Shown: positions 1 to 51,909 of the stretch, piece by piece | How positions within the stretch are numbered: the stretch's first letter is position 1 | Layout of the letters: every line of letters begins with the position of its first letter | The notes under the pieces: generated by a model | What the model saw: only the letters and a program-made list of their open reading frames with translations | What the model was told of the DNA's origin: nothing | Databases searched by the model: none | Program-made: the position numbers and the translations under genes | DNA from: a virus | IMG/VR virus record: IMGVR_UViG_3300009537_003043 | Coordinates: 1-51,909 of that record | Length of the DNA: 51,909 nucleotides | Direction: 5' to 3' (one strand)

Positions 1-348
1 GGCATTTCGCTGGCCACGGTGGGCGGCGAGTGGTGGCAGGCTCACGCCGGCAGGTTGTGGCGCGACGGGGAAAATTATACGGTGGCCGGCGCCGACCTGT
101 TGTTGCGGTTCCGGCGTCCGACCGTCTGGTCCGTGTTTGGGTTCGGCGTGTCAAATTGGGATCGCCGCACGGAGCGGCTTGGCTCAACCCAGGAGTTTCA
201 CATGTTGGTGCGCCTGGGCACGCAATTGGGTGATTTGCTGGCGTTTCTCTCACTTGACCATTGGAGTAACGGAAGTGCGGTGCTGAACACTCCGGAACCG
301 AATGGTGGCGAGGATTTCGCCGGCGCCGGAATCGGCTGGAGGTTTTGA
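1..348 (+). CDS. PagL-like lipid A deacylase (acyloxyacyl hydrolase), 5'-truncated
   Basis: The reading frame is open from base 1 and ends at a TGA at 346-348, so the gene starts outside the window. The C-terminal end carries DHWSNG followed by PNGGEDF and ends in an aromatic residue (GIGWRF). This resembles the His-Ser catalytic region and last beta strand of PagL, an outer-membrane beta-barrel enzyme that removes the 3-O acyl chain of lipid A. In a lysis module it could weaken the outer membrane or alter host LPS. The stop overlaps the next start (TGATG). The gene may be the continuation of the fragment at 51866-51909. The family call is by motif only; another small beta-barrel protein is possible. 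Confidence 0.6.
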   Translation, partial: GISLATVGGEWWQAHAGRLWRDGENYTVAGADLLLRFRRPTVWSVFGFGVSNWDRRTERLGSTQEFHMLVRLGTQLGDLLAFLSLDHWSNGSAVLNTPEPNGGEDFAGAGIGWRF

Positions 349-554
349 TGAACACAATCCTAGTTTGGCTTTCCTGCTGTTTGATCCTCGTGGCTGCGTG
401 GTCTCGCTGGGAAAGCGAGGTATCCATGCTAGACCCTGTCCTGCTACTGCTGGGGGCCGTCTGGTGCCTGTCGGTGGCGCGGTATTTTCGGCCAGCGGCG
501 GAACGGCGGCGGAACATTCCGCGGTGGAGGCAGCGGGAGCACGACCCGCAATGA
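348..554 (+). CDS. small membrane protein, lysis module
   Basis: A 68-residue protein starting at ATG 348, which overlaps the preceding stop. It has an N-terminal hydrophobic segment (about residues 3-17), a second one around residues 26-42, and a basic tail rich in Arg. The stop overlaps the next ATG (ATGA at 551). Two short membrane segments next to the PagL-like gene and other membrane proteins suggest a holin or spanin component, but no family motif is recognisable. Confidence 0.6.
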   Translation: MNTILVWLSCCLILVAAWSRWESEVSMLDPVLLLLGAVWCLSVARYFRPAAERRRNIPRWRQREHDPQ

Positions 555-724
555 AAGCCGTGTTATGGGTTCTGCTGGCGCTGCTGGTGGCTTCCCTCGC
601 CATGTGGATGCAGGCGGAGCGGGGCATGTCCCGCTGGGATTACCGTGTTGTCTGCGAAAGGTACTGGGTGATTGCCTGGAATGAGGGCCGCGGAGAACCG
701 GAAATGGTGCGGGTTTGCAAATAA
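551..724 (+). CDS. small single-membrane-span protein, possible spanin-type component
   Basis: A 57-residue protein with one N-terminal membrane segment (about residues 3-20) and a short polar tail holding two Cys (VVCERY and VRVCK). ATG 551 overlaps the preceding stop. Size, topology and place between holin-like genes fit a small lysis accessory or an inner-membrane spanin, though it is short for the latter. No specific homology is claimed. Confidence 0.55.
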   Translation: MKAVLWVLLALLVASLAMWMQAERGMSRWDYRVVCERYWVIAWNEGRGEPEMVRVCK

Positions 725-743
725 CCTCAGGAAAGGAAATGTG

Positions 744-1046
744 ATGAATTTACTGATGATGGTTGTCAAGGCCGTTGGCCCCGTCTTGGTCGGCCGGGCC
801 GCGCAGTCCCTCGACACCGAGCACGGCACCAGCGTTGTGCCCGGCGCGAAAGGGATGCTCACATCCAAAACCGCCGTGGGGATTCTCGTGGCAGTACTAC
901 CGCTGTTGTGGCGGGCGCTGGGGTGGGAGTTCGCGGAGGCGGAAACCCAGGCCATCGCCGAGCAACTGGTGCAGCTGGGCGGGCTGGCCCTGGCCCTCTA
1001 CGGGCGCATCGACGCGGGCCGCACCGGGACGCCAATGTTCAAGTGA
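744..1046 (+). CDS. holin-like small membrane protein
   Basis: A 100-residue protein. The start at ATG 744 has an AGGAAAGG Shine-Dalgarno about 6 bases upstream. Two hydrophobic stretches (roughly residues 35-52 and 72-86) are separated by an acidic region; the C-terminus is LYGRIDAGR followed by a basic end. This resembles the small two-span membrane proteins, often ending in YGRI plus a basic tail, found in many phage lysis modules. It is the last rightward gene before the convergent leftward operon. Confidence 0.55.
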   Translation: MNLLMMVVKAVGPVLVGRAAQSLDTEHGTSVVPGAKGMLTSKTAVGILVAVLPLLWRALGWEFAEAETQAIAEQLVQLGGLALALYGRIDAGRTGTPMFK

Positions 1047-1077
1047 CCGGCCCCCTGCCGCCCGGCGGGCGCGATTG

Positions 1078-1101
1078 ACCACGGCCTGGAGGTGTGGTTT
1101 T
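1078..1101 (+). terminator. candidate terminator between convergent operons
   Basis: ACCAC (1078-1082) pairs with GTGGT (1094-1098), followed by a short T run (1098-1101). It lies in the 111-base gap between the rightward lysis genes and the leftward operon end. The stem is only 5 bp, so this is a weak candidate. The rest of 1047-1157 shows no gene. Confidence 0.3.
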
Positions 1102-1157
1102 AGGGCGCGTGGGTGCTCAATCTCCTGAACGGGGTCCCTGGTGGGGGATGATCTGGA

Positions 1158-1904
1158 CTAAAACAACTTTTCCTGCGCCAGTCGCCGGGCCGCCATTTCG
1201 CAGTAGCGCTCTTCGATTTCAATGCCAATGGCGCGGCGAGCGAGCGTTTTGGCCGCGACCAGCGTTGTTCCTGCGCCCGCGAAAGGATCAAGGACAAGAT
1301 CGGATGGTGCGGAGTGCAGCGAGATAAACAACTCCATGAGCGCAGGCGGCTTCGGCGTTGGGTGCCCGTCGGCCGACGGTTTGATGCCCGAAATGCGAAC
1401 AACGTTTGCCTGTGTGTGCCCCCCATACCATTTGCAGGCTGCACCCGGCTTTTCGCCAACAAGAATTAGCTCATAGTTCCGCCGATAATGCCAGCCCATT
1501 CCAAGCCCACCTTTATCCCACACCACGGCCTGTTTGAAGCCCACCGCTTCATCCAACCATAGCGACCACCGCGCGAATTGCGGGTCCGGCCCGCCGCCGC
1601 CGGCGCAGCAGCAGCAGCAGCAGCAGCCAGGTTTCAGAAGCCTTTTTGCCTCGCCAAACATCCAGAGCACCAGACCATTCGCCTCTGGCCCATCGTTTGC
1701 GATTGGCCGCGCATCGTTATCTGTGGTTTTTCTGATTCCGAGTGCTGATTCCCGCCGATGGGCAAGGTCACCGTTGTTGTTGTTGTGCCCGTAGGGAGGA
1801 TCGGTAAGAATCTGCTCGACACTGCTATCCGGCAGCCCCGGCAGCACGTCCCGGCAGTCCCCGTGGTAAATCGTGATCCCGGCGTGCTCGTAATATGGTT
1901 TCAT
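1158..1904 (-). CDS. DNA methyltransferase, DPPY class (N6-adenine or N4-cytosine)
   Basis: A 248-residue amino-methyltransferase. DPPY (residues 35-38) comes before the AdoMet-binding DPFAGAGTT (206-214), an order typical of the beta class. HPTPKP (181-186) is also conserved in the family. It would transfer a methyl group from AdoMet to adenine N6 or cytosine N4; the target cannot be read from sequence. ATG 1904 has an AGGAG Shine-Dalgarno; the frame is open further upstream but lacks a ribosome site there. A run of seven Cys (94-100) followed by Ala and four Gly is encoded by seven TGC codons. No restriction partner is adjacent, so protection of phage DNA is the likely role. It is the last gene of the leftward operon. 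Confidence 0.85.
   Translation of the reverse strand: MKPYYEHAGITIYHGDCRDVLPGLPDSSVEQILTDPPYGHNNNNGDLAHRRESALGIRKTTDNDARPIANDGPEANGLVLWMFGEAKRLLKPGCCCCCCCAGGGGPDPQFARWSLWLDEAVGFKQAVVWDKGGLGMGWHYRRNYELILVGEKPGAACKWYGGHTQANVVRISGIKPSADGHPTPKPPALMELFISLHSAPSDLVLDPFAGAGTTLVAAKTLARRAIGIEIEERYCEMAARRLAQEKLF
1606..1626. repeat. trinucleotide repeat (CAG)7 inside the methyltransferase gene
   Basis: Seven perfect CAG units on the + strand, read as TGC (Cys) on the coding strand, beside a GGC-rich stretch that codes for Gly. Slippage would change length by whole codons, so the frame is kept. Confidence 0.85.
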
Positions 1905-1911
1905 CGGGCTC

Positions 1912-2253
1912 CTAGAGCAGGCCCATCCCGCCCGGCACGGTGTATCCCGTGGCCGGATTGGCCGCGTAGGCCGTGGGCCTGGCCGGCATGGCGTCCGGCA
2001 GCCGTTCGATCTGCCCGCCCCGGGCAAGGAACGCGGCCACCGCCATCTCCACCTGCGCCTGCGTGGGCGGCGGAGTGCGGTAGCTGTTCACGAACGTGAG
2101 TTCCACGCGATTATCCTGCTGTCCCCGCTTTAACTTCGGCATTGGCTTCTCCTTGGTGAGGATTCCCCGCCGGGGCGCGCGCCGCCGCGCATCCTCTTTA
2201 TCCATGCGGATATAGTGCGCGATGATCGGGTGCGTGTAGATGTAGCGGGGCAT
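1912..2253 (-). CDS. small hypothetical protein with two possible starts
   Basis: The frame supports a 113-residue protein from ATG 2253, which overlaps the stop of the PP-loop gene (TGATG). A second in-frame ATG at 2142 has a much better Shine-Dalgarno (AAGGAG) and would give a 76-residue protein starting MPKLKRGQQDN. The shorter product contains AAFLARGGQIERL, similar to small phage proteins with a KGGxI-type motif of unknown role. The upstream extension is very basic. Both forms may be made. It sits within the modification cassette, with 7 bases to the methyltransferase start. Confidence 0.6.
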   Translation of the reverse strand: MPRYIYTHPIIAHYIRMDKEDARRRAPRRGILTKEKPMPKLKRGQQDNRVELTFVNSYRTPPPTQAQVEMAVAAFLARGGQIERLPDAMPARPTAYAANPATGYTVPGGMGLL

Positions 2254-3014
2254 CAGTCCCCACACATTCCTGAATCGCAAAAGTTGTAGTCGTTTGGATC
2301 GGGATTTCCACGCGCCCATTCTACAACAGCCCGAATACCAACCGCGCCTTTGTGCCGTTTGGGGGAAAACATCACGCGGGGGTTGCCCTTGCTATTTATC
2401 CCAGCATCAGCCTCCATTCTTTCAATCTCAGCAATCCGTTTCTCTGGCAAATCAAGCAAGTCAGGTTTCGCGGCGTTCACACAAGGAAAACATTCTCGGC
2501 TGCGATGAGGAAGCGGGCGAAATGGGGTTTTAGCAAGGAGAGCGTCACGGTCCCATTGCTGGTGTCTGACAAGAGGCGCCCAAAGTGACCGCCCGCCGTG
2601 ATTTGCACTTTCTTCAATCCATTCTGGAAAGTTTGCGCGGCCTTGACTTTCAGCGCGACGGATTCCGACCATACAGGTTGCCTCTTTATCAGGATCGTGT
2701 CGGTCAAGCCATGTTAGCGCCGGAATGAGTTTAAGGTTTTCTGTGCAAAACTGATATTTCCTGCCCCCTCCGCGAGGCCATGCCTTTTTGCGAGCCAACA
2801 AATTGGCCATTCCCTCGCTCTCGGTTTGTGCCGTGCTAAATCCAATTGTCGCGGCCCACTTTTCACCCTTGGCAACCCTCATCGGCCATAAAGCATCAGC
2901 CCAGCCGGTGTCTGAGTACAGTACCGTGACCGCTGCTGGTGAACGTAAATTTTCATATGCCCATTGAATCAACGCAACACTATCGTTCCCGTAACTCGCA
3001 AAAAGTACGTACAT
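2253..3014 (-). CDS. PP-loop ATPase, PAPS reductase / DndC-like family
   Basis: A 253-residue protein. The N-terminal SYGNDS (residues 7-12) is the PP-loop that binds ATP and releases pyrophosphate in adenine-nucleotide alpha hydrolases. GIRRAES (118-124) and a set of Cys (90, 114, 175, 178, 246, 251) fit the PAPS reductase/DndC group, where Cys may bind an iron-sulfur cluster. Known members reduce PAPS, thiolate tRNA or insert sulfur into the DNA backbone. ATG 3014 has a GGAGAGGTG Shine-Dalgarno and overlaps the stop of the C5 methyltransferase. Sitting between two DNA methyltransferases, it is inferred to act on DNA, but the substrate is unknown. Confidence 0.75.
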   Translation of the reverse strand: MYVLFASYGNDSVALIQWAYENLRSPAAVTVLYSDTGWADALWPMRVAKGEKWAATIGFSTAQTESEGMANLLARKKAWPRGGGRKYQFCTENLKLIPALTWLDRHDPDKEATCMVGIRRAESQGRANFPEWIEESANHGGRSLWAPLVRHQQWDRDALLAKTPFRPLPHRSRECFPCVNAAKPDLLDLPEKRIAEIERMEADAGINSKGNPRVMFSPKRHKGAVGIRAVVEWARGNPDPNDYNFCDSGMCGD

Positions 3015-4036
3015 CACCTCTCCATAATCGTCGGGATTCCCGCCGCAAACATCAGGCGCCGCCACGCTTCCGCCGCCGCCGGGGGGTAGACGCCGTTGCC
3101 TGCGACACGGATTTGAGCAGCCCGACGGGCCAGCCCATCAGCACCTCGCAAAACCGCGGGTTCAATACCAGGGTAGCGCCGGAGGTACTCGCTCCACCCT
3201 TCGAGGTCATCAGGTCCGGGTGGGCTCGGCAAAATTCCCCCACCTGTTCCGACAACGGGCGCGCGTTCCGGGCATGGGTTGTCTCTGACGCATGGATTGA
3301 CCGCCAATCCCGCGCTGTCAGGGCCGCACATCTTGCGGCTTGCGCCGGAAGCGGCTCCCCACCCGCTCCGAATTTCTGGTTCGGGCCGCCCTTTGCCTCG
3401 TCCGTTGCTCGAATCGACGCCCAGCGGTTCGCCGCCGTTTGCAGGTTCAGCCCGCCTTGCCGTCCTTGATTCCCCACCCCTCTTCCTGCCGCGGCCGTGA
3501 CGAGCGGCCAGCGCGAACCACCGCTTGCGAAGTTGTGAAGCCCCGCATTCCGCAGCGGATACAACGTCCCATCGGAGATCATACCCGACGCCGGCCACTT
3601 CGCGTTCAACGGCGGGGAGCCATTTTCGGATTCCGGGCCAGACGTTCTCAAGGAATAGGAGATCGGGCTGGATTTCTGCGGCCAGGCGCATGATCTGGAA
3701 GAAAAGGCGGCTCCGCTCTCCCTCCAGACCCGCGCGGCGGCTTGCCGTGCTGAGGTCCTGGCATGGGAATCCCGCCACGATGCAATCCACCGATCCACGC
3801 CAGGGTCGCCCGTCGAGGCCGTTGACATCCCCCTGGTAGATCGGCGCCCAGTCGAGCCAGCCCCAGTCAATCCCGCCACGGAGAACCGCAACTGCATCGG
3901 GGTCGATCTCACAGTAGGCGATGGGGCGGAGCCATGGGCGTAGTCCTGCATCCAGGCCGCCACCGCCCGATCCGATGCTGATGCTGGTAAGTCGGGGATC
4001 ATCCACATCTGTGTTCAAGGGTATCGGCCATTTCAC
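3014..4036 (-). CDS. DNA (cytosine-5-)-methyltransferase
   Basis: A 340-residue C5 cytosine methyltransferase. Motif I is SIGSGGGGLDAGL (about 20-32). Motif IV PCQ with the catalytic Cys is at 91-93, ENV (motif VI) at 130-132, QLRKRW (motif VIII) at 168-173, and GNGV (motif X) is near the C-terminus. The target-recognition region (about 180-290) is Arg/Gly-rich. The start is GTG 4036, with GAGGAAG upstream; it overlaps the preceding small gene by 38 bases. No restriction endonuclease is next to it. It is coupled to the PP-loop gene by a TGATG overlap, so the two are probably made together. Confidence 0.88.
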   Translation of the reverse strand: MKWPIPLNTDVDDPRLTSISIGSGGGGLDAGLRPWLRPIAYCEIDPDAVAVLRGGIDWGWLDWAPIYQGDVNGLDGRPWRGSVDCIVAGFPCQDLSTASRRAGLEGERSRLFFQIMRLAAEIQPDLLFLENVWPGIRKWLPAVEREVAGVGYDLRWDVVSAAECGASQLRKRWFALAARHGRGRKRGGESRTARRAEPANGGEPLGVDSSNGRGKGRPEPEIRSGWGAASGASRKMCGPDSAGLAVNPCVRDNPCPERAPVVGTGGGILPSPPGPDDLEGWSEYLRRYPGIEPAVLRGADGLARRAAQIRVAGNGVYPPAAAEAWRRLMFAAGIPTIMER

Positions 4037-4151
4037 GGCACAATTCTTCCTCTGTAATCGAGGGGTCCCGGGTGAGCAATTTCAAATTGAGTAGTTTTGC
4101 GCCCCCATCCGCTGGGAAAAGGGCACTCATCAAACGTTCTTTCTCGCTCAT
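3999..4151 (-). CDS. small hypothetical protein (50 aa)
   Basis: ATG 4151 overlaps the stop of the transglycosylase-like gene (TGATG) and has a GGAGAGGGG Shine-Dalgarno. The product is a short helical, charged protein with SITEEELCREMADTLE near the end. No family is recognised. Its 3' end overlaps the methyltransferase start. A long upstream extension of this frame is only the shadow of the neighbouring gene. Confidence 0.6.
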   Translation of the reverse strand: MSEKERLMSALFPADGGAKLLNLKLLTRDPSITEEELCREMADTLEHRCG

Positions 4152-4600
4152 CACCCCTCTCCATTCATCGCTAGGAGGGGCCACAGCCGCTCTTTGTGGC
4201 GGGCCATGACCGCCATCGCGTACAGCATCCCCACACCTTTTGTGTAACGGGTGGGGCCGGCGTAGGGCGCCCGCGGCCCCTGGTTGTAGCAGTGGGCCAG
4301 CCGACTCACCCGCCAACCCCACCGAGCGCGGCATTGCCGCAGTATCTCCAGTGCCCATGCCCGGTTGACCCCCGGCTCCCACAGGTCGGCAATGCGTCCC
4401 CGGTACCCCGCCGCAATCGCTGACCATGCTTTGATCTGGCACCGGCCAATCTCCCCGTCGCGCCCCGGCGTGTTGTCGGGATCGGCCAAGCCCCGCGTCT
4501 CCCACGCATCACAGATAACATCGCGCAGGAGCGGAATGTCCGTCGCGCTCGCAGCCGATGGCCACATCAGCAGGGCCGCGAGGATGAGGAGGCGGGTCAT
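4151..4600 (-). CDS. secreted lytic transglycosylase-like protein
   Basis: A 149-residue protein with a signal peptide (residues 1-19: MTR, a hydrophobic core, then ASA just before TD). The mature part has a candidate catalytic Glu (E34 in AWETRG), GRCQIK (52-57) and CYNQGP (104-109). These match the E, GxxQ and YNxG pattern of SLT/lysozyme-fold transglycosylases that cleave peptidoglycan. Four Cys in the mature part could form disulfides. It is encoded in the leftward early operon, not with the endolysin, and overlaps both neighbours. A role in DNA entry or in altering the host wall is inferred. Confidence 0.65.
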   Translation of the reverse strand: MTRLLILAALLMWPSAASATDIPLLRDVICDAWETRGLADPDNTPGRDGEIGRCQIKAWSAIAAGYRGRIADLWEPGVNRAWALEILRQCRARWGWRVSRLAHCYNQGPRAPYAGPTRYTKGVGMLYAMAVMARHKERLWPLLAMNGEG

Positions 4601-4854
4601 GTGAGCCCATCCCCCTTGCGCCGCTGAATGTAGTAATCGAACGCCGCTTGCTGGAATGCCCCCAGGACGTAGGTGCGATTTTCCTGCACCCCAACGTTCC
4701 CGCTTCTTACTGTCCCGTCCTGCTCAAAAACCAAATACACGATGCTCCGCAACGCGCCGGATTTTGCCTGGGCCAACAATTCCTCCAGGCACTCCACGAG
4801 TTCGGGAATGGGCGCAGAGCGCACGGCTTCGAGGGATATTGGTTTGTCGGTCAT
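4597..4854 (-). CDS. hypothetical protein (85 aa)
   Basis: ATG 4854 overlaps the preceding stop (ATGA), and the stop overlaps the next ATG. It is a compact acidic protein with a beta-like centre (IVYLVFEQDG followed by VRSGNVG) and an end containing GAFQQAAFDYY. Similar small proteins with a GAxxxAxxD helix occur in phage early regions, but the function is unknown. Confidence 0.65.
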   Translation of the reverse strand: MTDKPISLEAVRSAPIPELVECLEELLAQAKSGALRSIVYLVFEQDGTVRSGNVGVQENRTYVLGAFQQAAFDYYIQRRKGDGLT

Positions 4855-5042
4855 GGCGTTCTCCTTAGGTCGGCCAGGGCGCGTGTTAAATCCATCGACG
4901 CACGCCGCAGTGCCCCGCCTTCGCGTGATCCAGAAATCGTCATGCGATTCTCCTCACTCTTCAACCGCTTCTCGTAGGCACGCACCCGGTCAATAAAACG
5001 GTGCGCCTCTTTTTTGGCTGTTTCAATCAAGTCGCGGTTCAT
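4851..5042 (-). CDS. hypothetical helical protein (63 aa)
   Basis: Two adjacent ATGs (5045 and 5042) follow an AAGGAG; the second is chosen because its spacing is better. The product is charged and mostly helical, with RVRAYEKRLKSEENR suggesting a short coiled coil. It is coupled to both neighbours by overlaps. Confidence 0.6.
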   Translation of the reverse strand: MNRDLIETAKKEAHRFIDRVRAYEKRLKSEENRMTISGSREGGALRRASMDLTRALADLRRTP

Positions 5043-5869
5043 CATTTCTCCTTCTTCGCAGCGAGGCAGCCGGGTTTGTGGGTTTCGGGGAACCCCGTTG
5101 TCCCATCCCATGAGGCCAAACACACACGGCAGAGCCAACTCCCAGCTACACGGTGAATGACGTATGCGCGATACGCCTCCAGCAGCGCGGCATTCTCGGC
5201 TTCAAGCTCCTTAACCCTTTTCGCATTGTCGCCTTGAGCGTGCAAGCGGCGCACCGCATCGCTCCACCAACGGTCTCGCTCATTGTAGGCGGCTTGCAGC
5301 GCCCGGTACGCCCGCGATTGACGCCGGGACTTTGCCCGAAGGGCCTTGGCCTCGGCCTCCAGTTTCAGGGCGCTTTTGGCTTCAATGTCGAATGCTTTTC
5401 TCCATGAATCAGCCTCAGCCTCCGCAGTATCGGCGCGAGCTTTCTCCTGCTCTCGCTCATCCATTGCGTACCCGTAGTCAGTCTGGGCCTGATCGTAGAT
5501 GTTTTGGAGGTCTGCCACAGTTTTTCTTAGCGCCCTGACATTATTTATCAGCTTCTTGATCCTGTGCTCGTATCCGTGGTCGTATCCACGCCACCAGCCG
5601 GGGCATGCGGCGTCCGTTCCGTCGAAAAGCGTGCCGGGGACAGGCTTGCCGTCCAGTTCCCCTTTGTATTCGCCGCGGCAGATGGAGCGAGCCCCCCGCT
5701 CCCCCGCCATCTTGTTCGCGATGATTTGGGCAATTTCTTCTGCTGTTGTAGTCTCCACCACAACCGCGCGAATGTGAGCAAGGGTAAGCGCCCCATCCAA
5801 ACGACTGCATATCAGTGCGCAGATTTCCCCCGCAGCTTCGCGGTCGGCTTTGGTTGGGCTGTGTTTCAC
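5042..5869 (-). CDS. coiled-coil protein with C-terminal zinc-binding motif
   Basis: A 275-residue protein. About residues 105-230 are Ala/Glu/Arg-rich heptad-like sequence, predicted as a long coiled coil. The C-terminus has a CRVC motif followed by a His and a Cys (HKPGC), a likely single zinc site. A Trp/Gly-rich segment (CPGWWRGYDHGYEH) precedes the coiled coil. The Zn end suggests nucleic-acid or protein binding; no named family is recognised. The start overlaps the upstream stop by 4 bases. Confidence 0.7.
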   Translation of the reverse strand: MKHSPTKADREAAGEICALICSRLDGALTLAHIRAVVVETTTAEEIAQIIANKMAGERGARSICRGEYKGELDGKPVPGTLFDGTDAACPGWWRGYDHGYEHRIKKLINNVRALRKTVADLQNIYDQAQTDYGYAMDEREQEKARADTAEAEADSWRKAFDIEAKSALKLEAEAKALRAKSRRQSRAYRALQAAYNERDRWWSDAVRRLHAQGDNAKRVKELEAENAALLEAYRAYVIHRVAGSWLCRVCLASWDGTTGFPETHKPGCLAAKKEK

Positions 5870-6165
5870 GCCTTTTCCTCCTGTTCATTGAGCCGCGCGG
5901 CTTCGGACCGGGCAGCGGCTTCGGGGATTGGAGCCCATCCCTCTAGTTTTCGATCCCATACCCACCACGACGCCACAGTTCCGACCGTTTCCGAGAGGTA
6001 GATTCTCGCCTCATACCTTTCCGGCTCTTCGATGATGCGGACGCGGGCGGACTTAGCGTTGTAGAGGTGGGCTGCTTTCAGCGCCATTTCTTGTGTTGAA
6101 TAATCCCGTGAGGTGATGTTGGGAGCCGTTACCCTCCACCGGATTTCGCCTTTTCCCTCGGTCAT
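5866..6165 (-). CDS. hypothetical protein (99 aa)
   Basis: ATG 6165 begins MTEGKGEIRWRV. It is a small alpha/beta protein with RVRIIEEPERYEARIYLSE and an aromatic WWVWDR stretch, ending in a charged helix. The stop overlaps the next start (ATGA). Base composition is closer to neutral than in the late genes. Function unknown. Confidence 0.65.
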   Translation of the reverse strand: MTEGKGEIRWRVTAPNITSRDYSTQEMALKAAHLYNAKSARVRIIEEPERYEARIYLSETVGTVASWWVWDRKLEGWAPIPEAAARSEAARLNEQEEKA

Positions 6166-6199
6166 TTTTGCTCCAAGTCGTCAGAAAGAGTTTATGGGA

Positions 6200-6679
6200 T
6201 CAGCCCGCAGCACGCGCCACGGGCCAAATACAGTCATCTAAACGTTGATCTAGTGCGCGCTCGGCGGGCCAATAAACAAACTCGGCGGTATCGTCGCTGC
6301 CAACGATGCCGGAACGGCTACATTTTTCATGATGCTGAATATCGTATGGACCTACATTTACATTCCAGGCATATACCTCCCGCGCACATTCAAGGCACGT
6401 CCATGAGAGAATTTCCCCTCGGTAGGAATATGAGGCTGTTATTCCTGCTGGCACTCTATATCTGAAGGCAGGCGGTGGGTCTGCTTCGGGGCCAGTTAAC
6501 AAGCGCAGAACAATTGCACCGGGTATTCCCAATATAGCCACGGGAATTAAAACCGGCCCCCACAGTAGCCCAGCGGCTAGGCGTGCGAGTGGATACTGTG
6601 CAGCATCTTCCCAATTAACCAGCAGGGACATGGCCGCTCCGAACCACACCAAACCCGCCGCAATCATCCACTCAGTCAT
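6200..6679 (-). CDS. membrane protein with C-terminal Cys/His domain
   Basis: A 159-residue protein from ATG 6679, which overlaps the upstream stop (ATGA). Residues about 4-22 and 36-62 are hydrophobic and likely span the membrane. The soluble C-terminal part has CLEC and HHEKC, a plausible zinc site. The frame is open upstream but only as a shadow. The gene is more AT-rich than most of the window, which hints at recent acquisition. Function unknown. Confidence 0.65.
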   Translation of the reverse strand: MTEWMIAAGLVWFGAAMSLLVNWEDAAQYPLARLAAGLLWGPVLIPVAILGIPGAIVLRLLTGPEADPPPAFRYRVPAGITASYSYRGEILSWTCLECAREVYAWNVNVGPYDIQHHEKCSRSGIVGSDDTAEFVYWPAERALDQRLDDCIWPVARAAG

Positions 6680-6891
6680 TTCCCCTCCCTTCGGTTGGGG
6701 TTGGTGCGACGTTCTGTACGATTCCCTATGTCTTGCGGCCAAACGCGCCGCTCGCAATGCACGCCGTCACAAGGAGACGGCGGTTGCGGGCGCTCATCAC
6801 TGTGGTGAGGCCACACCTTGGGCCTCGTACAGAGACACCAGTCTGAAAATTCATGGGTTGGCCGCCCCGCCGGGCATTTGTGGTCGGTCAT
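6676..6891 (-). CDS. small Cys/His-rich protein (71 aa)
   Basis: ATG 6891 overlaps the stop of the NUMOD3-like gene (ATGA). The product has several Cys and His (DHKCPAG, WCLC, CDGVHC), suggesting zinc binding. The long upstream extension of this frame is the shadow of the adjacent gene. Function unknown. Confidence 0.6.
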   Translation of the reverse strand: MTDHKCPAGRPTHEFSDWCLCTRPKVWPHHSDERPQPPSPCDGVHCERRVWPQDIGNRTERRTNPNRREGK

Positions 6892-7283
6892 GCCCTCACC
6901 TCCGGATAATCGTCGTGCGTTCCCCGGGGAGCGGCCCTCCTGGCCCCACATCGCACGCAGGTGCCATCCACCCAGCGGTGGTACCGTCCCCGCTTCTTCC
7001 CGCGGTGGGCGGCGGCCATCTTCGCCCGCGCCTCGGGGGTGTGCTTCTTCCCGCGTTGGGCGGCGGAAACCTTCGCCCGCGTCTCGGGGGTGTGAGACCG
7101 CGGCTGACTGACGGCCGCATCGGCCGGGCGGTAGCAGCCCGGCGTCTCGCACAGCAGCCCGGGCGGCGCCTCCTGCCAGCAGTGCCGACCCGGCGTCTCC
7201 CGCTCCACCTCCGCCCGGTGCCGCACGCACAGCACCAGGGTCAGGATGGCCTCGCGGGGAACCTGTTTCAGCGTCGCGCCCAT
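6888..7283 (-). CDS. NUMOD3-like DNA-binding protein with zinc motif
   Basis: A 131-residue protein with two tandem copies of TPExRAKxxAAxRGKK (about residues 69-98). This is the NUMOD3 motif, which binds DNA in homing endonucleases. The flanks have Cys/His clusters (CVRH; CETPGC; CVRCG). No GIY-YIG or HNH catalytic motif is visible, so it may be a stand-alone DNA-binding protein or the remnant of a homing nuclease. It starts 3 bases after the Gp37/Gp68-like stop. Confidence 0.65.
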   Translation of the reverse strand: MGATLKQVPREAILTLVLCVRHRAEVERETPGRHCWQEAPPGLLCETPGCYRPADAAVSQPRSHTPETRAKVSAAQRGKKHTPEARAKMAAAHRGKKRGRYHRWVDGTCVRCGARRAAPRGTHDDYPEVRA

Positions 7284-7286
7284 GCC

Positions 7287-8219
7287 TCACTCCGTCAGGT
7301 GGCGGGGCATCTCCCGCACGCGCAGGTCCGCGGGCCACTCGGCCATGTCGCCGCCCTTGGAGTGGCGGAACTTGGGCTGCGCGGGCTCCCGGTCGTTCAC
7401 CAGCGCACCCGTGTCTGCCCAGGGGTCGATGGGATTGGCCCCAAGCTGTTTGACAAAACAGGCCACGCCAGCGGCCTTGCAGTCTGCGATGGTGTTGCGC
7501 GCCCAGTGCAAATTGAAGGGCCGCGCATCGGGGCCGGACTCGCCGCCCATCACGATCCAGTCGAGGCGCTGCGGGCCGGGCCGAAGCGCATCGAGCCCCC
7601 CTTTGGCGTGAGCGACAAGCCGCGTAAAATCCACCGGCCCCAGGGCGGGCTCATAGGACACCCACCGTATGGCCGCCGGGGTATCCAACAGCGCCGGAAT
7701 CCGCTCGTCCGCCGTGGCCTGGTCCTCCACCGAGACCCCAAGCCAGACGTTGGGGAGGGGATTGTAGTAGATTCCGCCGATACCGTTAGGGTCGGCGGCG
7801 TCAATAGCCGCTCCCTGCATCGACGTCGTTAAATACTTCCGCATCCGCCCCGCCCGCTTGGTGAGCACCTGGTAGGTGTGGTGGGGCGTCAGCGCCATCA
7901 CGGCGAAAATGCGGTCGATCCAGGCGTCCGGCACGGACGGGTGGAACAGGTCGCTCATGCTGTTGACAAACACCCGCCGGGGCTTCCGCCAGCGCAGGGG
8001 CACCTCCAGGTCTTTCTCGACCAGCCGCACCTCGCCCGTCCACACCGGACGCCCGTTTATCTTCTTCACCAGCCCCTCGTAGGGCTGACCCGGCCCGCTG
8101 AACCGCCATGCCTGCCGCATTGCGTAGCAGTTCCGGCACCCTTCGCTCTCCAGCGAGCAGCCCCGAATCGGATTCCACACGCTCTCCGTCCACTCGATCT
8201 TGCTCTTGCTTGCGGTCAT
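7287..8219 (-). CDS. phage Gp37/Gp68 family protein (DUF5131)
   Basis: A 310-residue protein. It begins with SKIEWTESVWNP, then GCSLESEGCRNCYA, a C-x6-C-x2-C cluster typical of this radical-SAM-like phage family. Later MSDLFHP, VLTKRAGRM, NVWLGVSVE, WVSYEPALGP and GGESGPDARP are family hallmarks. The biochemical role is not established. ATG 8219 has a GAGG site; the alternative 8231 start lacks one. It follows a 98-base spacer that holds three hairpins. Confidence 0.85.
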   Translation of the reverse strand: MTASKSKIEWTESVWNPIRGCSLESEGCRNCYAMRQAWRFSGPGQPYEGLVKKINGRPVWTGEVRLVEKDLEVPLRWRKPRRVFVNSMSDLFHPSVPDAWIDRIFAVMALTPHHTYQVLTKRAGRMRKYLTTSMQGAAIDAADPNGIGGIYYNPLPNVWLGVSVEDQATADERIPALLDTPAAIRWVSYEPALGPVDFTRLVAHAKGGLDALRPGPQRLDWIVMGGESGPDARPFNLHWARNTIADCKAAGVACFVKQLGANPIDPWADTGALVNDREPAQPKFRHSKGGDMAEWPADLRVREMPRHLTE

Positions 8220-8250
8220 TGCTCGCCTCAATCGTTATTTGCTGTCAGCC

Positions 8251-8297
8251 TCCCCGCAGGGGATGCCATCCCTGGCAATGGACTCGTCCCTGAGTCC
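8251..8297 (-). other. three adjacent hairpins in an intergenic spacer
   Basis: Within 47 bases there are three perfect stem-loops end to end: TCCCC/GGGGA (8251-8263), TGCCA/TGGCA (8264-8277) and GGACTC/GAGTCC (8280-8297). They lie between the RNA ligase gene and the Gp37/Gp68-like gene on the same transcript. They may slow decay, mark a processing site or weakly terminate; there is no long T run. Confidence 0.55.
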
Positions 8298-8317
8298 TCC
8301 TGCTCAACGCCGCAGGG

Positions 8318-8965
8318 CTATCGGCTAAAATCTTTATATTTGACCTTCGTAATGATTCGCCTGCCCATCCGATCAAATAGGGTTTTCTCCGGGCGCAGTA
8401 CCAAACCCTCAGCATCCCGAGGTCGAACCGAAGCCTCAGACGCGAACCCGTTTTCCGCTAGGTCAATAGCCGCTGCCAAGGGGCCACAGCACACAAGCGG
8501 CGCGACGGGTATGTGTAGTTTGTCGCCAACATCCATCACGTTATCCCATTCCAGCCAAATGTTTTTACTAGAGCCCACCAGTACATCAAACAATATGAAT
8601 CCCGGATCATCCCGGTAATCGCCGCCACCTTTCTGAATCTTAGGCCCGTAACCCTCACCGTACAAAACTGCCCCGTCAGGAAAAATGGGAGCAAACAAGT
8701 CGGGCCTAAAATTCTCGTGCAACACAGCCAGAAGGAAGGGCGGAAGATTGGCGTTGTCCGTGCGCCCTTTGATCGTCACCACTGGTGATAAACCAGGCAT
8801 CCACTCGATGCGAATGTTCATGCCGTCAATCTTCTCCGTCCAAAGCCAGTCCAGACTAGCCAAATAACCAAACTCCGGGCGAGACCACCGGCCCTCCAGA
8901 AACGTCTTGTGATGGTTTTCAGGGTCGCGCAAGTACACGCTGTCAATCTTCGGATATATAGACAT
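8318..8965 (-). CDS. RNA ligase family protein
   Basis: A 215-residue nucleotidyltransferase. TEKIDG (43-48) is motif I, with K45 as the likely adenylated Lys. GEGYGPKIQ (103-111) is motif III/IIIa-like, FILFDV follows at about 123, EGLVLRP (186-192) is motif IV and KVKYKDF (207-213) is motif V. It would join RNA ends using ATP, as T4 Rnl2-type enzymes do, perhaps repairing tRNAs cut by host defences. ATG 8965 has a GGAGG five bases upstream. The gene is clearly richer in A/T than the late genes, suggesting separate acquisition. Confidence 0.85.
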   Translation of the reverse strand: MSIYPKIDSVYLRDPENHHKTFLEGRWSRPEFGYLASLDWLWTEKIDGMNIRIEWMPGLSPVVTIKGRTDNANLPPFLLAVLHENFRPDLFAPIFPDGAVLYGEGYGPKIQKGGGDYRDDPGFILFDVLVGSSKNIWLEWDNVMDVGDKLHIPVAPLVCCGPLAAAIDLAENGFASEASVRPRDAEGLVLRPEKTLFDRMGRRIITKVKYKDFSR

Positions 8966-8995
8966 AATGCCTCCATATATATTTTGGGCGTGTAT

Positions 8996-10381
8996 TTAAA
9001 ACGGTTCCGGCTCCGCGGCGTCGAGCAACTTGTTAATCATGTCCACCCCTTCCTGAACGGCGTCGCGCTGTTTTTTGGTGAACTTGATCGTTTTGATTTT
9101 GACCTTCTCCCGGGCCTCGTTGCGGTCTTTGGGTGCCGCCGCCTGGTACTCGGCCAGCACCTCTTGCACCGCAGGGTCGGTCTCATCCTGCACAGCCGGG
9201 TCGGGAGAGGGGGCGCCGTCCGTGGCGAGCTGCCCGGCGTCCTCTGCCGGCGCTTCCGGTGCCGGCGCTCGTTCCTTGAGCGCGTCCTTTTTCCCCTCCA
9301 GCCGTTCCCACTGCTCGGGCGTGCAGCGGGCCTTGAGTTGTTTGGCGTGGGCTTTCCACCACTCGGGGCCTTTGCCTTTGTCGAACGCGGCGGTCATGTC
9401 CGTAATGTACTCGTCCAGTTTGGCCGGGAGCAATTCGCCGGTGCCCTCCGGCAGGTCGCTCTTGCTCGGGAACGGGCGCTGCTGTGCGCGGACGGGGGGT
9501 TGGCCTGGCGCCGGAGTGTGAGATTGTGCGTCCGGGTAGAACTCCGCGGCCACGCCCTCCACATCATCGTCGGGAAACACGCCGGCGGACGAGGAAGTCA
9601 GAAGTTTCCGGGTCTGCTCCTCGATTTGCGCGATCTGGAATCCGGCCTGCGCTTGTTGCGTGGCGTGCTCCAGGGCTGCTTGCCTCAACCCTTCCATGGT
9701 GCCGCGGAACTCCAAACCCACGACGTAGATGGTTTGCTGGCGCCCATCAGGATCGGCCACTTTCTTTGGCGTCACCACCAGTTCCAGGGGTATCCCCGCA
9801 ATCCGCCCGCCAGCCGCGCGGTGAATGAACATCAGGCTCCCAAACAGGGCGTCGTGGGAATTGAAGCTGGTGGTGCGAAACTTCCAGGTCCCGCCAAGTC
9901 CCGCGGCGCCGTCTATCAGTACGGACAGGCTGGCGTTGATTTTGCATTTCGGGTCGGTCTTTGTGGCCTTGAAATCTCGCTCGATGCGCTCACACGGGCA
10001 GGCGCATGTGGAATATGACCCTTCTGCGCCGATCCGCTGAGCCTCCACACCGTTACCGCGGCACCACACGGTTTTCCCCAAATAGGCGGCGTAACTACCC
10101 TGGAAATTCAACTCCAGGTCATCAAACAGCAGTCGCACGGGGATTCGCGTGAGGTGATCGGCCTCCTGGCCCGTGGCCTTTGCCACCTCCTGCATAAGCG
10201 CCGCGTCCGGTAGAAAATTATCGTCGGCGTCCTTCTCCATCGTCGTGATGATGAAGTGGTCGTATTTCTCCGGCGCCTGGAACTCCACGCCTTGCTTGCT
10301 CTTGCGGACGGCCCCTTTGCCGCCAATCTTGATTTTCCCGCTTTCGCGCAGGGACGGGGGCCTATTCAGAATGAGAGACAT
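8996..10381 (-). CDS. recombination directionality factor-like phage protein
   Basis: A 461-residue protein. The N-terminal half (about 1-230) has features common in phage proteins annotated as RDF-like (phiC31 Gp3-like) or as hydrolase/metal-binding: KYDHFIITTMEKD, IPVRLLFDDLELNFQ, a Cys cluster (STCACPCE then DPKCKINASL), GGTWKFRTTSFNS and IYVVGLEFRG. The C-terminal half is low-complexity and acidic with Pro/Ala. RDFs reverse serine-integrase recombination, but in many phages this family sits in replication operons, so the role is not proven. ATG 10381 has AAGGAG and overlaps the nuclease gene by 20 bases. Confidence 0.7.
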   Translation of the reverse strand: MSLILNRPPSLRESGKIKIGGKGAVRKSKQGVEFQAPEKYDHFIITTMEKDADDNFLPDAALMQEVAKATGQEADHLTRIPVRLLFDDLELNFQGSYAAYLGKTVWCRGNGVEAQRIGAEGSYSTCACPCERIERDFKATKTDPKCKINASLSVLIDGAAGLGGTWKFRTTSFNSHDALFGSLMFIHRAAGGRIAGIPLELVVTPKKVADPDGRQQTIYVVGLEFRGTMEGLRQAALEHATQQAQAGFQIAQIEEQTRKLLTSSSAGVFPDDDVEGVAAEFYPDAQSHTPAPGQPPVRAQQRPFPSKSDLPEGTGELLPAKLDEYITDMTAAFDKGKGPEWWKAHAKQLKARCTPEQWERLEGKKDALKERAPAPEAPAEDAGQLATDGAPSPDPAVQDETDPAVQEVLAEYQAAAPKDRNEAREKVKIKTIKFTKKQRDAVQEGVDMINKLLDAAEPEPF

Positions 10382-11255
10382 TGGACTCCTTAGCTTTAGT
10401 GTGTGCTTGAAACTGCGAGCACCAGGGATTTACCGGGCAGTAATCCTCACAACGCGTGCGCTCGCCCGGCCTGACTTCGATGGTGATTCCGGGGCCGGTG
10501 TGGCCTTCCTTGGCCGCCCATTGTTGGGCCTCCTCCATGGAGAACAGTACCCGGAGCGCGGACTTGCGCCCGGCCTTTTTCACGGCGTACTTGGTGGGCT
10601 TCTCCCATATTTCCGCCGGCGTGCATTCCGGGAGATCAGCGTCGGGCACTTCCTCAGCAGCGACCAGGGCCTCCACCCGCTCCGCTATCCACGCCCGACG
10701 CCTGGCTTGCGGCCAGAGTTCCAGCGGAACCACGACCACCTGAGTCTGCGGATATTTCCCGTCCGCGCGGGCCTTGGACTTTGACCAGTCGCGCAGCATG
10801 ACTACGCACTGGATTTTTTCGACCGGGAAACCATGCTGCTCGTACAATTCCGCGTACACGTTCAACTGCTGCGTCCATTCCTCTATGCGGCTCCGGTACA
10901 CGATAGTCCAGGCCGAGGTCGATTTGTAATCCGTGATGAGTCGCGTGGCCTCGTACAAATCGGTCGCGCCGCTGATCGTCCGCCCGGCGATTCGCATAAA
11001 CAGGCGTTCCTCCGTCAGGGCGTTGTCTGGGTTGGACTGTTCCAGGATGGAGTGAAGAGCCGTCCCGAACAGGCTCCAGATGCGGTCGGCGACGTCCTCC
11101 ACGACCTCATCATCATGGCGGCGGTTCAAAATCGTGACCCGCAGAGGAGCCGTCAGGTCGGTCGCGGAATAATCCGAGTCACCGCGGGTGTATTTGTCGT
11201 TGAGCACCGCCCGGTAGAACGTGTCGGGCAGCCCGAGCTTGTTGGTGAGTTTCAT
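10362..11255 (-). CDS. PD-(D/E)XK nuclease, RecB/Cas4-like
   Basis: A 297-residue protein. GTALHSILE (about 65) followed by GATDLYE and LITDYKST is the signature of the PD-(D/E)XK nuclease core; the D of ATDLY and the DYK are catalytic. The C-terminus has RCEDYCPVNPWC, three Cys that with an earlier residue could hold a 4Fe-4S cluster as in Cas4/AddB-type exonucleases. It probably processes DNA ends in recombination or replication. ATG 11255 has GGAG seven bases upstream. Confidence 0.8.
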   Translation of the reverse strand: MKLTNKLGLPDTFYRAVLNDKYTRGDSDYSATDLTAPLRVTILNRRHDDEVVEDVADRIWSLFGTALHSILEQSNPDNALTEERLFMRIAGRTISGATDLYEATRLITDYKSTSAWTIVYRSRIEEWTQQLNVYAELYEQHGFPVEKIQCVVMLRDWSKSKARADGKYPQTQVVVVPLELWPQARRRAWIAERVEALVAAEEVPDADLPECTPAEIWEKPTKYAVKKAGRKSALRVLFSMEEAQQWAAKEGHTGPGITIEVRPGERTRCEDYCPVNPWCSQFQAHTKAKESNVSHSE

Positions 11256-11257
11256 TT

Positions 11258-11839
11258 TTACTCCAGATCGTTAGGGAGCCCGCCCGTGTCGCGGAGGGCT
11301 TGTTTCAGGACGGCCTCAGCTTCCGGCAGAAAGTATTTATCACGTACCACCGCCACCGCCGCAACGCGCAGGGGGTCGCATATCATCTGCGCGCTTGACA
11401 GGTGAAAGCCGTTCGCCGTAAGCATGATTCCGCATTCCGGGCACCGCTGGTGTTGGTGCTTCTCGCTCACTTCAGCGGACCGCTGGTGTTGGTGCTTCTC
11501 GCTCACTTCAGCGGAAGGCGGCACCGCCGGCACATAAGGCATGGCCTCGGCGGTGATGTGGGCACCCGCCGGAAACTCCAATTCCACGCGCGTATGATCG
11601 CCAACCTGGCCGGTGACGCGAACCCTGCTGACGTGCAGTTCCTTTCCGTTCAACCGCACCTTGCCCTCCTGGGCCACCAGCGGTAGATCAATCTCGAACT
11701 GGCGCTGGGGCCGATCCTCCCCGCATTCCGGGCACCGCTGGTGCTTCTCCCGCAGGCCGCGGGCTTGATCGTCCGGGAACTCGTCGGCGGCGAGCACAGC
11801 ATCCAGGCGGTTCAGCGCCGCTTTTTCATGGTCAGGCAT
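11258..11839 (-). CDS. zinc-ribbon protein with internal tandem repeat
   Basis: A 193-residue protein with two CPECG knuckles, each preceded by EKHQ or HQHQR (about residues 36-39 and 133-136). Between them is a beta-rich segment. Two identical 12-residue copies of SAEVSEKHQHQR come right before the second CPECG. The knuckles probably bind zinc and nucleic acid. ATG 11839 has a perfect AAGGAGG. It sits just upstream of the RecB-like nuclease, so a partner role is possible but not shown. Confidence 0.65.
   Translation of the reverse strand: MPDHEKAALNRLDAVLAADEFPDDQARGLREKHQRCPECGEDRPQRQFEIDLPLVAQEGKVRLNGKELHVSRVRVTGQVGDHTRVELEFPAGAHITAEAMPYVPAVPPSAEVSEKHQHQRSAEVSEKHQHQRCPECGIMLTANGFHLSSAQMICDPLRVAAVAVVRDKYFLPEAEAVLKQALRDTGGLPNDLE
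11444..11515. repeat. two perfect 36-bp tandem repeats in a coding region
   Basis: Copies at 11444-11479 and 11480-11515 are identical and encode SAEVSEKHQHQR twice. The length is a multiple of three, so the frame is kept. Confidence 0.9.
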
Positions 11840-11887
11840 GATTCCTCCTTCGGTCGAGTACGTGTTGGGGCAGCGGCGGGCGGTTCA

Positions 11888-12178
11888 TCATGCGGTGTCC
11901 GAAATGCCGGGCGAGTGCGAGTTCAGCGGAAGGGACGCGCCCGCCTTCAGCAGCCCCTGGTCGTGGTCCGATTCCTCGGCCGTCAGGTCCTTCTCCTTGA
12001 TGCCGCGTACTAGGCGGATGTCGGCCTTGATGTCCGCGATCTTCTTCTCCAGGTGCGTGCGCAGCGCGCTCTTGGCCTGCGGAAGCGTCGCGTAGATTCC
12101 GCTGATCGGAATGTCCGTCTCGACGCCACGTTCGGTGAGGCGGATGGTACGGGAACGAAACGTAACCAGGTAATTCAT
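11888..12178 (-). CDS. hypothetical protein, first gene of the leftward operon
   Basis: A 96-residue protein from ATG 12178 with AAGGAA upstream. The N-terminal part is beta-like (YLVTFRSRTIRL), followed by a charged helix (ALRTHLEKKIADIKADIRL). No family is recognised. It is the first gene after the leftward promoter, so it should be among the earliest expressed. Confidence 0.65.
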   Translation of the reverse strand: MNYLVTFRSRTIRLTERGVETDIPISGIYATLPQAKSALRTHLEKKIADIKADIRLVRGIKEKDLTAEESDHDQGLLKAGASLPLNSHSPGISDTA

Positions 12179-12220
12179 GGTGGTTCCTTCTGTGGGGTTT
12201 GCCGTATGGCTTGACAGCCT

Positions 12221-12237
12221 GGTGTTGATGTGACACC
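12221..12237. promoter_or_regulatory. candidate operator (GGTGT-N7-ACACC)
   Basis: A 5-bp inverted repeat, GGTGT and ACACC, spaced by 7 bases and placed just downstream of the leftward -10. The half-site GGTGTTGA recurs over the -35 (reverse strand of 12266-12273). A repressor such as the HTH protein at 12289 could bind both. Confidence 0.4.
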
Positions 12238-12240
12238 CTC

Positions 12241-12269
12241 AAACTACAACCCTGTGGGGCGCTTGTCAA
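12241..12269 (-). promoter_or_regulatory. leftward sigma70-type promoter
   Basis: On the minus strand a perfect TTGACA (12264-12269) is followed after 17 bases by TAGTTT (12241-12246), a poor but correctly spaced -10. It lies 63-91 bases before the first leftward gene and would drive the whole leftward operon. Confidence 0.5.
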
Positions 12270-12288
12270 CACCTTTTTGCAGAGCCTG

Positions 12289-12501
12289 ATGAACATCTAC
12301 CCTGACACAACGCCAGAGCGGCTCAGCCTAGTACAGAACCACGCGGACAACCTCGGCATCAGCCTGTGGCGCCTGCTCAAGATGGCCGGCATGACCAAGC
12401 AAGCCAGCACCCGCTGGCGCACCGGGCGCTGCAAACCGAGCAATCTGGCCTTGCACCGGCTGCTCTCCATCACCGCCGCCGACGTGGAGCGCAGCGCATG
12501 A
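12289..12501 (+). CDS. small HTH protein, Cro-like regulator
   Basis: A 70-residue protein from ATG 12289 (a TTG at 12277 is in frame). LGISLWRLLKMAGMTKQAST followed by RWRTGRCKPS fits a helix-turn-helix with a recognition helix and a basic wing. Size and position at a divergent intergenic region suggest a Cro-like switch protein. The Shine-Dalgarno is weak. The stop overlaps the ERCC4 start (ATGA). Confidence 0.65.
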   Translation: MNIYPDTTPERLSLVQNHADNLGISLWRLLKMAGMTKQASTRWRTGRCKPSNLALHRLLSITAADVERSA

Positions 12502-12971
12502 CCGCCTTGAAACCCGACCAGGTGACGGTGTTGGTGGACACGCGGGAACAACGACCCTACGACTTCCCCACCATGCGCGTGCAGCCCGCCACCCTGACCG
12601 CCGGAGACTACTCTGTGCGTGGGATGGAAAACGATCTGGCGGTGGAGCGGAAGGAACTGTCAGACCTCATATCCTGCATCGGGCCCGGCCGGGAACGCTT
12701 CGAGCGCGAGATGGCGCGGCTGCGGGGGTATCAGCATCGCATCGTGATCGTCGAGGCTGACTGGTACGCCGTGCGCTCAGGCGCCTACCGGAGCGCTCTG
12801 AACCCGCTGGCGGCTACGCACTCCATCCTGTCCTGGCAGGCCCACTACCGCGTGCCGTTTCTGTTCGCGGGCGACCGGGAGGCCGGCGAGGCGGCTGCGG
12901 CGTACTTCCTGTTCACGGCGGCCAAGCACGCATGGCAACGCGGAGAAGCGTTCAGGGAAGCGCTGGCGTAA
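12498..12971 (+). CDS. ERCC4-type nuclease
   Basis: A 157-residue protein. VDTREQRPYDF (13-23), TAGDYSV (34-40) and VERKELSDL (49-57) form the ERCC4/XPF nuclease motif (D..RE...GDY...ERK). Such phage proteins cut branched or flapped DNA in replication or recombination. The start overlaps the HTH stop, and the product precedes the CsrA-like and primase genes. Confidence 0.85.
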   Translation: MTALKPDQVTVLVDTREQRPYDFPTMRVQPATLTAGDYSVRGMENDLAVERKELSDLISCIGPGRERFEREMARLRGYQHRIVIVEADWYAVRSGAYRSALNPLAATHSILSWQAHYRVPFLFAGDREAGEAAAAYFLFTAAKHAWQRGEAFREALA

Positions 12972-13060
12972 TTCCCCACGGCCCGTCGTTTTTTGTTTTG
13001 ATCTTGCAGCCGGGGTTGTGATACGCCGGATTTGCGACCGCAGTCCCACCGATCTTCAGC

Positions 13061-13126
13061 AGCCCCACGGGCGCAGGCTCCCTCTCCTGCGGTCGCTCCC
13101 CCGTGGGGTTGCCCATCCATGGATGG
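13061..13126 (+). promoter_or_regulatory. structured leader of the CsrA-like gene
   Basis: An outer stem pairs CCCCACGGG (13063-13071) with CCCGTGGGG (13100-13108). Inside, CGCAGG (13072-13077) pairs with CCTGCG (13086-13091). A 14-bp palindrome, CCATCCATGGATGG (13113-13126), follows at the start site and holds two overlapping ANGGA motifs (13119-13127), the CsrA recognition core. The segment 12972-13060 shows no gene. Confidence 0.5.
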
Positions 13127-13131
13127 ATGAA

Positions 13132-13317
13132 ATGCTGATCCTGACCCTGGGCCCTTCTGACACCATTTACATTGAGCACGACGGAGAAGTTGTCGAGATC
13201 ACGCGGACCATGCACCAGCGGCTCGCTTTCCACGCCCCCGACTCGTTCCGGATCGAGCGGCGTCCTACTGATGATGGCCTGCCGTCCGCGACTTTCCAGA
13301 GCCCGGAGGCCACATGA
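13132..13317 (+). CDS. CsrA-like RNA-binding regulator
   Basis: A 61-residue protein from ATG 13132 (ATG 13123 is an in-frame alternative). It starts MLILTLGPSDTIYI and continues to LAFHAPDSFRIERRP, which aligns with the CsrA pattern MLILTRK..I.I....G.DAP....HREE. CsrA dimers bind GGA motifs in leaders and block or promote translation. The RxxRxE end is partly kept. It differs from true CsrA in a shortened first loop and a Pro/Thr tail, so it may have altered binding. The stop overlaps the primase start (ATGA). Its own start region holds ANGGA sites. Confidence 0.6.
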   Translation: MLILTLGPSDTIYIEHDGEVVEITRTMHQRLAFHAPDSFRIERRPTDDGLPSATFQSPEAT

Positions 13318-15836
13318 GCGCCCTGGTCTGTCAACTCTCTCCCCGTGATCTCGCTGAGGCCCTGGGTGGCGCGGAGCAGCGGGGCAAAAAATGGCTTGCA
13401 CTGTGCCCCGGCCACGATGACCACAATGCTAGTTTGGAGATCGAGGCTCCCACCGGCACTACGGTATTCTGGTGCCCGGTGTGCCCGGATCAGCGCGTGG
13501 TCTTCAAGCGCGTGCGGGAGACGGTGCCACACGCCTTTCAGGTCAACGGAAAACCATCCCCCACGGCCCAGCCGGCGACAATACCCCCGGCCTCGCCCCC
13601 CACTGTGGGGTCGCAATCAGAGCCGCCCAGCACCACTAAGGGCGCCTCCAGCCCACCGCCCTGGGAACGTGATGCCGAGGCTGTCTATCTATATGTAGAC
13701 GAGACCGGAACGCTGCTGTTCCAGGTGGTGCGGTTTCGTGACCGACGCGACCCGCGCTTCATGCAGCGAATTCCGCGCCCTAGGGAGAAGTGGGATTGGC
13801 GCGCACAACCCAAACCGCCCCGCACGGGCTGGAAAGTCCGCGGCACGCGCCAAGTGCTCTACCGCCTGCCCGAGATCGCACCCCGTACAGCCGTGGTGCT
13901 GGTCGAGGGCGAAAAGGATGTGGACAACCTGTGGTCCCTGGGCATCGCCGCAACCTGCAACCCGGGCGGCGCCAGCAAATGGCGCCCCGAGTACTCCGAG
14001 GCCCTGGCGGGCATGCGCGTGGCGATCATCGCCGATGCAGATCGGGCTGGCCGTGACCATGCGGGCCGGGTCGCGGTGGCACTACATGGTGTGGCGGTGA
14101 GCGTGCGCGTGCTGGAATGCCCGGACGGGCACAAGGACGTGAGCGACTGGATTGCCGCCGGAGCGACCTGGGACGACATTTCAGCCTGCCTTCGGCGGGC
14201 GCCCGAATGGACGCCATCTCCCGATCCGCCGCCAATTCCGGTTCAGCCCGAGTCCAAAGGCGCCCCCACGGCCGCGCGCCCCAGTTCCCGCGACGTGGTG
14301 CAACCCGACGACCTGCCGCCTGACCGGCCAACGATTCGCCTGGTTGCTGGCGAGTTGCCCCACGTGGTGGATGAGGCGGAGGCCGCGTTGCTGAAAACGC
14401 CAGACCACGGCGGGATGTATCAGCGAGGTGGGCAACTGGTGCGCATCATCCGCCTGGAGGCGCGCGAGAACGGGGCATTGACCCTCGCGGCCGGCACGCC
14501 GATGATCCGCCAAGTACCACGCGCCGCGCTGGCCGAAACCCTGACCATGGCGGCCGCGTGGCTCAAGTACGACGCCCGCGCCAAAGGTTGGGTGGCCAAG
14601 GACTGCCCTGAAACCGTCGCCGCCACCTACGAGGCCCGCTCCGGCGCGTGGAAACTGCGCCCGCTGGTCGGTGTGGTGGACATGCCCACGTTGCGGGCGG
14701 ACGGGTCGCTTCTCCACGAACCGGGTTACGACGCGGACACAGGGCTGGTGCTGCTGGAGCATGACATGCCGGACATTCCCGAAAAGCCGACGCACGAAGA
14801 CGCGGTTGATGCGCTGCGGACGCTCTCCTGGCCGCTCAACTCGTTCCCGTGGGCCGGCGCCACTGAATCTGAGCGCGGAACTTCCCGCTCGGTGATCCTG
14901 GCCGCGCTTCTCACCACCTGCATTCGCCCGATACTGCCCACGGCCCCGCTGTTCGCCATCGACGCCCCGGCTCCAGGCACCGGCAAGTCGCTGCTGGCCG
15001 ACATCGTGAGCTTGATAGCCACCGGCCATCCAGCGCCGGCGCTCTCGCAGGCGGCAAACCCGGAAGAAGACGCCAAGCGATTGTTTGCTGTGCTGTTGCA
15101 AGGGTCGCCGCTGGTCTGCATCGACAACATCGAACGCGACCTGGAGGGCGACGCCTTGTGTTCGATTCTGCAACAGGAAATCTACGAGAGTCGCGTTCTC
15201 GGCGTCACTGAAATGAGACAGGTCCGCACGACCAGTACGACGTTTCTTGCCACCGGGAATAACCTGCGGATCAAGGGCGACCTGGCCCGCCGGGCCATCC
15301 TGTGCCGAATCGACGCCGGAGTCGAGCGACCGGAAACGCGACATTTCACCCAAGACCCGCGCGACCAGGTGCGCGCTGACCGGAAGGAGTTGGTGGCCGC
15401 GGCGCTCACGGTGCTGCGGGCCTACATTGTGGCCGGGCGCCCGGATCAAAGCGGCGAGACCTACGGCGGGTACGAAGAATGGTCGCGCTGGGTTCGCGGC
15501 CCGCTGCTGTGGCTCGACCAAGCTGACCCATGCGCCAGCCGCACCCATATCCGGGGCGGGGACGAAGTGGCCCGCCAACTCGGCGCGATGCTGGAAGCGT
15601 GGACCGGGGCGTTCGGTTCACACACGATGCCGGTGGCGGCTGCGCTGCAAGAGGCTGATGAGCGGGTCAAACTCGCCATGTCCGATGTCGCCAGTATGCG
15701 AAACGGTGACATCGACCGACGCCGGCTCGGCAAGTGGATCGCGCGCCACGAAGACCGCATCATCGGCGGCCGGCGCTTCATGCGCGGCCCGGTTGTCAAC
15801 GGAGCGCAGTCCTGGAAGGTGGACTACGTCAACTAA
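13314..15836 (+). CDS. DNA primase-helicase
   Basis: An 840-residue protein. A zinc motif (C31, H34, C54, C57) is at the N-terminus. A TOPRIM domain follows: VVLVEGEKD (about 193), then IADADRAGRD (about 240) and GHKDVSDWI (about 272). After a Pro-rich linker, the C-terminal half has a Walker A, APAPGTGKS (about 551-559), a Walker B-like VCIDNIE (about 601), and TFLATGNN, like phage helicases of the superfamily 3/D5 type. It would make primers and unwind DNA. No DNA polymerase gene is present, so the host enzyme is probably used. It overlaps the CsrA-like gene by 4 bases. Confidence 0.85.
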   Translation: MSALVCQLSPRDLAEALGGAEQRGKKWLALCPGHDDHNASLEIEAPTGTTVFWCPVCPDQRVVFKRVRETVPHAFQVNGKPSPTAQPATIPPASPPTVGSQSEPPSTTKGASSPPPWERDAEAVYLYVDETGTLLFQVVRFRDRRDPRFMQRIPRPREKWDWRAQPKPPRTGWKVRGTRQVLYRLPEIAPRTAVVLVEGEKDVDNLWSLGIAATCNPGGASKWRPEYSEALAGMRVAIIADADRAGRDHAGRVAVALHGVAVSVRVLECPDGHKDVSDWIAAGATWDDISACLRRAPEWTPSPDPPPIPVQPESKGAPTAARPSSRDVVQPDDLPPDRPTIRLVAGELPHVVDEAEAALLKTPDHGGMYQRGGQLVRIIRLEARENGALTLAAGTPMIRQVPRAALAETLTMAAAWLKYDARAKGWVAKDCPETVAATYEARSGAWKLRPLVGVVDMPTLRADGSLLHEPGYDADTGLVLLEHDMPDIPEKPTHEDAVDALRTLSWPLNSFPWAGATESERGTSRSVILAALLTTCIRPILPTAPLFAIDAPAPGTGKSLLADIVSLIATGHPAPALSQAANPEEDAKRLFAVLLQGSPLVCIDNIERDLEGDALCSILQQEIYESRVLGVTEMRQVRTTSTTFLATGNNLRIKGDLARRAILCRIDAGVERPETRHFTQDPRDQVRADRKELVAAALTVLRAYIVAGRPDQSGETYGGYEEWSRWVRGPLLWLDQADPCASRTHIRGGDEVARQLGAMLEAWTGAFGSHTMPVAAALQEADERVKLAMSDVASMRNGDIDRRRLGKWIARHEDRIIGGRRFMRGPVVNGAQSWKVDYVN

Positions 15837-15856
15837 CTCTTCACGAGGAGAACGCA

Positions 15857-16453
15857 ATGTCAGAGCGCACCACGAAGAAAAATCGACAACACGCCGAGGA
15901 GCGCAAAAACACGATGTCCCTGGAACTCAACGCCGACCTGCCGATGCTGGACATCAAGGCCGAGCCCGTCACCAGCGACGAACTGGGCAGCATGGCGTTC
16001 ATGCTGCAGCGCAATCTGGCTCAGGGCACCTTCGACGAAAATGATGCCGATCACATCCAGGCCACGATCCGGGCACTGGAGACGGCACAGCAGGGCTCAC
16101 AGGTCTCGCTAGGGCAATGGCTCGCCCCGGTTGTGGCCCGCGGGGAGGGCGTGGACGAGGTCAAAAGTTTCCAGTGCTTCGCGCTCGGCCGCCGGTTGGA
16201 GCGGGGTGGCATGGTCAAGTTGCGGGCCGACGACGTGAGCCTCATCAAAAAGATCGTCGGCGCGAACAAGCAGCACGTCCGCTGGGTCAAGGACCTGGTG
16301 ATTGGCATTCTCGACCCGAACAGCATCGAGGGCGAAATGGAGCGCGAGGTTCTGGAGGAAATCACGGGCGAGATGCACCGGTTGTGGCGCGAAGAGCGCG
16401 GATCGGCGAGCGACGGCGATGGAGCCGTCGCACACGCGGCCGGGCCTCCATGA
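15857..16453 (+). CDS. hypothetical protein after the primase (198 aa)
   Basis: ATG 15857 has ACGAGGAG six bases upstream. It is an acidic, mostly helical protein; the Lys-rich first 17 residues precede [10 protein letters not shown], a possible alternative start. No motif is recognised. Its position after the primase suggests a replication accessory role. The 3' end faces the remnant methyltransferase on the other strand. Confidence 0.65.
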
Positions 16454-16758
16454 TGTTTCCCACGATGTTCCTCACTGAAAGGCGCTTCGGTAGCGCGCTC
16501 CAGTTCTTCGGGGCGCTCGCGCAGCACCTGGAAGAAGGCCACAATGTCGCCGTCCAGGTCGTTCAGCACCTCGAAATCACTGGGTGGCTTCTGGAGCAGC
16601 ACGCTCGCCGCTCCCATGAAGGGCTCCACGTAGCACTCGTGGGGCGGCAGATGGGAAATGATCCACGGGGCAAGGCGCCACTTGCCGCCGCGGTAGCGTA
16701 GCGCCGGGCGCTCAATAGAATGCGTTGCTTTCACGTCCGAACCCTTTTTCTCAGTCAT
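16051..16758 (-). pseudogene. truncated D12-class DNA adenine methyltransferase
   Basis: Only about the first 98 residues (16465-16758) look like a Dam/D12 methyltransferase: [14 protein letters not shown] (AdoMet motif), [13 protein letters not shown] and [16 protein letters not shown]. After FSEEH the frame runs antisense through the gene at 15857-16453, with Ser/Arg-rich non-homologous sequence. The catalytic DPPY, normally near residue 170-190, is absent. ATG 16758 has AGGAG and overlaps the recombinase stop. It is therefore a remnant or a short AdoMet-binding product, unlikely to methylate DNA. Confidence 0.7.
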
Positions 16759-17477
16759 GGTGTGCTCCTGTCGTAGCGTGTGAGAATCCGCCGCACCTGT
16801 TCACGGTGCCACGTTTCCCTCCGGCGGGGCCTGGCCGTGGCGTTGAGCCGGCGCACCACATCCGCAATGGTAGCACCGTCCGCCCGCCACGCGGCCATCC
16901 GCGCGATTACCGATTGCTCGGCCGCGTCCTGTCGTAGCGTCTTGGGGCCACTCGGGTCGCCGTTGATCGGCGCCCAGCGCCAGCCGTAGGGGGCTCGGCC
17001 GTTGATCTGCCGCCCCCCGGCCTGCTCGCGCTTGTAGGCCAGGACGTGCCGGATGCGCGCGCCCGACCGCTGGGATTCGAGTTGCGCCAACGCGGCCATC
17101 AACGTGCAGATAAACTGCCCCGTCGGCGTGGTCGTGTCTACGGCCTCCCGGATCAGATGCACCGAGACGCCCCGCTCTTGCGCAAGCTGGAAAAACGTCA
17201 CGGCGTCCACGGTGGAGCGAAACAGCCGGTCCAGGGCCGTGGCGACCACATGCTGCACCTGGCCGGCGCGCACCATGGACACCAGCCGTTGCGCTTCCGG
17301 GCGGCCGGGCAGGCGCGTGCCGCTGATTCCCTCATCGGCCAGAACCAGGGGCACGCCCAACTCCCGCAGCGCGCAGTAACGCTCGATGGCCTGCCGCTGA
17401 TCCGGCAGGCTCAGGCCGTCGCGCGCCTGCTCCTCGCGGGACACGCGCGCGTAGCCGAGGGTCGGGGGGGCGGTCAT
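16755..17477 (-). CDS. serine recombinase (resolvase/invertase family)
   Basis: A 240-residue protein. [10 protein letters not shown] carries the nucleophilic Ser (S13). DEGISGT (48-54) and ALDRLFRS (81-88) supply the active-site Arg residues. [10 protein letters not shown] and a C-terminal HTH-like part ([15 protein letters not shown], then [10 protein letters not shown]) resemble the start of the Recombinase domain of large serine integrases, but the zinc ribbon and coiled coil are missing. It may invert or resolve DNA or integrate the phage. ATG 17477 overlaps the upstream stop (ATGA). Confidence 0.82.
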
Positions 17478-17665
17478 GGGGCCATCTGCATTCCCCTGCG
17501 CGCCCGCGCCCCGGCGATGTCCAATTGCCGGCGCAGCCCACGTGGGGCTTTTCGCAGACGTACCGTGTGGCCGTCGCTTGCTTGCGTTACTACCATCACG
17601 GCGGCGCATCCTGACGGCACAGGCCCGCTTATCTTCACAACATCCCCTGGCGCAAAGTAGTACAT
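17474..17665 (-). CDS. small hypothetical protein (63 aa)
   Basis: ATG 17665 has a GGAGGGG site. MYYFAPGDVVKISG and the following VMVVTQASDG suggest a small beta-barrel; the C-terminus is basic (Arg-rich), fitting nucleic-acid binding. Coupled to the recombinase by ATGA. Function unknown. Confidence 0.6.
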   Translation of the reverse strand: MYYFAPGDVVKISGPVPSGCAAVMVVTQASDGHTVRLRKAPRGLRRQLDIAGARARRGMQMAP

Positions 17666-17667
17666 GG

Positions 17668-17970
17668 TTACCCCTCCATGAGCGTGTCGTAGAGTTCCCC
17701 GCGCCCGACTAGGCGCAGGTTGCTGAGCGGGAGTGCGGTAACCAACGTGTTGCGCACGGTGTCGTAGACCACAAGCACTTTGTATCTCCCATGATTGACC
17801 AAGTGCCATGTCACCCGGGCGCTCTGCCGATGGACGTGCATGCTGTCGCCGCGGTGAATCGCGGCCATGATGCCATCGTAGTCTTCCGCCGGCAGGCCGG
17901 CCCGTTGAGCAAGCCGGCGCTTGGCGTGGATGGTCTGAGCGCGGGCCTTGTCCCCGCGGCGGCGGCGCAT
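17668..17970 (-). CDS. RelE-like small phage protein
   Basis: A 100-residue protein from ATG 17970, just after the DUF5983-like stop. HAKRRLAQRAGL...EDYDGIM is a helical start seen in phage proteins of the barnase/colicin/RelE-like group, and HGRYKVLVVYDTVRNTLVTALP is the matching beta hairpin. If folded this way it might be an RNase or a tame relative; no antitoxin is visible. The call rests on pattern only. Confidence 0.5.
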   Translation of the reverse strand: MRRRRGDKARAQTIHAKRRLAQRAGLPAEDYDGIMAAIHRGDSMHVHRQSARVTWHLVNHGRYKVLVVYDTVRNTLVTALPLSNLRLVGRGELYDTLMEG

Positions 17971-17974
17971 CGGC

Positions 17975-18388
17975 TCACCATTCGTAGGTTGGCAAGCCCT
18001 CCACCACGGGCCCATCCGCGTCCAGGATCAGGTATCCGCAGCCTAGGGAACGGGCGCGATCCAGGATGGCCCATAGGCCAGTGCTCCAGAATTCTTGCGG
18101 CGACCAATTTTCCTCCGGGTGTCCGCAATAGATCAGGTAGCCGAAGGAGCGGTTATCCACGATCAGGCCGAGGTCATCGCCTGCGGCCATCCGCGCGTTT
18201 TCCGCCGCGGGGATGTGCTTGGTGCTGGCGATGAGGGTGCGGACAATCTCGTGTCCAGCCCCGGGACCCTGTCCTAGGGTGCCCAGATAGGGACGCCCGT
18301 GCTCATCCTTGACCAAGTCCTCGGGAACGCCGCGGCCCTCCACGTCGGTGACCGAGCCGTTCTGGATGCTGATGATGCGGTCGTTCAT
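17975..18388 (-). CDS. DUF5983-like protein
   Basis: A 137-residue protein. The C-terminal half (SFGYLIYCGHPEE, then WAILDRARSLGCGYLILDAD and GLPTYEW) matches the pattern of DUF5983, a family of unknown function common in phages and plasmids. ATG 18388. The N-terminal half has no recognised motif. Confidence 0.65.
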   Translation of the reverse strand: MNDRIISIQNGSVTDVEGRGVPEDLVKDEHGRPYLGTLGQGPGAGHEIVRTLIASTKHIPAAENARMAAGDDLGLIVDNRSFGYLIYCGHPEENWSPQEFWSTGLWAILDRARSLGCGYLILDADGPVVEGLPTYEW

Positions 18389-18421
18389 AAGGCTACCTCC
18401 GTTGCAGGTTGATCGGGGATG

Positions 18422-18652
18422 TCAGGCGGCGGGGGCGTCGTAGCGTTCCGATGCCGCGCCCGCCGCCGTTGAGCAGTCGCCCACGCCGTCCTTGTGAGAC
18501 GCGCAGTAGAGGCGCCCGCGCGGGTTGACCCAGCGGGCCGGGCCGTGGCAGTGCGTGGCGCACATGGCACCGATCCACTGGCAGCGCCGCGCGGCAGGAT
18601 CGGGCCCGTCAACCGTGCGCGGGTGGATGCAATCACAGCGTGTCCGGGTCAT
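18422..18652 (-). CDS. Cys-rich zinc-finger-like protein (76 aa)
   Basis: ATG 18652 overlaps the upstream stop (ATGA). Cys and His residues (CDCIH, C, MCATHC, YCASH) recur at zinc-finger spacing. RLYCASHKDG suggests a treble-clef-like knuckle. Function unknown. Confidence 0.6.
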   Translation of the reverse strand: MTRTRCDCIHPRTVDGPDPAARRCQWIGAMCATHCHGPARWVNPRGRLYCASHKDGVGDCSTAAGAASERYDAPAA

Positions 18653-18840
18653 GGGGTTTCCCCTTTCGCCTTGGCGATGGCGGCGGCGGCTTTTTCGACC
18701 GCCAAAGGTAGCGGGTACGGGCTCATAATCAGGCAATTTTCAGCCCACTCCTGCAACCCCTCCAACGCCGCCATCAGGTCCGCGTTCATCTCGCGCACGC
18801 GGGCGAGTTCCGCAAAAACGTCCGTGCCTGGCTTTTCCAT
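18649..18840 (-). CDS. hypothetical helical protein (63 aa)
   Basis: ATG 18840 has a GGAGGGG site. Mostly helical (FAELARVREMNADLMAALE) with an Ala-rich end. The leader carries the inverted repeat GTCCGG/CCGGAC (18863-18888) and the TGAATGGAGG element shared by neighbours. Function unknown. Confidence 0.6.
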   Translation of the reverse strand: MEKPGTDVFAELARVREMNADLMAALEGLQEWAENCLIMSPYPLPLAVEKAAAAIAKAKGETP

Positions 18841-18887
18841 GTCAACCCCTCCATTCACTATTGTCCGGGCAAGGCCCCGGCGCCGGA

Positions 18888-19706
18888 CTATTCCCCCATT
18901 TCCCACCCGTCCGCGCGGGCGACAATCAGTAGCGATTCCAGGACGGCAAGGCGCCGCCGCGCGTGGCCGTCCCTCTCGCCGCCCAACATGGCATCCCAAT
19001 GCTCGCGCAACCACGCAGGGTCGCGCCAGTGGCACCCGGCTTGGATCATCGGGTCTTCGGCGTGCCGGACAGCGTACATCATGCGGCCGCCAGCCGGGCC
19101 GGCAGAAAGTATGCCGTACGTGCCTCTCAGGTCCGTGCCGGCCAGGTCCGCGCCTTTCAGGTCCGCGCCGGCCATGTGCGCGCCTTTCAGGTCCGCGCCG
19201 GCCATGTGCGCGCTGGCCATGTGCGCGCCTTTCAGGTCCGCGCCTTTCAGGTCCGCGCTGGCCAGGTCCGCGCCGGCCATGTGCGCGCTGGCCAGGTCCG
19301 CGCCTTTCAGGTCCGCGCCGGCCAGGTCCGCGCCTTTCAGGTCCGCGCCGGCCAGGTCCGCGCTGGCCAGGTCCGCGCCTTTCAGGTCCGCGCCGGCCAG
19401 GTCCGCGCTGGCCAGGTCCGCGCCTTTCAGGTCCGCGCCTCTCAGGTCCGCGCTGGCCAGGTCCGCGCCTTTCAGGTCCGCGCCGGCCAGGTCCGCGCTG
19501 GCCAGGTCCGCGCCTTTCAGGTCCGCGCCGGCCAGGTCCGCGCCTTTCAGGTCCGCGCCGGCCATGTGCGCGCCGGCCAGGTCCGCGCCTTTCAGGTCCG
19601 CGCCGGCCAGGTCCGCGCCGCTTTTGATCGCTTTTTTTATCGTGGCCTTGACCGTTCGGTGCTTGCTCTTGAACAAAATGCTGCCGTCATCGCTCTTGAT
19701 TTCCAT
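18888..19706 (-). CDS. pentapeptide repeat protein
   Basis: A 272-residue protein from ATG 19706 (GAGGAAA upstream). After 30 residues it has 33 uninterrupted pentapeptides (31-195), mainly ADLAG, ADLKG and ADLAS, with AHMAG/AHMAS variants. These fold into a right-handed quadrilateral beta-helix, which in some proteins mimics DNA and binds gyrase. A C-terminal domain (about 200-272) contains MMYAVRH and AGCHWRD, seen in other phage pentapeptide proteins. The repeats are nearly identical at DNA level, so copy number may vary. The role is unknown. Confidence 0.82.
   Translation of the reverse strand: MEIKSDDGSILFKSKHRTVKATIKKAIKSGADLAGADLKGADLAGAHMAGADLKGADLAGADLKGADLASADLAGADLKGADLASADLRGADLKGADLASADLAGADLKGADLASADLAGADLKGADLAGADLKGADLASAHMAGADLASADLKGADLKGAHMASAHMAGADLKGAHMAGADLKGADLAGTDLRGTYGILSAGPAGGRMMYAVRHAEDPMIQAGCHWRDPAWLREHWDAMLGGERDGHARRRLAVLESLLIVARADGWEMGE
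19122..19616. repeat. 33-unit 15-bp tandem repeat array
   Basis: 495 bp of 15-bp units that code for pentapeptides. Units such as GCCAGGTCCGCGCCT recur with few changes. Long, near-identical repeats of this kind often recombine. Confidence 0.92.
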
Positions 19707-19720
19707 GGTTTCCTCGTTCA

Positions 19721-19734
19721 GCGGGGTATCCCGC
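19721..19734 (-). promoter_or_regulatory. hairpin in the leader of the pentapeptide gene
   Basis: GCGGG/CCCGC with a 4-base loop, followed on the transcript by TGAACGAGG and the ATG at 19706. It belongs to a set of similar leaders in this block. Confidence 0.4.
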
Positions 19735-19766
19735 ACCGAGATGGCGGCGCCCCGCAATGGGTGGGG

Positions 19767-20033
19767 TTAGGCTTGATGGGCGTGGCGTGGGCAATACCAG
19801 CGACCGTCCTCGCCCTCCCGCCAGCCAGCCGCCCGCGCTCGGCTCTTCAACCGGGCAGTAGCCTGATCGTTGTGCTCCCGCGCCGTAGCCTGTTGGGCAT
19901 ACGTTCTTCCGCTCAACGGCACTGTGCGGATTTTTTCGGCGCGCCCAGGAGACTGCGCTGGACATTCGGCCATACAGTCCTGAACGCGGCCGTAGCCGTC
20001 GCATTTCAGCCGATTGTTCTGTATCGTGGTCAT
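19767..20033 (-). CDS. hypothetical protein (88 aa) with C-terminal CPRH motif
   Basis: ATG 20033 has a GGAGGG site. The N-terminal part has three Cys (KCDGY, DCMAEC), and the end reads AAGWREGEDGRWYCPRHA, a short pattern common at the end of small phage proteins. Possibly zinc-binding. Function unknown. Confidence 0.65.
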   Translation of the reverse strand: MTTIQNNRLKCDGYGRVQDCMAECPAQSPGRAEKIRTVPLSGRTYAQQATAREHNDQATARLKSRARAAGWREGEDGRWYCPRHAHQA

Positions 20034-20046
20034 TATATTCCCTCCG

Positions 20047-20073
20047 TTCAGTGTCCCGGTTCCGCCGGGCCGG
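20047..20073. repeat. 27-bp intergenic repeat, copy 1
   Basis: Matches 21300-21326 at 26 of 27 positions. Contains the stem CCCGG/CCGGG (20055-20069) and lies just before the Shine-Dalgarno of the gene at 19767-20033. Confidence 0.85.
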
Positions 20074-20111
20074 TGTCCCCGAAGAGATGCGCCCCGGGAG
20101 ACGCGCTAGCA

Positions 20112-20120
20112 GGGGGGGGG
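20112..20120. repeat. run of nine G in a gene-free spacer
   Basis: A G9 homopolymer in the spacer 20034-20151, which otherwise shows only the leader repeat. Such runs mutate or are misread easily. Confidence 0.85.
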
Positions 20121-20151
20121 TTAAAGTACTTCCCCGGACAATTTGATGATT

Positions 20152-20454
20152 TCATCCGTCCCGCGTTTTCCCCTCGCAATTTCGGCGTATTACTCCGGCG
20201 TAGCGCGTCATGACTTGCCCAAGTCTAAGCAAGTCCCCGTCCGGCAATCCCCATACTATTTGTGTTGCGTAATCATCGGGATCGTTTTGAGGCCCCAATG
20301 GGCTTTGTCTGTATTCCCACGTTTCAGGTATGGGAAGCCCACGCATGAACATTTCCTCGGCCACGGTAAACCACCAATGCATGCAATCGCCCCACGGCTT
20401 CGAAAAACACAGCCGAAATCCTGTCATGGCGCTTGAATAAGTTTCCACTTGCAT
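20152..20454 (-). CDS. hypothetical protein (100 aa)
   Basis: ATG 20454 has a GGAGG site. Aromatic-rich (WGDCMHWWF, ETWEYRQ), with a helical C-terminal part ending in a basic tail. No family recognised. The leader (20455-20587) holds two overlapping hairpins (ACCGC/GCGGT at 20501-20513 and GTGCGCC/GGCGCAC at 20512-20536) that cannot both form. Confidence 0.6.
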   Translation of the reverse strand: MQVETYSSAMTGFRLCFSKPWGDCMHWWFTVAEEMFMRGLPIPETWEYRQSPLGPQNDPDDYATQIVWGLPDGDLLRLGQVMTRYAGVIRRNCEGKTRDG

Positions 20455-20587
20455 CTCCCAACCTCCGTATTCTGTCTGCCCTCGTCCCGGGCTGGGTCCA
20501 ACCGCTCAGCGGTGCGCCCCTACGGGAGAGGCGCACGGGCTCAGGGGTTAGGGCCTTATTACCCATAGGGCTGTAATGTTTTTCGAC

Positions 20588-20821
20588 TCATAACGTTTCT
20601 TCTTTCGGGTGTATGATGACGGCCCCGGTGGCGTCAAATTCAGCACGCCCGGTGCAAAGCCGTAGCAGTGCGTCCACCCAACACGTATGCCCAGGCATAC
20701 AATCCCAAACACGGCGCACGGCGCGCCATTCTGGCCCGTCAAACTTTACCGGGAACTCTCCAAAAGGTTTACAATCCCGGAATATTTCCAGCGCCCGCTC
20801 TTTTGTTATTGTTTCACGCAT
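20588..20821 (-). CDS. hypothetical protein (77 aa)
   Basis: ATG 20821 lies 8 bases inside the end of the upstream gene. MRETITKERALEIFRD is a helical start; DCMPGHTCW and RLCTGRAEFDATGAVII follow. The ribosome site is weak, so translation is probably coupled. Function unknown. Confidence 0.55.
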   Translation of the reverse strand: MRETITKERALEIFRDCKPFGEFPVKFDGPEWRAVRRVWDCMPGHTCWVDALLRLCTGRAEFDATGAVIIHPKEETL

Positions 20822-21281
20822 GATAAATCCCCAGTTCTTTCGCGGTGGCAATCCAATCCCGATAGTCCGCCAACGTGGCTTGGATATTCACGGCGCGGGA
20901 ACTTGTTGACGGTGGAAGTTCTTTCGGACAGTTTTTGTATTCCGCTTGATATACCCCGACAAGCTCCTGTTCTTCCGCAAAGGCAAGCCACAACCGCCGC
21001 GGATTCCCGTTGATGTCCTGGGGAGCCTGCAAAAGCACAACAAACCTGGGGCTGAACACCCACGCCCAGCCGGACTTAGTGGCGCCAGGGCGCCATTCAA
21101 GCGCAGTTCCGGGCCAGCCAAACTTTTCCAGAAAGACCGCCACGGCCACCCGGTGGGAATCCTCCATCAATTCTTTATCGGGGTTCGGAATGGTCACGGA
21201 AAGCCCGCTCTCACAATACGCTTTAATCCGTGAGCCCTTGAAATTGGTGGGGCCAATGTATTTTGTGCAAATTGCTTGCAT
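20814..21281 (-). CDS. conserved-type phage hypothetical protein (155 aa)
   Basis: ATG 21281 has AGGAGG. It starts MQAICTKYIGPTNFKGSRIK, a pattern frequent in small phage proteins of unknown function, and has HRVAVAVFLEKFGW in the middle. The C-terminal third (ADYRDWIATAKELG) may be a separate helix. The longer upstream frame has no ribosome site. Confidence 0.7.
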   Translation of the reverse strand: MQAICTKYIGPTNFKGSRIKAYCESGLSVTIPNPDKELMEDSHRVAVAVFLEKFGWPGTALEWRPGATKSGWAWVFSPRFVVLLQAPQDINGNPRRLWLAFAEEQELVGVYQAEYKNCPKELPPSTSSRAVNIQATLADYRDWIATAKELGIYHA

Positions 21282-21299
21282 GGTATTACCTCCTATCCA

Positions 21300-21326
21300 T
21301 TCAGTGTCCCGGGTCCGCCGGGCCGG
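21300..21326. repeat. 27-bp intergenic repeat, copy 2
   Basis: Second copy of the repeat at 20047-20073 with one mismatch; stem CCCGG/CCGGG at 21308-21322. A stronger hairpin, formed by CCCC-rich and GGGG-rich tracts, lies beside it at about 21334-21353. Confidence 0.85.
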
Positions 21327-21370
21327 CCTAACCGCTCCCGTCTGCCCCCCGCAAGGGGCAGGGGCAGGGG

Positions 21371-21598
21371 TCAGGCGGCGACTTGGTAAAACCGCCGCGC
21401 GGTAGGATGGTGCGCCAAGTGCCATGCAGCTTCGCCGGCGTCTATGTAGAGACTCGCCAATGCGGGGGAGCGGTGAAACCCGAGTGGATGCACTTCCAGC
21501 ACGGCTAGGGTTGTGGCATCCCACACCAACGCGACAATGACATGGTGCCCATTGTAGCCATCGGGGCGGGAGCATGTGGCAAAGTGAGTTGTGTTCAT
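21371..21598 (-). CDS. hypothetical protein (75 aa)
   Basis: ATG 21598 with GAGAGG upstream. A small alpha/beta protein (VIVALVWDATTLAVLEV, then AWHLAHHPTARRFYQ). No family recognised. Confidence 0.6.
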   Translation of the reverse strand: MNTTHFATCSRPDGYNGHHVIVALVWDATTLAVLEVHPLGFHRSPALASLYIDAGEAAWHLAHHPTARRFYQVAA

Positions 21599-21619
21599 GG
21601 CATCCTCTCGATTCAGGGT

Positions 21620-21832
21620 TCAGGCCACGACGCGCAGCGCATCGCGCCAGTCCGCCAGGTGTTCCAGCTGCGCCGCAATTCCGTCCAGCGCCCCGCGCTC
21701 CGGTGATTCCGCGTCCGTCGCATCGCGGGCAGCGTACCGCACGCCCGCCGCGGTTACCCGCAGTTCGGCGGCGGACCCGGTCGCCGCCAGTCGCGCCAGG
21801 GCCAAAGCAAAGGCTGCTGTTTTGGTGGTCAT
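21620..21832 (-). CDS. hypothetical Ala-rich protein (70 aa)
   Basis: ATG 21832 with GGAGAG upstream. Ala-rich helical protein (TTKTAAFALALARLAATG at the start, LEHLADWRDALRVV at the end). No family recognised. The spacer 21833-21968 is AT-rich and probably holds its promoter, but no clear -35/-10 pair was found. Confidence 0.55.
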   Translation of the reverse strand: MTTKTAAFALALARLAATGSAAELRVTAAGVRYAARDATDAESPERGALDGIAAQLEHLADWRDALRVVA

Positions 21833-21968
21833 GGTGTATCTCTCCGGTGTGGTGTGCAATGTGCCACCTGTCTCAACGGTATCATATGCACACCGCAAGT
21901 CAACAAAAAAATGTGCCTTCCTGTCGATTTTTCCGCCAGGACGCGCCGGACGCGGATTTGCGACGAGC

Positions 21969-22283
21969 CTAAAACGCCTCACCGTCCGGGGCGGGGGGAG
22001 CGTCGTCGAGATCGGGAGCCCTGGGGTCGCGCCAGGGGCGGCTTGGGTTGTAGTCGGGATGGGTCTCTCGGTCCACCTGCTCCCTGGCCCACACCAGGTC
22101 CGCCGGGCGGATTTTGCCCTGCCGCAGCAGGATCAATAGCCGCTGCGCCCAGGCCGGCAGCGGGGATTCCCCGCGCTCCCAGCGGCTCAGCGTGAGCCGG
22201 GATACGCCGAGTACGTTGGCTAGGTCTGCCTGTGAGAGGGACAGCCTGCCGCGGCAGGTCCAGACGATCTGATTTTTCAGCAT
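21969..22283 (-). CDS. XRE-family HTH transcriptional regulator
   Basis: A 104-residue protein. ATG 22283 has AAGGTG upstream; a GTG at 22322 is in frame. LSQADLANVLGVSRLTLSRW and ERGESPLPAWAQ form a classic XRE helix-turn-helix (about 16-50). The C-terminal tail is Pro/Asp-rich. It faces the 758-bp control region with the GATAC array and is the obvious candidate to bind it. It may act as repressor of the leftward or late genes. Confidence 0.8.
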   Translation of the reverse strand: MLKNQIVWTCRGRLSLSQADLANVLGVSRLTLSRWERGESPLPAWAQRLLILLRQGKIRPADLVWAREQVDRETHPDYNPSRPWRDPRAPDLDDAPPAPDGEAF

Positions 22284-22326
22284 GATACACCTTTTGTGGA
22301 TGATTTTTTCACCGCGATACACGTAA

Positions 22327-22365
22327 GTTACTGGTTTGATACACTCGGGTTACTGGTTTGATACA
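22327..22365. repeat. two direct repeats of GTTACTGGTTTGATACA
   Basis: Perfect 17-bp copies at 22327-22343 and 22349-22365, 22 bases apart, just upstream of the HTH gene. Probable operators. Confidence 0.85.
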
Positions 22366-22674
22366 TTTTCGAGGCCGTTTGCGCGTGCCAATGTTACAGG
22401 ACGACATGCTTGCTCACGATACCTCAAGGTACACGACGATGCAATAGGGGGTGAGATGGCGCCGAAACGAAGCGGTGTATTACCACGATACATCGGATGT
22501 AAACTTGTGATACATCTGTCGTAAAAAAATATATCATCTTGGGTATTCCATGGATCAAAAAGATACACGCCCGGGGATTGCCGGTCGGCGGGAAGCCTGG
22601 AAACCGCGTAAAAAGGTGTCGCGGTGATACAAAATGGCCATGAAACAGGGGTTTGTAGGGGTTTCGAAAATGCT

Positions 22675-22920
22675 AACCCCTGCCGGAAAGTGGCTTTAGG
22701 TATGACAAACGGGGTTATAGGGGTATTAGGGGGTTAGTTAGTAGACAGGGAAAATTGGCAGTTAGTGATGTATCAAGAAGTATCTAAATGGATGATAAGT
22801 ATCACGATGATGCTAAACGGTGTAGCGCGTGACATGCCCTGAGGGCTGGGGCCAAAAACCGGGGTGCAAACCCCTATAACCCCGCCCGTCAATACAGACG
22901 CGGATTTGCGGGCAGGGGTT
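22675..22920. repeat. nested inverted repeats around a central palindrome
   Basis: Outer arms AACCCCTGCC (22675-22684) and GGCAGGGGTT (22911-22920); inner arms at 22703-22724 and 22870-22891, matching at 19 of 22 positions with a perfect 15-bp core (CGGGGTTATAGGGGT); centre TGATA-AG-TATCA (22793-22804). All three pairs share nearly the same midpoint (22797-22799). Confidence 0.8.
22702..22730 (+). promoter_or_regulatory. possible promoter-like element with TGACAAACGGGG
   Basis: ATGACA (22702-22707) and TATTAG (22724-22729) are 16 bases apart. The 12-bp TGACAAACGGGG recurs at 22971-22982, behind a perfect TTGACA (22970-22975) 66 bases before the small terminase start, where no good -10 is seen. 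Confidence 0.35.
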
Positions 22921-23041
22921 TTGTAAAAGCCGCCAGGGCAGCGGGTTTGCGGAAAACGAGGTGTAGAGCTTGACAAACGGGGCGCAAAACGAGACTACTA
23001 CGGTAGATGCAATATCAGTAATCGCCAGATGGGGGACATCT

Positions 23042-23572
23042 ATGCCGCACCCCACAACAACCCCTCCCGACACACCACTATCCGCAAATGGCCTACCACG
23101 GCTAACCACAGGGCTGACACCCGCGCAGTGGGATAACGTGATAGACGCCGTCCGCCAGGGAGTGCCGGTAGCCACAGCCGCGCGGGCCGAGGGAGCCAGC
23201 GACACCACCATCAGTACAGCAATACACCGATGGAGGCGCAGGGAACTGCGGTCGCCAATCCTCATCGCGAGGGTGAAAGCCATCGTGCGCGCGGAGGCGG
23301 AGGCGGAGCAGGAGGCGGTACGCCTGGTCCGCGCGGCGGCAAAAAACAACGAGCGGTCGGGCATGATGTGGTGGCTAGAGCGGCGCTACCCCGATAGGTG
23401 GGCTCCTCGGCAGCGGATGGAGATTACCCAGACGGTCAAACAACTGCGGGCGCTGTCAGATGAGGAGGTCGCCAAACTGGCCCAGGAGGCGGCTCGCAGC
23501 GGCGGGGCGGCGCTGGAAATGGTACAGGGCAGGGATTACGAGGCCGCGAAAGGCGCAGAGGGGCCACAATAA
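23042..23572 (+). CDS. terminase small subunit-like protein
   Basis: A 176-residue protein from ATG 23042 (GGGGGA upstream; a TTG at 22970 is in frame). LTPAQWDNVIDAVRQG, then VATAARAEGASDTTISTAI and RWRRR form an HTH as in small terminases. MMWWLERRYPDRWAPR is typical of this family. It would bind phage DNA and recruit the large subunit 2 kb downstream. The adjacent control region may contain its binding site. Confidence 0.75.
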   Translation: MPHPTTTPPDTPLSANGLPRLTTGLTPAQWDNVIDAVRQGVPVATAARAEGASDTTISTAIHRWRRRELRSPILIARVKAIVRAEAEAEQEAVRLVRAAAKNNERSGMMWWLERRYPDRWAPRQRMEITQTVKQLRALSDEEVAKLAQEAARSGGAALEMVQGRDYEAAKGAEGPQ

Positions 23573-23583
23573 GGGGTTGAGGC

Positions 23584-23609
23584 GACACAAAAACTGTAGT
23601 TTGTGTGTC
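23584..23609 (+). terminator. candidate terminator after the small terminase gene
   Basis: GACACAAAAACT pairs with AGTTTGTGTGTC (11 of 12 positions), followed by AGGCTTTTAT. The T run is short and the loop tiny. A second strong hairpin (ACCCCCC/GGGGGGT) lies at 23670-23700. The spacer 23573-23741 has no gene. Confidence 0.4.
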
Positions 23610-23741
23610 AGGCTTTTATCTAATCCAGCCGCAAAGCCGCTCTGGCGTAGTCATGGCGCGCAAATGCGGGCTGACCCCCCGGCGGCGGGAGGGGGGTAGC
23701 GTATATGTAGAACCCAGCCCCACTTTCTGAGGGTATTTCAG

Positions 23742-23987
23742 ATGAAACCCTTCCTTCTCCCCCTTGACCCGTCCGCCCTGCCGGCCATCGGGCAGTTGGT
23801 GGTAGTGGGTCACCGCTGTGGCATGGTGGTTACGCGGATAGACCAGGAGGCCGGCGTGTACGAGGTTTCGCCGTTGCGTGCAGCGATGTTGTCGCAGAAG
23901 GTCGGCAATCGCCGCGTTCGCCGCCGTGTGGCAGCCCGGTCGCGCCACCCGGGCCGAAACAACGCGGCACAGAAGGAGACCCGCTGA
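23742..23987 (+). CDS. hypothetical basic protein (81 aa)
   Basis: ATG 23742 with GAGGG upstream. The first half is beta-like (IGQLVVVGHRCGMVVTRID), the second half strongly basic (NRRVRRRVAARSRH). Nucleic-acid binding is possible. The stop overlaps the next ATG (TGATG). Confidence 0.6.
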   Translation: MKPFLLPLDPSALPAIGQLVVVGHRCGMVVTRIDQEAGVYEVSPLRAAMLSQKVGNRRVRRRVAARSRHPGRNNAAQKETR

Positions 23988-24130
23988 TGGGCGCGATATT
24001 GAAGGTGGAGAAGCTTTCAGCCGCTGAACAGCGGCGGCAGGATTCAGCCGCTGAACAGCGGCGGCAGGATATTGAGGCTGCGGCCCGCCGTCGCAAGCCC
24101 AAGCCCCGCCCGCGCCCGAAGCCGTATTGA
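23987..24130 (+). CDS. small basic protein with tandem repeat (47 aa)
   Basis: ATG 23987 overlaps the previous stop and has AAGGAG 8 bases upstream. After MGAILKVEKL come two identical copies of SAAEQRRQD, then a Lys/Arg/Pro tail (RRRKPKPRPRPKPY). Similar short basic proteins occur before the portal or terminase genes of podovirus-like phages. Function unknown. Confidence 0.6.
   Translation: MGAILKVEKLSAAEQRRQDSAAEQRRQDIEAAARRRKPKPRPRPKPY
24019..24072. repeat. two perfect 27-bp repeats, each with a hairpin
   Basis: Each copy encodes SAAEQRRQD and contains GCCGCT-GAAC-AGCGGC, a 6-bp stem with a 4-base loop, so the mRNA can form two identical hairpins. Confidence 0.85.
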
Positions 24131-24239
24131 TTCGAGCCCGGAACCGGCCGCCCGCCACACCGTCCGGTTCCTGCGCCCCGCGGTTATCGTGTGCCCGCCG
24201 CGGGGCGCTCACCTGGCGGCGTAAGGTGAAAGGCGCAGC

Positions 24240-24312
24240 GCCCTGGTAGCTCAGGTGGTAGAGCACCCGCCTCGTAAGCGGGCGGTCGGCGGTTCGACCC
24301 CGCCCCGGGATT
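24240..24312 (+). tRNA. tRNA-Thr (anticodon CGU)
   Basis: Cloverleaf: D stem GCTC/GAGC, anticodon stem CCCGC/GCGGG with loop CTCGTAA (anticodon 24273-24275), T stem GGCGG/CCGCC with loop TTCGACC. The acceptor stem has a C-A mismatch at the second pair and a G-T at the first; CCA is not encoded. It reads ACG, useful for the Thr-rich structural genes that follow. Confidence 0.82.
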
Positions 24313-24322
24313 TTAGAAGGTG

Positions 24323-24593
24323 ATGAAGATGAACCAATCTCATCCAGACAAACATCTGCCTGGGACCCGACGGTTCATCCAGCCGCATGGCCGTGGGGCG
24401 GTGGTATCGGCGCAGGACGTGCGGGAGGCGGTGTCGTCATTCGTGCGCACGGGGGGGGCTGGTGCAAAAACTTCCGCCCGGGCCCCAGGAGCGGCGGTTT
24501 TCCGTGCGGCCGAAGGCTGGCGAAAATTGCGCGGTATTCGAGGACATTTTCAGCTTGGATGTTGAAGAAGCGACGGACAGCCATGGAGCCTGA
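24323..24593 (+). CDS. hypothetical protein split by a frameshift at a G8 run
   Basis: ATG 24323 opens a frame that reads sensibly to SSFVRTGG, where the sequence has eight G (24451-24458). Reading one base fewer continues into LVQKLPPGPQERRFSV, FEDIFSLDVEEA and a stop at 24593. Together this gives about 89 residues; without the shift the protein ends in unrelated sequence at 24565. Either a sequencing error in the homopolymer or a real mutation. The end overlaps the next start by 11 bases. Function unknown. Confidence 0.55.
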
Positions 24594-25134
24594 TGTGAGC
24601 GCGCCTATTCCAGCCCAAGGCGAGTGGATTGAGATGGCGGACGTGCGGCGGCGGTCGCGGCCGGTCTGTTTGGTTCCGCACGAGATGCGGGCGTTTGTGG
24701 CCGACGCCGACGAGGCGCTGCTGTACAAGTCTTACCTGCGGAGCCTGTGGCGGTACGGCGTGAGGTTGACCTCGATGCATGGTGCCGCGGGCATGGCCGT
24801 GGATCACGACGTTTTCATGGACGGGCAACGGGCTCTGATGGGGCGGTTGCTGCACCACTCGCAGGCGCAGATGGCCTGCAACCCGGAGGATCGGTGGCAG
24901 GTGCTGGGGTACGTGGTGTTCGACGATTTGCCTTCCGGTCTGGTTTTGCACTACATCTACGTGAAGAAGCCGTACCGGGCGGCCGGTCTGGCGACCTCGA
25001 TGTTGCTGAAGTTGCTGGGGCGGCGGAATTTGCTGGTGGTCACGCACTGGACGGCGCCGTGGCTGGGTTTGCGGCGGGCGTTGAAGCGCAGCGGCGTGCA
25101 TCGGCTCGGTTACAACCCTTATTTGGCGCGATGA
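24583..25134 (+). CDS. GNAT-type acetyltransferase-like protein
   Basis: A 183-residue protein. WQVLGYVVFDD, then VLHYIYVKKPYRAAGLATSM is the central beta-alpha of a GNAT fold: VK.pyRg.GlA is close to the Q/RxxGxG/A acetyl-CoA loop. The C-terminal part (RRALKRSGVHRLGYNPY) fits the last strand. Proteins of this kind before the terminase occur in podovirus-like phages; the substrate is unknown. ATG 24583 is chosen over 24559 because the latter lacks a ribosome site. Confidence 0.65.
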   Translation: MEPDVSAPIPAQGEWIEMADVRRRSRPVCLVPHEMRAFVADADEALLYKSYLRSLWRYGVRLTSMHGAAGMAVDHDVFMDGQRALMGRLLHHSQAQMACNPEDRWQVLGYVVFDDLPSGLVLHYIYVKKPYRAAGLATSMLLKLLGRRNLLVVTHWTAPWLGLRRALKRSGVHRLGYNPYLAR

Positions 25135-25152
25135 TGCGCGTGGAGGAGTCAC

Positions 25153-25632
25153 ATGTCAGGAAAGCCAAATAGGAAGCCGCCGTCGCGGCGGGCATCGGCA
25201 GCGCGGCGACCCCCACGGGGGGCGGAATACCGGCAGAACTTCGTGGAGGTCGTGTTCCAGGGCACGGTCTCAATGAAGACCCGCACCAACTCGCACGTGG
25301 GGGAATGGCGGTTTGCCACCGTCCTAGGCGAGGGCTCGTACCGGGTGGATCGCATCTGGACCGATGGCGTGCTGCTGTTCCTGGAGAGCCGGCGCCACCT
25401 GCCGGTTGCGGTGCCACTTTCGCAGGTGCGCTACGCGGTTCCGATGGATGAGCCTGAGCAAACCGTTCTGGCTGACATCACAGTCGACAGGGGTGTTACG
25501 GTCGAGCCTCCTCCTCTCCTGTTTAATGATGCTTTCTCCGGAGAGCTTTCGACGGCGTCAGCGCCGGAACCCCCACCGGCCCCCGAAGGCGATGTCGCGG
25601 AAGGCGAGCCCATGCAACAGGCCGGGGAGTAG
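25153..25632 (+). CDS. hypothetical protein upstream of terminase (159 aa)
   Basis: ATG 25153 has GGAGGAG. A basic Arg/Pro N-terminus (about 1-25), a beta-rich centre (WRFATVLGEGSYRVDRI) and a Pro/Glu-rich acidic tail. No family recognised. It ends 3 bases before the large terminase. Confidence 0.6.
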   Translation: MSGKPNRKPPSRRASAARRPPRGAEYRQNFVEVVFQGTVSMKTRTNSHVGEWRFATVLGEGSYRVDRIWTDGVLLFLESRRHLPVAVPLSQVRYAVPMDEPEQTVLADITVDRGVTVEPPPLLFNDAFSGELSTASAPEPPPAPEGDVAEGEPMQQAGE

Positions 25633-25635
25633 CTG

Positions 25636-27111
25636 ATGGACCCGCATCTTGGTGAGTTGATTCTGGCCGAGTACAACCGGCGGTTGGACCGCGGCACCCG
25701 GAAGGGCGGCGGCCTGGCGCGCCGCATCCGGGCTGAGTTGTTCAACAAGCAGGTGGAGTTCGTGAACGAACCGGCCCGGGCTGCAGCCGTGAAGTGCGAG
25801 CGGCGTGCCGGCAAGACCGTGGGGTTGCGGGGCAAGCTGATGGACACGGCCAACGCCGACTTGGCCAACGACTGCCTGTACCTGAACCCGCTGCGCCAGC
25901 AGGCGGAGTTCGTGATGTGGGACGGCCCGGACGGGATCAAGACCGCGTGCGCCCGGCTCAATATCGGGGCCCACTTCGACAACCAGAGTCTCGTGGCCAC
26001 GATGCCGAACGGGGCAAAAATCTACGTCGGGGGCGCGGAGAAGCGCAAGGACATTGAGCAATACCGGGGCCGCAAGTTCAAGATCGTGGTGATCGACGAG
26101 GCCGGATCGTTCCGGCCGCACCTGGAGCAACTGGTGACCGAGGTGCTGCAGCCGACGCTGATGGACCTGCAGGGCCAGTTGATTCTGGCCGGCACGCCGC
26201 CGAAGATTCTGGCCGGGCTGTTCTACAACGCGATCCGCTCCGACGGCGAGCGCAACCAGGCGTACCGGCTGTTCTCGTGGAGTATCTTCGACAACCCACA
26301 CATCAAAGACCCGGCCGCGTTCCACGAGTGGATTCTGGAGACCAACGGCTGGACGCGGCACAACTCGACGTTCCGCCGCGAGTACCTGGGCGAGGACGTG
26401 CGCGAGGAGGCGACGCTGGTCTACCGCGGGTACGAGGCGGCTCGGAACGGCTACCGCGAACTGCCGCCGCTGAACGACTGGTTCCACATCCTGGGCATCG
26501 ACCTGGGTTACGAGGACGACACGGCCTTCCGGGTCATCTCGTTCAGCCCGTCGCACCCGCGCGCGTTTCTGGGCCGGTGTTTCAAGCGCAAGCACATGAC
26601 GGTCACCGAGGTGGCGGACGTGGTGCGGGCCTGGGATTCGGAGTACGGCTTCGTGGCCAAGGTGGCGGACTTTGGCGGCGGTGGTAAGCAGATCGTGGCC
26701 GAACTGAACGAGCGGTTCACCCTGGCCATCGCGCCGGCCGATAAGGCGGCCAAGGCATCGTTCATCGAGATGCTGAACGACGACCTGTGGGCAGGGCGGC
26801 TGATGGTGCCGGTGGGCGACCCGGTACTGGACGAGTGGGAGAAGTTGCAGTGGAACGAGATTGAGCGCCTGCGCGGCGGTGAGCGTGTGACGGTGCGGAT
26901 CGAGGACCCGCGGATGCCGAACCACCTGTCCGACGCCACGCTGTACGCCTGGCGCGAGGCGAAGCACTTCGCGTTCGTGCCCCAGGCCGAGACTCCGAAG
27001 CCCGGCGAGGCCCACTACGCCGATTGGGAGGCCGAAGAGATGGCCCGTCTGACTGAGAAACGGTTTGGCGAGGCCGCCGGGCAATGGTGGGAAGAGGGGT
27101 GGACGTCATGA
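25636..27111 (+). CDS. terL: terminase large subunit
   Basis: A 491-residue packaging motor. Walker A CERRAGKT (54-61), Walker B VVIDEAGS (about 151-158), coupling motif LILAGTPP (about 177). The nuclease domain has GIDLGYEDDTAF (about 293), VADFGGGG and SDATLYAW (about 432) with metal-binding Asp residues. It translocates DNA into the prohead and cuts it. ATG 25636 has GGGGAG upstream. Confidence 0.9.
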   Translation: MDPHLGELILAEYNRRLDRGTRKGGGLARRIRAELFNKQVEFVNEPARAAAVKCERRAGKTVGLRGKLMDTANADLANDCLYLNPLRQQAEFVMWDGPDGIKTACARLNIGAHFDNQSLVATMPNGAKIYVGGAEKRKDIEQYRGRKFKIVVIDEAGSFRPHLEQLVTEVLQPTLMDLQGQLILAGTPPKILAGLFYNAIRSDGERNQAYRLFSWSIFDNPHIKDPAAFHEWILETNGWTRHNSTFRREYLGEDVREEATLVYRGYEAARNGYRELPPLNDWFHILGIDLGYEDDTAFRVISFSPSHPRAFLGRCFKRKHMTVTEVADVVRAWDSEYGFVAKVADFGGGGKQIVAELNERFTLAIAPADKAAKASFIEMLNDDLWAGRLMVPVGDPVLDEWEKLQWNEIERLRGGERVTVRIEDPRMPNHLSDATLYAWREAKHFAFVPQAETPKPGEAHYADWEAEEMARLTEKRFGEAAGQWWEEGWTS

Positions 27112-27201
27112 ACATCCAGAACGAGAATTGGACGAGATGTTGGCCGGTTTATGTTTTGCGGAGAACTAATCGGCTTGCGAAACCCTTATGGAGTTGCTGG
27201 C

Positions 27202-27471
27202 ATGATCGACGAGTACGCGCGGAAGCAGATCGCCGAATTTCTGGACATGGTGCGCGACCGGGGCATCCGGGCCATCAAGATCGAGCACGAGGGTATGAGC
27301 CTGGACGTGGTGTTCGACACCGGGGAACTCGCTGAGCAGTCCATTGCCGTTGACCCCGGGGCCGTGCCCCACTACCCGTATCAGGACCCGAAGCGCCCGG
27401 CCGGCGCTGTGGACGCCGAAGACGGCGCCACCGAACTGACGGAAGAAGAACTCTACGCGGCGAGCGGCTAA
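27202..27471 (+). CDS. hypothetical acidic protein (89 aa)
   Basis: ATG 27202 with GGAG about 9 bases upstream; the frame is open from 27151. MIDEYARKQIAEFLDMVRDR, then IRAIKIEHEG and a Glu-rich end (TELTEEELYAASG). The 90 bases between the terminase stop and this start are AT-richer and hold no clear gene. Function unknown; the place between terminase and portal is typical for small podovirus proteins. Confidence 0.65.
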   Translation: MIDEYARKQIAEFLDMVRDRGIRAIKIEHEGMSLDVVFDTGELAEQSIAVDPGAVPHYPYQDPKRPAGAVDAEDGATELTEEELYAASG

Positions 27472-27483
27472 GGAGAATCGGCC

Positions 27484-29418
27484 ATGGCACGAGACACAGG
27501 ACCGCGCATCGAGCGCAAGATCGAGAGTGGCCACGACCTGGAGCCGCAGACCGTCTACAAGGGCAGTCAGGCGCAGCGCCAAGCGTCCCTGTGGTGGCAG
27601 CTTCCGGCTGCGGCCGGGGGTTCGGCTCCCGAATCCGACAGGCCCCACCGCCCGCTTTTCACCCTGGTGGATCGGCTCAAGGAAGAGCAGCGGCCCCGGT
27701 TCGACCGCATCGACCGCTACATGCGGCTCTACGGGGGGCGGAACTTCACGCGGCTGGACGCGAAGAACTACTTTCGCGAAGCCCCGGCGGCGCAGGACCA
27801 GTTGGTTTCCTTCAACGGCATCCAGTCCGTGGTGGACACCGTGATGTCCAAGGTGGCGAAGAATAAGCCGGTGCCGCAGTTCCTGACCGAGGGCGGCCAG
27901 TTCGACGAGCGCATGCGGGCCAAGAAGATGACCCGCTATGTGACCGGCGTGTTCCACGACCAGGCCGTGTACAAGCAGGGCCGGTACGTCACTCAGAGCG
28001 CGGCCATCCTGGGCGACGGGTACTTTTACCCGTACCGGATGGGTGACCGGGTGGCCGTGGAGTGGGTGTTCCCCAAGGAGTTGCTGATCGACCCGGTGGA
28101 AGCCTTCTTCGGGCAGCCCGGGAACATCTACCGCGACAAAAACGTGCCGCGGCACAAGCTACTGGCCATGTTTCCGAAGCACCAGACGAAGATTCTTGCC
28201 GCGCCGTCGGTCGAGGACACCGGCTCCGACACGACGCTCGACCACGTGCGGGTCGTGGAGGCGTGGCACCTTGCGTCCGGCCCGGAGGCCGAGGACGGCC
28301 GGCACGTCCTGGCCATCGAGGGCGAAACCCTGCTGGACGAGGTGTACAAGCGGCACTACGAACCGTTCGTGAAGCTGCACTGGAGCGACCCCCTGATCGG
28401 CTGGCACGGCCGTGGCCTCTCGGAGGAGTTGCAGGGCCTTCAGGTGGAGGCGAACCGGCTGCTCATCAAGATTCAGAAGACATTCCACCTCGCGGCCGTG
28501 CCGTGGGTGCTCACTCCGTCCGGGGCCAACATTTCGACCGCGGACATCCGTAACGAGATCGGGCTGGTGCTGCGCTACCACGGCGCCGTGCCGCCGCGCA
28601 TCACGACCCACCAGACCGTTCACCCGGAGGTCTTTTCTCACCTGGAACGGCTGGTGCGGATGATGTACGAGAAGGCCGGCATATCGCAGATGAGCGCGTC
28701 GGCCAAGAAGCCGCCCGGCCTGGAAAGTGGGATTGCGTTGCGCGAGTACCACGACATCGAGACCGAGCGGCTGGTGCTGTTCGCCCAGGCGCACGAGCAG
28801 ATGTACCTGGAGTTGGCGCGCCGTGTGATCGACCTGTCCCGCGAGATCGCCAAGCAAACCGGTCTCAAGGAGGGCCAGCCGGGCATGAGCGTCCGGTCGC
28901 CCGGCCGCCGGTACTTCGACATGATAAAATGGGAGGACGTGGACCTGAACGACGAGCGGTACATCATGCAGGTCTTCCCGATTTCCTCACTGCCGTCGTC
29001 TCCCGCTGGGCGGAAGGACGAGGTGTTGGACTTGTTGGAAGCCGGGTTTCTGGACATGCCGACCGCGATGCAGTTGCTCGACTTCCCGGACCTGTCGGCC
29101 GAGAAGCAGATTCAGCTTGCTGCCATCGAGAACATCGACTGGACTATCGCCGAAATGCTGGAGTCCGGGCGCTACCATCCGCCAGAGTCCATGCAGGACC
29201 TGACGCTGGGTCTGCAGCGCGTGAACAGCGCCTACCTGATGGCGCGCACCGACGGCGCGCCGGAAGCGCGTCTGAACATGATGCGCCGGTGGCTCACCAC
29301 GGCCGAGGCGATGCTGGCCGCCGCGGCGGAACCGCAGGCGCCCGTTCCCCCAGAACCAGCTGCGCCGGCTTTGCCCGCCGGGCTGCCGGCCGAGATGGTG
29401 CCGCCGGCCGCCGCCTGA
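27484..29418 (+). CDS. portal protein
   Basis: A 644-residue protein between terminase and scaffold, the usual portal place. LDAKNYFREAPAAQDQLVSF, VVDTVMSKVAKNKPVPQFL and DGYFYPYRMGDRVAVEWVFP fit the portal stem and wing of podovirus-type phages; SWNGRG-like WHGRGLSEEL and ARRVIDLSREIA follow. The C-terminus is Pro/Ala-rich. It would form the dodecameric DNA channel. ATG 27484 has AAGGAG. Confidence 0.8.
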   Translation: MARDTGPRIERKIESGHDLEPQTVYKGSQAQRQASLWWQLPAAAGGSAPESDRPHRPLFTLVDRLKEEQRPRFDRIDRYMRLYGGRNFTRLDAKNYFREAPAAQDQLVSFNGIQSVVDTVMSKVAKNKPVPQFLTEGGQFDERMRAKKMTRYVTGVFHDQAVYKQGRYVTQSAAILGDGYFYPYRMGDRVAVEWVFPKELLIDPVEAFFGQPGNIYRDKNVPRHKLLAMFPKHQTKILAAPSVEDTGSDTTLDHVRVVEAWHLASGPEAEDGRHVLAIEGETLLDEVYKRHYEPFVKLHWSDPLIGWHGRGLSEELQGLQVEANRLLIKIQKTFHLAAVPWVLTPSGANISTADIRNEIGLVLRYHGAVPPRITTHQTVHPEVFSHLERLVRMMYEKAGISQMSASAKKPPGLESGIALREYHDIETERLVLFAQAHEQMYLELARRVIDLSREIAKQTGLKEGQPGMSVRSPGRRYFDMIKWEDVDLNDERYIMQVFPISSLPSSPAGRKDEVLDLLEAGFLDMPTAMQLLDFPDLSAEKQIQLAAIENIDWTIAEMLESGRYHPPESMQDLTLGLQRVNSAYLMARTDGAPEARLNMMRRWLTTAEAMLAAAAEPQAPVPPEPAAPALPAGLPAEMVPPAAA

Positions 29419-29442
29419 TCCAGACTCTCAAGGAGGTATCCC

Positions 29443-30564
29443 ATGGCAGTCGAACGAACCGTGGTTGACGAGCAGCAGGTCGCCGCTGGCGCGAATCCGA
29501 ACTACGCGGCCGAGGCTGAGCGCGTGATGAACTCAGCGTCGGCGCCCGCCGATGAACAATCTACGCAGGGCCAACCTGCCCCCGAGGCACAGCCGAGCGC
29601 TGCCCCCGCCGATGGGACTGCGTCTCCCAAAGCACAACCTGAAGGGGGAGCCTCGCCCGCGACGCCGCAGCAGCAGGAGCAGCCCAAGCCGGGCGACCCG
29701 GAAGGCCCGCTGGCCCAGCACTACGTCGACCTGATGCGCCGGGAAGGGAGCCTGACACGCAAAGAGGTTGACCTGCGGCGGCGGGAGGAAGCCGTGCAGG
29801 GCAAGGAATCCAACCTGAGCGACCTGCAGCGGCTGGCGCAGGAGAACCCGCTGCAGGCCATCGAAAAGCTGGGCCTCGACTACGCGGCCGTTACCCGATT
29901 CGCCATCGAGCAAGGCCGCGGCGGCGGTGAAAACGCGCTCCATCGCCAGATGAACACCGAAATGACGCGCCTCTCCGAGGAAGTGCAGAACCTGAAAAAG
30001 GAACTGGAATCCGAGCGTACCGGCCGGGTGGCGCACACGCTGGAGTCCGACGCCAAGATGGCGCTTGACAAGAACCCCGATTGGGAGTTATCACAGTTTC
30101 ACGGGCAGGACGCCATCGACTTCGCTCTTCGGGTGTATGGTGCCGTCGAACAGGAATACGGCTACCGCCCCACCTGGCAACAGGTGTACGACCAGGTGGA
30201 AAAGCACTACGAGGATACGGCGTCCCGGCTGGCCCAGCTCCCAAAGGTCCGTTCATCGCTGAACCCGCCCGGATCACAACAGCCGAGTCCCAACGATTCA
30301 ACCCAGCAGCCGCCAGCCCCACAGGCCGGCGCACCGCAACCGGCAGCCGCCGCGGGCACTCCCCCAGCGCAGCAGGCGCCGCCACAAACACCCCCACAGG
30401 CCCAAGCGCAGCCGGGCACCGTCGCTCAACCACAGGCCGCAGCGCCCACGTTGAGCAACGAAATGAACGCCAACGCCGGCGTTCGCGCGCCGACCGGCGT
30501 GCTGTCCGACGATGAGTTGCGCAGGCAGGCCATGGAGTTGATGGAACGGGCGGAAAAGGGCTGA
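29443..30564 (+). CDS. scaffolding protein
   Basis: A 373-residue protein directly before the capsid gene. Long Ala/Pro/Gln-rich low-complexity flanks (about 30-85 and 275-345) surround a charged helical core (RREEAVQGKESNLSDLQRL, then LSEEVQNLKKELESERTG), as in phage scaffolds. ATG 29443 has AAGGAGG. It should guide prohead assembly and be absent from the virion. Confidence 0.75.
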   Translation: MAVERTVVDEQQVAAGANPNYAAEAERVMNSASAPADEQSTQGQPAPEAQPSAAPADGTASPKAQPEGGASPATPQQQEQPKPGDPEGPLAQHYVDLMRREGSLTRKEVDLRRREEAVQGKESNLSDLQRLAQENPLQAIEKLGLDYAAVTRFAIEQGRGGGENALHRQMNTEMTRLSEEVQNLKKELESERTGRVAHTLESDAKMALDKNPDWELSQFHGQDAIDFALRVYGAVEQEYGYRPTWQQVYDQVEKHYEDTASRLAQLPKVRSSLNPPGSQQPSPNDSTQQPPAPQAGAPQPAAAAGTPPAQQAPPQTPPQAQAQPGTVAQPQAAAPTLSNEMNANAGVRAPTGVLSDDELRRQAMELMERAEKG

Positions 30565-30684
30565 TCGCCCCGCCCGCGTAGTCCCCACAGACCGGGAAGT
30601 GTCGGGGGTCTCCCCGCAGGAATGCGGCCCACGGCGTCGAAAACAACCGACAAGCCGTGAACCACATTCCACTGGAGGCCCACC

Positions 30685-31887
30685 ATGGCCCTCGACATGA
30701 CCACCGCCGCCGCGGTACTCAAGACCCTCTACCCGCCCGAGCGCATCAAGCGCTTGTGCTATGAGCACAACCCGTTCTTCGCCATGGTGGCCAAGGACGA
30801 GTCGTTCACGGGCGAAAACCTGAAGCAACCCGTCCAGTACGGCAACCCGCAGGGGCGCAGCGCCACGTTCGCCACCGCGCAGACCAATGCCGACAACTCG
30901 AAGTACAAGGCGTTCACCCTGACGCGCGTGAAGGACTACGGCGTCGCCGTGATCGCCAACGAGACGGTCAAGGCCGCGGCCAACGACCGTGGCGCGTTCA
31001 TCCGGACCCTGGAGTCCGAGATGAATAACATGCTGTTCAGCCTCAAACGCTCCATCGCCACGTCCCTGTACCGCAACGGGTCGGGCTCCATCGGCCGCCT
31101 GTCGGCCACCTCCGGCGTCACCACGGCGATCACGCTCTCCGAACGCCTCGACCACGTGAACTTCGAGGAAGGCATGGTGCTGCAGCTGTCCACCGCGGAC
31201 GGCACCGGCTCGCTCAAGACCGGCACCACGAAGATCACCGATGTCAACCGCGGCACCGGCGTCCTCACCGTGGACACGTCCCTCGCCACGTTCACCCCCG
31301 TCGGGGCCGTGAACGACTACATCTTCATGCAGGGCGACCACGCCGCGAAGATCAGTGGGCTGGCGGCCTGGATTCCGACATCGGCGCCGACGGCCACCAC
31401 GTTCTTCAGCGTGGATCGCACGGCCGACACCGAGCGGCTGGGTGGCGTGCGCATCACTGGCAGCGGGGCCCCCATCGATGAGGTGCTGATCGACGCCATG
31501 GGGGAAATGGGCTCCTACGGGGCCGCGCCCGACGTGTTCTTCATGAACTACAAGCAGTGGCAGGCCCTGGCGAAGACCTTGGAAGGCAAAGTGCAGATCG
31601 TCAACCTGAACGTCGATGGCCTGGTCGGCTTCCGGGGAATGCGGCTGCAGGGGCCGACCGGCGCCGTGGACATCGTGCCCGACGTGAACTGCCCGGCCGG
31701 CTACGGCTACCTGCTCCAGATGAACACCTGGAAGCTGTACAGCCTGGGGCCGGTGCCGCACCTGTTCGACACCGACGGGCTGTCCTCGCTGCGGCAGGCG
31801 AGCGCCGACGGCGTGGAAGTGCGCGGCCAGTACTACGCGCAGCTTGGGTGCTCCGCGCCGGGCTGGAATGCCGTCATCATCTTTTAA
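30685..31887 (+). CDS. major capsid protein
   Basis: A 400-residue protein after the scaffold. NPFFAMVAKDESFTGENLKQ and VQYGNPQGRSATF, VKDYGVAVIANETVKAA, GGVRITGSGAPIDEVL, and AQLGCSAPGWNAVIIF at the end are patterns of podovirus-type major capsid proteins with the HK97 fold. ATG 30685 has TGGAGG. The 120-base leader (30565-30684) shows no gene; a strong promoter may be there but was not identified. Confidence 0.82.
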   Translation: MALDMTTAAAVLKTLYPPERIKRLCYEHNPFFAMVAKDESFTGENLKQPVQYGNPQGRSATFATAQTNADNSKYKAFTLTRVKDYGVAVIANETVKAAANDRGAFIRTLESEMNNMLFSLKRSIATSLYRNGSGSIGRLSATSGVTTAITLSERLDHVNFEEGMVLQLSTADGTGSLKTGTTKITDVNRGTGVLTVDTSLATFTPVGAVNDYIFMQGDHAAKISGLAAWIPTSAPTATTFFSVDRTADTERLGGVRITGSGAPIDEVLIDAMGEMGSYGAAPDVFFMNYKQWQALAKTLEGKVQIVNLNVDGLVGFRGMRLQGPTGAVDIVPDVNCPAGYGYLLQMNTWKLYSLGPVPHLFDTDGLSSLRQASADGVEVRGQYYAQLGCSAPGWNAVIIF

Positions 31888-31966
31888 CGGGGCGTGCCCC
31901 TGAACCAGACGGGTGGGTGCGGCCGATGGTCGCCCCACCTCGACATCAACCATACGGAGGCACCCC

Positions 31967-32350
31967 ATGGCGGACCGCACCGGGTACCAGGCTAAGAGCC
32001 TGGACATCAACGTCTACGCCCTCGCGTTCTCGTTCGCACCGAACGGGGCCAGCGCGGTCGATCAGGACAGCATCGTCGGCCGCGGGATCGCATCGGTCAC
32101 CCGCGACGACACCGGCGACTTCACCATCGTGCTGGAGGACAAGTGGTACGCGCTGCTTTCCGCTCAGTTCACGATTTCCCACAACGCCGATACCGACGTG
32201 GTGGCGCAGATCGCTTCGGAGGACGTGAACGGCAGCACGCCAAAGATCGTGATTCGCATTCTGGCCGTCGCGACGCCGACCGACATCGCTGCCAACGCGA
32301 ACAACCGCGTGTACGGGCTGCTGATGCTTCGCAACAGCGGCGTGGCCTGA
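31967..32350 (+). CDS. capsid-associated protein, possible cement protein (127 aa)
   Basis: ATG 31967 has ACGGAGG. A beta-rich small protein (LAFSFAPNGASAVDQDS, FTIVLEDKWYALLSAQFTIS, KIVIRILAVATPTDI). Following the capsid gene and ending in RVYGLLMLRNSGVA, it resembles small proteins that decorate podovirus heads. No motif proves it. Confidence 0.6.
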   Translation: MADRTGYQAKSLDINVYALAFSFAPNGASAVDQDSIVGRGIASVTRDDTGDFTIVLEDKWYALLSAQFTISHNADTDVVAQIASEDVNGSTPKIVIRILAVATPTDIAANANNRVYGLLMLRNSGVA

Positions 32351-32413
32351 CCCTCAAGGTGACGCCGGGGCTGCTTGTGGCTTCGGCGCCCCGCCACCCA
32401 CAGGGAGGCCCCA

Positions 32414-33361
32414 ATGGCCCGGATGGTCAGCCTGCAAAACATGATGGACAGGGCCCGCCGCGCGGCCGACATGGAGCGTAGCACCGTGTTCATCAGCGAC
32501 GCGGAACTGATCGACCTTCTCAACGAGGGGGTGCCGGAGTTGTACGACCTGCTGGTGGCTGCCTATGGAGAAGATTACTTCCACAAGACCGAGCTCAGCA
32601 CCTTCACTGCCGCCAAGGTCTCCTACCCGCTTCCCGCCGATTTTTTCAAGCTCAAGGGCGTCGATGTCGAAAGCGACACGGCCAACAGCGGCGACTGGCT
32701 TCCGATCCGCCGCTTCGAGGAGCGTCAGCGGACGATGGGCGAAGGCTACCAGTCCGTGGCGTCCGTCTGGATCGAGTACAGGCTGCGCGGCGCCACCATC
32801 GAGTTCAAGCCGCCGCCCGCCGACACCCGCCGGTATCGCGCCCAGTACGTTCCGACCGCGCCGGTGCTGGTGAAGGAGACCGCTGCGGCTGCGGCCGTGG
32901 ATGCGGGTGACGACACGATCACGTTGACCGACCACGGCCTGTTCACCAAGCATCCGGTGCGGGTCAGCACCGACGACACTCTCCCGGCCGGCCTGGCGGC
33001 CAGCACGACCTACTACGTGATCATCGTGGACGCCGACACCATCAGTTTGGCCACCAGCGAGGAAAATGCCGACGACGGGACGGCCGTGGACATCACGGAT
33101 GGCGGCACCGGCACCCATACGGTGCTCAGCATGTTCGACGGGGTGAACGGATGGGAGAAATTGCCGATCCTGACCGCGGCGATCAGCATGTTGGCCAAGG
33201 AGGAAAGCGACACGCGCGCCCTTGAACGGGAGCGCGACCGGATGTGGGCCCGGCTGGAACGGATGGCCGACAACCGCGATCAAGGCGAGCCGGCAGTCAT
33301 TCAGGACGTGCAGGGCGACATGGAGTTCGACCAGTCGTTGTTGCGCTGGCCACCCCCGTAA
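32414..33361 (+). CDS. head-tail adaptor-like protein with inserted beta-module
   Basis: A 315-residue protein. The N-terminal part (about 1-150) has FISDAELIDLLNEGVPELYD, VSYPLPADFFKLKGVD and YRAQYVPTAP, a pattern of podovirus head-tail adaptors (T7 gp11/P22 gp4 position). Residues about 155-238 are a separate module (DDTITLTDHGL, TLPAGLAASTTYYVIIVDAD, AVDITDGGTGTHT) that recurs in two other virion genes. The C-terminal part resumes the adaptor helix (EKLPILTAAISMLAKEES). ATG 32414 has GGGAGG. Confidence 0.7.
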   Translation: MARMVSLQNMMDRARRAADMERSTVFISDAELIDLLNEGVPELYDLLVAAYGEDYFHKTELSTFTAAKVSYPLPADFFKLKGVDVESDTANSGDWLPIRRFEERQRTMGEGYQSVASVWIEYRLRGATIEFKPPPADTRRYRAQYVPTAPVLVKETAAAAAVDAGDDTITLTDHGLFTKHPVRVSTDDTLPAGLAASTTYYVIIVDADTISLATSEENADDGTAVDITDGGTGTHTVLSMFDGVNGWEKLPILTAAISMLAKEESDTRALERERDRMWARLERMADNRDQGEPAVIQDVQGDMEFDQSLLRWPPP

Positions 33362-33382
33362 CCCGATCAGGCGTGAGGACCC

Positions 33383-33862
33383 ATGGACGACGCGATCAAA
33401 AAGGCATTTCGCAAGCACTGGAAGCAGCGCGAGCACACGAAGTCGGAGTTGGAGGCGTTCGGCGCGGCGCTGAACCCGGCGGTGGAACTGGCAGCCGGAG
33501 ACAGCACGAACAAGATGGTGGATGCGTGCCTGGCCCACATCGAGGCCCAGGGCATCGAGATCAAGCCGCTGGCCGACCCGCCCAACTGGCAGCAGGTGCC
33601 CAACGTGGTGGCCACCGACCAGGCCCCGGGCCCGGCGGTGGAACAGCACGAACATCCGCAGCCGGAAGAACCCCAGCAGTCGCCCAGCCCGTCCGTGCCC
33701 CGGATCGACCGGGAGCGACTGGCCGTGTGCCTGACGCAACTGGAAGAACTGCTGCGGTTGCCCCCGGCGCACCAGAACTATCTCAGCGATTCGGATCGCC
33801 ACCGCGCCCAGACCGGCCAACGGCTGATCGCCGAAACGCGCGCCGCCGCCGGATTGGAGTAG
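33383..33862 (+). CDS. hypothetical virion-region protein (159 aa)
   Basis: ATG 33383 with GAGG upstream. Two helical parts (IKKAFRKHWKQREHTKSELE; LAVCLTQLEELLRLPPAH) flank a Pro/Gln linker. Function unknown; position suggests a tail-region or assembly protein. Confidence 0.6.
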   Translation: MDDAIKKAFRKHWKQREHTKSELEAFGAALNPAVELAAGDSTNKMVDACLAHIEAQGIEIKPLADPPNWQQVPNVVATDQAPGPAVEQHEHPQPEEPQQSPSPSVPRIDRERLAVCLTQLEELLRLPPAHQNYLSDSDRHRAQTGQRLIAETRAAAGLE

Positions 33863-33865
33863 CCG

Positions 33866-34177
33866 ATGCGGCCTTTCCAGCGCCTGGTGACCGAGGATCA
33901 GGAACTCAACCGCGTGCAGCAGAACATGGCCGAGGCCCTGCGGCCGGTGCTGACCGCCGCGGTGCTGGACGGGCGGCTCGTGGAGGACGTGGCGCTGGCG
34001 ACCGGGCAGGACAACGTGGTCAACCATGGGCTTGGGCGCGCCGTGCGCGGCTGGCTGGTCGTGCGGCAGAACGCGCAGGCAGACCTGTGGGACACGCAGG
34101 CGTCCAACGCCGTTCCAGGCCGGACGCTGCTGATGCGCACCAGCGCGACCGTTACCGTCACCTTGTGGGTGTTCTAG
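33866..34177 (+). CDS. small tail-region structural protein (103 aa)
   Basis: ATG 33866 with GGAG upstream. VEDVALATGQDNVVNHGLG, then GWLVVRQNAQADLW and TVTVTLWVF are a pattern common to small proteins that precede tail fibres in podovirus-like phages. Likely a structural connector; role not established. Confidence 0.65.
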   Translation: MRPFQRLVTEDQELNRVQQNMAEALRPVLTAAVLDGRLVEDVALATGQDNVVNHGLGRAVRGWLVVRQNAQADLWDTQASNAVPGRTLLMRTSATVTVTLWVF

Positions 34178-34190
34178 GAGACCGTCACCG

Positions 34191-36401
34191 ATGACCACTG
34201 CGTTGATGAACATGGACCTGCCCACGGTAGGGCCGAGCGGCACCTTGGGCCCCGCGTGGGCCACCAAGCTGAACGTGGCTTTGGAGGTCGTGGACGCCCA
34301 CGATCACGCTTCCGGCAACGGCGCCCGGGTCACGCCGGCCGGCCTGAACATCAACGCCGACCTGGCCTTCAACGGCTACAACATCGACACCGCGAAGTCG
34401 GTGCGGCTGTCCGACCTGTCGGCCACCCTGGCCGCGGCGGGCGACGTGCGCAGCCTGTACGCGGTCAACGGCGACCTGTACTACAACAACGAGGACGGCA
34501 CGCCGGTGCGCCTCACGGACGGCACCGGGCTCAACGCGGCGTCCATCGGCGGCATCGGCGGCGATTACGCCACCAGTTCGGCCAACGTCACCTATTCCGA
34601 CACCACAAAAGCCTTCAGCTTCACGCAATCCGCCGGGGTGACCGCCGACATCACAGCCGGCAGCCTGCTGATCCACGAGAACATCGTCTCGGCCAACCCG
34701 ATCACGGTCCAGAGCCCGTCGGCCCTGGCGGCGTCCTACGACCTGACGCTGTTCGACACGCTGCCGGCCACGGTCACGACCGTCGTGCAGATTTCCACCG
34801 CTGGCGTGCTCAGTCACTCGAACACGCTGGCCAACCTGACGCTTTCCGGCACCGTGCTGGGCACCTACACCCTGGGCGGCACGCCCACCTGGAGCGGCGG
34901 CACCTTCACCGGCACCATCGCGGCCTCCGGCGCCACGCTGACCAGCCCCACGCTGACCACGCCACAGATCAACGACACCAGCGCCGACCACCAGTACATC
35001 TTCGCGGTCAACGAACTGATAGCGGATCGCACCGTCACACTGCCGCTGTTGACCGGCAACGATGAGTTCGTGTTCGCGGCCCACGCCGTGACGCTCACCA
35101 ACAAGACGCTCACTGCGCCGGACATCAACGGCGGCACGGCCGACAGCCTCACCAGCCTGTCCATTCGCAGCACCGGCGCCGCCTTCGACCTGACGCTGGC
35201 CAGCACCGAGGTCTTCACCGCCGGGCGCACGCTCACGCTGACACTGAACGACGTGGCCCGCGCTATCGACCTGAGCGGCGACCTGACGCTGGGCGGCGCC
35301 TTCACCACCAGCAGCACCGCGAGCATCACGGGAGCCTTCACCACCGCTGGGGCCTTCACCACCGCTGGGGCCTATGCGCTCACCCTGACCCAGACCGGGG
35401 CGACCAACGTCACACTGCCGACGACTGGCACGCTGGCGAGCCTGGGCGGCATAGAAACCCTGACCAACAAGACACTTACTGGCGCCACGCTGACCACGGT
35501 GGACATCAACTCCGGGGCAATTGACGGCACGACCATCGGAGCCACCAGCCCGAGTACGGGGGCGTTTACCACGCTGAGCGCGACGGGGAACGTTACGGCT
35601 GGAAGCGGTGCTGCCGGTTTGTACGAGTACCGTATCATTGCGGAGCAGTACGCCAAATATCTTTTCGAGGTCACCGGCGCCGCTACGGACGAGGGCAAAT
35701 GGCAACTTTATGCCACGGGCAACGGCGTTCTGGCAGATGGTTCCATGATTCTCGCCAGTTTGCCGGATTCGGAGGGCGCGGGCGGGGATGTTATTTACAA
35801 ATTCTACCGCAGCGGCCCGGATCACACACAGACGGATTTCAAAGTCGAAAACGCTAATGTGCTTGTTTTGACCGCTGCTGGCGCCACCCTCGCCAACACC
35901 AAAGACCTGCTCTGCGCGACGGACGGCGGAAGCGACATCGGGGCGACGGCCACCCGGTTCGGTACCGGCTACTTCGATGCGCTGAGCGCGGATACGATCA
36001 GCGAGGGGAACGGGGCGAACGGGGTCACGATTGATGGGGTGCTACTGAAGGACTCCGGCATCCAGACTGATTCCGGCGGAACGAATGAAATTCTCCGCAC
36101 GAAGGTCATCGAAATTGGCGACTGGAATATGGATACTACCTTAGGTGTTTCTGTTGCACATGGTCTTACCTTAAGCAAAATCCGTACGATAACCGCTGTG
36201 ATTAGAAATGACGCTGACTCCGCCTACTACCCACTTACACACAACTACTTTACCTCTCCAGCAGAGGTAGACGGGTTCGTGGGCTATGCAGGCACCACAG
36301 ACGTTGCATTATTTCGCCGCGCAGGTGGAATTTTTGATAGCACAGCTTATGACAGTACCAGCTACAATCGTGGTTGGGTTACTATTATCTACGCCGTGTA
36401 A
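34191..36401 (+). CDS. tail fibre protein
   Basis: A 736-residue Thr/Gly-rich protein. The N-terminal 60 residues contain LNVALEVVDAHDHASGNG, seen at virion-anchoring ends. The middle has repeated LTNKTLTxP/G-type units and AFTTAG repeats, typical of fibrous shafts. RFGTGYFDALSADTIS and VTIDGVLLKDSGIQ lead to the tip (EIGDWNMDTT to YNRGWVTIIYAV), a common receptor-binding end. The last 280 bases are near 47% GC, against about 70% in the shaft, so the tip was probably swapped in. ATG 34191 has AGGAGA. Confidence 0.75.
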   Translation: MTTALMNMDLPTVGPSGTLGPAWATKLNVALEVVDAHDHASGNGARVTPAGLNINADLAFNGYNIDTAKSVRLSDLSATLAAAGDVRSLYAVNGDLYYNNEDGTPVRLTDGTGLNAASIGGIGGDYATSSANVTYSDTTKAFSFTQSAGVTADITAGSLLIHENIVSANPITVQSPSALAASYDLTLFDTLPATVTTVVQISTAGVLSHSNTLANLTLSGTVLGTYTLGGTPTWSGGTFTGTIAASGATLTSPTLTTPQINDTSADHQYIFAVNELIADRTVTLPLLTGNDEFVFAAHAVTLTNKTLTAPDINGGTADSLTSLSIRSTGAAFDLTLASTEVFTAGRTLTLTLNDVARAIDLSGDLTLGGAFTTSSTASITGAFTTAGAFTTAGAYALTLTQTGATNVTLPTTGTLASLGGIETLTNKTLTGATLTTVDINSGAIDGTTIGATSPSTGAFTTLSATGNVTAGSGAAGLYEYRIIAEQYAKYLFEVTGAATDEGKWQLYATGNGVLADGSMILASLPDSEGAGGDVIYKFYRSGPDHTQTDFKVENANVLVLTAAGATLANTKDLLCATDGGSDIGATATRFGTGYFDALSADTISEGNGANGVTIDGVLLKDSGIQTDSGGTNEILRTKVIEIGDWNMDTTLGVSVAHGLTLSKIRTITAVIRNDADSAYYPLTHNYFTSPAEVDGFVGYAGTTDVALFRRAGGIFDSTAYDSTSYNRGWVTIIYAV

Positions 36402-36416
36402 ACCAGGAGGTGCAAT

Positions 36417-36650
36417 TTGATTCTCGACCTTCCATCCATCGACGCGAAAACGCAGCGGGCCTGCGAGATTGTGGTGCGGGACCTGTCCGCGCATCTTCAG
36501 GTACTTTGCGCCCGTGAGGTGGAAACCCTGCTCCGGCAGACGCGAGCCGCTGCCGAGAAAAAGATGGCCACCGAGGGGGAGGTAAACACGCCCGACCTGG
36601 TGGAAAAACTCGGCCTGTTGACCATCACCGAACAGGAGGCGCGCCGGTAG
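36417..36650 (+). CDS. hypothetical helical protein (77 aa), TTG start
   Basis: AGGAGG lies 6 bases before TTG 36417, and no nearby ATG has such a site. The product is helical (CEIVVRDLSAHLQVL, LLRQTRAAAEKKMATEG). Function unknown; placed between fibre and large tail protein. Confidence 0.6.
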   Translation: MILDLPSIDAKTQRACEIVVRDLSAHLQVLCAREVETLLRQTRAAAEKKMATEGEVNTPDLVEKLGLLTITEQEARR

Positions 36651-36653
36651 CCC

Positions 36654-39600
36654 ATGGCCCTGGACACGCAAGTCATTCACCTGCCGTTCGAGCAAGGGGT
36701 CGAGACCAAGACCGATGAGAAGGTGGTCATGGCCCCGCGGCTGACGCTGCTGGAGAACGGCATGTTCCGCAAGACCGGGCGCATCGCCAAGCGCAACGGA
36801 TACTCGCGCCTGAACCAGGCCATCTTGGCCGCGACGGCCCGCGACATCGAGAACGGGCTGTGGGTCGGGAACTACGCGGACGAGTTGCTGCTGATCCAGC
36901 AGACCGACGACAACGGCACCGAGATGTTCAGCTACTCGCCGGGCAACGAGCAGTGGATCGCCAAGACCGGCCTGCCACCGATGCGGACGAGCAACGCGCA
37001 GGTGATCCGCAACAACTACCAGCAGGCGGTGCCGGACGGCGCGCGCGCCCAGGGCATCGAGGTCTTCGCCTGGGAGGACGGCCGCGGCGGCGTGCGGGCC
37101 ACGGTGCGGGATGCCTCCAGCGGCGTGCCGGTGTTGACCGACGTGGAATTGCACAGCACGGCCACGCGCCCCCGCTGCCTCGCCATCGGCGGTCTGCTGG
37201 CCGTGTTCTACGCCGAGGCGACCGGCAACGACCTGTTCGTCCGCATCCTGAACCCGTTGTCACCTACCGCGTTCGGCGCCGAGCAGACCGTGGCCACCGA
37301 CCTGAACGCGACCAACCCGCACTACGACGTGTTCGAGCACGGCACTAAAGCCGTGGTGGCCTGGAACACGACCGCGGCCTCGGTGAAGACCGCCTACGTG
37401 CTCTCCGACGGCACCGTGGGAGCCCCGGTCTCGGGCCTGCCGGTGGCGACCGCCTATGTCCTGGCCGCGAGCAACTTCGACCCGGCCGACGTGGACACCG
37501 GCGCCGACCGCATCACGGTCACCGGGCACGGCCTGACCCAGGACACGGTTGTCCAGTTCACCACCACGGGCGGGCTGCCCGGCGGGCTCTCAGGTGGCAC
37601 CGACTACTACGTGATCGTCGTGGACGCGAACACGCTTCAGGTATCGGCTTCGGCCGGGGGCGCGGCGGTCACGCTGACCACCCAGGGCACCGGCGAGCAC
37701 ACCATCACCCCACAGGGCGAGGCCGCGGACAACGCCCTGGCCATCACGGTCGATCCGGACAACGACTCGATCTGGGTCGCCTACCACGAGGACAACCTGG
37801 GCGTGCGGGCCTTCCGGCTGGGCACCGACTTCGCGGTTGAACTCGGGGCCACCACGGTCGAGGACCTGACAAGCCCCGTGGTGGACAACCTGACCGTGAT
37901 CGTGCCGGCCGGAGTCGGGACGTTGCGGCTGTTTTACGAGGCCAACGATGCGACGCCCAGCGAGCGGTACGTGAAGACCAACACCCTGACCACGGCGGGC
38001 ACGGCGGGCACGGCGGCGGTGCTGGTGCGCAGCGTCGGGCTGGCGACCAAGGCGTTCGAGCAGGACGCCCGCATTCAGGTCGGGGTGGTGCATGATTCCA
38101 CGTTGCAGGCCACGGTTTTCATCGTGACCAGCGACGGCACGCTGATCGGCAAGTTGCTGGCGGGCGTGGCCGGGGGGCGCGTCGCCACCCCGAGCCTGCC
38201 GCGCGTGTTCAGCACCGGCACCGGAACCTGGGCCGTGGCCCTGCCGATCAAGACCCGCATCGTGTCCGACGACGAAATCAGTTTCGCCGGCAGCCAGACC
38301 GTGGTCTACATGCTGACCGGCGTCTCGGTCAGCGCCCTGGACTTCTCCGGCACGGCCCGGTTCGTCGCTGTGGAAGCCGGGCAGAACCTACTGCTCGCCG
38401 CGGGGATGCTGCTGGCCTATGACGGCGCGGTCCTGGTGGAGCACGGGTTTCATCTGTTTCCGGAGGACATCAGCCCGGCGGGTCAGGCCACGGGCGGTTC
38501 CATGAGCGACGGAACCTATCAGTACGTGGCCGTGTACGCCTGGGCCGACAACCGCGGCCAGGTGCATCGCAGCGCGCCCAGCCTGCCGGCCTCGGTGACG
38601 CTGGCGGCCGGCACCTCGGTGCAGTCCGTGCAGGTCACGGTGCCGACCCTGCGGCTGACCGCGAAGAACAATGTGATCCTGGAACTGTACCGCACCGAGG
38701 GAAGCGGCTCGATCTTCTACCGGGTCACCAGCACGAGCAGCCCGACCTATAACGATCCGACCGCGGACACCTCGGTCATCACCGACACGCTGGCCGACGC
38801 CACGATCATCGACAACGAGTTGCTGTACACGACCGGCGGGCTGGTGGAGCACATTGCGGCCCCGGCAGCGTCGCTGGTAGCCGTGGGCAAGAACCGGGTG
38901 TTCGTCGCCGGCCTTGAGGACGGCAACGTGGTCTGGGCCTCCAAACTGGTGCGCCACGGCGCGGGCGTCGCGTTCTCCGACCTGTTCTCGATCCGGGTGG
39001 AAGGCGCCGGCGCCGACCCGGATAGTGGCCCGGTGACCGCTCTCGCGGTGCTGGATCAGAACGTGATACTGTTCAAGCAGCATCGCATCTACGCCTTCAC
39101 CGGCGACGGGCCGGACGACACCGGCCAGCAGGGCCAGTTCTCGCAACCGGAACTGGTCACGACCGACATGGGCTGCAATATCCCGGAGAGCATCGTGATG
39201 ATACCGGCGGGGCTGATGTTCAAATCGGCCAAGGGCATCCACCTGATCGACCGCGGCTTGCGGACGTCCTACATCGGGACCCCGGTGGAAGAGTGGAACG
39301 ATCTGACCGTCACCGGCGCGGTGCTGGCCGAGACCGAGAACGAGGTGCGCTTCGTCACCAGCGAGGGCCGGGCGCTGGTCTACGACTACTTCCAGGGCCA
39401 GTGGGCCACCTGGACGAACCACGCCGCAGTGGGTGCCACCCGTTGGAACAACCGCTTCTGCTACCTGCGCAGCGACGGCGCTGTGCACAAGGAAGAGCCG
39501 GGCGTGTTCCGGGACGACAATTCGCGGTTTTCGCTGCGGATACGCACGGCCTGGATCAAGCTGGCCGGCATCCAGGGCTACCAGCGCGTGCGCCGCCTGA

Positions 39601-39947
39601 TGGTGCTCGGAAACTTCAAGGCCAACCACGTACTCCGGGTATCGGTGGGCTACGATTTCCAGCCCGGCTACCCGGACATCTACCTGTTCGACGCCGCCGC
39701 CCTGGTGAGCACCAATTACTACGGCGAGGGGGCCTACTATGGCGCCGATGAGGTCTACGGCGGAGTCGAAGATGCGATCTACCAGTTCATGGCCACGCTC
39801 GGGCAGCAGAAATGCCAAGCCGTGCGCGTGCTGATCGAGGACGTGATGGCCGACACCGTGGACGAGAGCTACGACATGGTGGGCCTGGCCTTGCTGGCCG
39901 GGGTCAAGCCGGGCCTACACCGCATCCGCACCGGGAAACGGGCATGA
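36654..39947 (+). CDS. large tail protein, stabilisation-protein-like
   Basis: A 1097-residue protein. The C-terminal half (RVFVAGLEDGNVVWASKL, FKQHRIYAFTGDGPDD, GMLFKSAKGIHLIDRGL-like, VYDYFQGQWATWTNH) resembles beta-propeller-containing stabilisation/tail-needle-region proteins of podoviruses such as P22 gp10. Residues about 272-355 contain the recurrent module (DRITVTGHGLTQDTVVQF, TDYYVIVVDANTLQV, GTGEHTI). ATG 36654. It would bridge portal/adaptor and fibre. Confidence 0.65.
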   Translation: MALDTQVIHLPFEQGVETKTDEKVVMAPRLTLLENGMFRKTGRIAKRNGYSRLNQAILAATARDIENGLWVGNYADELLLIQQTDDNGTEMFSYSPGNEQWIAKTGLPPMRTSNAQVIRNNYQQAVPDGARAQGIEVFAWEDGRGGVRATVRDASSGVPVLTDVELHSTATRPRCLAIGGLLAVFYAEATGNDLFVRILNPLSPTAFGAEQTVATDLNATNPHYDVFEHGTKAVVAWNTTAASVKTAYVLSDGTVGAPVSGLPVATAYVLAASNFDPADVDTGADRITVTGHGLTQDTVVQFTTTGGLPGGLSGGTDYYVIVVDANTLQVSASAGGAAVTLTTQGTGEHTITPQGEAADNALAITVDPDNDSIWVAYHEDNLGVRAFRLGTDFAVELGATTVEDLTSPVVDNLTVIVPAGVGTLRLFYEANDATPSERYVKTNTLTTAGTAGTAAVLVRSVGLATKAFEQDARIQVGVVHDSTLQATVFIVTSDGTLIGKLLAGVAGGRVATPSLPRVFSTGTGTWAVALPIKTRIVSDDEISFAGSQTVVYMLTGVSVSALDFSGTARFVAVEAGQNLLLAAGMLLAYDGAVLVEHGFHLFPEDISPAGQATGGSMSDGTYQYVAVYAWADNRGQVHRSAPSLPASVTLAAGTSVQSVQVTVPTLRLTAKNNVILELYRTEGSGSIFYRVTSTSSPTYNDPTADTSVITDTLADATIIDNELLYTTGGLVEHIAAPAASLVAVGKNRVFVAGLEDGNVVWASKLVRHGAGVAFSDLFSIRVEGAGADPDSGPVTALAVLDQNVILFKQHRIYAFTGDGPDDTGQQGQFSQPELVTTDMGCNIPESIVMIPAGLMFKSAKGIHLIDRGLRTSYIGTPVEEWNDLTVTGAVLAETENEVRFVTSEGRALVYDYFQGQWATWTNHAAVGATRWNNRFCYLRSDGAVHKEEPGVFRDDNSRFSLRIRTAWIKLAGIQGYQRVRRLMVLGNFKANHVLRVSVGYDFQPGYPDIYLFDAAALVSTNYYGEGAYYGADEVYGGVEDAIYQFMATLGQQKCQAVRVLIEDVMADTVDESYDMVGLALLAGVKPGLHRIRTGKRA

Positions 39948-40336
39948 ACGCCATTGCCTACGATGCGGAACGGCACTACGGGCCGATCATTGACTGGTTG
40001 GCGGGCCACGGCCTGGCGCCGATCCCGCTGGCGATGTTTCCGCCGACCGGGTACGTGGTCGAGGGCCTGGCCGCGGTGTTCGTCTATCACACGCAGAGCA
40101 CCGTGGCCTTCATTGAGACGCTGGTCAGCAACCCGGGGGCCGACAAGCGGGACGCCAACCGAGCGCTGGACGCGGCCGTCAGGGCGGCACTCAGGGAATG
40201 CGAAGACGCCGGCTGCGAGGCTGTCATCGCCACGACTTCACTGCCGGCTGTGGCGCGCCGCGCCCGCAAGCACGGTTTCCGCAGCGAGCCGACGCGGCTC
40301 TTGATACGGAGGTTGCCCAATGGGAGGCGTAGCTAA
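39944..40336 (+). CDS. GNAT-like acetyltransferase-type protein (130 aa)
   Basis: ATG 39944 overlaps the previous stop (ATGA). It has AVFVYHTQSTVAFIETLVSN, DKRDANRALDAAVRAALREC and AIATTSLPAVARRARKHGFR, a pattern of a small GNAT fold with a degenerate acetyl-CoA loop. It is the second GNAT-like gene in the late operon. Substrate unknown. Confidence 0.55.
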   Translation: MNAIAYDAERHYGPIIDWLAGHGLAPIPLAMFPPTGYVVEGLAAVFVYHTQSTVAFIETLVSNPGADKRDANRALDAAVRAALRECEDAGCEAVIATTSLPAVARRARKHGFRSEPTRLLIRRLPNGRRS

Positions 40337-41945
40337 AGCCGTTGGTGGTGTCGTTGGCGGCGTGGCGGGCGGCTTAATTGGTGGCGCTGGTCTGGAAAAC
40401 AAGTACCGCGGAACGGCCTACAAGTTCGACGAAGAGGCGTTCAAGGACCCGACCGCCGAGGCCAACAAGAAAAAGCTGGAGCAGCGCGCCGGGGAGGCTG
40501 CTGCCCGCACGGCCGAGCGCGTGGCCGCTTCCAGCGTGGCTGACCCGGGTGCGGTGCGGGCGGCCGACATCGGCGCTGTCGATCAAGGCACTGCGGCAGT
40601 AGTGCGCGGCGTGGCCGGCCCCACGGCCGCCCGGGTGGGGACGGTGCAGCAGGGCCAGGCCGGTCAGACGCGCCAGGTCGGAGTGGGCCCGGCGGCCCGG
40701 ATTGAGACCGATCCACAGGCACAGTTCCGCGGCGGGCAGGCGACCGCGATGGATCTGTTGCGCGCCCGGGCCGAAGGTGGGGGTCCGTCACCGGCTGCGT
40801 TGCTCCTGCGGGAACAGACCGACCGCAACATCGCCGGGGCAGTTGGCCGCGCCGCCAGCGCCGGGCCGGGCGTGAACCCGGCTACTGCGGCGCGGCTGGC
40901 CGGGCAGCAAATCGCCACGACCAACCAGCAGGCCGGGCGCGATGCGGCGCTGTTGCGGGCCGAAGAAACCGCCCGCGCGACCGAGCAACTGGCGACAACG
41001 GCCGGAGCCGGGCGGCAGCAGGACATCGGGCTCGCCGCAGAACAGGCGCGACTGGAGCAGGAGACGACCACGCTCCAGAGCGAAGCCGACCTGCAGCGCA
41101 GCCTGGCTGACATGCAGGCGCAGCAGCAGATCGCGCTCCAGTCCGGCGACATCGAACTGGCCCGAAATATCGAGCAGGCCCGGCTGGCCCAGCAAACGGC
41201 CCTGGCCGCGGGTGAGATTGATCTGGCACGCGCCCTCGAAGACAGCCGGAACGAGCAGCAGATCGCCGTACAGCGGGGTGAACTCGACCTGGCCCGCAAC
41301 ATCGAGCAGGCCCGGCTCCAGACCGAGACCGCCATCAAGTCCGGCGACATGGCACTGGCCCGCAACATCGCCAATGCTCAGTTGGAGCAGGGGGCCGCTG
41401 CGGCGAACCAGCAGGCCGCGTTGCAGCAGCAGCAACTCAACGACCAACTGGTGTCGCAGTACGTGTCGCAGGGACTGGCGCTGGATCAGGCGCAGTTCCT
41501 GGCTGGCATCGAACTGGAGCGCCTGCGTGGCGAGCAGAGCCTGGGCATCCAGGGCATCAACGCCGGAGTCGCGGCGGGCAACCAGGCAACCAAGGCCGGT
41601 GTGGTGGGGGGGATGCTTGGCGCCGGCGGGGCTATCGGCGCGGGTTATGCGGCTTCCGACAAGCGGCTCAAGAAGGACATCGCGCCCGGCGACAAGGACA
41701 TCCGCGCCGTGATGGAACGGCTCAAGCCCTACGCCTTCTCGTACAAGAACCCGGACGGCCACGGCGCCACGCACGGCCAGCTGGTCGGCGTGATGGCCCA
41801 GGACCTGCAGAAGTCCTCCAAGGGGCGCGACATGGTGCTCGATACGCCAGACGGGCTGATGGTGGACTCGGTGAAGGCCGTCTCGGCGGCCCTGGCGGCC
41901 TCGGCCGACCTGCACCGCCGGGTGAGCAAACTGGAACATCGGTGA
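40320..41945 (+). CDS. ejection-type protein with C-terminal S74 chaperone domain
   Basis: A 541-residue protein. The N-terminal Gly/Val segment (VGGVVGGVAGGLIGGAG) is membrane-prone. The middle is Ala/Gln-rich with four 22-residue repeats (about 270-360), such as QQIALQSGDIELARNIEQAR. The C-terminus (SDKRLKKDI, LKPYAFSYKNP, VGVMAQDL) is a Peptidase_S74 intramolecular chaperone, usual on fibres. It may trimerise an internal virion protein and cut itself off. It overlaps the upstream gene by 17 bases. Confidence 0.7.
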   Translation: MGGVAKAVGGVVGGVAGGLIGGAGLENKYRGTAYKFDEEAFKDPTAEANKKKLEQRAGEAAARTAERVAASSVADPGAVRAADIGAVDQGTAAVVRGVAGPTAARVGTVQQGQAGQTRQVGVGPAARIETDPQAQFRGGQATAMDLLRARAEGGGPSPAALLLREQTDRNIAGAVGRAASAGPGVNPATAARLAGQQIATTNQQAGRDAALLRAEETARATEQLATTAGAGRQQDIGLAAEQARLEQETTTLQSEADLQRSLADMQAQQQIALQSGDIELARNIEQARLAQQTALAAGEIDLARALEDSRNEQQIAVQRGELDLARNIEQARLQTETAIKSGDMALARNIANAQLEQGAAAANQQAALQQQQLNDQLVSQYVSQGLALDQAQFLAGIELERLRGEQSLGIQGINAGVAAGNQATKAGVVGGMLGAGGAIGAGYAASDKRLKKDIAPGDKDIRAVMERLKPYAFSYKNPDGHGATHGQLVGVMAQDLQKSSKGRDMVLDTPDGLMVDSVKAVSAALAASADLHRRVSKLEHR

Positions 41946-41955
41946 GGAAGGCTCA

Positions 41956-43827
41956 ATGAGCGAAATGATCCCGCAATTGGCTATGGCGTGGCCGCGCAAT
42001 AACGAGCGCGACCAGATTGGCACGGCTCCGCGACCGGCATCGACCGCGCCTGGGCAAACGAACCTCCTGCTGCCACAGGATGACGAGTTGGATGCCCTGC
42101 AGAGCGGGGGGCTGCTCGATCCGCAGACGGCGGCCCTCGTGCGTGAGAATCGCCTCGCCCCATCGGCCGCGACCCCGGGCCCGCAGTTTGCTGCGCCGTT
42201 AGTCTCGCCGGCCCCCCCGGAGGGCTCCTTGAGCAGAATTCCTCCGGGCGCGCCTGCATTCATCTCGCCTGCGCCTCCGGAGGCATCCTTGTACAGCACA
42301 TTTCCAGGGGGGGAGCCGCCGGTAGTCTCGCCGCCGCCGAAGTCCGCCACCACCGGCCCGGAAGATTCTTTCGGCGTCATGCAGAGCGACGCCAACCCGC
42401 CCCCGGAGACCCCGACGAGCCCTGTTGCTGCCGCCGCGATGGGCCCTGGCGCGACGACGACGCAGCAGGATCAACGCGAACTCAACCGCCTTCGCAACAT
42501 GGGCCTGCCCGACGATGTTATCCGGCAGGGCGATGAGCAGGGGATATGGGGCCCGGCCGGGAAAATGACCGCGGCCATGACGGCCGAGGACGATGCTCGC
42601 CAGGCGCTGGTCAATGCACAGTCGGCGGCGGCCAACCAGCAGGCGTTCAAACTCGGGGTGGCTGAAAATGCACAAAAAATCCTGACGGCCCAACAGGAGG
42701 AGGAGCAACGAAAGATTGAGCAGCAGATTGAGAAGCGCACCAAGCGTGTGGAATCGCTGCGCGATGAGTACGACAAAATGGAGGTCACCGACCCGTGGGC
42801 CTCCAAGAGCACCGGGCAGAAGGTTACGGCCGCAATCGCCATCCTGCTCGGCGGCATCGGCGCCGGGCTGACCGGTGGCCCGAACATGGCCTTGCAGGTC
42901 ATCAACGACGCCATCGAGCGTGATCTGGAGATTCAGGCATCCAAGAAAGCAGCCAAGGGAGAATCGGTGCGCCAGGAGCGGAGCCTGCTCGGCGACCTGC
43001 GAAACCAACTCGGCGACCTGCGCTCTGCCCAAGTTCTGGCCCGCGATCAGATGTGGCGGGGCGTGGAACTGAACCTCAAAAAAATGTCCGCCGGGATCAA
43101 GAGCGAGGAAGTGCGACGCGAAGCGGACGTGGCGCTCGCGCAAGTCGCCCAGAAGCGCGAACAACTCAAGATTGAGATGCGCGAAGCTGCGTCAACGGCG
43201 GCCCGCACCGAGTTTTACCACGACCGGGAGCGCCAGGCCGTGGCCGCCCTGAGCCGGGCTGGCAACGACCCGGCGGAGCAGGCCCGCATCCTGATCGAAT
43301 CCGGTGTGCCCGACATGGTGAGCCGTGGTGTGGCACTCCAGGGCGCCTTGCTGAACAAAGAAGGCAAGGCCGGCGGAGCGCTCAACGACCCCAAGAGCGG
43401 TTTAGGCAAGATCATGCACGATTTCCGCAGCGGCCAGTTCGGCAACCCGGACGACCCGGCGACCCAGGCCATGGCGGGCCGGGCGCTCGAAAACGAACTG
43501 GCGCAGAGCGGAGTCGGCACCGATCGCATGATCGCCCAGTGGATGCAGGACTACGAACAGAGCCCGGAGACGCTGACCAAGGAGCGCCGTACGGCGCTGC
43601 AACTCCTGTCGGTCGTTGGCCGCGACCCGTCAGCAGGCGTGGTGGCGGGGCTTCCGGCGTTTCAGGGCGTGGAACGGGTGCTGGGTCAGGCGGGGGCTCC
43701 TCAGCCGCAAGGCGCGGCGCCGGCAGCACCGGCCCTGCCGCAGGTATCGTCCCGCGCCGATTACGATGCACTCCCCAGCGGGGCGGAGTACGTTGATCCC
43801 AACGGAACCAGGAGACGTAAGCCGTGA
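41956..43827 (+). CDS. internal virion / ejection-type protein
   Basis: A 623-residue protein. Pro-rich N-terminus (about 60-150) with near-repeats (VSPAPPEGSLSR, ISPAPPEASLYS), a long charged coiled coil (about 235-275), a hydrophobic GQKVTAAIAILLGGIGAGLT segment, and further Ala/Glu/Arg helices. These fit podovirus ejection proteins that cross the envelope. ATG 41956 with GAGGAAGG upstream. Confidence 0.7.
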   Translation: MSEMIPQLAMAWPRNNERDQIGTAPRPASTAPGQTNLLLPQDDELDALQSGGLLDPQTAALVRENRLAPSAATPGPQFAAPLVSPAPPEGSLSRIPPGAPAFISPAPPEASLYSTFPGGEPPVVSPPPKSATTGPEDSFGVMQSDANPPPETPTSPVAAAAMGPGATTTQQDQRELNRLRNMGLPDDVIRQGDEQGIWGPAGKMTAAMTAEDDARQALVNAQSAAANQQAFKLGVAENAQKILTAQQEEEQRKIEQQIEKRTKRVESLRDEYDKMEVTDPWASKSTGQKVTAAIAILLGGIGAGLTGGPNMALQVINDAIERDLEIQASKKAAKGESVRQERSLLGDLRNQLGDLRSAQVLARDQMWRGVELNLKKMSAGIKSEEVRREADVALAQVAQKREQLKIEMREAASTAARTEFYHDRERQAVAALSRAGNDPAEQARILIESGVPDMVSRGVALQGALLNKEGKAGGALNDPKSGLGKIMHDFRSGQFGNPDDPATQAMAGRALENELAQSGVGTDRMIAQWMQDYEQSPETLTKERRTALQLLSVVGRDPSAGVVAGLPAFQGVERVLGQAGAPQPQGAAPAAPALPQVSSRADYDALPSGAEYVDPNGTRRRKP

Positions 43828-46800
43828 GCGAACCCTGGAACAGCGACCCGATTGTGGAAACTGCCCGGCCGCGCGAGGACGAGCGCCCGTGGGAGGCTGA
43901 CCCCGTTGTGCCGGTGGTGGGGAACGAGCCGGCGCCCACCACGGCGCCCGTCGAACGCCCGTGGGAAGCCGACCCGGTGGTGTCGGCCACTGGCGAAACG
44001 GAAGCCGACGACAGCGCGCTCTCGGCCGTGGGCACGTTCTACCGCGAACTGGCGGTGCCGACCCTGCTGGGGGGCGCCCGGGACGCGCTGCAGGGGCTGC
44101 TGGACCTGCCGGAGGACTTCGGCCTGACCGGCGATCTGCCGGACCTGCCCGAGGTGCCGGAGCCCACCACGCTGGGCGGTCGGATGGTGCGCGACATGAC
44201 GCAGTTCCTGGCCGGCTTTGTGCCCGTGTTCGGCTGGCTCGGCAAGGCGGGCAAGCTCGGGCCCATCGCCCGCGGGGCTGCTGCTGGGGCGGCGGCCGAC
44301 TTCGCGGTCTTCGACGGGCAGGAAGAGCGCCTGTCGAACCTGGTGCAGGAGCATCCGGCGCTGGCCAACCCAGTGACGGAATTCCTGGCCTCCGACCCTG
44401 ACGACGCGGCGCCGCTCGGGCGGCTCAAGAACGCGCTGGAGGGCCTGGGCCTCGGTGCGGCGGCCGACGGGTTTCTCTCCGGCGTGCGGGTGCTGCGGGC
44501 GGCCCGCGCCGGGCGGCGTCAGATCGCCACGGGCGCGACGCCGGAAGTGGTGCAGGAGACGGTGCGCCGCGAGGCCCGGAACATCCTCGATGTACGGGAC
44601 GTGTCGTCACCGCCGCCGACCGGCCCGATGGCCCGGGAAGCCGGCGGCTCGGCGGCCACGGAACCCGGGGCGGCAGGGATGGCCGCACGTCCCGCCATGG
44701 AAGGCGGCCCGGTTTTACGTGAAACGCTGACGCCCGAAGACCTGCTGCGCCAGACCGAGCCGGAGTTCCAGACCCGGGCGGCCGGGCGCAACGCCCCGGA
44801 ACCGACCCGCGAGGTGCGGGTGGCCGGGAACATCAACCTGGATCGCATCGAGTCGCCCGAGGACCTGAAAAACGCGCTGACCGTGCTGGCGCGCACGGAC
44901 GCCCCGGACATCGCTGCCGAGCGGGCGGCAGGGACGGCTCGCGGCGAAGCGCACACGGAGGGCGTGCGCGGCCTGCTGCTGGCCAGCGCGCGGCGCACCA
45001 TGGACAGCCTGCCCCGCGCCGAGGCCGTGCCGGAAGAAGACATGATGCGGGCCCTGGCCAACATCGAGCAACTGCGCGGCGTGGTGGCCTTTTCCGCCGG
45101 TCAGGCCGCGGAAGCCAGCGCTCGGCTGCGTGCCTACAAGCACATCAAAGACGCGGTGGCCCAGCAGGACTACAAGGCCATGCGCGAGATGGTGGACGGC
45201 CTGGGCGGCAATAAAATGGTGGAACGGAAAATAGCCCTGACCGCCGCCATCGACGATCTAGAGGCGTTTGCAAATCATGCGCCAAAGATTTGGGAGGCCA
45301 AGACCATCGACAAGGCGCTGGAGGTGTGGCGGGCCGGCCTGCTGACGGGCTTCCGTACCCAGGCGGCGAACTTCCTGTCCAACACCCTGGTACTGGGATA
45401 CACGGTGCCGGAACGCGCGATAGGTGCGTCCTTCGGCGCTCTTGCCGGCGGAGAACGCATCCATGCCCGCGAAAGCCTCGCGTTCGCCAACGGTGCGCTC
45501 AAGGCCATGCGCCGCGCGTCCTCCGATGCCTGGCAGGTGTTCTGGCGCGAGGCCCCGGGGCCGGAAGGTGCCCCGGAGAGCGTGCGCCGCACCGTGCCCG
45601 GGCTGCAGATGGGGGAGGAACTGCCCGCCGGGGCCTTCAAGAGCCAGGAAGTGGGGCGCCGGCACGCTGTTGGCGGAACGGTTGGATACGCCGTCCGCTC
45701 GCCATTCCGAGCGCTCGATGCGGCCGACGTGTGGTTCAAGACCATCACCTTCGGCGGGGAGGTCGAGGCGCTGGCGATTCGCAAGGCCCTGGCTGAGGGG
45801 TTGGAAGGCCATGTCTTGCGTGAGCGGGTGGCGCAGATCGTCGGTCATCTCGACGAGTTTCCGGACATCGTAGCCGAAGGGAATGCGCGGGCGGCAGTCA
45901 ACACGTTCACCACGCCGTTGCACGAACAGGAGGGCTTTATCGCCGACCTGGCGGGCAGCATCTCCAAGTTCACGGCCAAGCACCCGTCCTTCGGGTTTGT
46001 GGCGCCGTTTATCCGCACGCCGGCCAACATCTTCAAGTTCGCGGCCGAGCGCACGCCAGCCGGGTTCTTCATGGCCGACATGAAAAAGGCGATCAAGGCT
46101 GGCGGCGCCAAGCGGCAGGAGGCGCTGGCCAAGATCACGCTCGGCTCGTCGGTCATGGGCTCCATCGCATGGGCCGCAGCCGAGGGGCACATCACCGGGC
46201 ACGGGCCCACCGATCCGAACAAGCGGCGTCTGTGGCGGGCCAACAACCAGCCCTACAGCGTCCGGCTGCCCGGCAGCGACACCTGGTACAGCTACGCGCG
46301 GTTCGAACCCCTGGGCACACTGATGGGCATTGCCGCCGATGGTGTGGAAATCATCAAGAATGCGCGCAGCGAGGAGGATTGGGACAACATCGCCATGCTG
46401 GGCGTGACGGCCGCAGCCAACGTGATGACGAACAAGACCTTCATGCAGGGGCCCACCGCGTTGATCTCCGCGCTGGAGGACCCGCAACGGTTCGGAGACC
46501 GCTTTGTCGAGATGCTGGGCGGCTCGACGGTGCCCACGCTGATCGCGGATGTGGCGCGGGCCAACGATCCGGTGCTGCGGAACGTGCGCAGCGTGATGGA
46601 CGCCTGGCTTAACCGGGTGCCGGGAGCCTCCGGCCGGCTGCAGCCGATTTTGAACCTGTGGGGCGAAGAGGTTGTCCGCGAAGGCGGGGCGCTGGCGCAG
46701 GTGTTTTCCCCCGTCTACGTCAGCACTGCCGACAAGGACCCGCTGGCCGCCGAGTTGATGCGGGTGGAGTATCACCCGGGGATGCCGGGCCGCTCGATCA

Positions 46801-47930
46801 ACGGGCACGACCTGACGCCGGAGCAGTTCACCGAGTACGTCAAGATGGCCGGGCGTCCGGCGAAGCAGGTGCTGGCCGAACTGGTATCCGACCCGGGCTG
46901 GGCCGAGGTGCCGGACTACTACAAGGCCGAGCGCATGGAGGCCATCATCGGCACGTTCCGTCGCATGGCCCGCCAGCAGATGATGGCCAAACATCCGGAA
47001 CTGGTGGTGCCGGCGCGGCTGGAAGAGGAAATGAAGGCCGTGGCGCCGGCCGCCGCCGGGCAGGAACCATCGGCCCGCACGCCGGCACAGACGGAATTGG
47101 TGGCCGCCGCGCACGGGTTGGGGCCCGTGGTGGCATCGACGGCGCCGCGGGGGCGGGTGCCCCGAGCAACGCTGGACGCCGTGCAGGCCGCAGTGCGAAA
47201 TTCGGCCCGGGGACTGGTGCAGGCCAAGACCATCGGAGAGACAACCGAAACACCGTCGGTGGACACCGAGCGGGTGCTGCAGATGTCCCGCAATCCAGGC
47301 AAGCTGATGGACGCCATCATGTCCCGCACCGGGTCCCTGGCGGCAGATGACCCGGAAGCCTTCGCCGCCCTGGCCTCGCAGGCGCAGCGCGCGATGGACT
47401 ACCTGGCGGAACGCGCTCCGACCAGCGCGGAGCCACCCTCAATCTTCGGCGAAAAAGCGGAAGCGCCGGAGCACGAGCAGGCCGCCTGGCGCCGGACCGT
47501 GGCCGCGGCCCTGGACCCGCTCGCCGCGGTAGAACGGCTGGGGCGCGGGGAACTCGATCAGGAAGCCTTGGACACGCTGCAGGCCCTCCATCCGCCGATC
47601 TTCGAAACCTTTCAAGCCGGCGTGCTGGAAGCCCTGGCGGCGGAAACCGAACCACCCGATTATGAGCGGCGGCTGTACCTGGGGCAGATTCTTGGCCCCG
47701 GCGTCGAGCCCACCACGGCGCCGCGGTTCGTGGCCGCCATCCAGAGCACGTTCGGCGAGCGCGACCCGAGGCAGGGAATGCCCGGAACCTTCCCGCGCCG
47801 CAACGGCAGCCAGACCTTGACCGGGCGCGAATCGCGCCGCAAGAGCCGCAACATCTCACTGGCCATGGCCGAGCGGATGTCCGGCGGAGAAACGCTTTCC
47901 ACGCCAGTGCAGGAATTGGCCAAACGCTAG
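43824..47930 (+). CDS. large internal virion protein
   Basis: A 1368-residue protein; the start is GTG 43824 with CCAGGAG upstream, overlapping the previous stop. The acidic N-terminus has two RPWEADPVV repeats (about 23 and 45). FLAGFVPVFGWLGKAGK and GAAAGAAADFAVF are membrane-prone. The middle (SNTLVLGYTVPERAIGAS, FVAPFIRTPANIFKFAAERT) and Ala-rich helical end fit the large ejection proteins of podoviruses. No lysozyme motif was recognised. Confidence 0.7.
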   Translation: MSEPWNSDPIVETARPREDERPWEADPVVPVVGNEPAPTTAPVERPWEADPVVSATGETEADDSALSAVGTFYRELAVPTLLGGARDALQGLLDLPEDFGLTGDLPDLPEVPEPTTLGGRMVRDMTQFLAGFVPVFGWLGKAGKLGPIARGAAAGAAADFAVFDGQEERLSNLVQEHPALANPVTEFLASDPDDAAPLGRLKNALEGLGLGAAADGFLSGVRVLRAARAGRRQIATGATPEVVQETVRREARNILDVRDVSSPPPTGPMAREAGGSAATEPGAAGMAARPAMEGGPVLRETLTPEDLLRQTEPEFQTRAAGRNAPEPTREVRVAGNINLDRIESPEDLKNALTVLARTDAPDIAAERAAGTARGEAHTEGVRGLLLASARRTMDSLPRAEAVPEEDMMRALANIEQLRGVVAFSAGQAAEASARLRAYKHIKDAVAQQDYKAMREMVDGLGGNKMVERKIALTAAIDDLEAFANHAPKIWEAKTIDKALEVWRAGLLTGFRTQAANFLSNTLVLGYTVPERAIGASFGALAGGERIHARESLAFANGALKAMRRASSDAWQVFWREAPGPEGAPESVRRTVPGLQMGEELPAGAFKSQEVGRRHAVGGTVGYAVRSPFRALDAADVWFKTITFGGEVEALAIRKALAEGLEGHVLRERVAQIVGHLDEFPDIVAEGNARAAVNTFTTPLHEQEGFIADLAGSISKFTAKHPSFGFVAPFIRTPANIFKFAAERTPAGFFMADMKKAIKAGGAKRQEALAKITLGSSVMGSIAWAAAEGHITGHGPTDPNKRRLWRANNQPYSVRLPGSDTWYSYARFEPLGTLMGIAADGVEIIKNARSEEDWDNIAMLGVTAAANVMTNKTFMQGPTALISALEDPQRFGDRFVEMLGGSTVPTLIADVARANDPVLRNVRSVMDAWLNRVPGASGRLQPILNLWGEEVVREGGALAQVFSPVYVSTADKDPLAAELMRVEYHPGMPGRSINGHDLTPEQFTEYVKMAGRPAKQVLAELVSDPGWAEVPDYYKAERMEAIIGTFRRMARQQMMAKHPELVVPARLEEEMKAVAPAAAGQEPSARTPAQTELVAAAHGLGPVVASTAPRGRVPRATLDAVQAAVRNSARGLVQAKTIGETTETPSVDTERVLQMSRNPGKLMDAIMSRTGSLAADDPEAFAALASQAQRAMDYLAERAPTSAEPPSIFGEKAEAPEHEQAAWRRTVAAALDPLAAVERLGRGELDQEALDTLQALHPPIFETFQAGVLEALAAETEPPDYERRLYLGQILGPGVEPTTAPRFVAAIQSTFGERDPRQGMPGTFPRRNGSQTLTGRESRRKSRNISLAMAERMSGGETLSTPVQELAKR

Positions 47931-47939
47931 GAGCCGACA

Positions 47940-50900
47940 ATGAGAACCGCCAACACCCGACTGTTCGACGCTGTGGAACTGGCCACCGACCAGGTGTCCG
48001 CCTCGTTCAACATCGAGCGCCTGGAGCATTTCGGGGCCGTGGCCACGTGGACCAACACCACGCCCGCGGCTGATACATTCGCCCCGGAGGACGTGATCCT
48101 GGCGGCGGATCAGATCATCATTGCCACCAATGCGTTCGTGGCCGATCTGCCGGTGCAACTCACTACGACCGGCACGCTGCCGGGCGGGCTGGCCCTGGCC
48201 ACCACGTACTACGTGCAGGTCGTCGATGCGGACCGCTTCCAACTGGCCCTGACGGCCGGCGGGGCCGCGGTGGACATCACCGACGCCGGATCGGGCACGC
48301 ACACGATCACGCCGATCGCCGCCGCCCCGACGTTCGGCCTGGGAGACGTGTTCGTGCTGGGCGATGAGTTGAAGGTGACGGCCCACGGCTACGTGGACAA
48401 CCTGCCGGTGAAGATCACCACGACCGGGACCCTGCCGGCTGGCATCAGCGCCGGGGTCACGTACTATCTGCTGGGCCTGAACGTCGATCAACTCCACCTG
48501 TACGATGCCCCCGGCGGCAGCCTCATCGACATCACGGACCGCGGCACCGGCACCCACACCATCGAGCCGGTGGATTACGCACCCACCTTCGGGCCAGCCG
48601 CGGTGTTCCCGACGGCCAACATCATCGTCATCACGGCCCACGGGTACGAGGCCAACCTGCCCGTGCAGTTGACCACGACCGGGACGCTCCCGACCGGCCT
48701 GGCTCTGGTGACCACCTACTACGTGGACGTGGTGACCGTGGATCAGATTAGGCTGCTGGATGCGCCGAGCGGCTCCGTGGTGACCTTCAGCGACGTGGGA
48801 AGTGGCACCCACACGGTCGAGCCGGCCACTGCGGCCCCGACGTTCACGGCCAAGGAGGTCTACACGCTGGGCGACGAACTGGTGCTGACCGCTCATGGCT
48901 ACGTCGATGACCTCCCTGTGCAGTTGACCACGACCGGCACCTTGCCGGCCGGCCTGGCTCTGGTGACCACCTATTACGTCAAGGTGGTGACGGTGGACCA
49001 CATTCAGCTCGCTGCGACGCCCGCCGGCGCAGCCATCGACATCACCGACGAGGGCACCGGTACCCACACGGTCGAGCCGGTGGTGGCGGCCCCGACGTTC
49101 GGGCCGGAGGACGTGGCCCCAACGGGGGACGAGTTCTACGAGGCGAGCCATGAGTTGGTGACCGATCTGCCGGTGCAGTTGACCACCACGGACACGCTGC
49201 CCGCGCCGTTGCTGTTGGCGACGACCTACTACGCCAAGAAGAACGACGCCAACCGGTTCTCGCTTGCGGCCACACCGGCAGGTGCGGCCATCGACCTGAC
49301 CGACCGCGGCGTCGGCACCCACACCATCACCCCGGTCGCCTACGCGCCTACGTTCGAGACCACGGACGTGGATGTCGGCAATGACATGATCTACGAAGGC
49401 AGCCACAGTTTCGTGGAAGATGAGGAAGTGCAGTTCACGACCACGGGGACACTGCCCGCAGGGCTTTCCCTGGCCACGCCGTACTACGTGCTGGTGCAGG
49501 ACGTGGATCGCATCAAGGTCAGCGCCACCGTCGGCGGGGCGGCGGTAAACATCACCGACGTGGGTACCGGCACCCATACCGCGACCCGGCAGGCTGCGGC
49601 ACCATCTGTCGCCGCCGCGGAAGTGTTCCCCATGGCGGACTCGCTCTACATGGCCGCGCACGGGCTGGTGGATGCCGAAGAAGTCCAGTTCACCACCGCC
49701 ACCACGCTGCCCGCGGGGCTGTCGCTGGCGACGCCGTACTACGTGATCGTCGCGGACGCCAATTCCATCCAGGTGGAAGCCTCGGTGGGTGGCGGTGTGG
49801 TGAACATCACCGATGGCGGCACCGGCACGCACACCGCGACCCGGCAGTCCGGCAACGACACCGTGGAGCAGGTCGGCACGACGGCTGACAGCGTCCGGGC
49901 CGCCACCCATGGGCTGGTGGCCGCGGAAGAAGTGGTGCTCACCACGACGGGGACGCTACCCGCAGGTCTGGCCTTGGCCACGACCTACTACGTGCTGGTG
50001 GTGGACGCCAACCACCTCCAACTGGAGGCCAGCATCGGTGGCGGCGCCATCGACATCACCGACGGCGGCAGCGGAACGCACACGGCGACCCGGCAGGCGG
50101 CCAACGGCGCGGGCGAGGACTACGGGCTGGTGGCCAACAGCATCCGGCTCACGGGCCACACCCTGGTTGAGGACGAGCCCGTGGTGCTGTCCACGGCCGG
50201 CACCCTGCCTGCTGGCCTGTCCCCCGGCACCTACTACGTCATCAAGACCGACGCCAACACGATTCAGGTGGAAGCCTCGGTTGGCGGTGGCGCCATCGAC
50301 ATCACCGACAACGGAACGGGCACCCACACGGCCACGCGCTCCAGCCCCGACCAGGCGGTCGAGGAGGTGGGGCCCACGCCGAACAGCATCCGCATGACGG
50401 CGCACGGGCTGGTGGCGAACGAGCCGGTGGCTCTGACCACCACGGACACGCTGCCGGCCGGGCTCACGGTGGCCACATGGTACGTGCTCGTCACGGATGT
50501 CGATACGGTCCAACTGGAGTCCAGCGTCGGGGCCGGTGCGGTGGACATCACCGACAACGGAACGGGCACCCACACCGCGACCCGCAACACCGCGGCCGAC
50601 GACATGGAGGACGTGGGCTACGTGGCCGAGCAAATCCACCTCCCCGCCCACGGGCTGGTGGACGCGCAGATCGTTCAGTTGAGCACAACCGGCGCGCTGC
50701 CGACCGGCCTCTCGGCCAGCACCGACTATTACGTGATCGTGGACGACGCCAACTACATCCGGCTGGCGTCCTCGCGCGCCAACGCCCTGGCCGGCACGGC
50801 CATCAACATCACCGGGGAGGGCACCGGCACGCACACGCTGACCCCCTCCAGTCTGTCCACGGGGATCACCGTGCAATACGCGAACACCGAGACGCCGGTC

Positions 50901-51068
50901 GAGGCCGATTGGGTGGACAGCGCGCTCACGCTCACGATGGACGACGATCCGCTGATCGGTCTCATCGCCGGAACCAACGTCGGGTTCCGCCACCTGCGGC
51001 TCAAGACCACCAGTTCGGGCGGCAGCGGAGCCCTCACCGTGGACATCAACGCCAAGGGCGGCACCTGA
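47940..51068 (+). CDS. repeat protein of eleven ~80-residue beta-modules
   Basis: A 1042-residue protein. A 45-residue start is followed by eleven tandem modules of the form HGLV..E.VQLTTTGTLPAGL..TTYYV.VVDA..IQL.AS.GGAAVDITD.GTGTHT, then about 70 unique residues ending in TVDINAKGGT. The modules are Thr/Gly-rich and should be beta-sandwich domains. A single copy exists in each of the genes at 32414 and 36654. It may be a fibre, a head decoration or a tail appendage. ATG 47940 has AGGAG. Confidence 0.72.
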   Translation: MRTANTRLFDAVELATDQVSASFNIERLEHFGAVATWTNTTPAADTFAPEDVILAADQIIIATNAFVADLPVQLTTTGTLPGGLALATTYYVQVVDADRFQLALTAGGAAVDITDAGSGTHTITPIAAAPTFGLGDVFVLGDELKVTAHGYVDNLPVKITTTGTLPAGISAGVTYYLLGLNVDQLHLYDAPGGSLIDITDRGTGTHTIEPVDYAPTFGPAAVFPTANIIVITAHGYEANLPVQLTTTGTLPTGLALVTTYYVDVVTVDQIRLLDAPSGSVVTFSDVGSGTHTVEPATAAPTFTAKEVYTLGDELVLTAHGYVDDLPVQLTTTGTLPAGLALVTTYYVKVVTVDHIQLAATPAGAAIDITDEGTGTHTVEPVVAAPTFGPEDVAPTGDEFYEASHELVTDLPVQLTTTDTLPAPLLLATTYYAKKNDANRFSLAATPAGAAIDLTDRGVGTHTITPVAYAPTFETTDVDVGNDMIYEGSHSFVEDEEVQFTTTGTLPAGLSLATPYYVLVQDVDRIKVSATVGGAAVNITDVGTGTHTATRQAAAPSVAAAEVFPMADSLYMAAHGLVDAEEVQFTTATTLPAGLSLATPYYVIVADANSIQVEASVGGGVVNITDGGTGTHTATRQSGNDTVEQVGTTADSVRAATHGLVAAEEVVLTTTGTLPAGLALATTYYVLVVDANHLQLEASIGGGAIDITDGGSGTHTATRQAANGAGEDYGLVANSIRLTGHTLVEDEPVVLSTAGTLPAGLSPGTYYVIKTDANTIQVEASVGGGAIDITDNGTGTHTATRSSPDQAVEEVGPTPNSIRMTAHGLVANEPVALTTTDTLPAGLTVATWYVLVTDVDTVQLESSVGAGAVDITDNGTGTHTATRNTAADDMEDVGYVAEQIHLPAHGLVDAQIVQLSTTGALPTGLSASTDYYVIVDDANYIRLASSRANALAGTAINITGEGTGTHTLTPSSLSTGITVQYANTETPVEADWVDSALTLTMDDDPLIGLIAGTNVGFRHLRLKTTSSGGSGALTVDINAKGGT
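48070..50860. repeat. eleven diverged ~250-bp tandem repeats
   Basis: DNA of the eleven protein modules, each about 240-255 bp. Segments coding for TTTGTLPAGL and GTGTHT are nearly unchanged between units; boundaries are approximate. Confidence 0.8.
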
Positions 51069-51160
51069 TGAAGAGCCGGCACGCCGAGCACAACAAGATC
51101 GGGCAGGTGATGCTTAGTTTTTTCCGGCGTCTGCTGCGCCTGCTTTCAGGGAGGAAGGCC

Positions 51161-51679
51161 ATGGGTTCGAAACCGCGTAAAAACTATCGCTTCGGCACGC
51201 ATTCCCGCAGGCAGCTTGCCACGTTGCACCCGTCCTTTCAAGCGGTGTTGCATGAGGTTTTGGAAACCGACGACTTTGCCATCGACCAGGGCGGGCGCAC
51301 GGAGGCGCAGCAGTGGGAATACTACAACGCCGGCACCTCGCAGCTTCATCCGCCGGACGGCAAGCACCTGATTCAACCGGACGGCTGGGCCTACGCCGCC
51401 GACCTGTGCCCTTGGATCAACGGCCATCGGCTGGCGACGGATGCGGAAAGTTTCGGGCCGTATCAGATGGCGCAGTTCGCCTGGTTTCTGCGGCGCGTCG
51501 AACAGGTGGGCGAGTATCTCCTGCGGGCGCAGGCGCTCGTCACCGGAGAGCATTTTCACCTGCGGTTCGGGATCAACTGGGACGGCGACGCGGAGATTCT
51601 GACCGACCAGAAATTTCAGGACTGGTTTCACGTCGAGATGGTGCGGGTCCGCGCGGGAGAGGGTGGCGGACATGGCTGA
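51161..51679 (+). CDS. M15-type peptidase endolysin
   Basis: A 172-residue protein from ATG 51161 with GGGAGG 6 bases upstream; an ATG at 51068 adds 31 residues. HSRRQLATLHPSFQAVL, GGRTEAQQWEYYNAG, KHLIQPDGWAYAADLCPW and TGEHFHLRF fit the VanY/T5 endolysin group, with His, Asp and His as zinc ligands. It would cut peptide cross-links of peptidoglycan at lysis. Confidence 0.75.
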   Translation: MGSKPRKNYRFGTHSRRQLATLHPSFQAVLHEVLETDDFAIDQGGRTEAQQWEYYNAGTSQLHPPDGKHLIQPDGWAYAADLCPWINGHRLATDAESFGPYQMAQFAWFLRRVEQVGEYLLRAQALVTGEHFHLRFGINWDGDAEILTDQKFQDWFHVEMVRVRAGEGGGHG

Positions 51680-51866
51680 ATTTCCGCAACCCATCGAAAT
51701 CCCCGTGGGGTGGCTGGCCGCGTTGGGGGCCGTGCTGCTGTGGGGCTGGCGCGCGGTCAGCGTCGGGCGCCAGATCGGGGAACTGACCCAGGAGGTCAAG
51801 CGCCTGCGGGCCGACTTCACGCACCTGCGCGAGCGGCTGGAAGCGCACCTGGACCGAGGCCCCTGA
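51672..51866 (+). CDS. holin/spanin-like protein (64 aa)
   Basis: ATG 51672 lies just before the endolysin stop. One membrane segment (about IPVGWLAALGAVLLWGW), then a coiled coil (RQIGELTQEVKRLRADF). This fits a one-span holin or an inner-membrane spanin (i-spanin). The stop overlaps the next ATG (TGATG). Confidence 0.6.
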   Translation: MAEFPQPIEIPVGWLAALGAVLLWGWRAVSVGRQIGELTQEVKRLRADFTHLRERLEAHLDRGP

Positions 51867-51909
51867 TGGACGACTGCATGTTCAACCCGGAACTGATTGC
51901 GGCGGCGGG
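51866..51909 (+). CDS. start of a lysis-module gene, cut by the window end
   Basis: ATG 51866 overlaps the previous stop. The readable product is MDDCMFNPELIAAA plus part of a Gly codon. It may be the N-terminus of the PagL-like protein whose end is at 1-348; a direct join leaves the frame one base short. Confidence 0.5.
   Translation, partial: MDDCMFNPELIAAA

What the first reader, a model, noticed from the sequence alone, without database searches (positions are those of the whole stretch)
47940..51068. One beta-module used in three virion proteins, eleven copies in one of them
The pattern HGLV..VQLTTTGTLPAGL..TTYYV.VVDA..IQL..S.GGAAVDITD.GTGTHT occurs eleven times here, once inside the head-tail adaptor (about 32876-33130) and once inside the large tail protein (about 37470-37720). 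In the adaptor it interrupts a sequence that otherwise reads as continuous. This suggests a mobile structural domain that was inserted into two assembly proteins and amplified into a fibre or decoration protein. Similar Thr-rich segments are known in phage proteins, but this combination seems unusual.
Basis: partly seen in the sequence, partly recalled or inferred. Interest (0 to 1): 0.75.

Follow-up and report, generated by a model that had tools for sequence, protein, structure and literature searches.

The report
Mobile barrel module in phage proteins
A small protein building block, distantly similar to a sugar-binding part of phage tail enzymes, has been slotted into loops of three different particle proteins of this bacterial virus, eleven times in a row in one of them, and the same block turns up in the particle proteins of many other phages.

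Summary
Confirmed and extended. Eleven modules of about 80 aa (period 82-87) fill most of the 47940-51068 protein. One more sits in an SU10-type adaptor and one in a large tail protein. Only 2 of 32 distinct adaptor homologues carry the module (this phage and one relative, same loop). None of about 25 contigs' tail-protein homologues do; the closest (52% identical) lacks exactly the module. So both are real insertions. New here: the 11-copy protein is itself an insertion. Its two ends form one small protein (about 120 aa) that relatives encode uninterrupted at the same gene position; another phage has one module at the same loop. AlphaFold2 gives one confident module fold (pLDDT 98), best matched in the PDB by endosialidase beta-barrels and ubiquitin-E1 FCCH domains; weak Pfam hits name the same two families. 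The module is common: 494 of 600 scanned IMG/VR candidates were confirmed, in tail tubes, terminators, fibres and others. It behaves like the Ig-like domains scattered through phage virions but is not that fold. Most likely it is a surface-exposed adhesion module, perhaps glycan-binding, amplified here into a filament; this function is inferred. The tree does not support the adaptor copy coming from the array.

The parts
47940..51068 (+). array protein, 1042 aa: small host protein interrupted by 11 modules
47940..48077 (+). N-terminal flank of the small host protein
   Evidence: joined flanks match 3-protein profile of uninterrupted relatives, E 2.8e-7; best of 2000 random flank joins E 0.26
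50841..51065 (+). C-terminal flank of the small host protein
48072..48311 (+). module 1 (array)
48327..48566 (+). module 2 (array)
48582..48821 (+). module 3 (array)
48837..49076 (+). module 4 (array); structure predicted, pLDDT 98
49092..49331 (+). module 5 (array)
49347..49586 (+). module 6 (array)
49602..49841 (+). module 7 (array)
49851..50090 (+). module 8 (array)
50097..50336 (+). module 9 (array)
50343..50582 (+). module 10 (array)
50604..50843 (+). module 11 (array)
32414..33361 (+). head-tail adaptor, 315 aa, SU10_adaptor family
   Evidence: Pfam PF24175, 33 bits against cut-off 27; Foldseek to VP1, Pa223, SU10 and GP4 portal-tail/tail complexes
32888..33127 (+). module inserted in the adaptor before its C-terminal helices
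36654..39947 (+). large tail protein, 1097 aa, nozzle-like by size and gene position (role not confirmed)
   Evidence: PHROG 511 and 3287 weak hits; no PDB sequence relative
37470..37709 (+). module inserted in the large tail protein
   Evidence: clean gap in the 52% identical L121 homologue; no homologue has it

Best explanation
The module is a compact, self-folding beta-barrel of about 80 residues that phages insert into surface loops of virion proteins. SHOWN by sequence: one family; three separate sites in this phage, each a loop insertion into a protein that relatives have uninterrupted; local duplication within the array; occurrence in many unrelated virion proteins. PREDICTED with high confidence for one module: its fold, nearest to the endosialidase beta-barrel and the E1 FCCH domain. 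INFERRED: the inserted modules face outwards and add weak, repeated contacts to the bacterial surface, most likely to glycans, as Ig-like domains and carbohydrate-binding modules do in other phages. In the array, eleven modules in one loop would project as a beaded filament that multiplies the contact (avidity). The small host protein would be the anchor, possibly on the capsid.
For: Insertion in all three proteins: adaptor, large tail protein, small host protein (joined flanks E 2.8e-7 against 0.26 for the best of 2000 controls; uninterrupted relatives directly after the internal virion protein gene in three contigs; one-module version at the same loop in L012). Fold: pLDDT 98; best PDB neighbours phi92 endosialidase, E1 Uba1, endoNF; weak but independent sequence hits to exactly those families, PF12195 in 8 and PF16190 in 5 of 102 modules, PF16190 E 5e-5 on a module of L084. 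Spread over tail tube, tail terminator, DUF3383 protein, GP4-type fibre, phrog_376 tail protein, central fibre J and baseplate wedge. Function by analogy: the endoNF beta-barrel is a polysialic-acid binding site and a host-discrimination hotspot (PMC12632334); modules in the neck and major tail protein of 936 phages bind host cells (PMC6669499); Hoc-type decoration proteins aid adhesion (PMC7602432).
Against: No binding residues were tested and no ligand is known. Foldseek E-values to the PDB are weak (0.088 at best, TM 0.41-0.64). The related E1 FCCH domain is not known as a glycan binder, so the fold does not imply the function. BACON domains, proposed as adhesins in tandem arrays, act as spacers in their one solved bacterial case (PMC6949934). 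The capsid location of the host protein rests on one weak hit (BPP-1 cement protein, E 0.0056) and on the gene position of the one-module version two genes after the capsid gene. Surface exposure in the adaptor was not seen: the module part of that model is low confidence (55-65).
Confidence: 0.55

Rival explanations
1. Spacer or stiffener: the modules bind nothing; they only add length and surface bulk. The array is a rigid rod that carries or spaces another binding part, and single modules fill or strengthen loops.
For: A bacterial BACON domain turned out to be a linker between binding domains (PMC6949934). The most conserved positions look structural (V, T, LP, YY, GxGxHT).
Against: The array lies in the middle of the host protein, so the filament would end in a loop with no terminal binding domain. 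Single modules in the adaptor and tail protein add no length along any obvious axis.
Confidence: 0.25
2. Assembly dock: the inserted modules in the adaptor and large tail protein are attachment points for tail fibres or for the array protein itself, so that like modules pair with each other.
For: Adaptors of other short-tailed phages carry insertions that hold fibres (T7 gp11, own knowledge, not tested). Adaptor, tail protein and array carry the same module in one phage.
Against: Relative L121 has the adaptor module but no tail-protein module, and no other copy in its 24-kb contig. Many other phages carry a single copy in a tail tube or fibre with no partner seen.
Confidence: 0.15
3. Neutral passengers: loop insertions that are tolerated, without function, and kept by chance.
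For: Most adaptor and all other tail-protein homologues do without the module.
Against: Purifying selection on the protein sequence (codon-position identity 0.62/0.67/0.48). Between this phage and L121 the adaptor module is better conserved (65%) than the adaptor around it (43%).
Confidence: 0.05

Closest known systems
Ig-like domains of phage virion proteins (T4 Hoc, T5 pb10, N4 gp17, coat and tail-tube insertions)
   Same: Small beta domains inserted in or added to tail fibres, baseplate, major tail, head and decoration proteins; sometimes in tandem (review PMC7602432).
   Different: Different fold: none of the 50 best PDB matches listed is an Ig domain. Here the array interrupts the host protein in one loop.
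Beta-barrel domain of phage endosialidases (Pfam PF12195)
   Same: Best PDB fold match (4hiz, 3gvk), weak sequence hits in 8 of 102 modules.
   Different: Below the Pfam cut-off; no catalytic endosialidase attached; ligand-binding residues not examined.
E1 ubiquitin-activating enzyme FCCH domain (Pfam PF16190)
   Same: Fold match to many Uba1 structures (TM to 0.64); weak sequence hits in 5 of 102 modules and in other phage proteins.
   Different: No window module reaches the family; no E1 enzyme context.
BACON tandem arrays of crAss-like phages
   Same: Tandem array of a proposed adhesion domain in a tail-associated phage protein, grown by domain duplication in the crAssphage lineage (PMC6949934).
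   Different: BACON is an Ig-like fold; the crAssphage array has eight domains.
PHROGs 4711, 7765, 9370, 30390, 2885
   Same: Contain this module; mostly unknown function or tail/baseplate.
   Different: They are whole-protein clusters, not a description of the module.

Membership tests
SU10_adaptor (PF24175), protein 32414-33361 | score above the curated cut-off | tested here: met
   33 bits against 27
SU10_adaptor (PF24175), protein 32414-33361 | adaptor fold of short-tailed phages and place after the capsid genes | tested here: met
   Foldseek to VP1, Pa223, SU10, GP4, E 1e-5 to 2e-4; gene order portal, capsid, adaptor
E1_FCCH (PF16190), module | score above the curated cut-off | tested here: not met
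   no match in the window; 5 of 102 related modules, best E 0.001
E1_FCCH (PF16190), module | same fold | tested here: inconclusive
   TM 0.41-0.64 to Uba1, Foldseek E 0.3 and above
End_beta_barrel of endosialidase (PF12195), module | score above the curated cut-off | tested here: not met
   8 of 102 modules hit, best E 0.0017; 0 of 38 records over the cut-off
End_beta_barrel of endosialidase (PF12195), module | same fold | tested here: inconclusive
   best PDB match, TM 0.52, E 0.088, probability 0.98
End_beta_barrel of endosialidase (PF12195), module | binds polysialic acid | not testable with these tools
   needs a binding assay
Ig-like virion domain | immunoglobulin beta-sandwich fold | tested here: not met
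   no Ig structure among the 50 best PDB matches listed of a pLDDT 98 model
BPP-1 type cement protein, small host protein | sequence relationship to 3j4u_H | tested here: inconclusive
   E 0.0056 over 74 positions
BPP-1 type cement protein, small host protein | sits on the capsid surface | not testable with these tools
   needs virion structure or mass spectrometry

The most novel reading that the evidence does not exclude
A so far unnamed beta-barrel family, separate from the Ig fold but related to the glycan-binding barrel of endosialidases, is a general mobile adhesion module of tailed-phage virions, found in tubes, adaptors, terminators, nozzle-like proteins and fibres. In this phage it has grown to eleven copies inside one loop of a small decoration-like protein, making a multivalent glycan-binding head filament.
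Probability: 0.3. Interest if true: 0.65.

Novelty: new variant of a known kind. Interest (0 to 1): 0.5.

Why it matters
It documents, with empty-site relatives, one domain sitting in loops of three virion proteins of one phage and amplified to eleven copies in one of those loops. It also links many annotated-as-unknown phage proteins through one fold. If the modules bind glycans, they would be an easily read marker of where a virion touches its host, and a modular part for studying phage adsorption. It also warns annotators that fragments called E1 FCCH or endosialidase barrel in phage proteins may be this module.

Tried and rejected
Chance or Thr-rich low complexity: rejected by shuffles and by a pLDDT 98 fold. 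Recent copying between the three genes: rejected, DNA identity only 52-64% between the single copies and the array. Close named phages: none; adaptor N-terminus has no match in 50,697 phage records, terminase only about 27-30%. Joined flanks of the array protein against phages, PHROGs and IMG/VR by pattern: no hit; found only by fetching syntenic regions of relatives. PDB sequence search with modules and with the large tail protein: nothing significant. Papers linking FCCH domains to phage virion proteins: four papers hold both terms; by title and abstract they are about ubiquitin or SUMO enzymes, and they were not read further. The domain-shuffling survey PMC10684548 does not mention FCCH or ubiquitin in its main text. 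The adaptor model with only 24 sequences did not resolve its module.

Full report
OBSERVATION. The 1042-aa frame 47940-51068 holds eleven modules of about 80 residues with a period of 82-87. A profile made only from these eleven finds one further copy in the adaptor gene (E 9e-24) and one in the large tail protein (E 9e-27), and nothing else in six frames; shuffled controls stay at E 3.9 or worse. An independent search of the record gives the same thirteen. The copies are 34-62% identical in protein and 52-69% in DNA. Identity is lowest at third codon positions (0.62/0.67/0.48), so these are old duplicates that still encode a constrained protein.

SURROUNDINGS. The record is a 51.9-kb virus contig. 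The genes run terminase, portal, capsid (SU10_MCP), adaptor (SU10_adaptor, above cut-off), tail proteins, a protein with an S74 chaperone domain, a 1368-aa protein, then the array protein. It is an SU10-like short-tailed phage far from named ones. The adaptor fold is confirmed against solved tails of VP1, Pa223, SU10 and GP4.

ADAPTOR. Of 32 distinct adaptor homologues aligned, 30 lack the module. In them the strand ending in a 'YVP..P.L' motif runs straight into the 'DG.NGWE.Y' start of the C-terminal helices. This phage and L121 (IMGVR_UViG_3300004369_000143) carry the module at that point. The module is better conserved between the two (65%) than the adaptor around it (43%).

LARGE TAIL PROTEIN. 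L121 has a 52% identical homologue whose main difference is the missing module. No homologue in about 25 contigs has a module here, and several align through the site. The insertion is thus recent in this lineage. The name nozzle is from size and place only: a PDB sequence search found nothing.

THE ARRAY PROTEIN IS ALSO AN INSERTION. Its first 46 and last 75 residues, joined, match a complete 123-aa protein of relative L100/G011 (E 1.8e-5) that is the next gene after the internal virion protein, the same place as here. Proteins of 114 and 118 aa sit at the same place in two more relatives. A profile of these three finds the joined flanks at E 2.8e-7, while the best of 2000 random flank joins reaches 0.26. 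L012, another phage, has a 196-aa version with one module at the same loop, two genes after its capsid gene, and an uninterrupted paralogue. So this loop is seen empty, with one, and with eleven modules. L121 has an apparently unrelated 235-aa protein at this position.

ORIGIN OF THE COPIES. In a tree of 115 modules the two adaptor copies fall together (100/83) with one other sequence and apart from the array. Array copies 1-5 (100/93) and 7-10 (99/91) form two local clades, and likeness falls with distance along the array (permutation p 0.0012). This fits block-wise tandem duplication in place and a separate, older arrival in the adaptor. The tail-protein copy lies in the same broad, weakly resolved region of the tree as the array. 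With 82 columns deep forks are unresolved.

HOW WIDESPREAD. Of the proteins fetched most have one module; the next longest array found has seven (a cyanobacterial chromosome, L146). Carriers include major tail proteins of rhizobial phages, a tail terminator, a DUF3383 protein, a GP4-type fibre with two modules, a phrog_376 tail protein with three, a central fibre J and baseplate wedge families. These are the best-scoring loci only, so frequencies should not be read from them.

FOLD. With 102 module sequences AlphaFold2 gives pLDDT 98 for array module 4. The best PDB neighbours are phi92 endosialidase, E1 Uba1 and endoNF, with weak E-values but good agreement: by sequence, the two Pfam families that most of the 102 modules touch are the endosialidase beta-barrel and E1 FCCH. 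In viral predicted structures 38 matches pass E 0.001, in fibres, baseplate wedges and unnamed proteins. No Ig fold appears among the 50 best PDB matches listed.

MECHANISM. The endosialidase barrel of K1F is one of three polysialic-acid binding sites and a hotspot of host discrimination (PMC12632334). Carbohydrate-binding modules in neck and tail-tube proteins of 936 phages bind host cells (PMC6669499). Ig-like domains occupy a similar range of virion positions and are thought to aid adhesion (PMC7602432). The most likely role is the same: outward-facing weak binders, multiplied by copy number. The step from fold and position to binding is inference. Spacer and docking roles are live rivals. 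The small host protein may be a capsid decoration protein (weak PDB hit to the BPP-1 cement protein; gene position in L012), which would make the array a head filament; this is a guess.

VERDICT. I rate it a new variant of a known kind (mobile beta-domains of virions), with an unnamed domain family and an unusually long nested array.

Noticed in passing
window 19122-19620: Tandem 15-base units that on the minus strand read as A-D-L-x-x, a pentapeptide-repeat protein by eye (frame 18888-19757 minus).
   Followed up: no
window 40320-41945: 541-aa protein with a Peptidase_S74 (endosialidase chaperone) domain near its C-terminus, E 9e-10.
   Followed up: no
L146 5086-8748: Seven modules in one 1221-aa frame on the chromosome of Candidatus Paraprochloron terpiosi (cyanobacterium); the four that entered the module tree group together.
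   Followed up: partly
L044 5608-6345 and similar loci: Major tail protein (phrog_158) with the module inserted about halfway along; a near-identical arrangement recurs in many contigs.
   Followed up: partly
L012 11561-12238: Adaptor-like protein (open frame 313 aa) longer than the usual 215-230 aa, with a different beta-rich stretch near the loop that takes the module here; the loop may be insertion-prone.
   Followed up: no
L151 5656-6363 (minus): Relative L121 has an apparently unrelated 235-aa protein where this phage has the array protein.
   Followed up: partly
window 33383-33862: 159-aa gene between adaptor and next tail gene that has no counterpart in L121, where those two genes are adjacent.
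   Followed up: no
L077 record G063, 17511-17681: A different 240-aa protein of a module-bearing phage passes the E1_FCCH cut-off (40 bits), so FCCH-like barrels occur in phages beyond this family.
   Followed up: no
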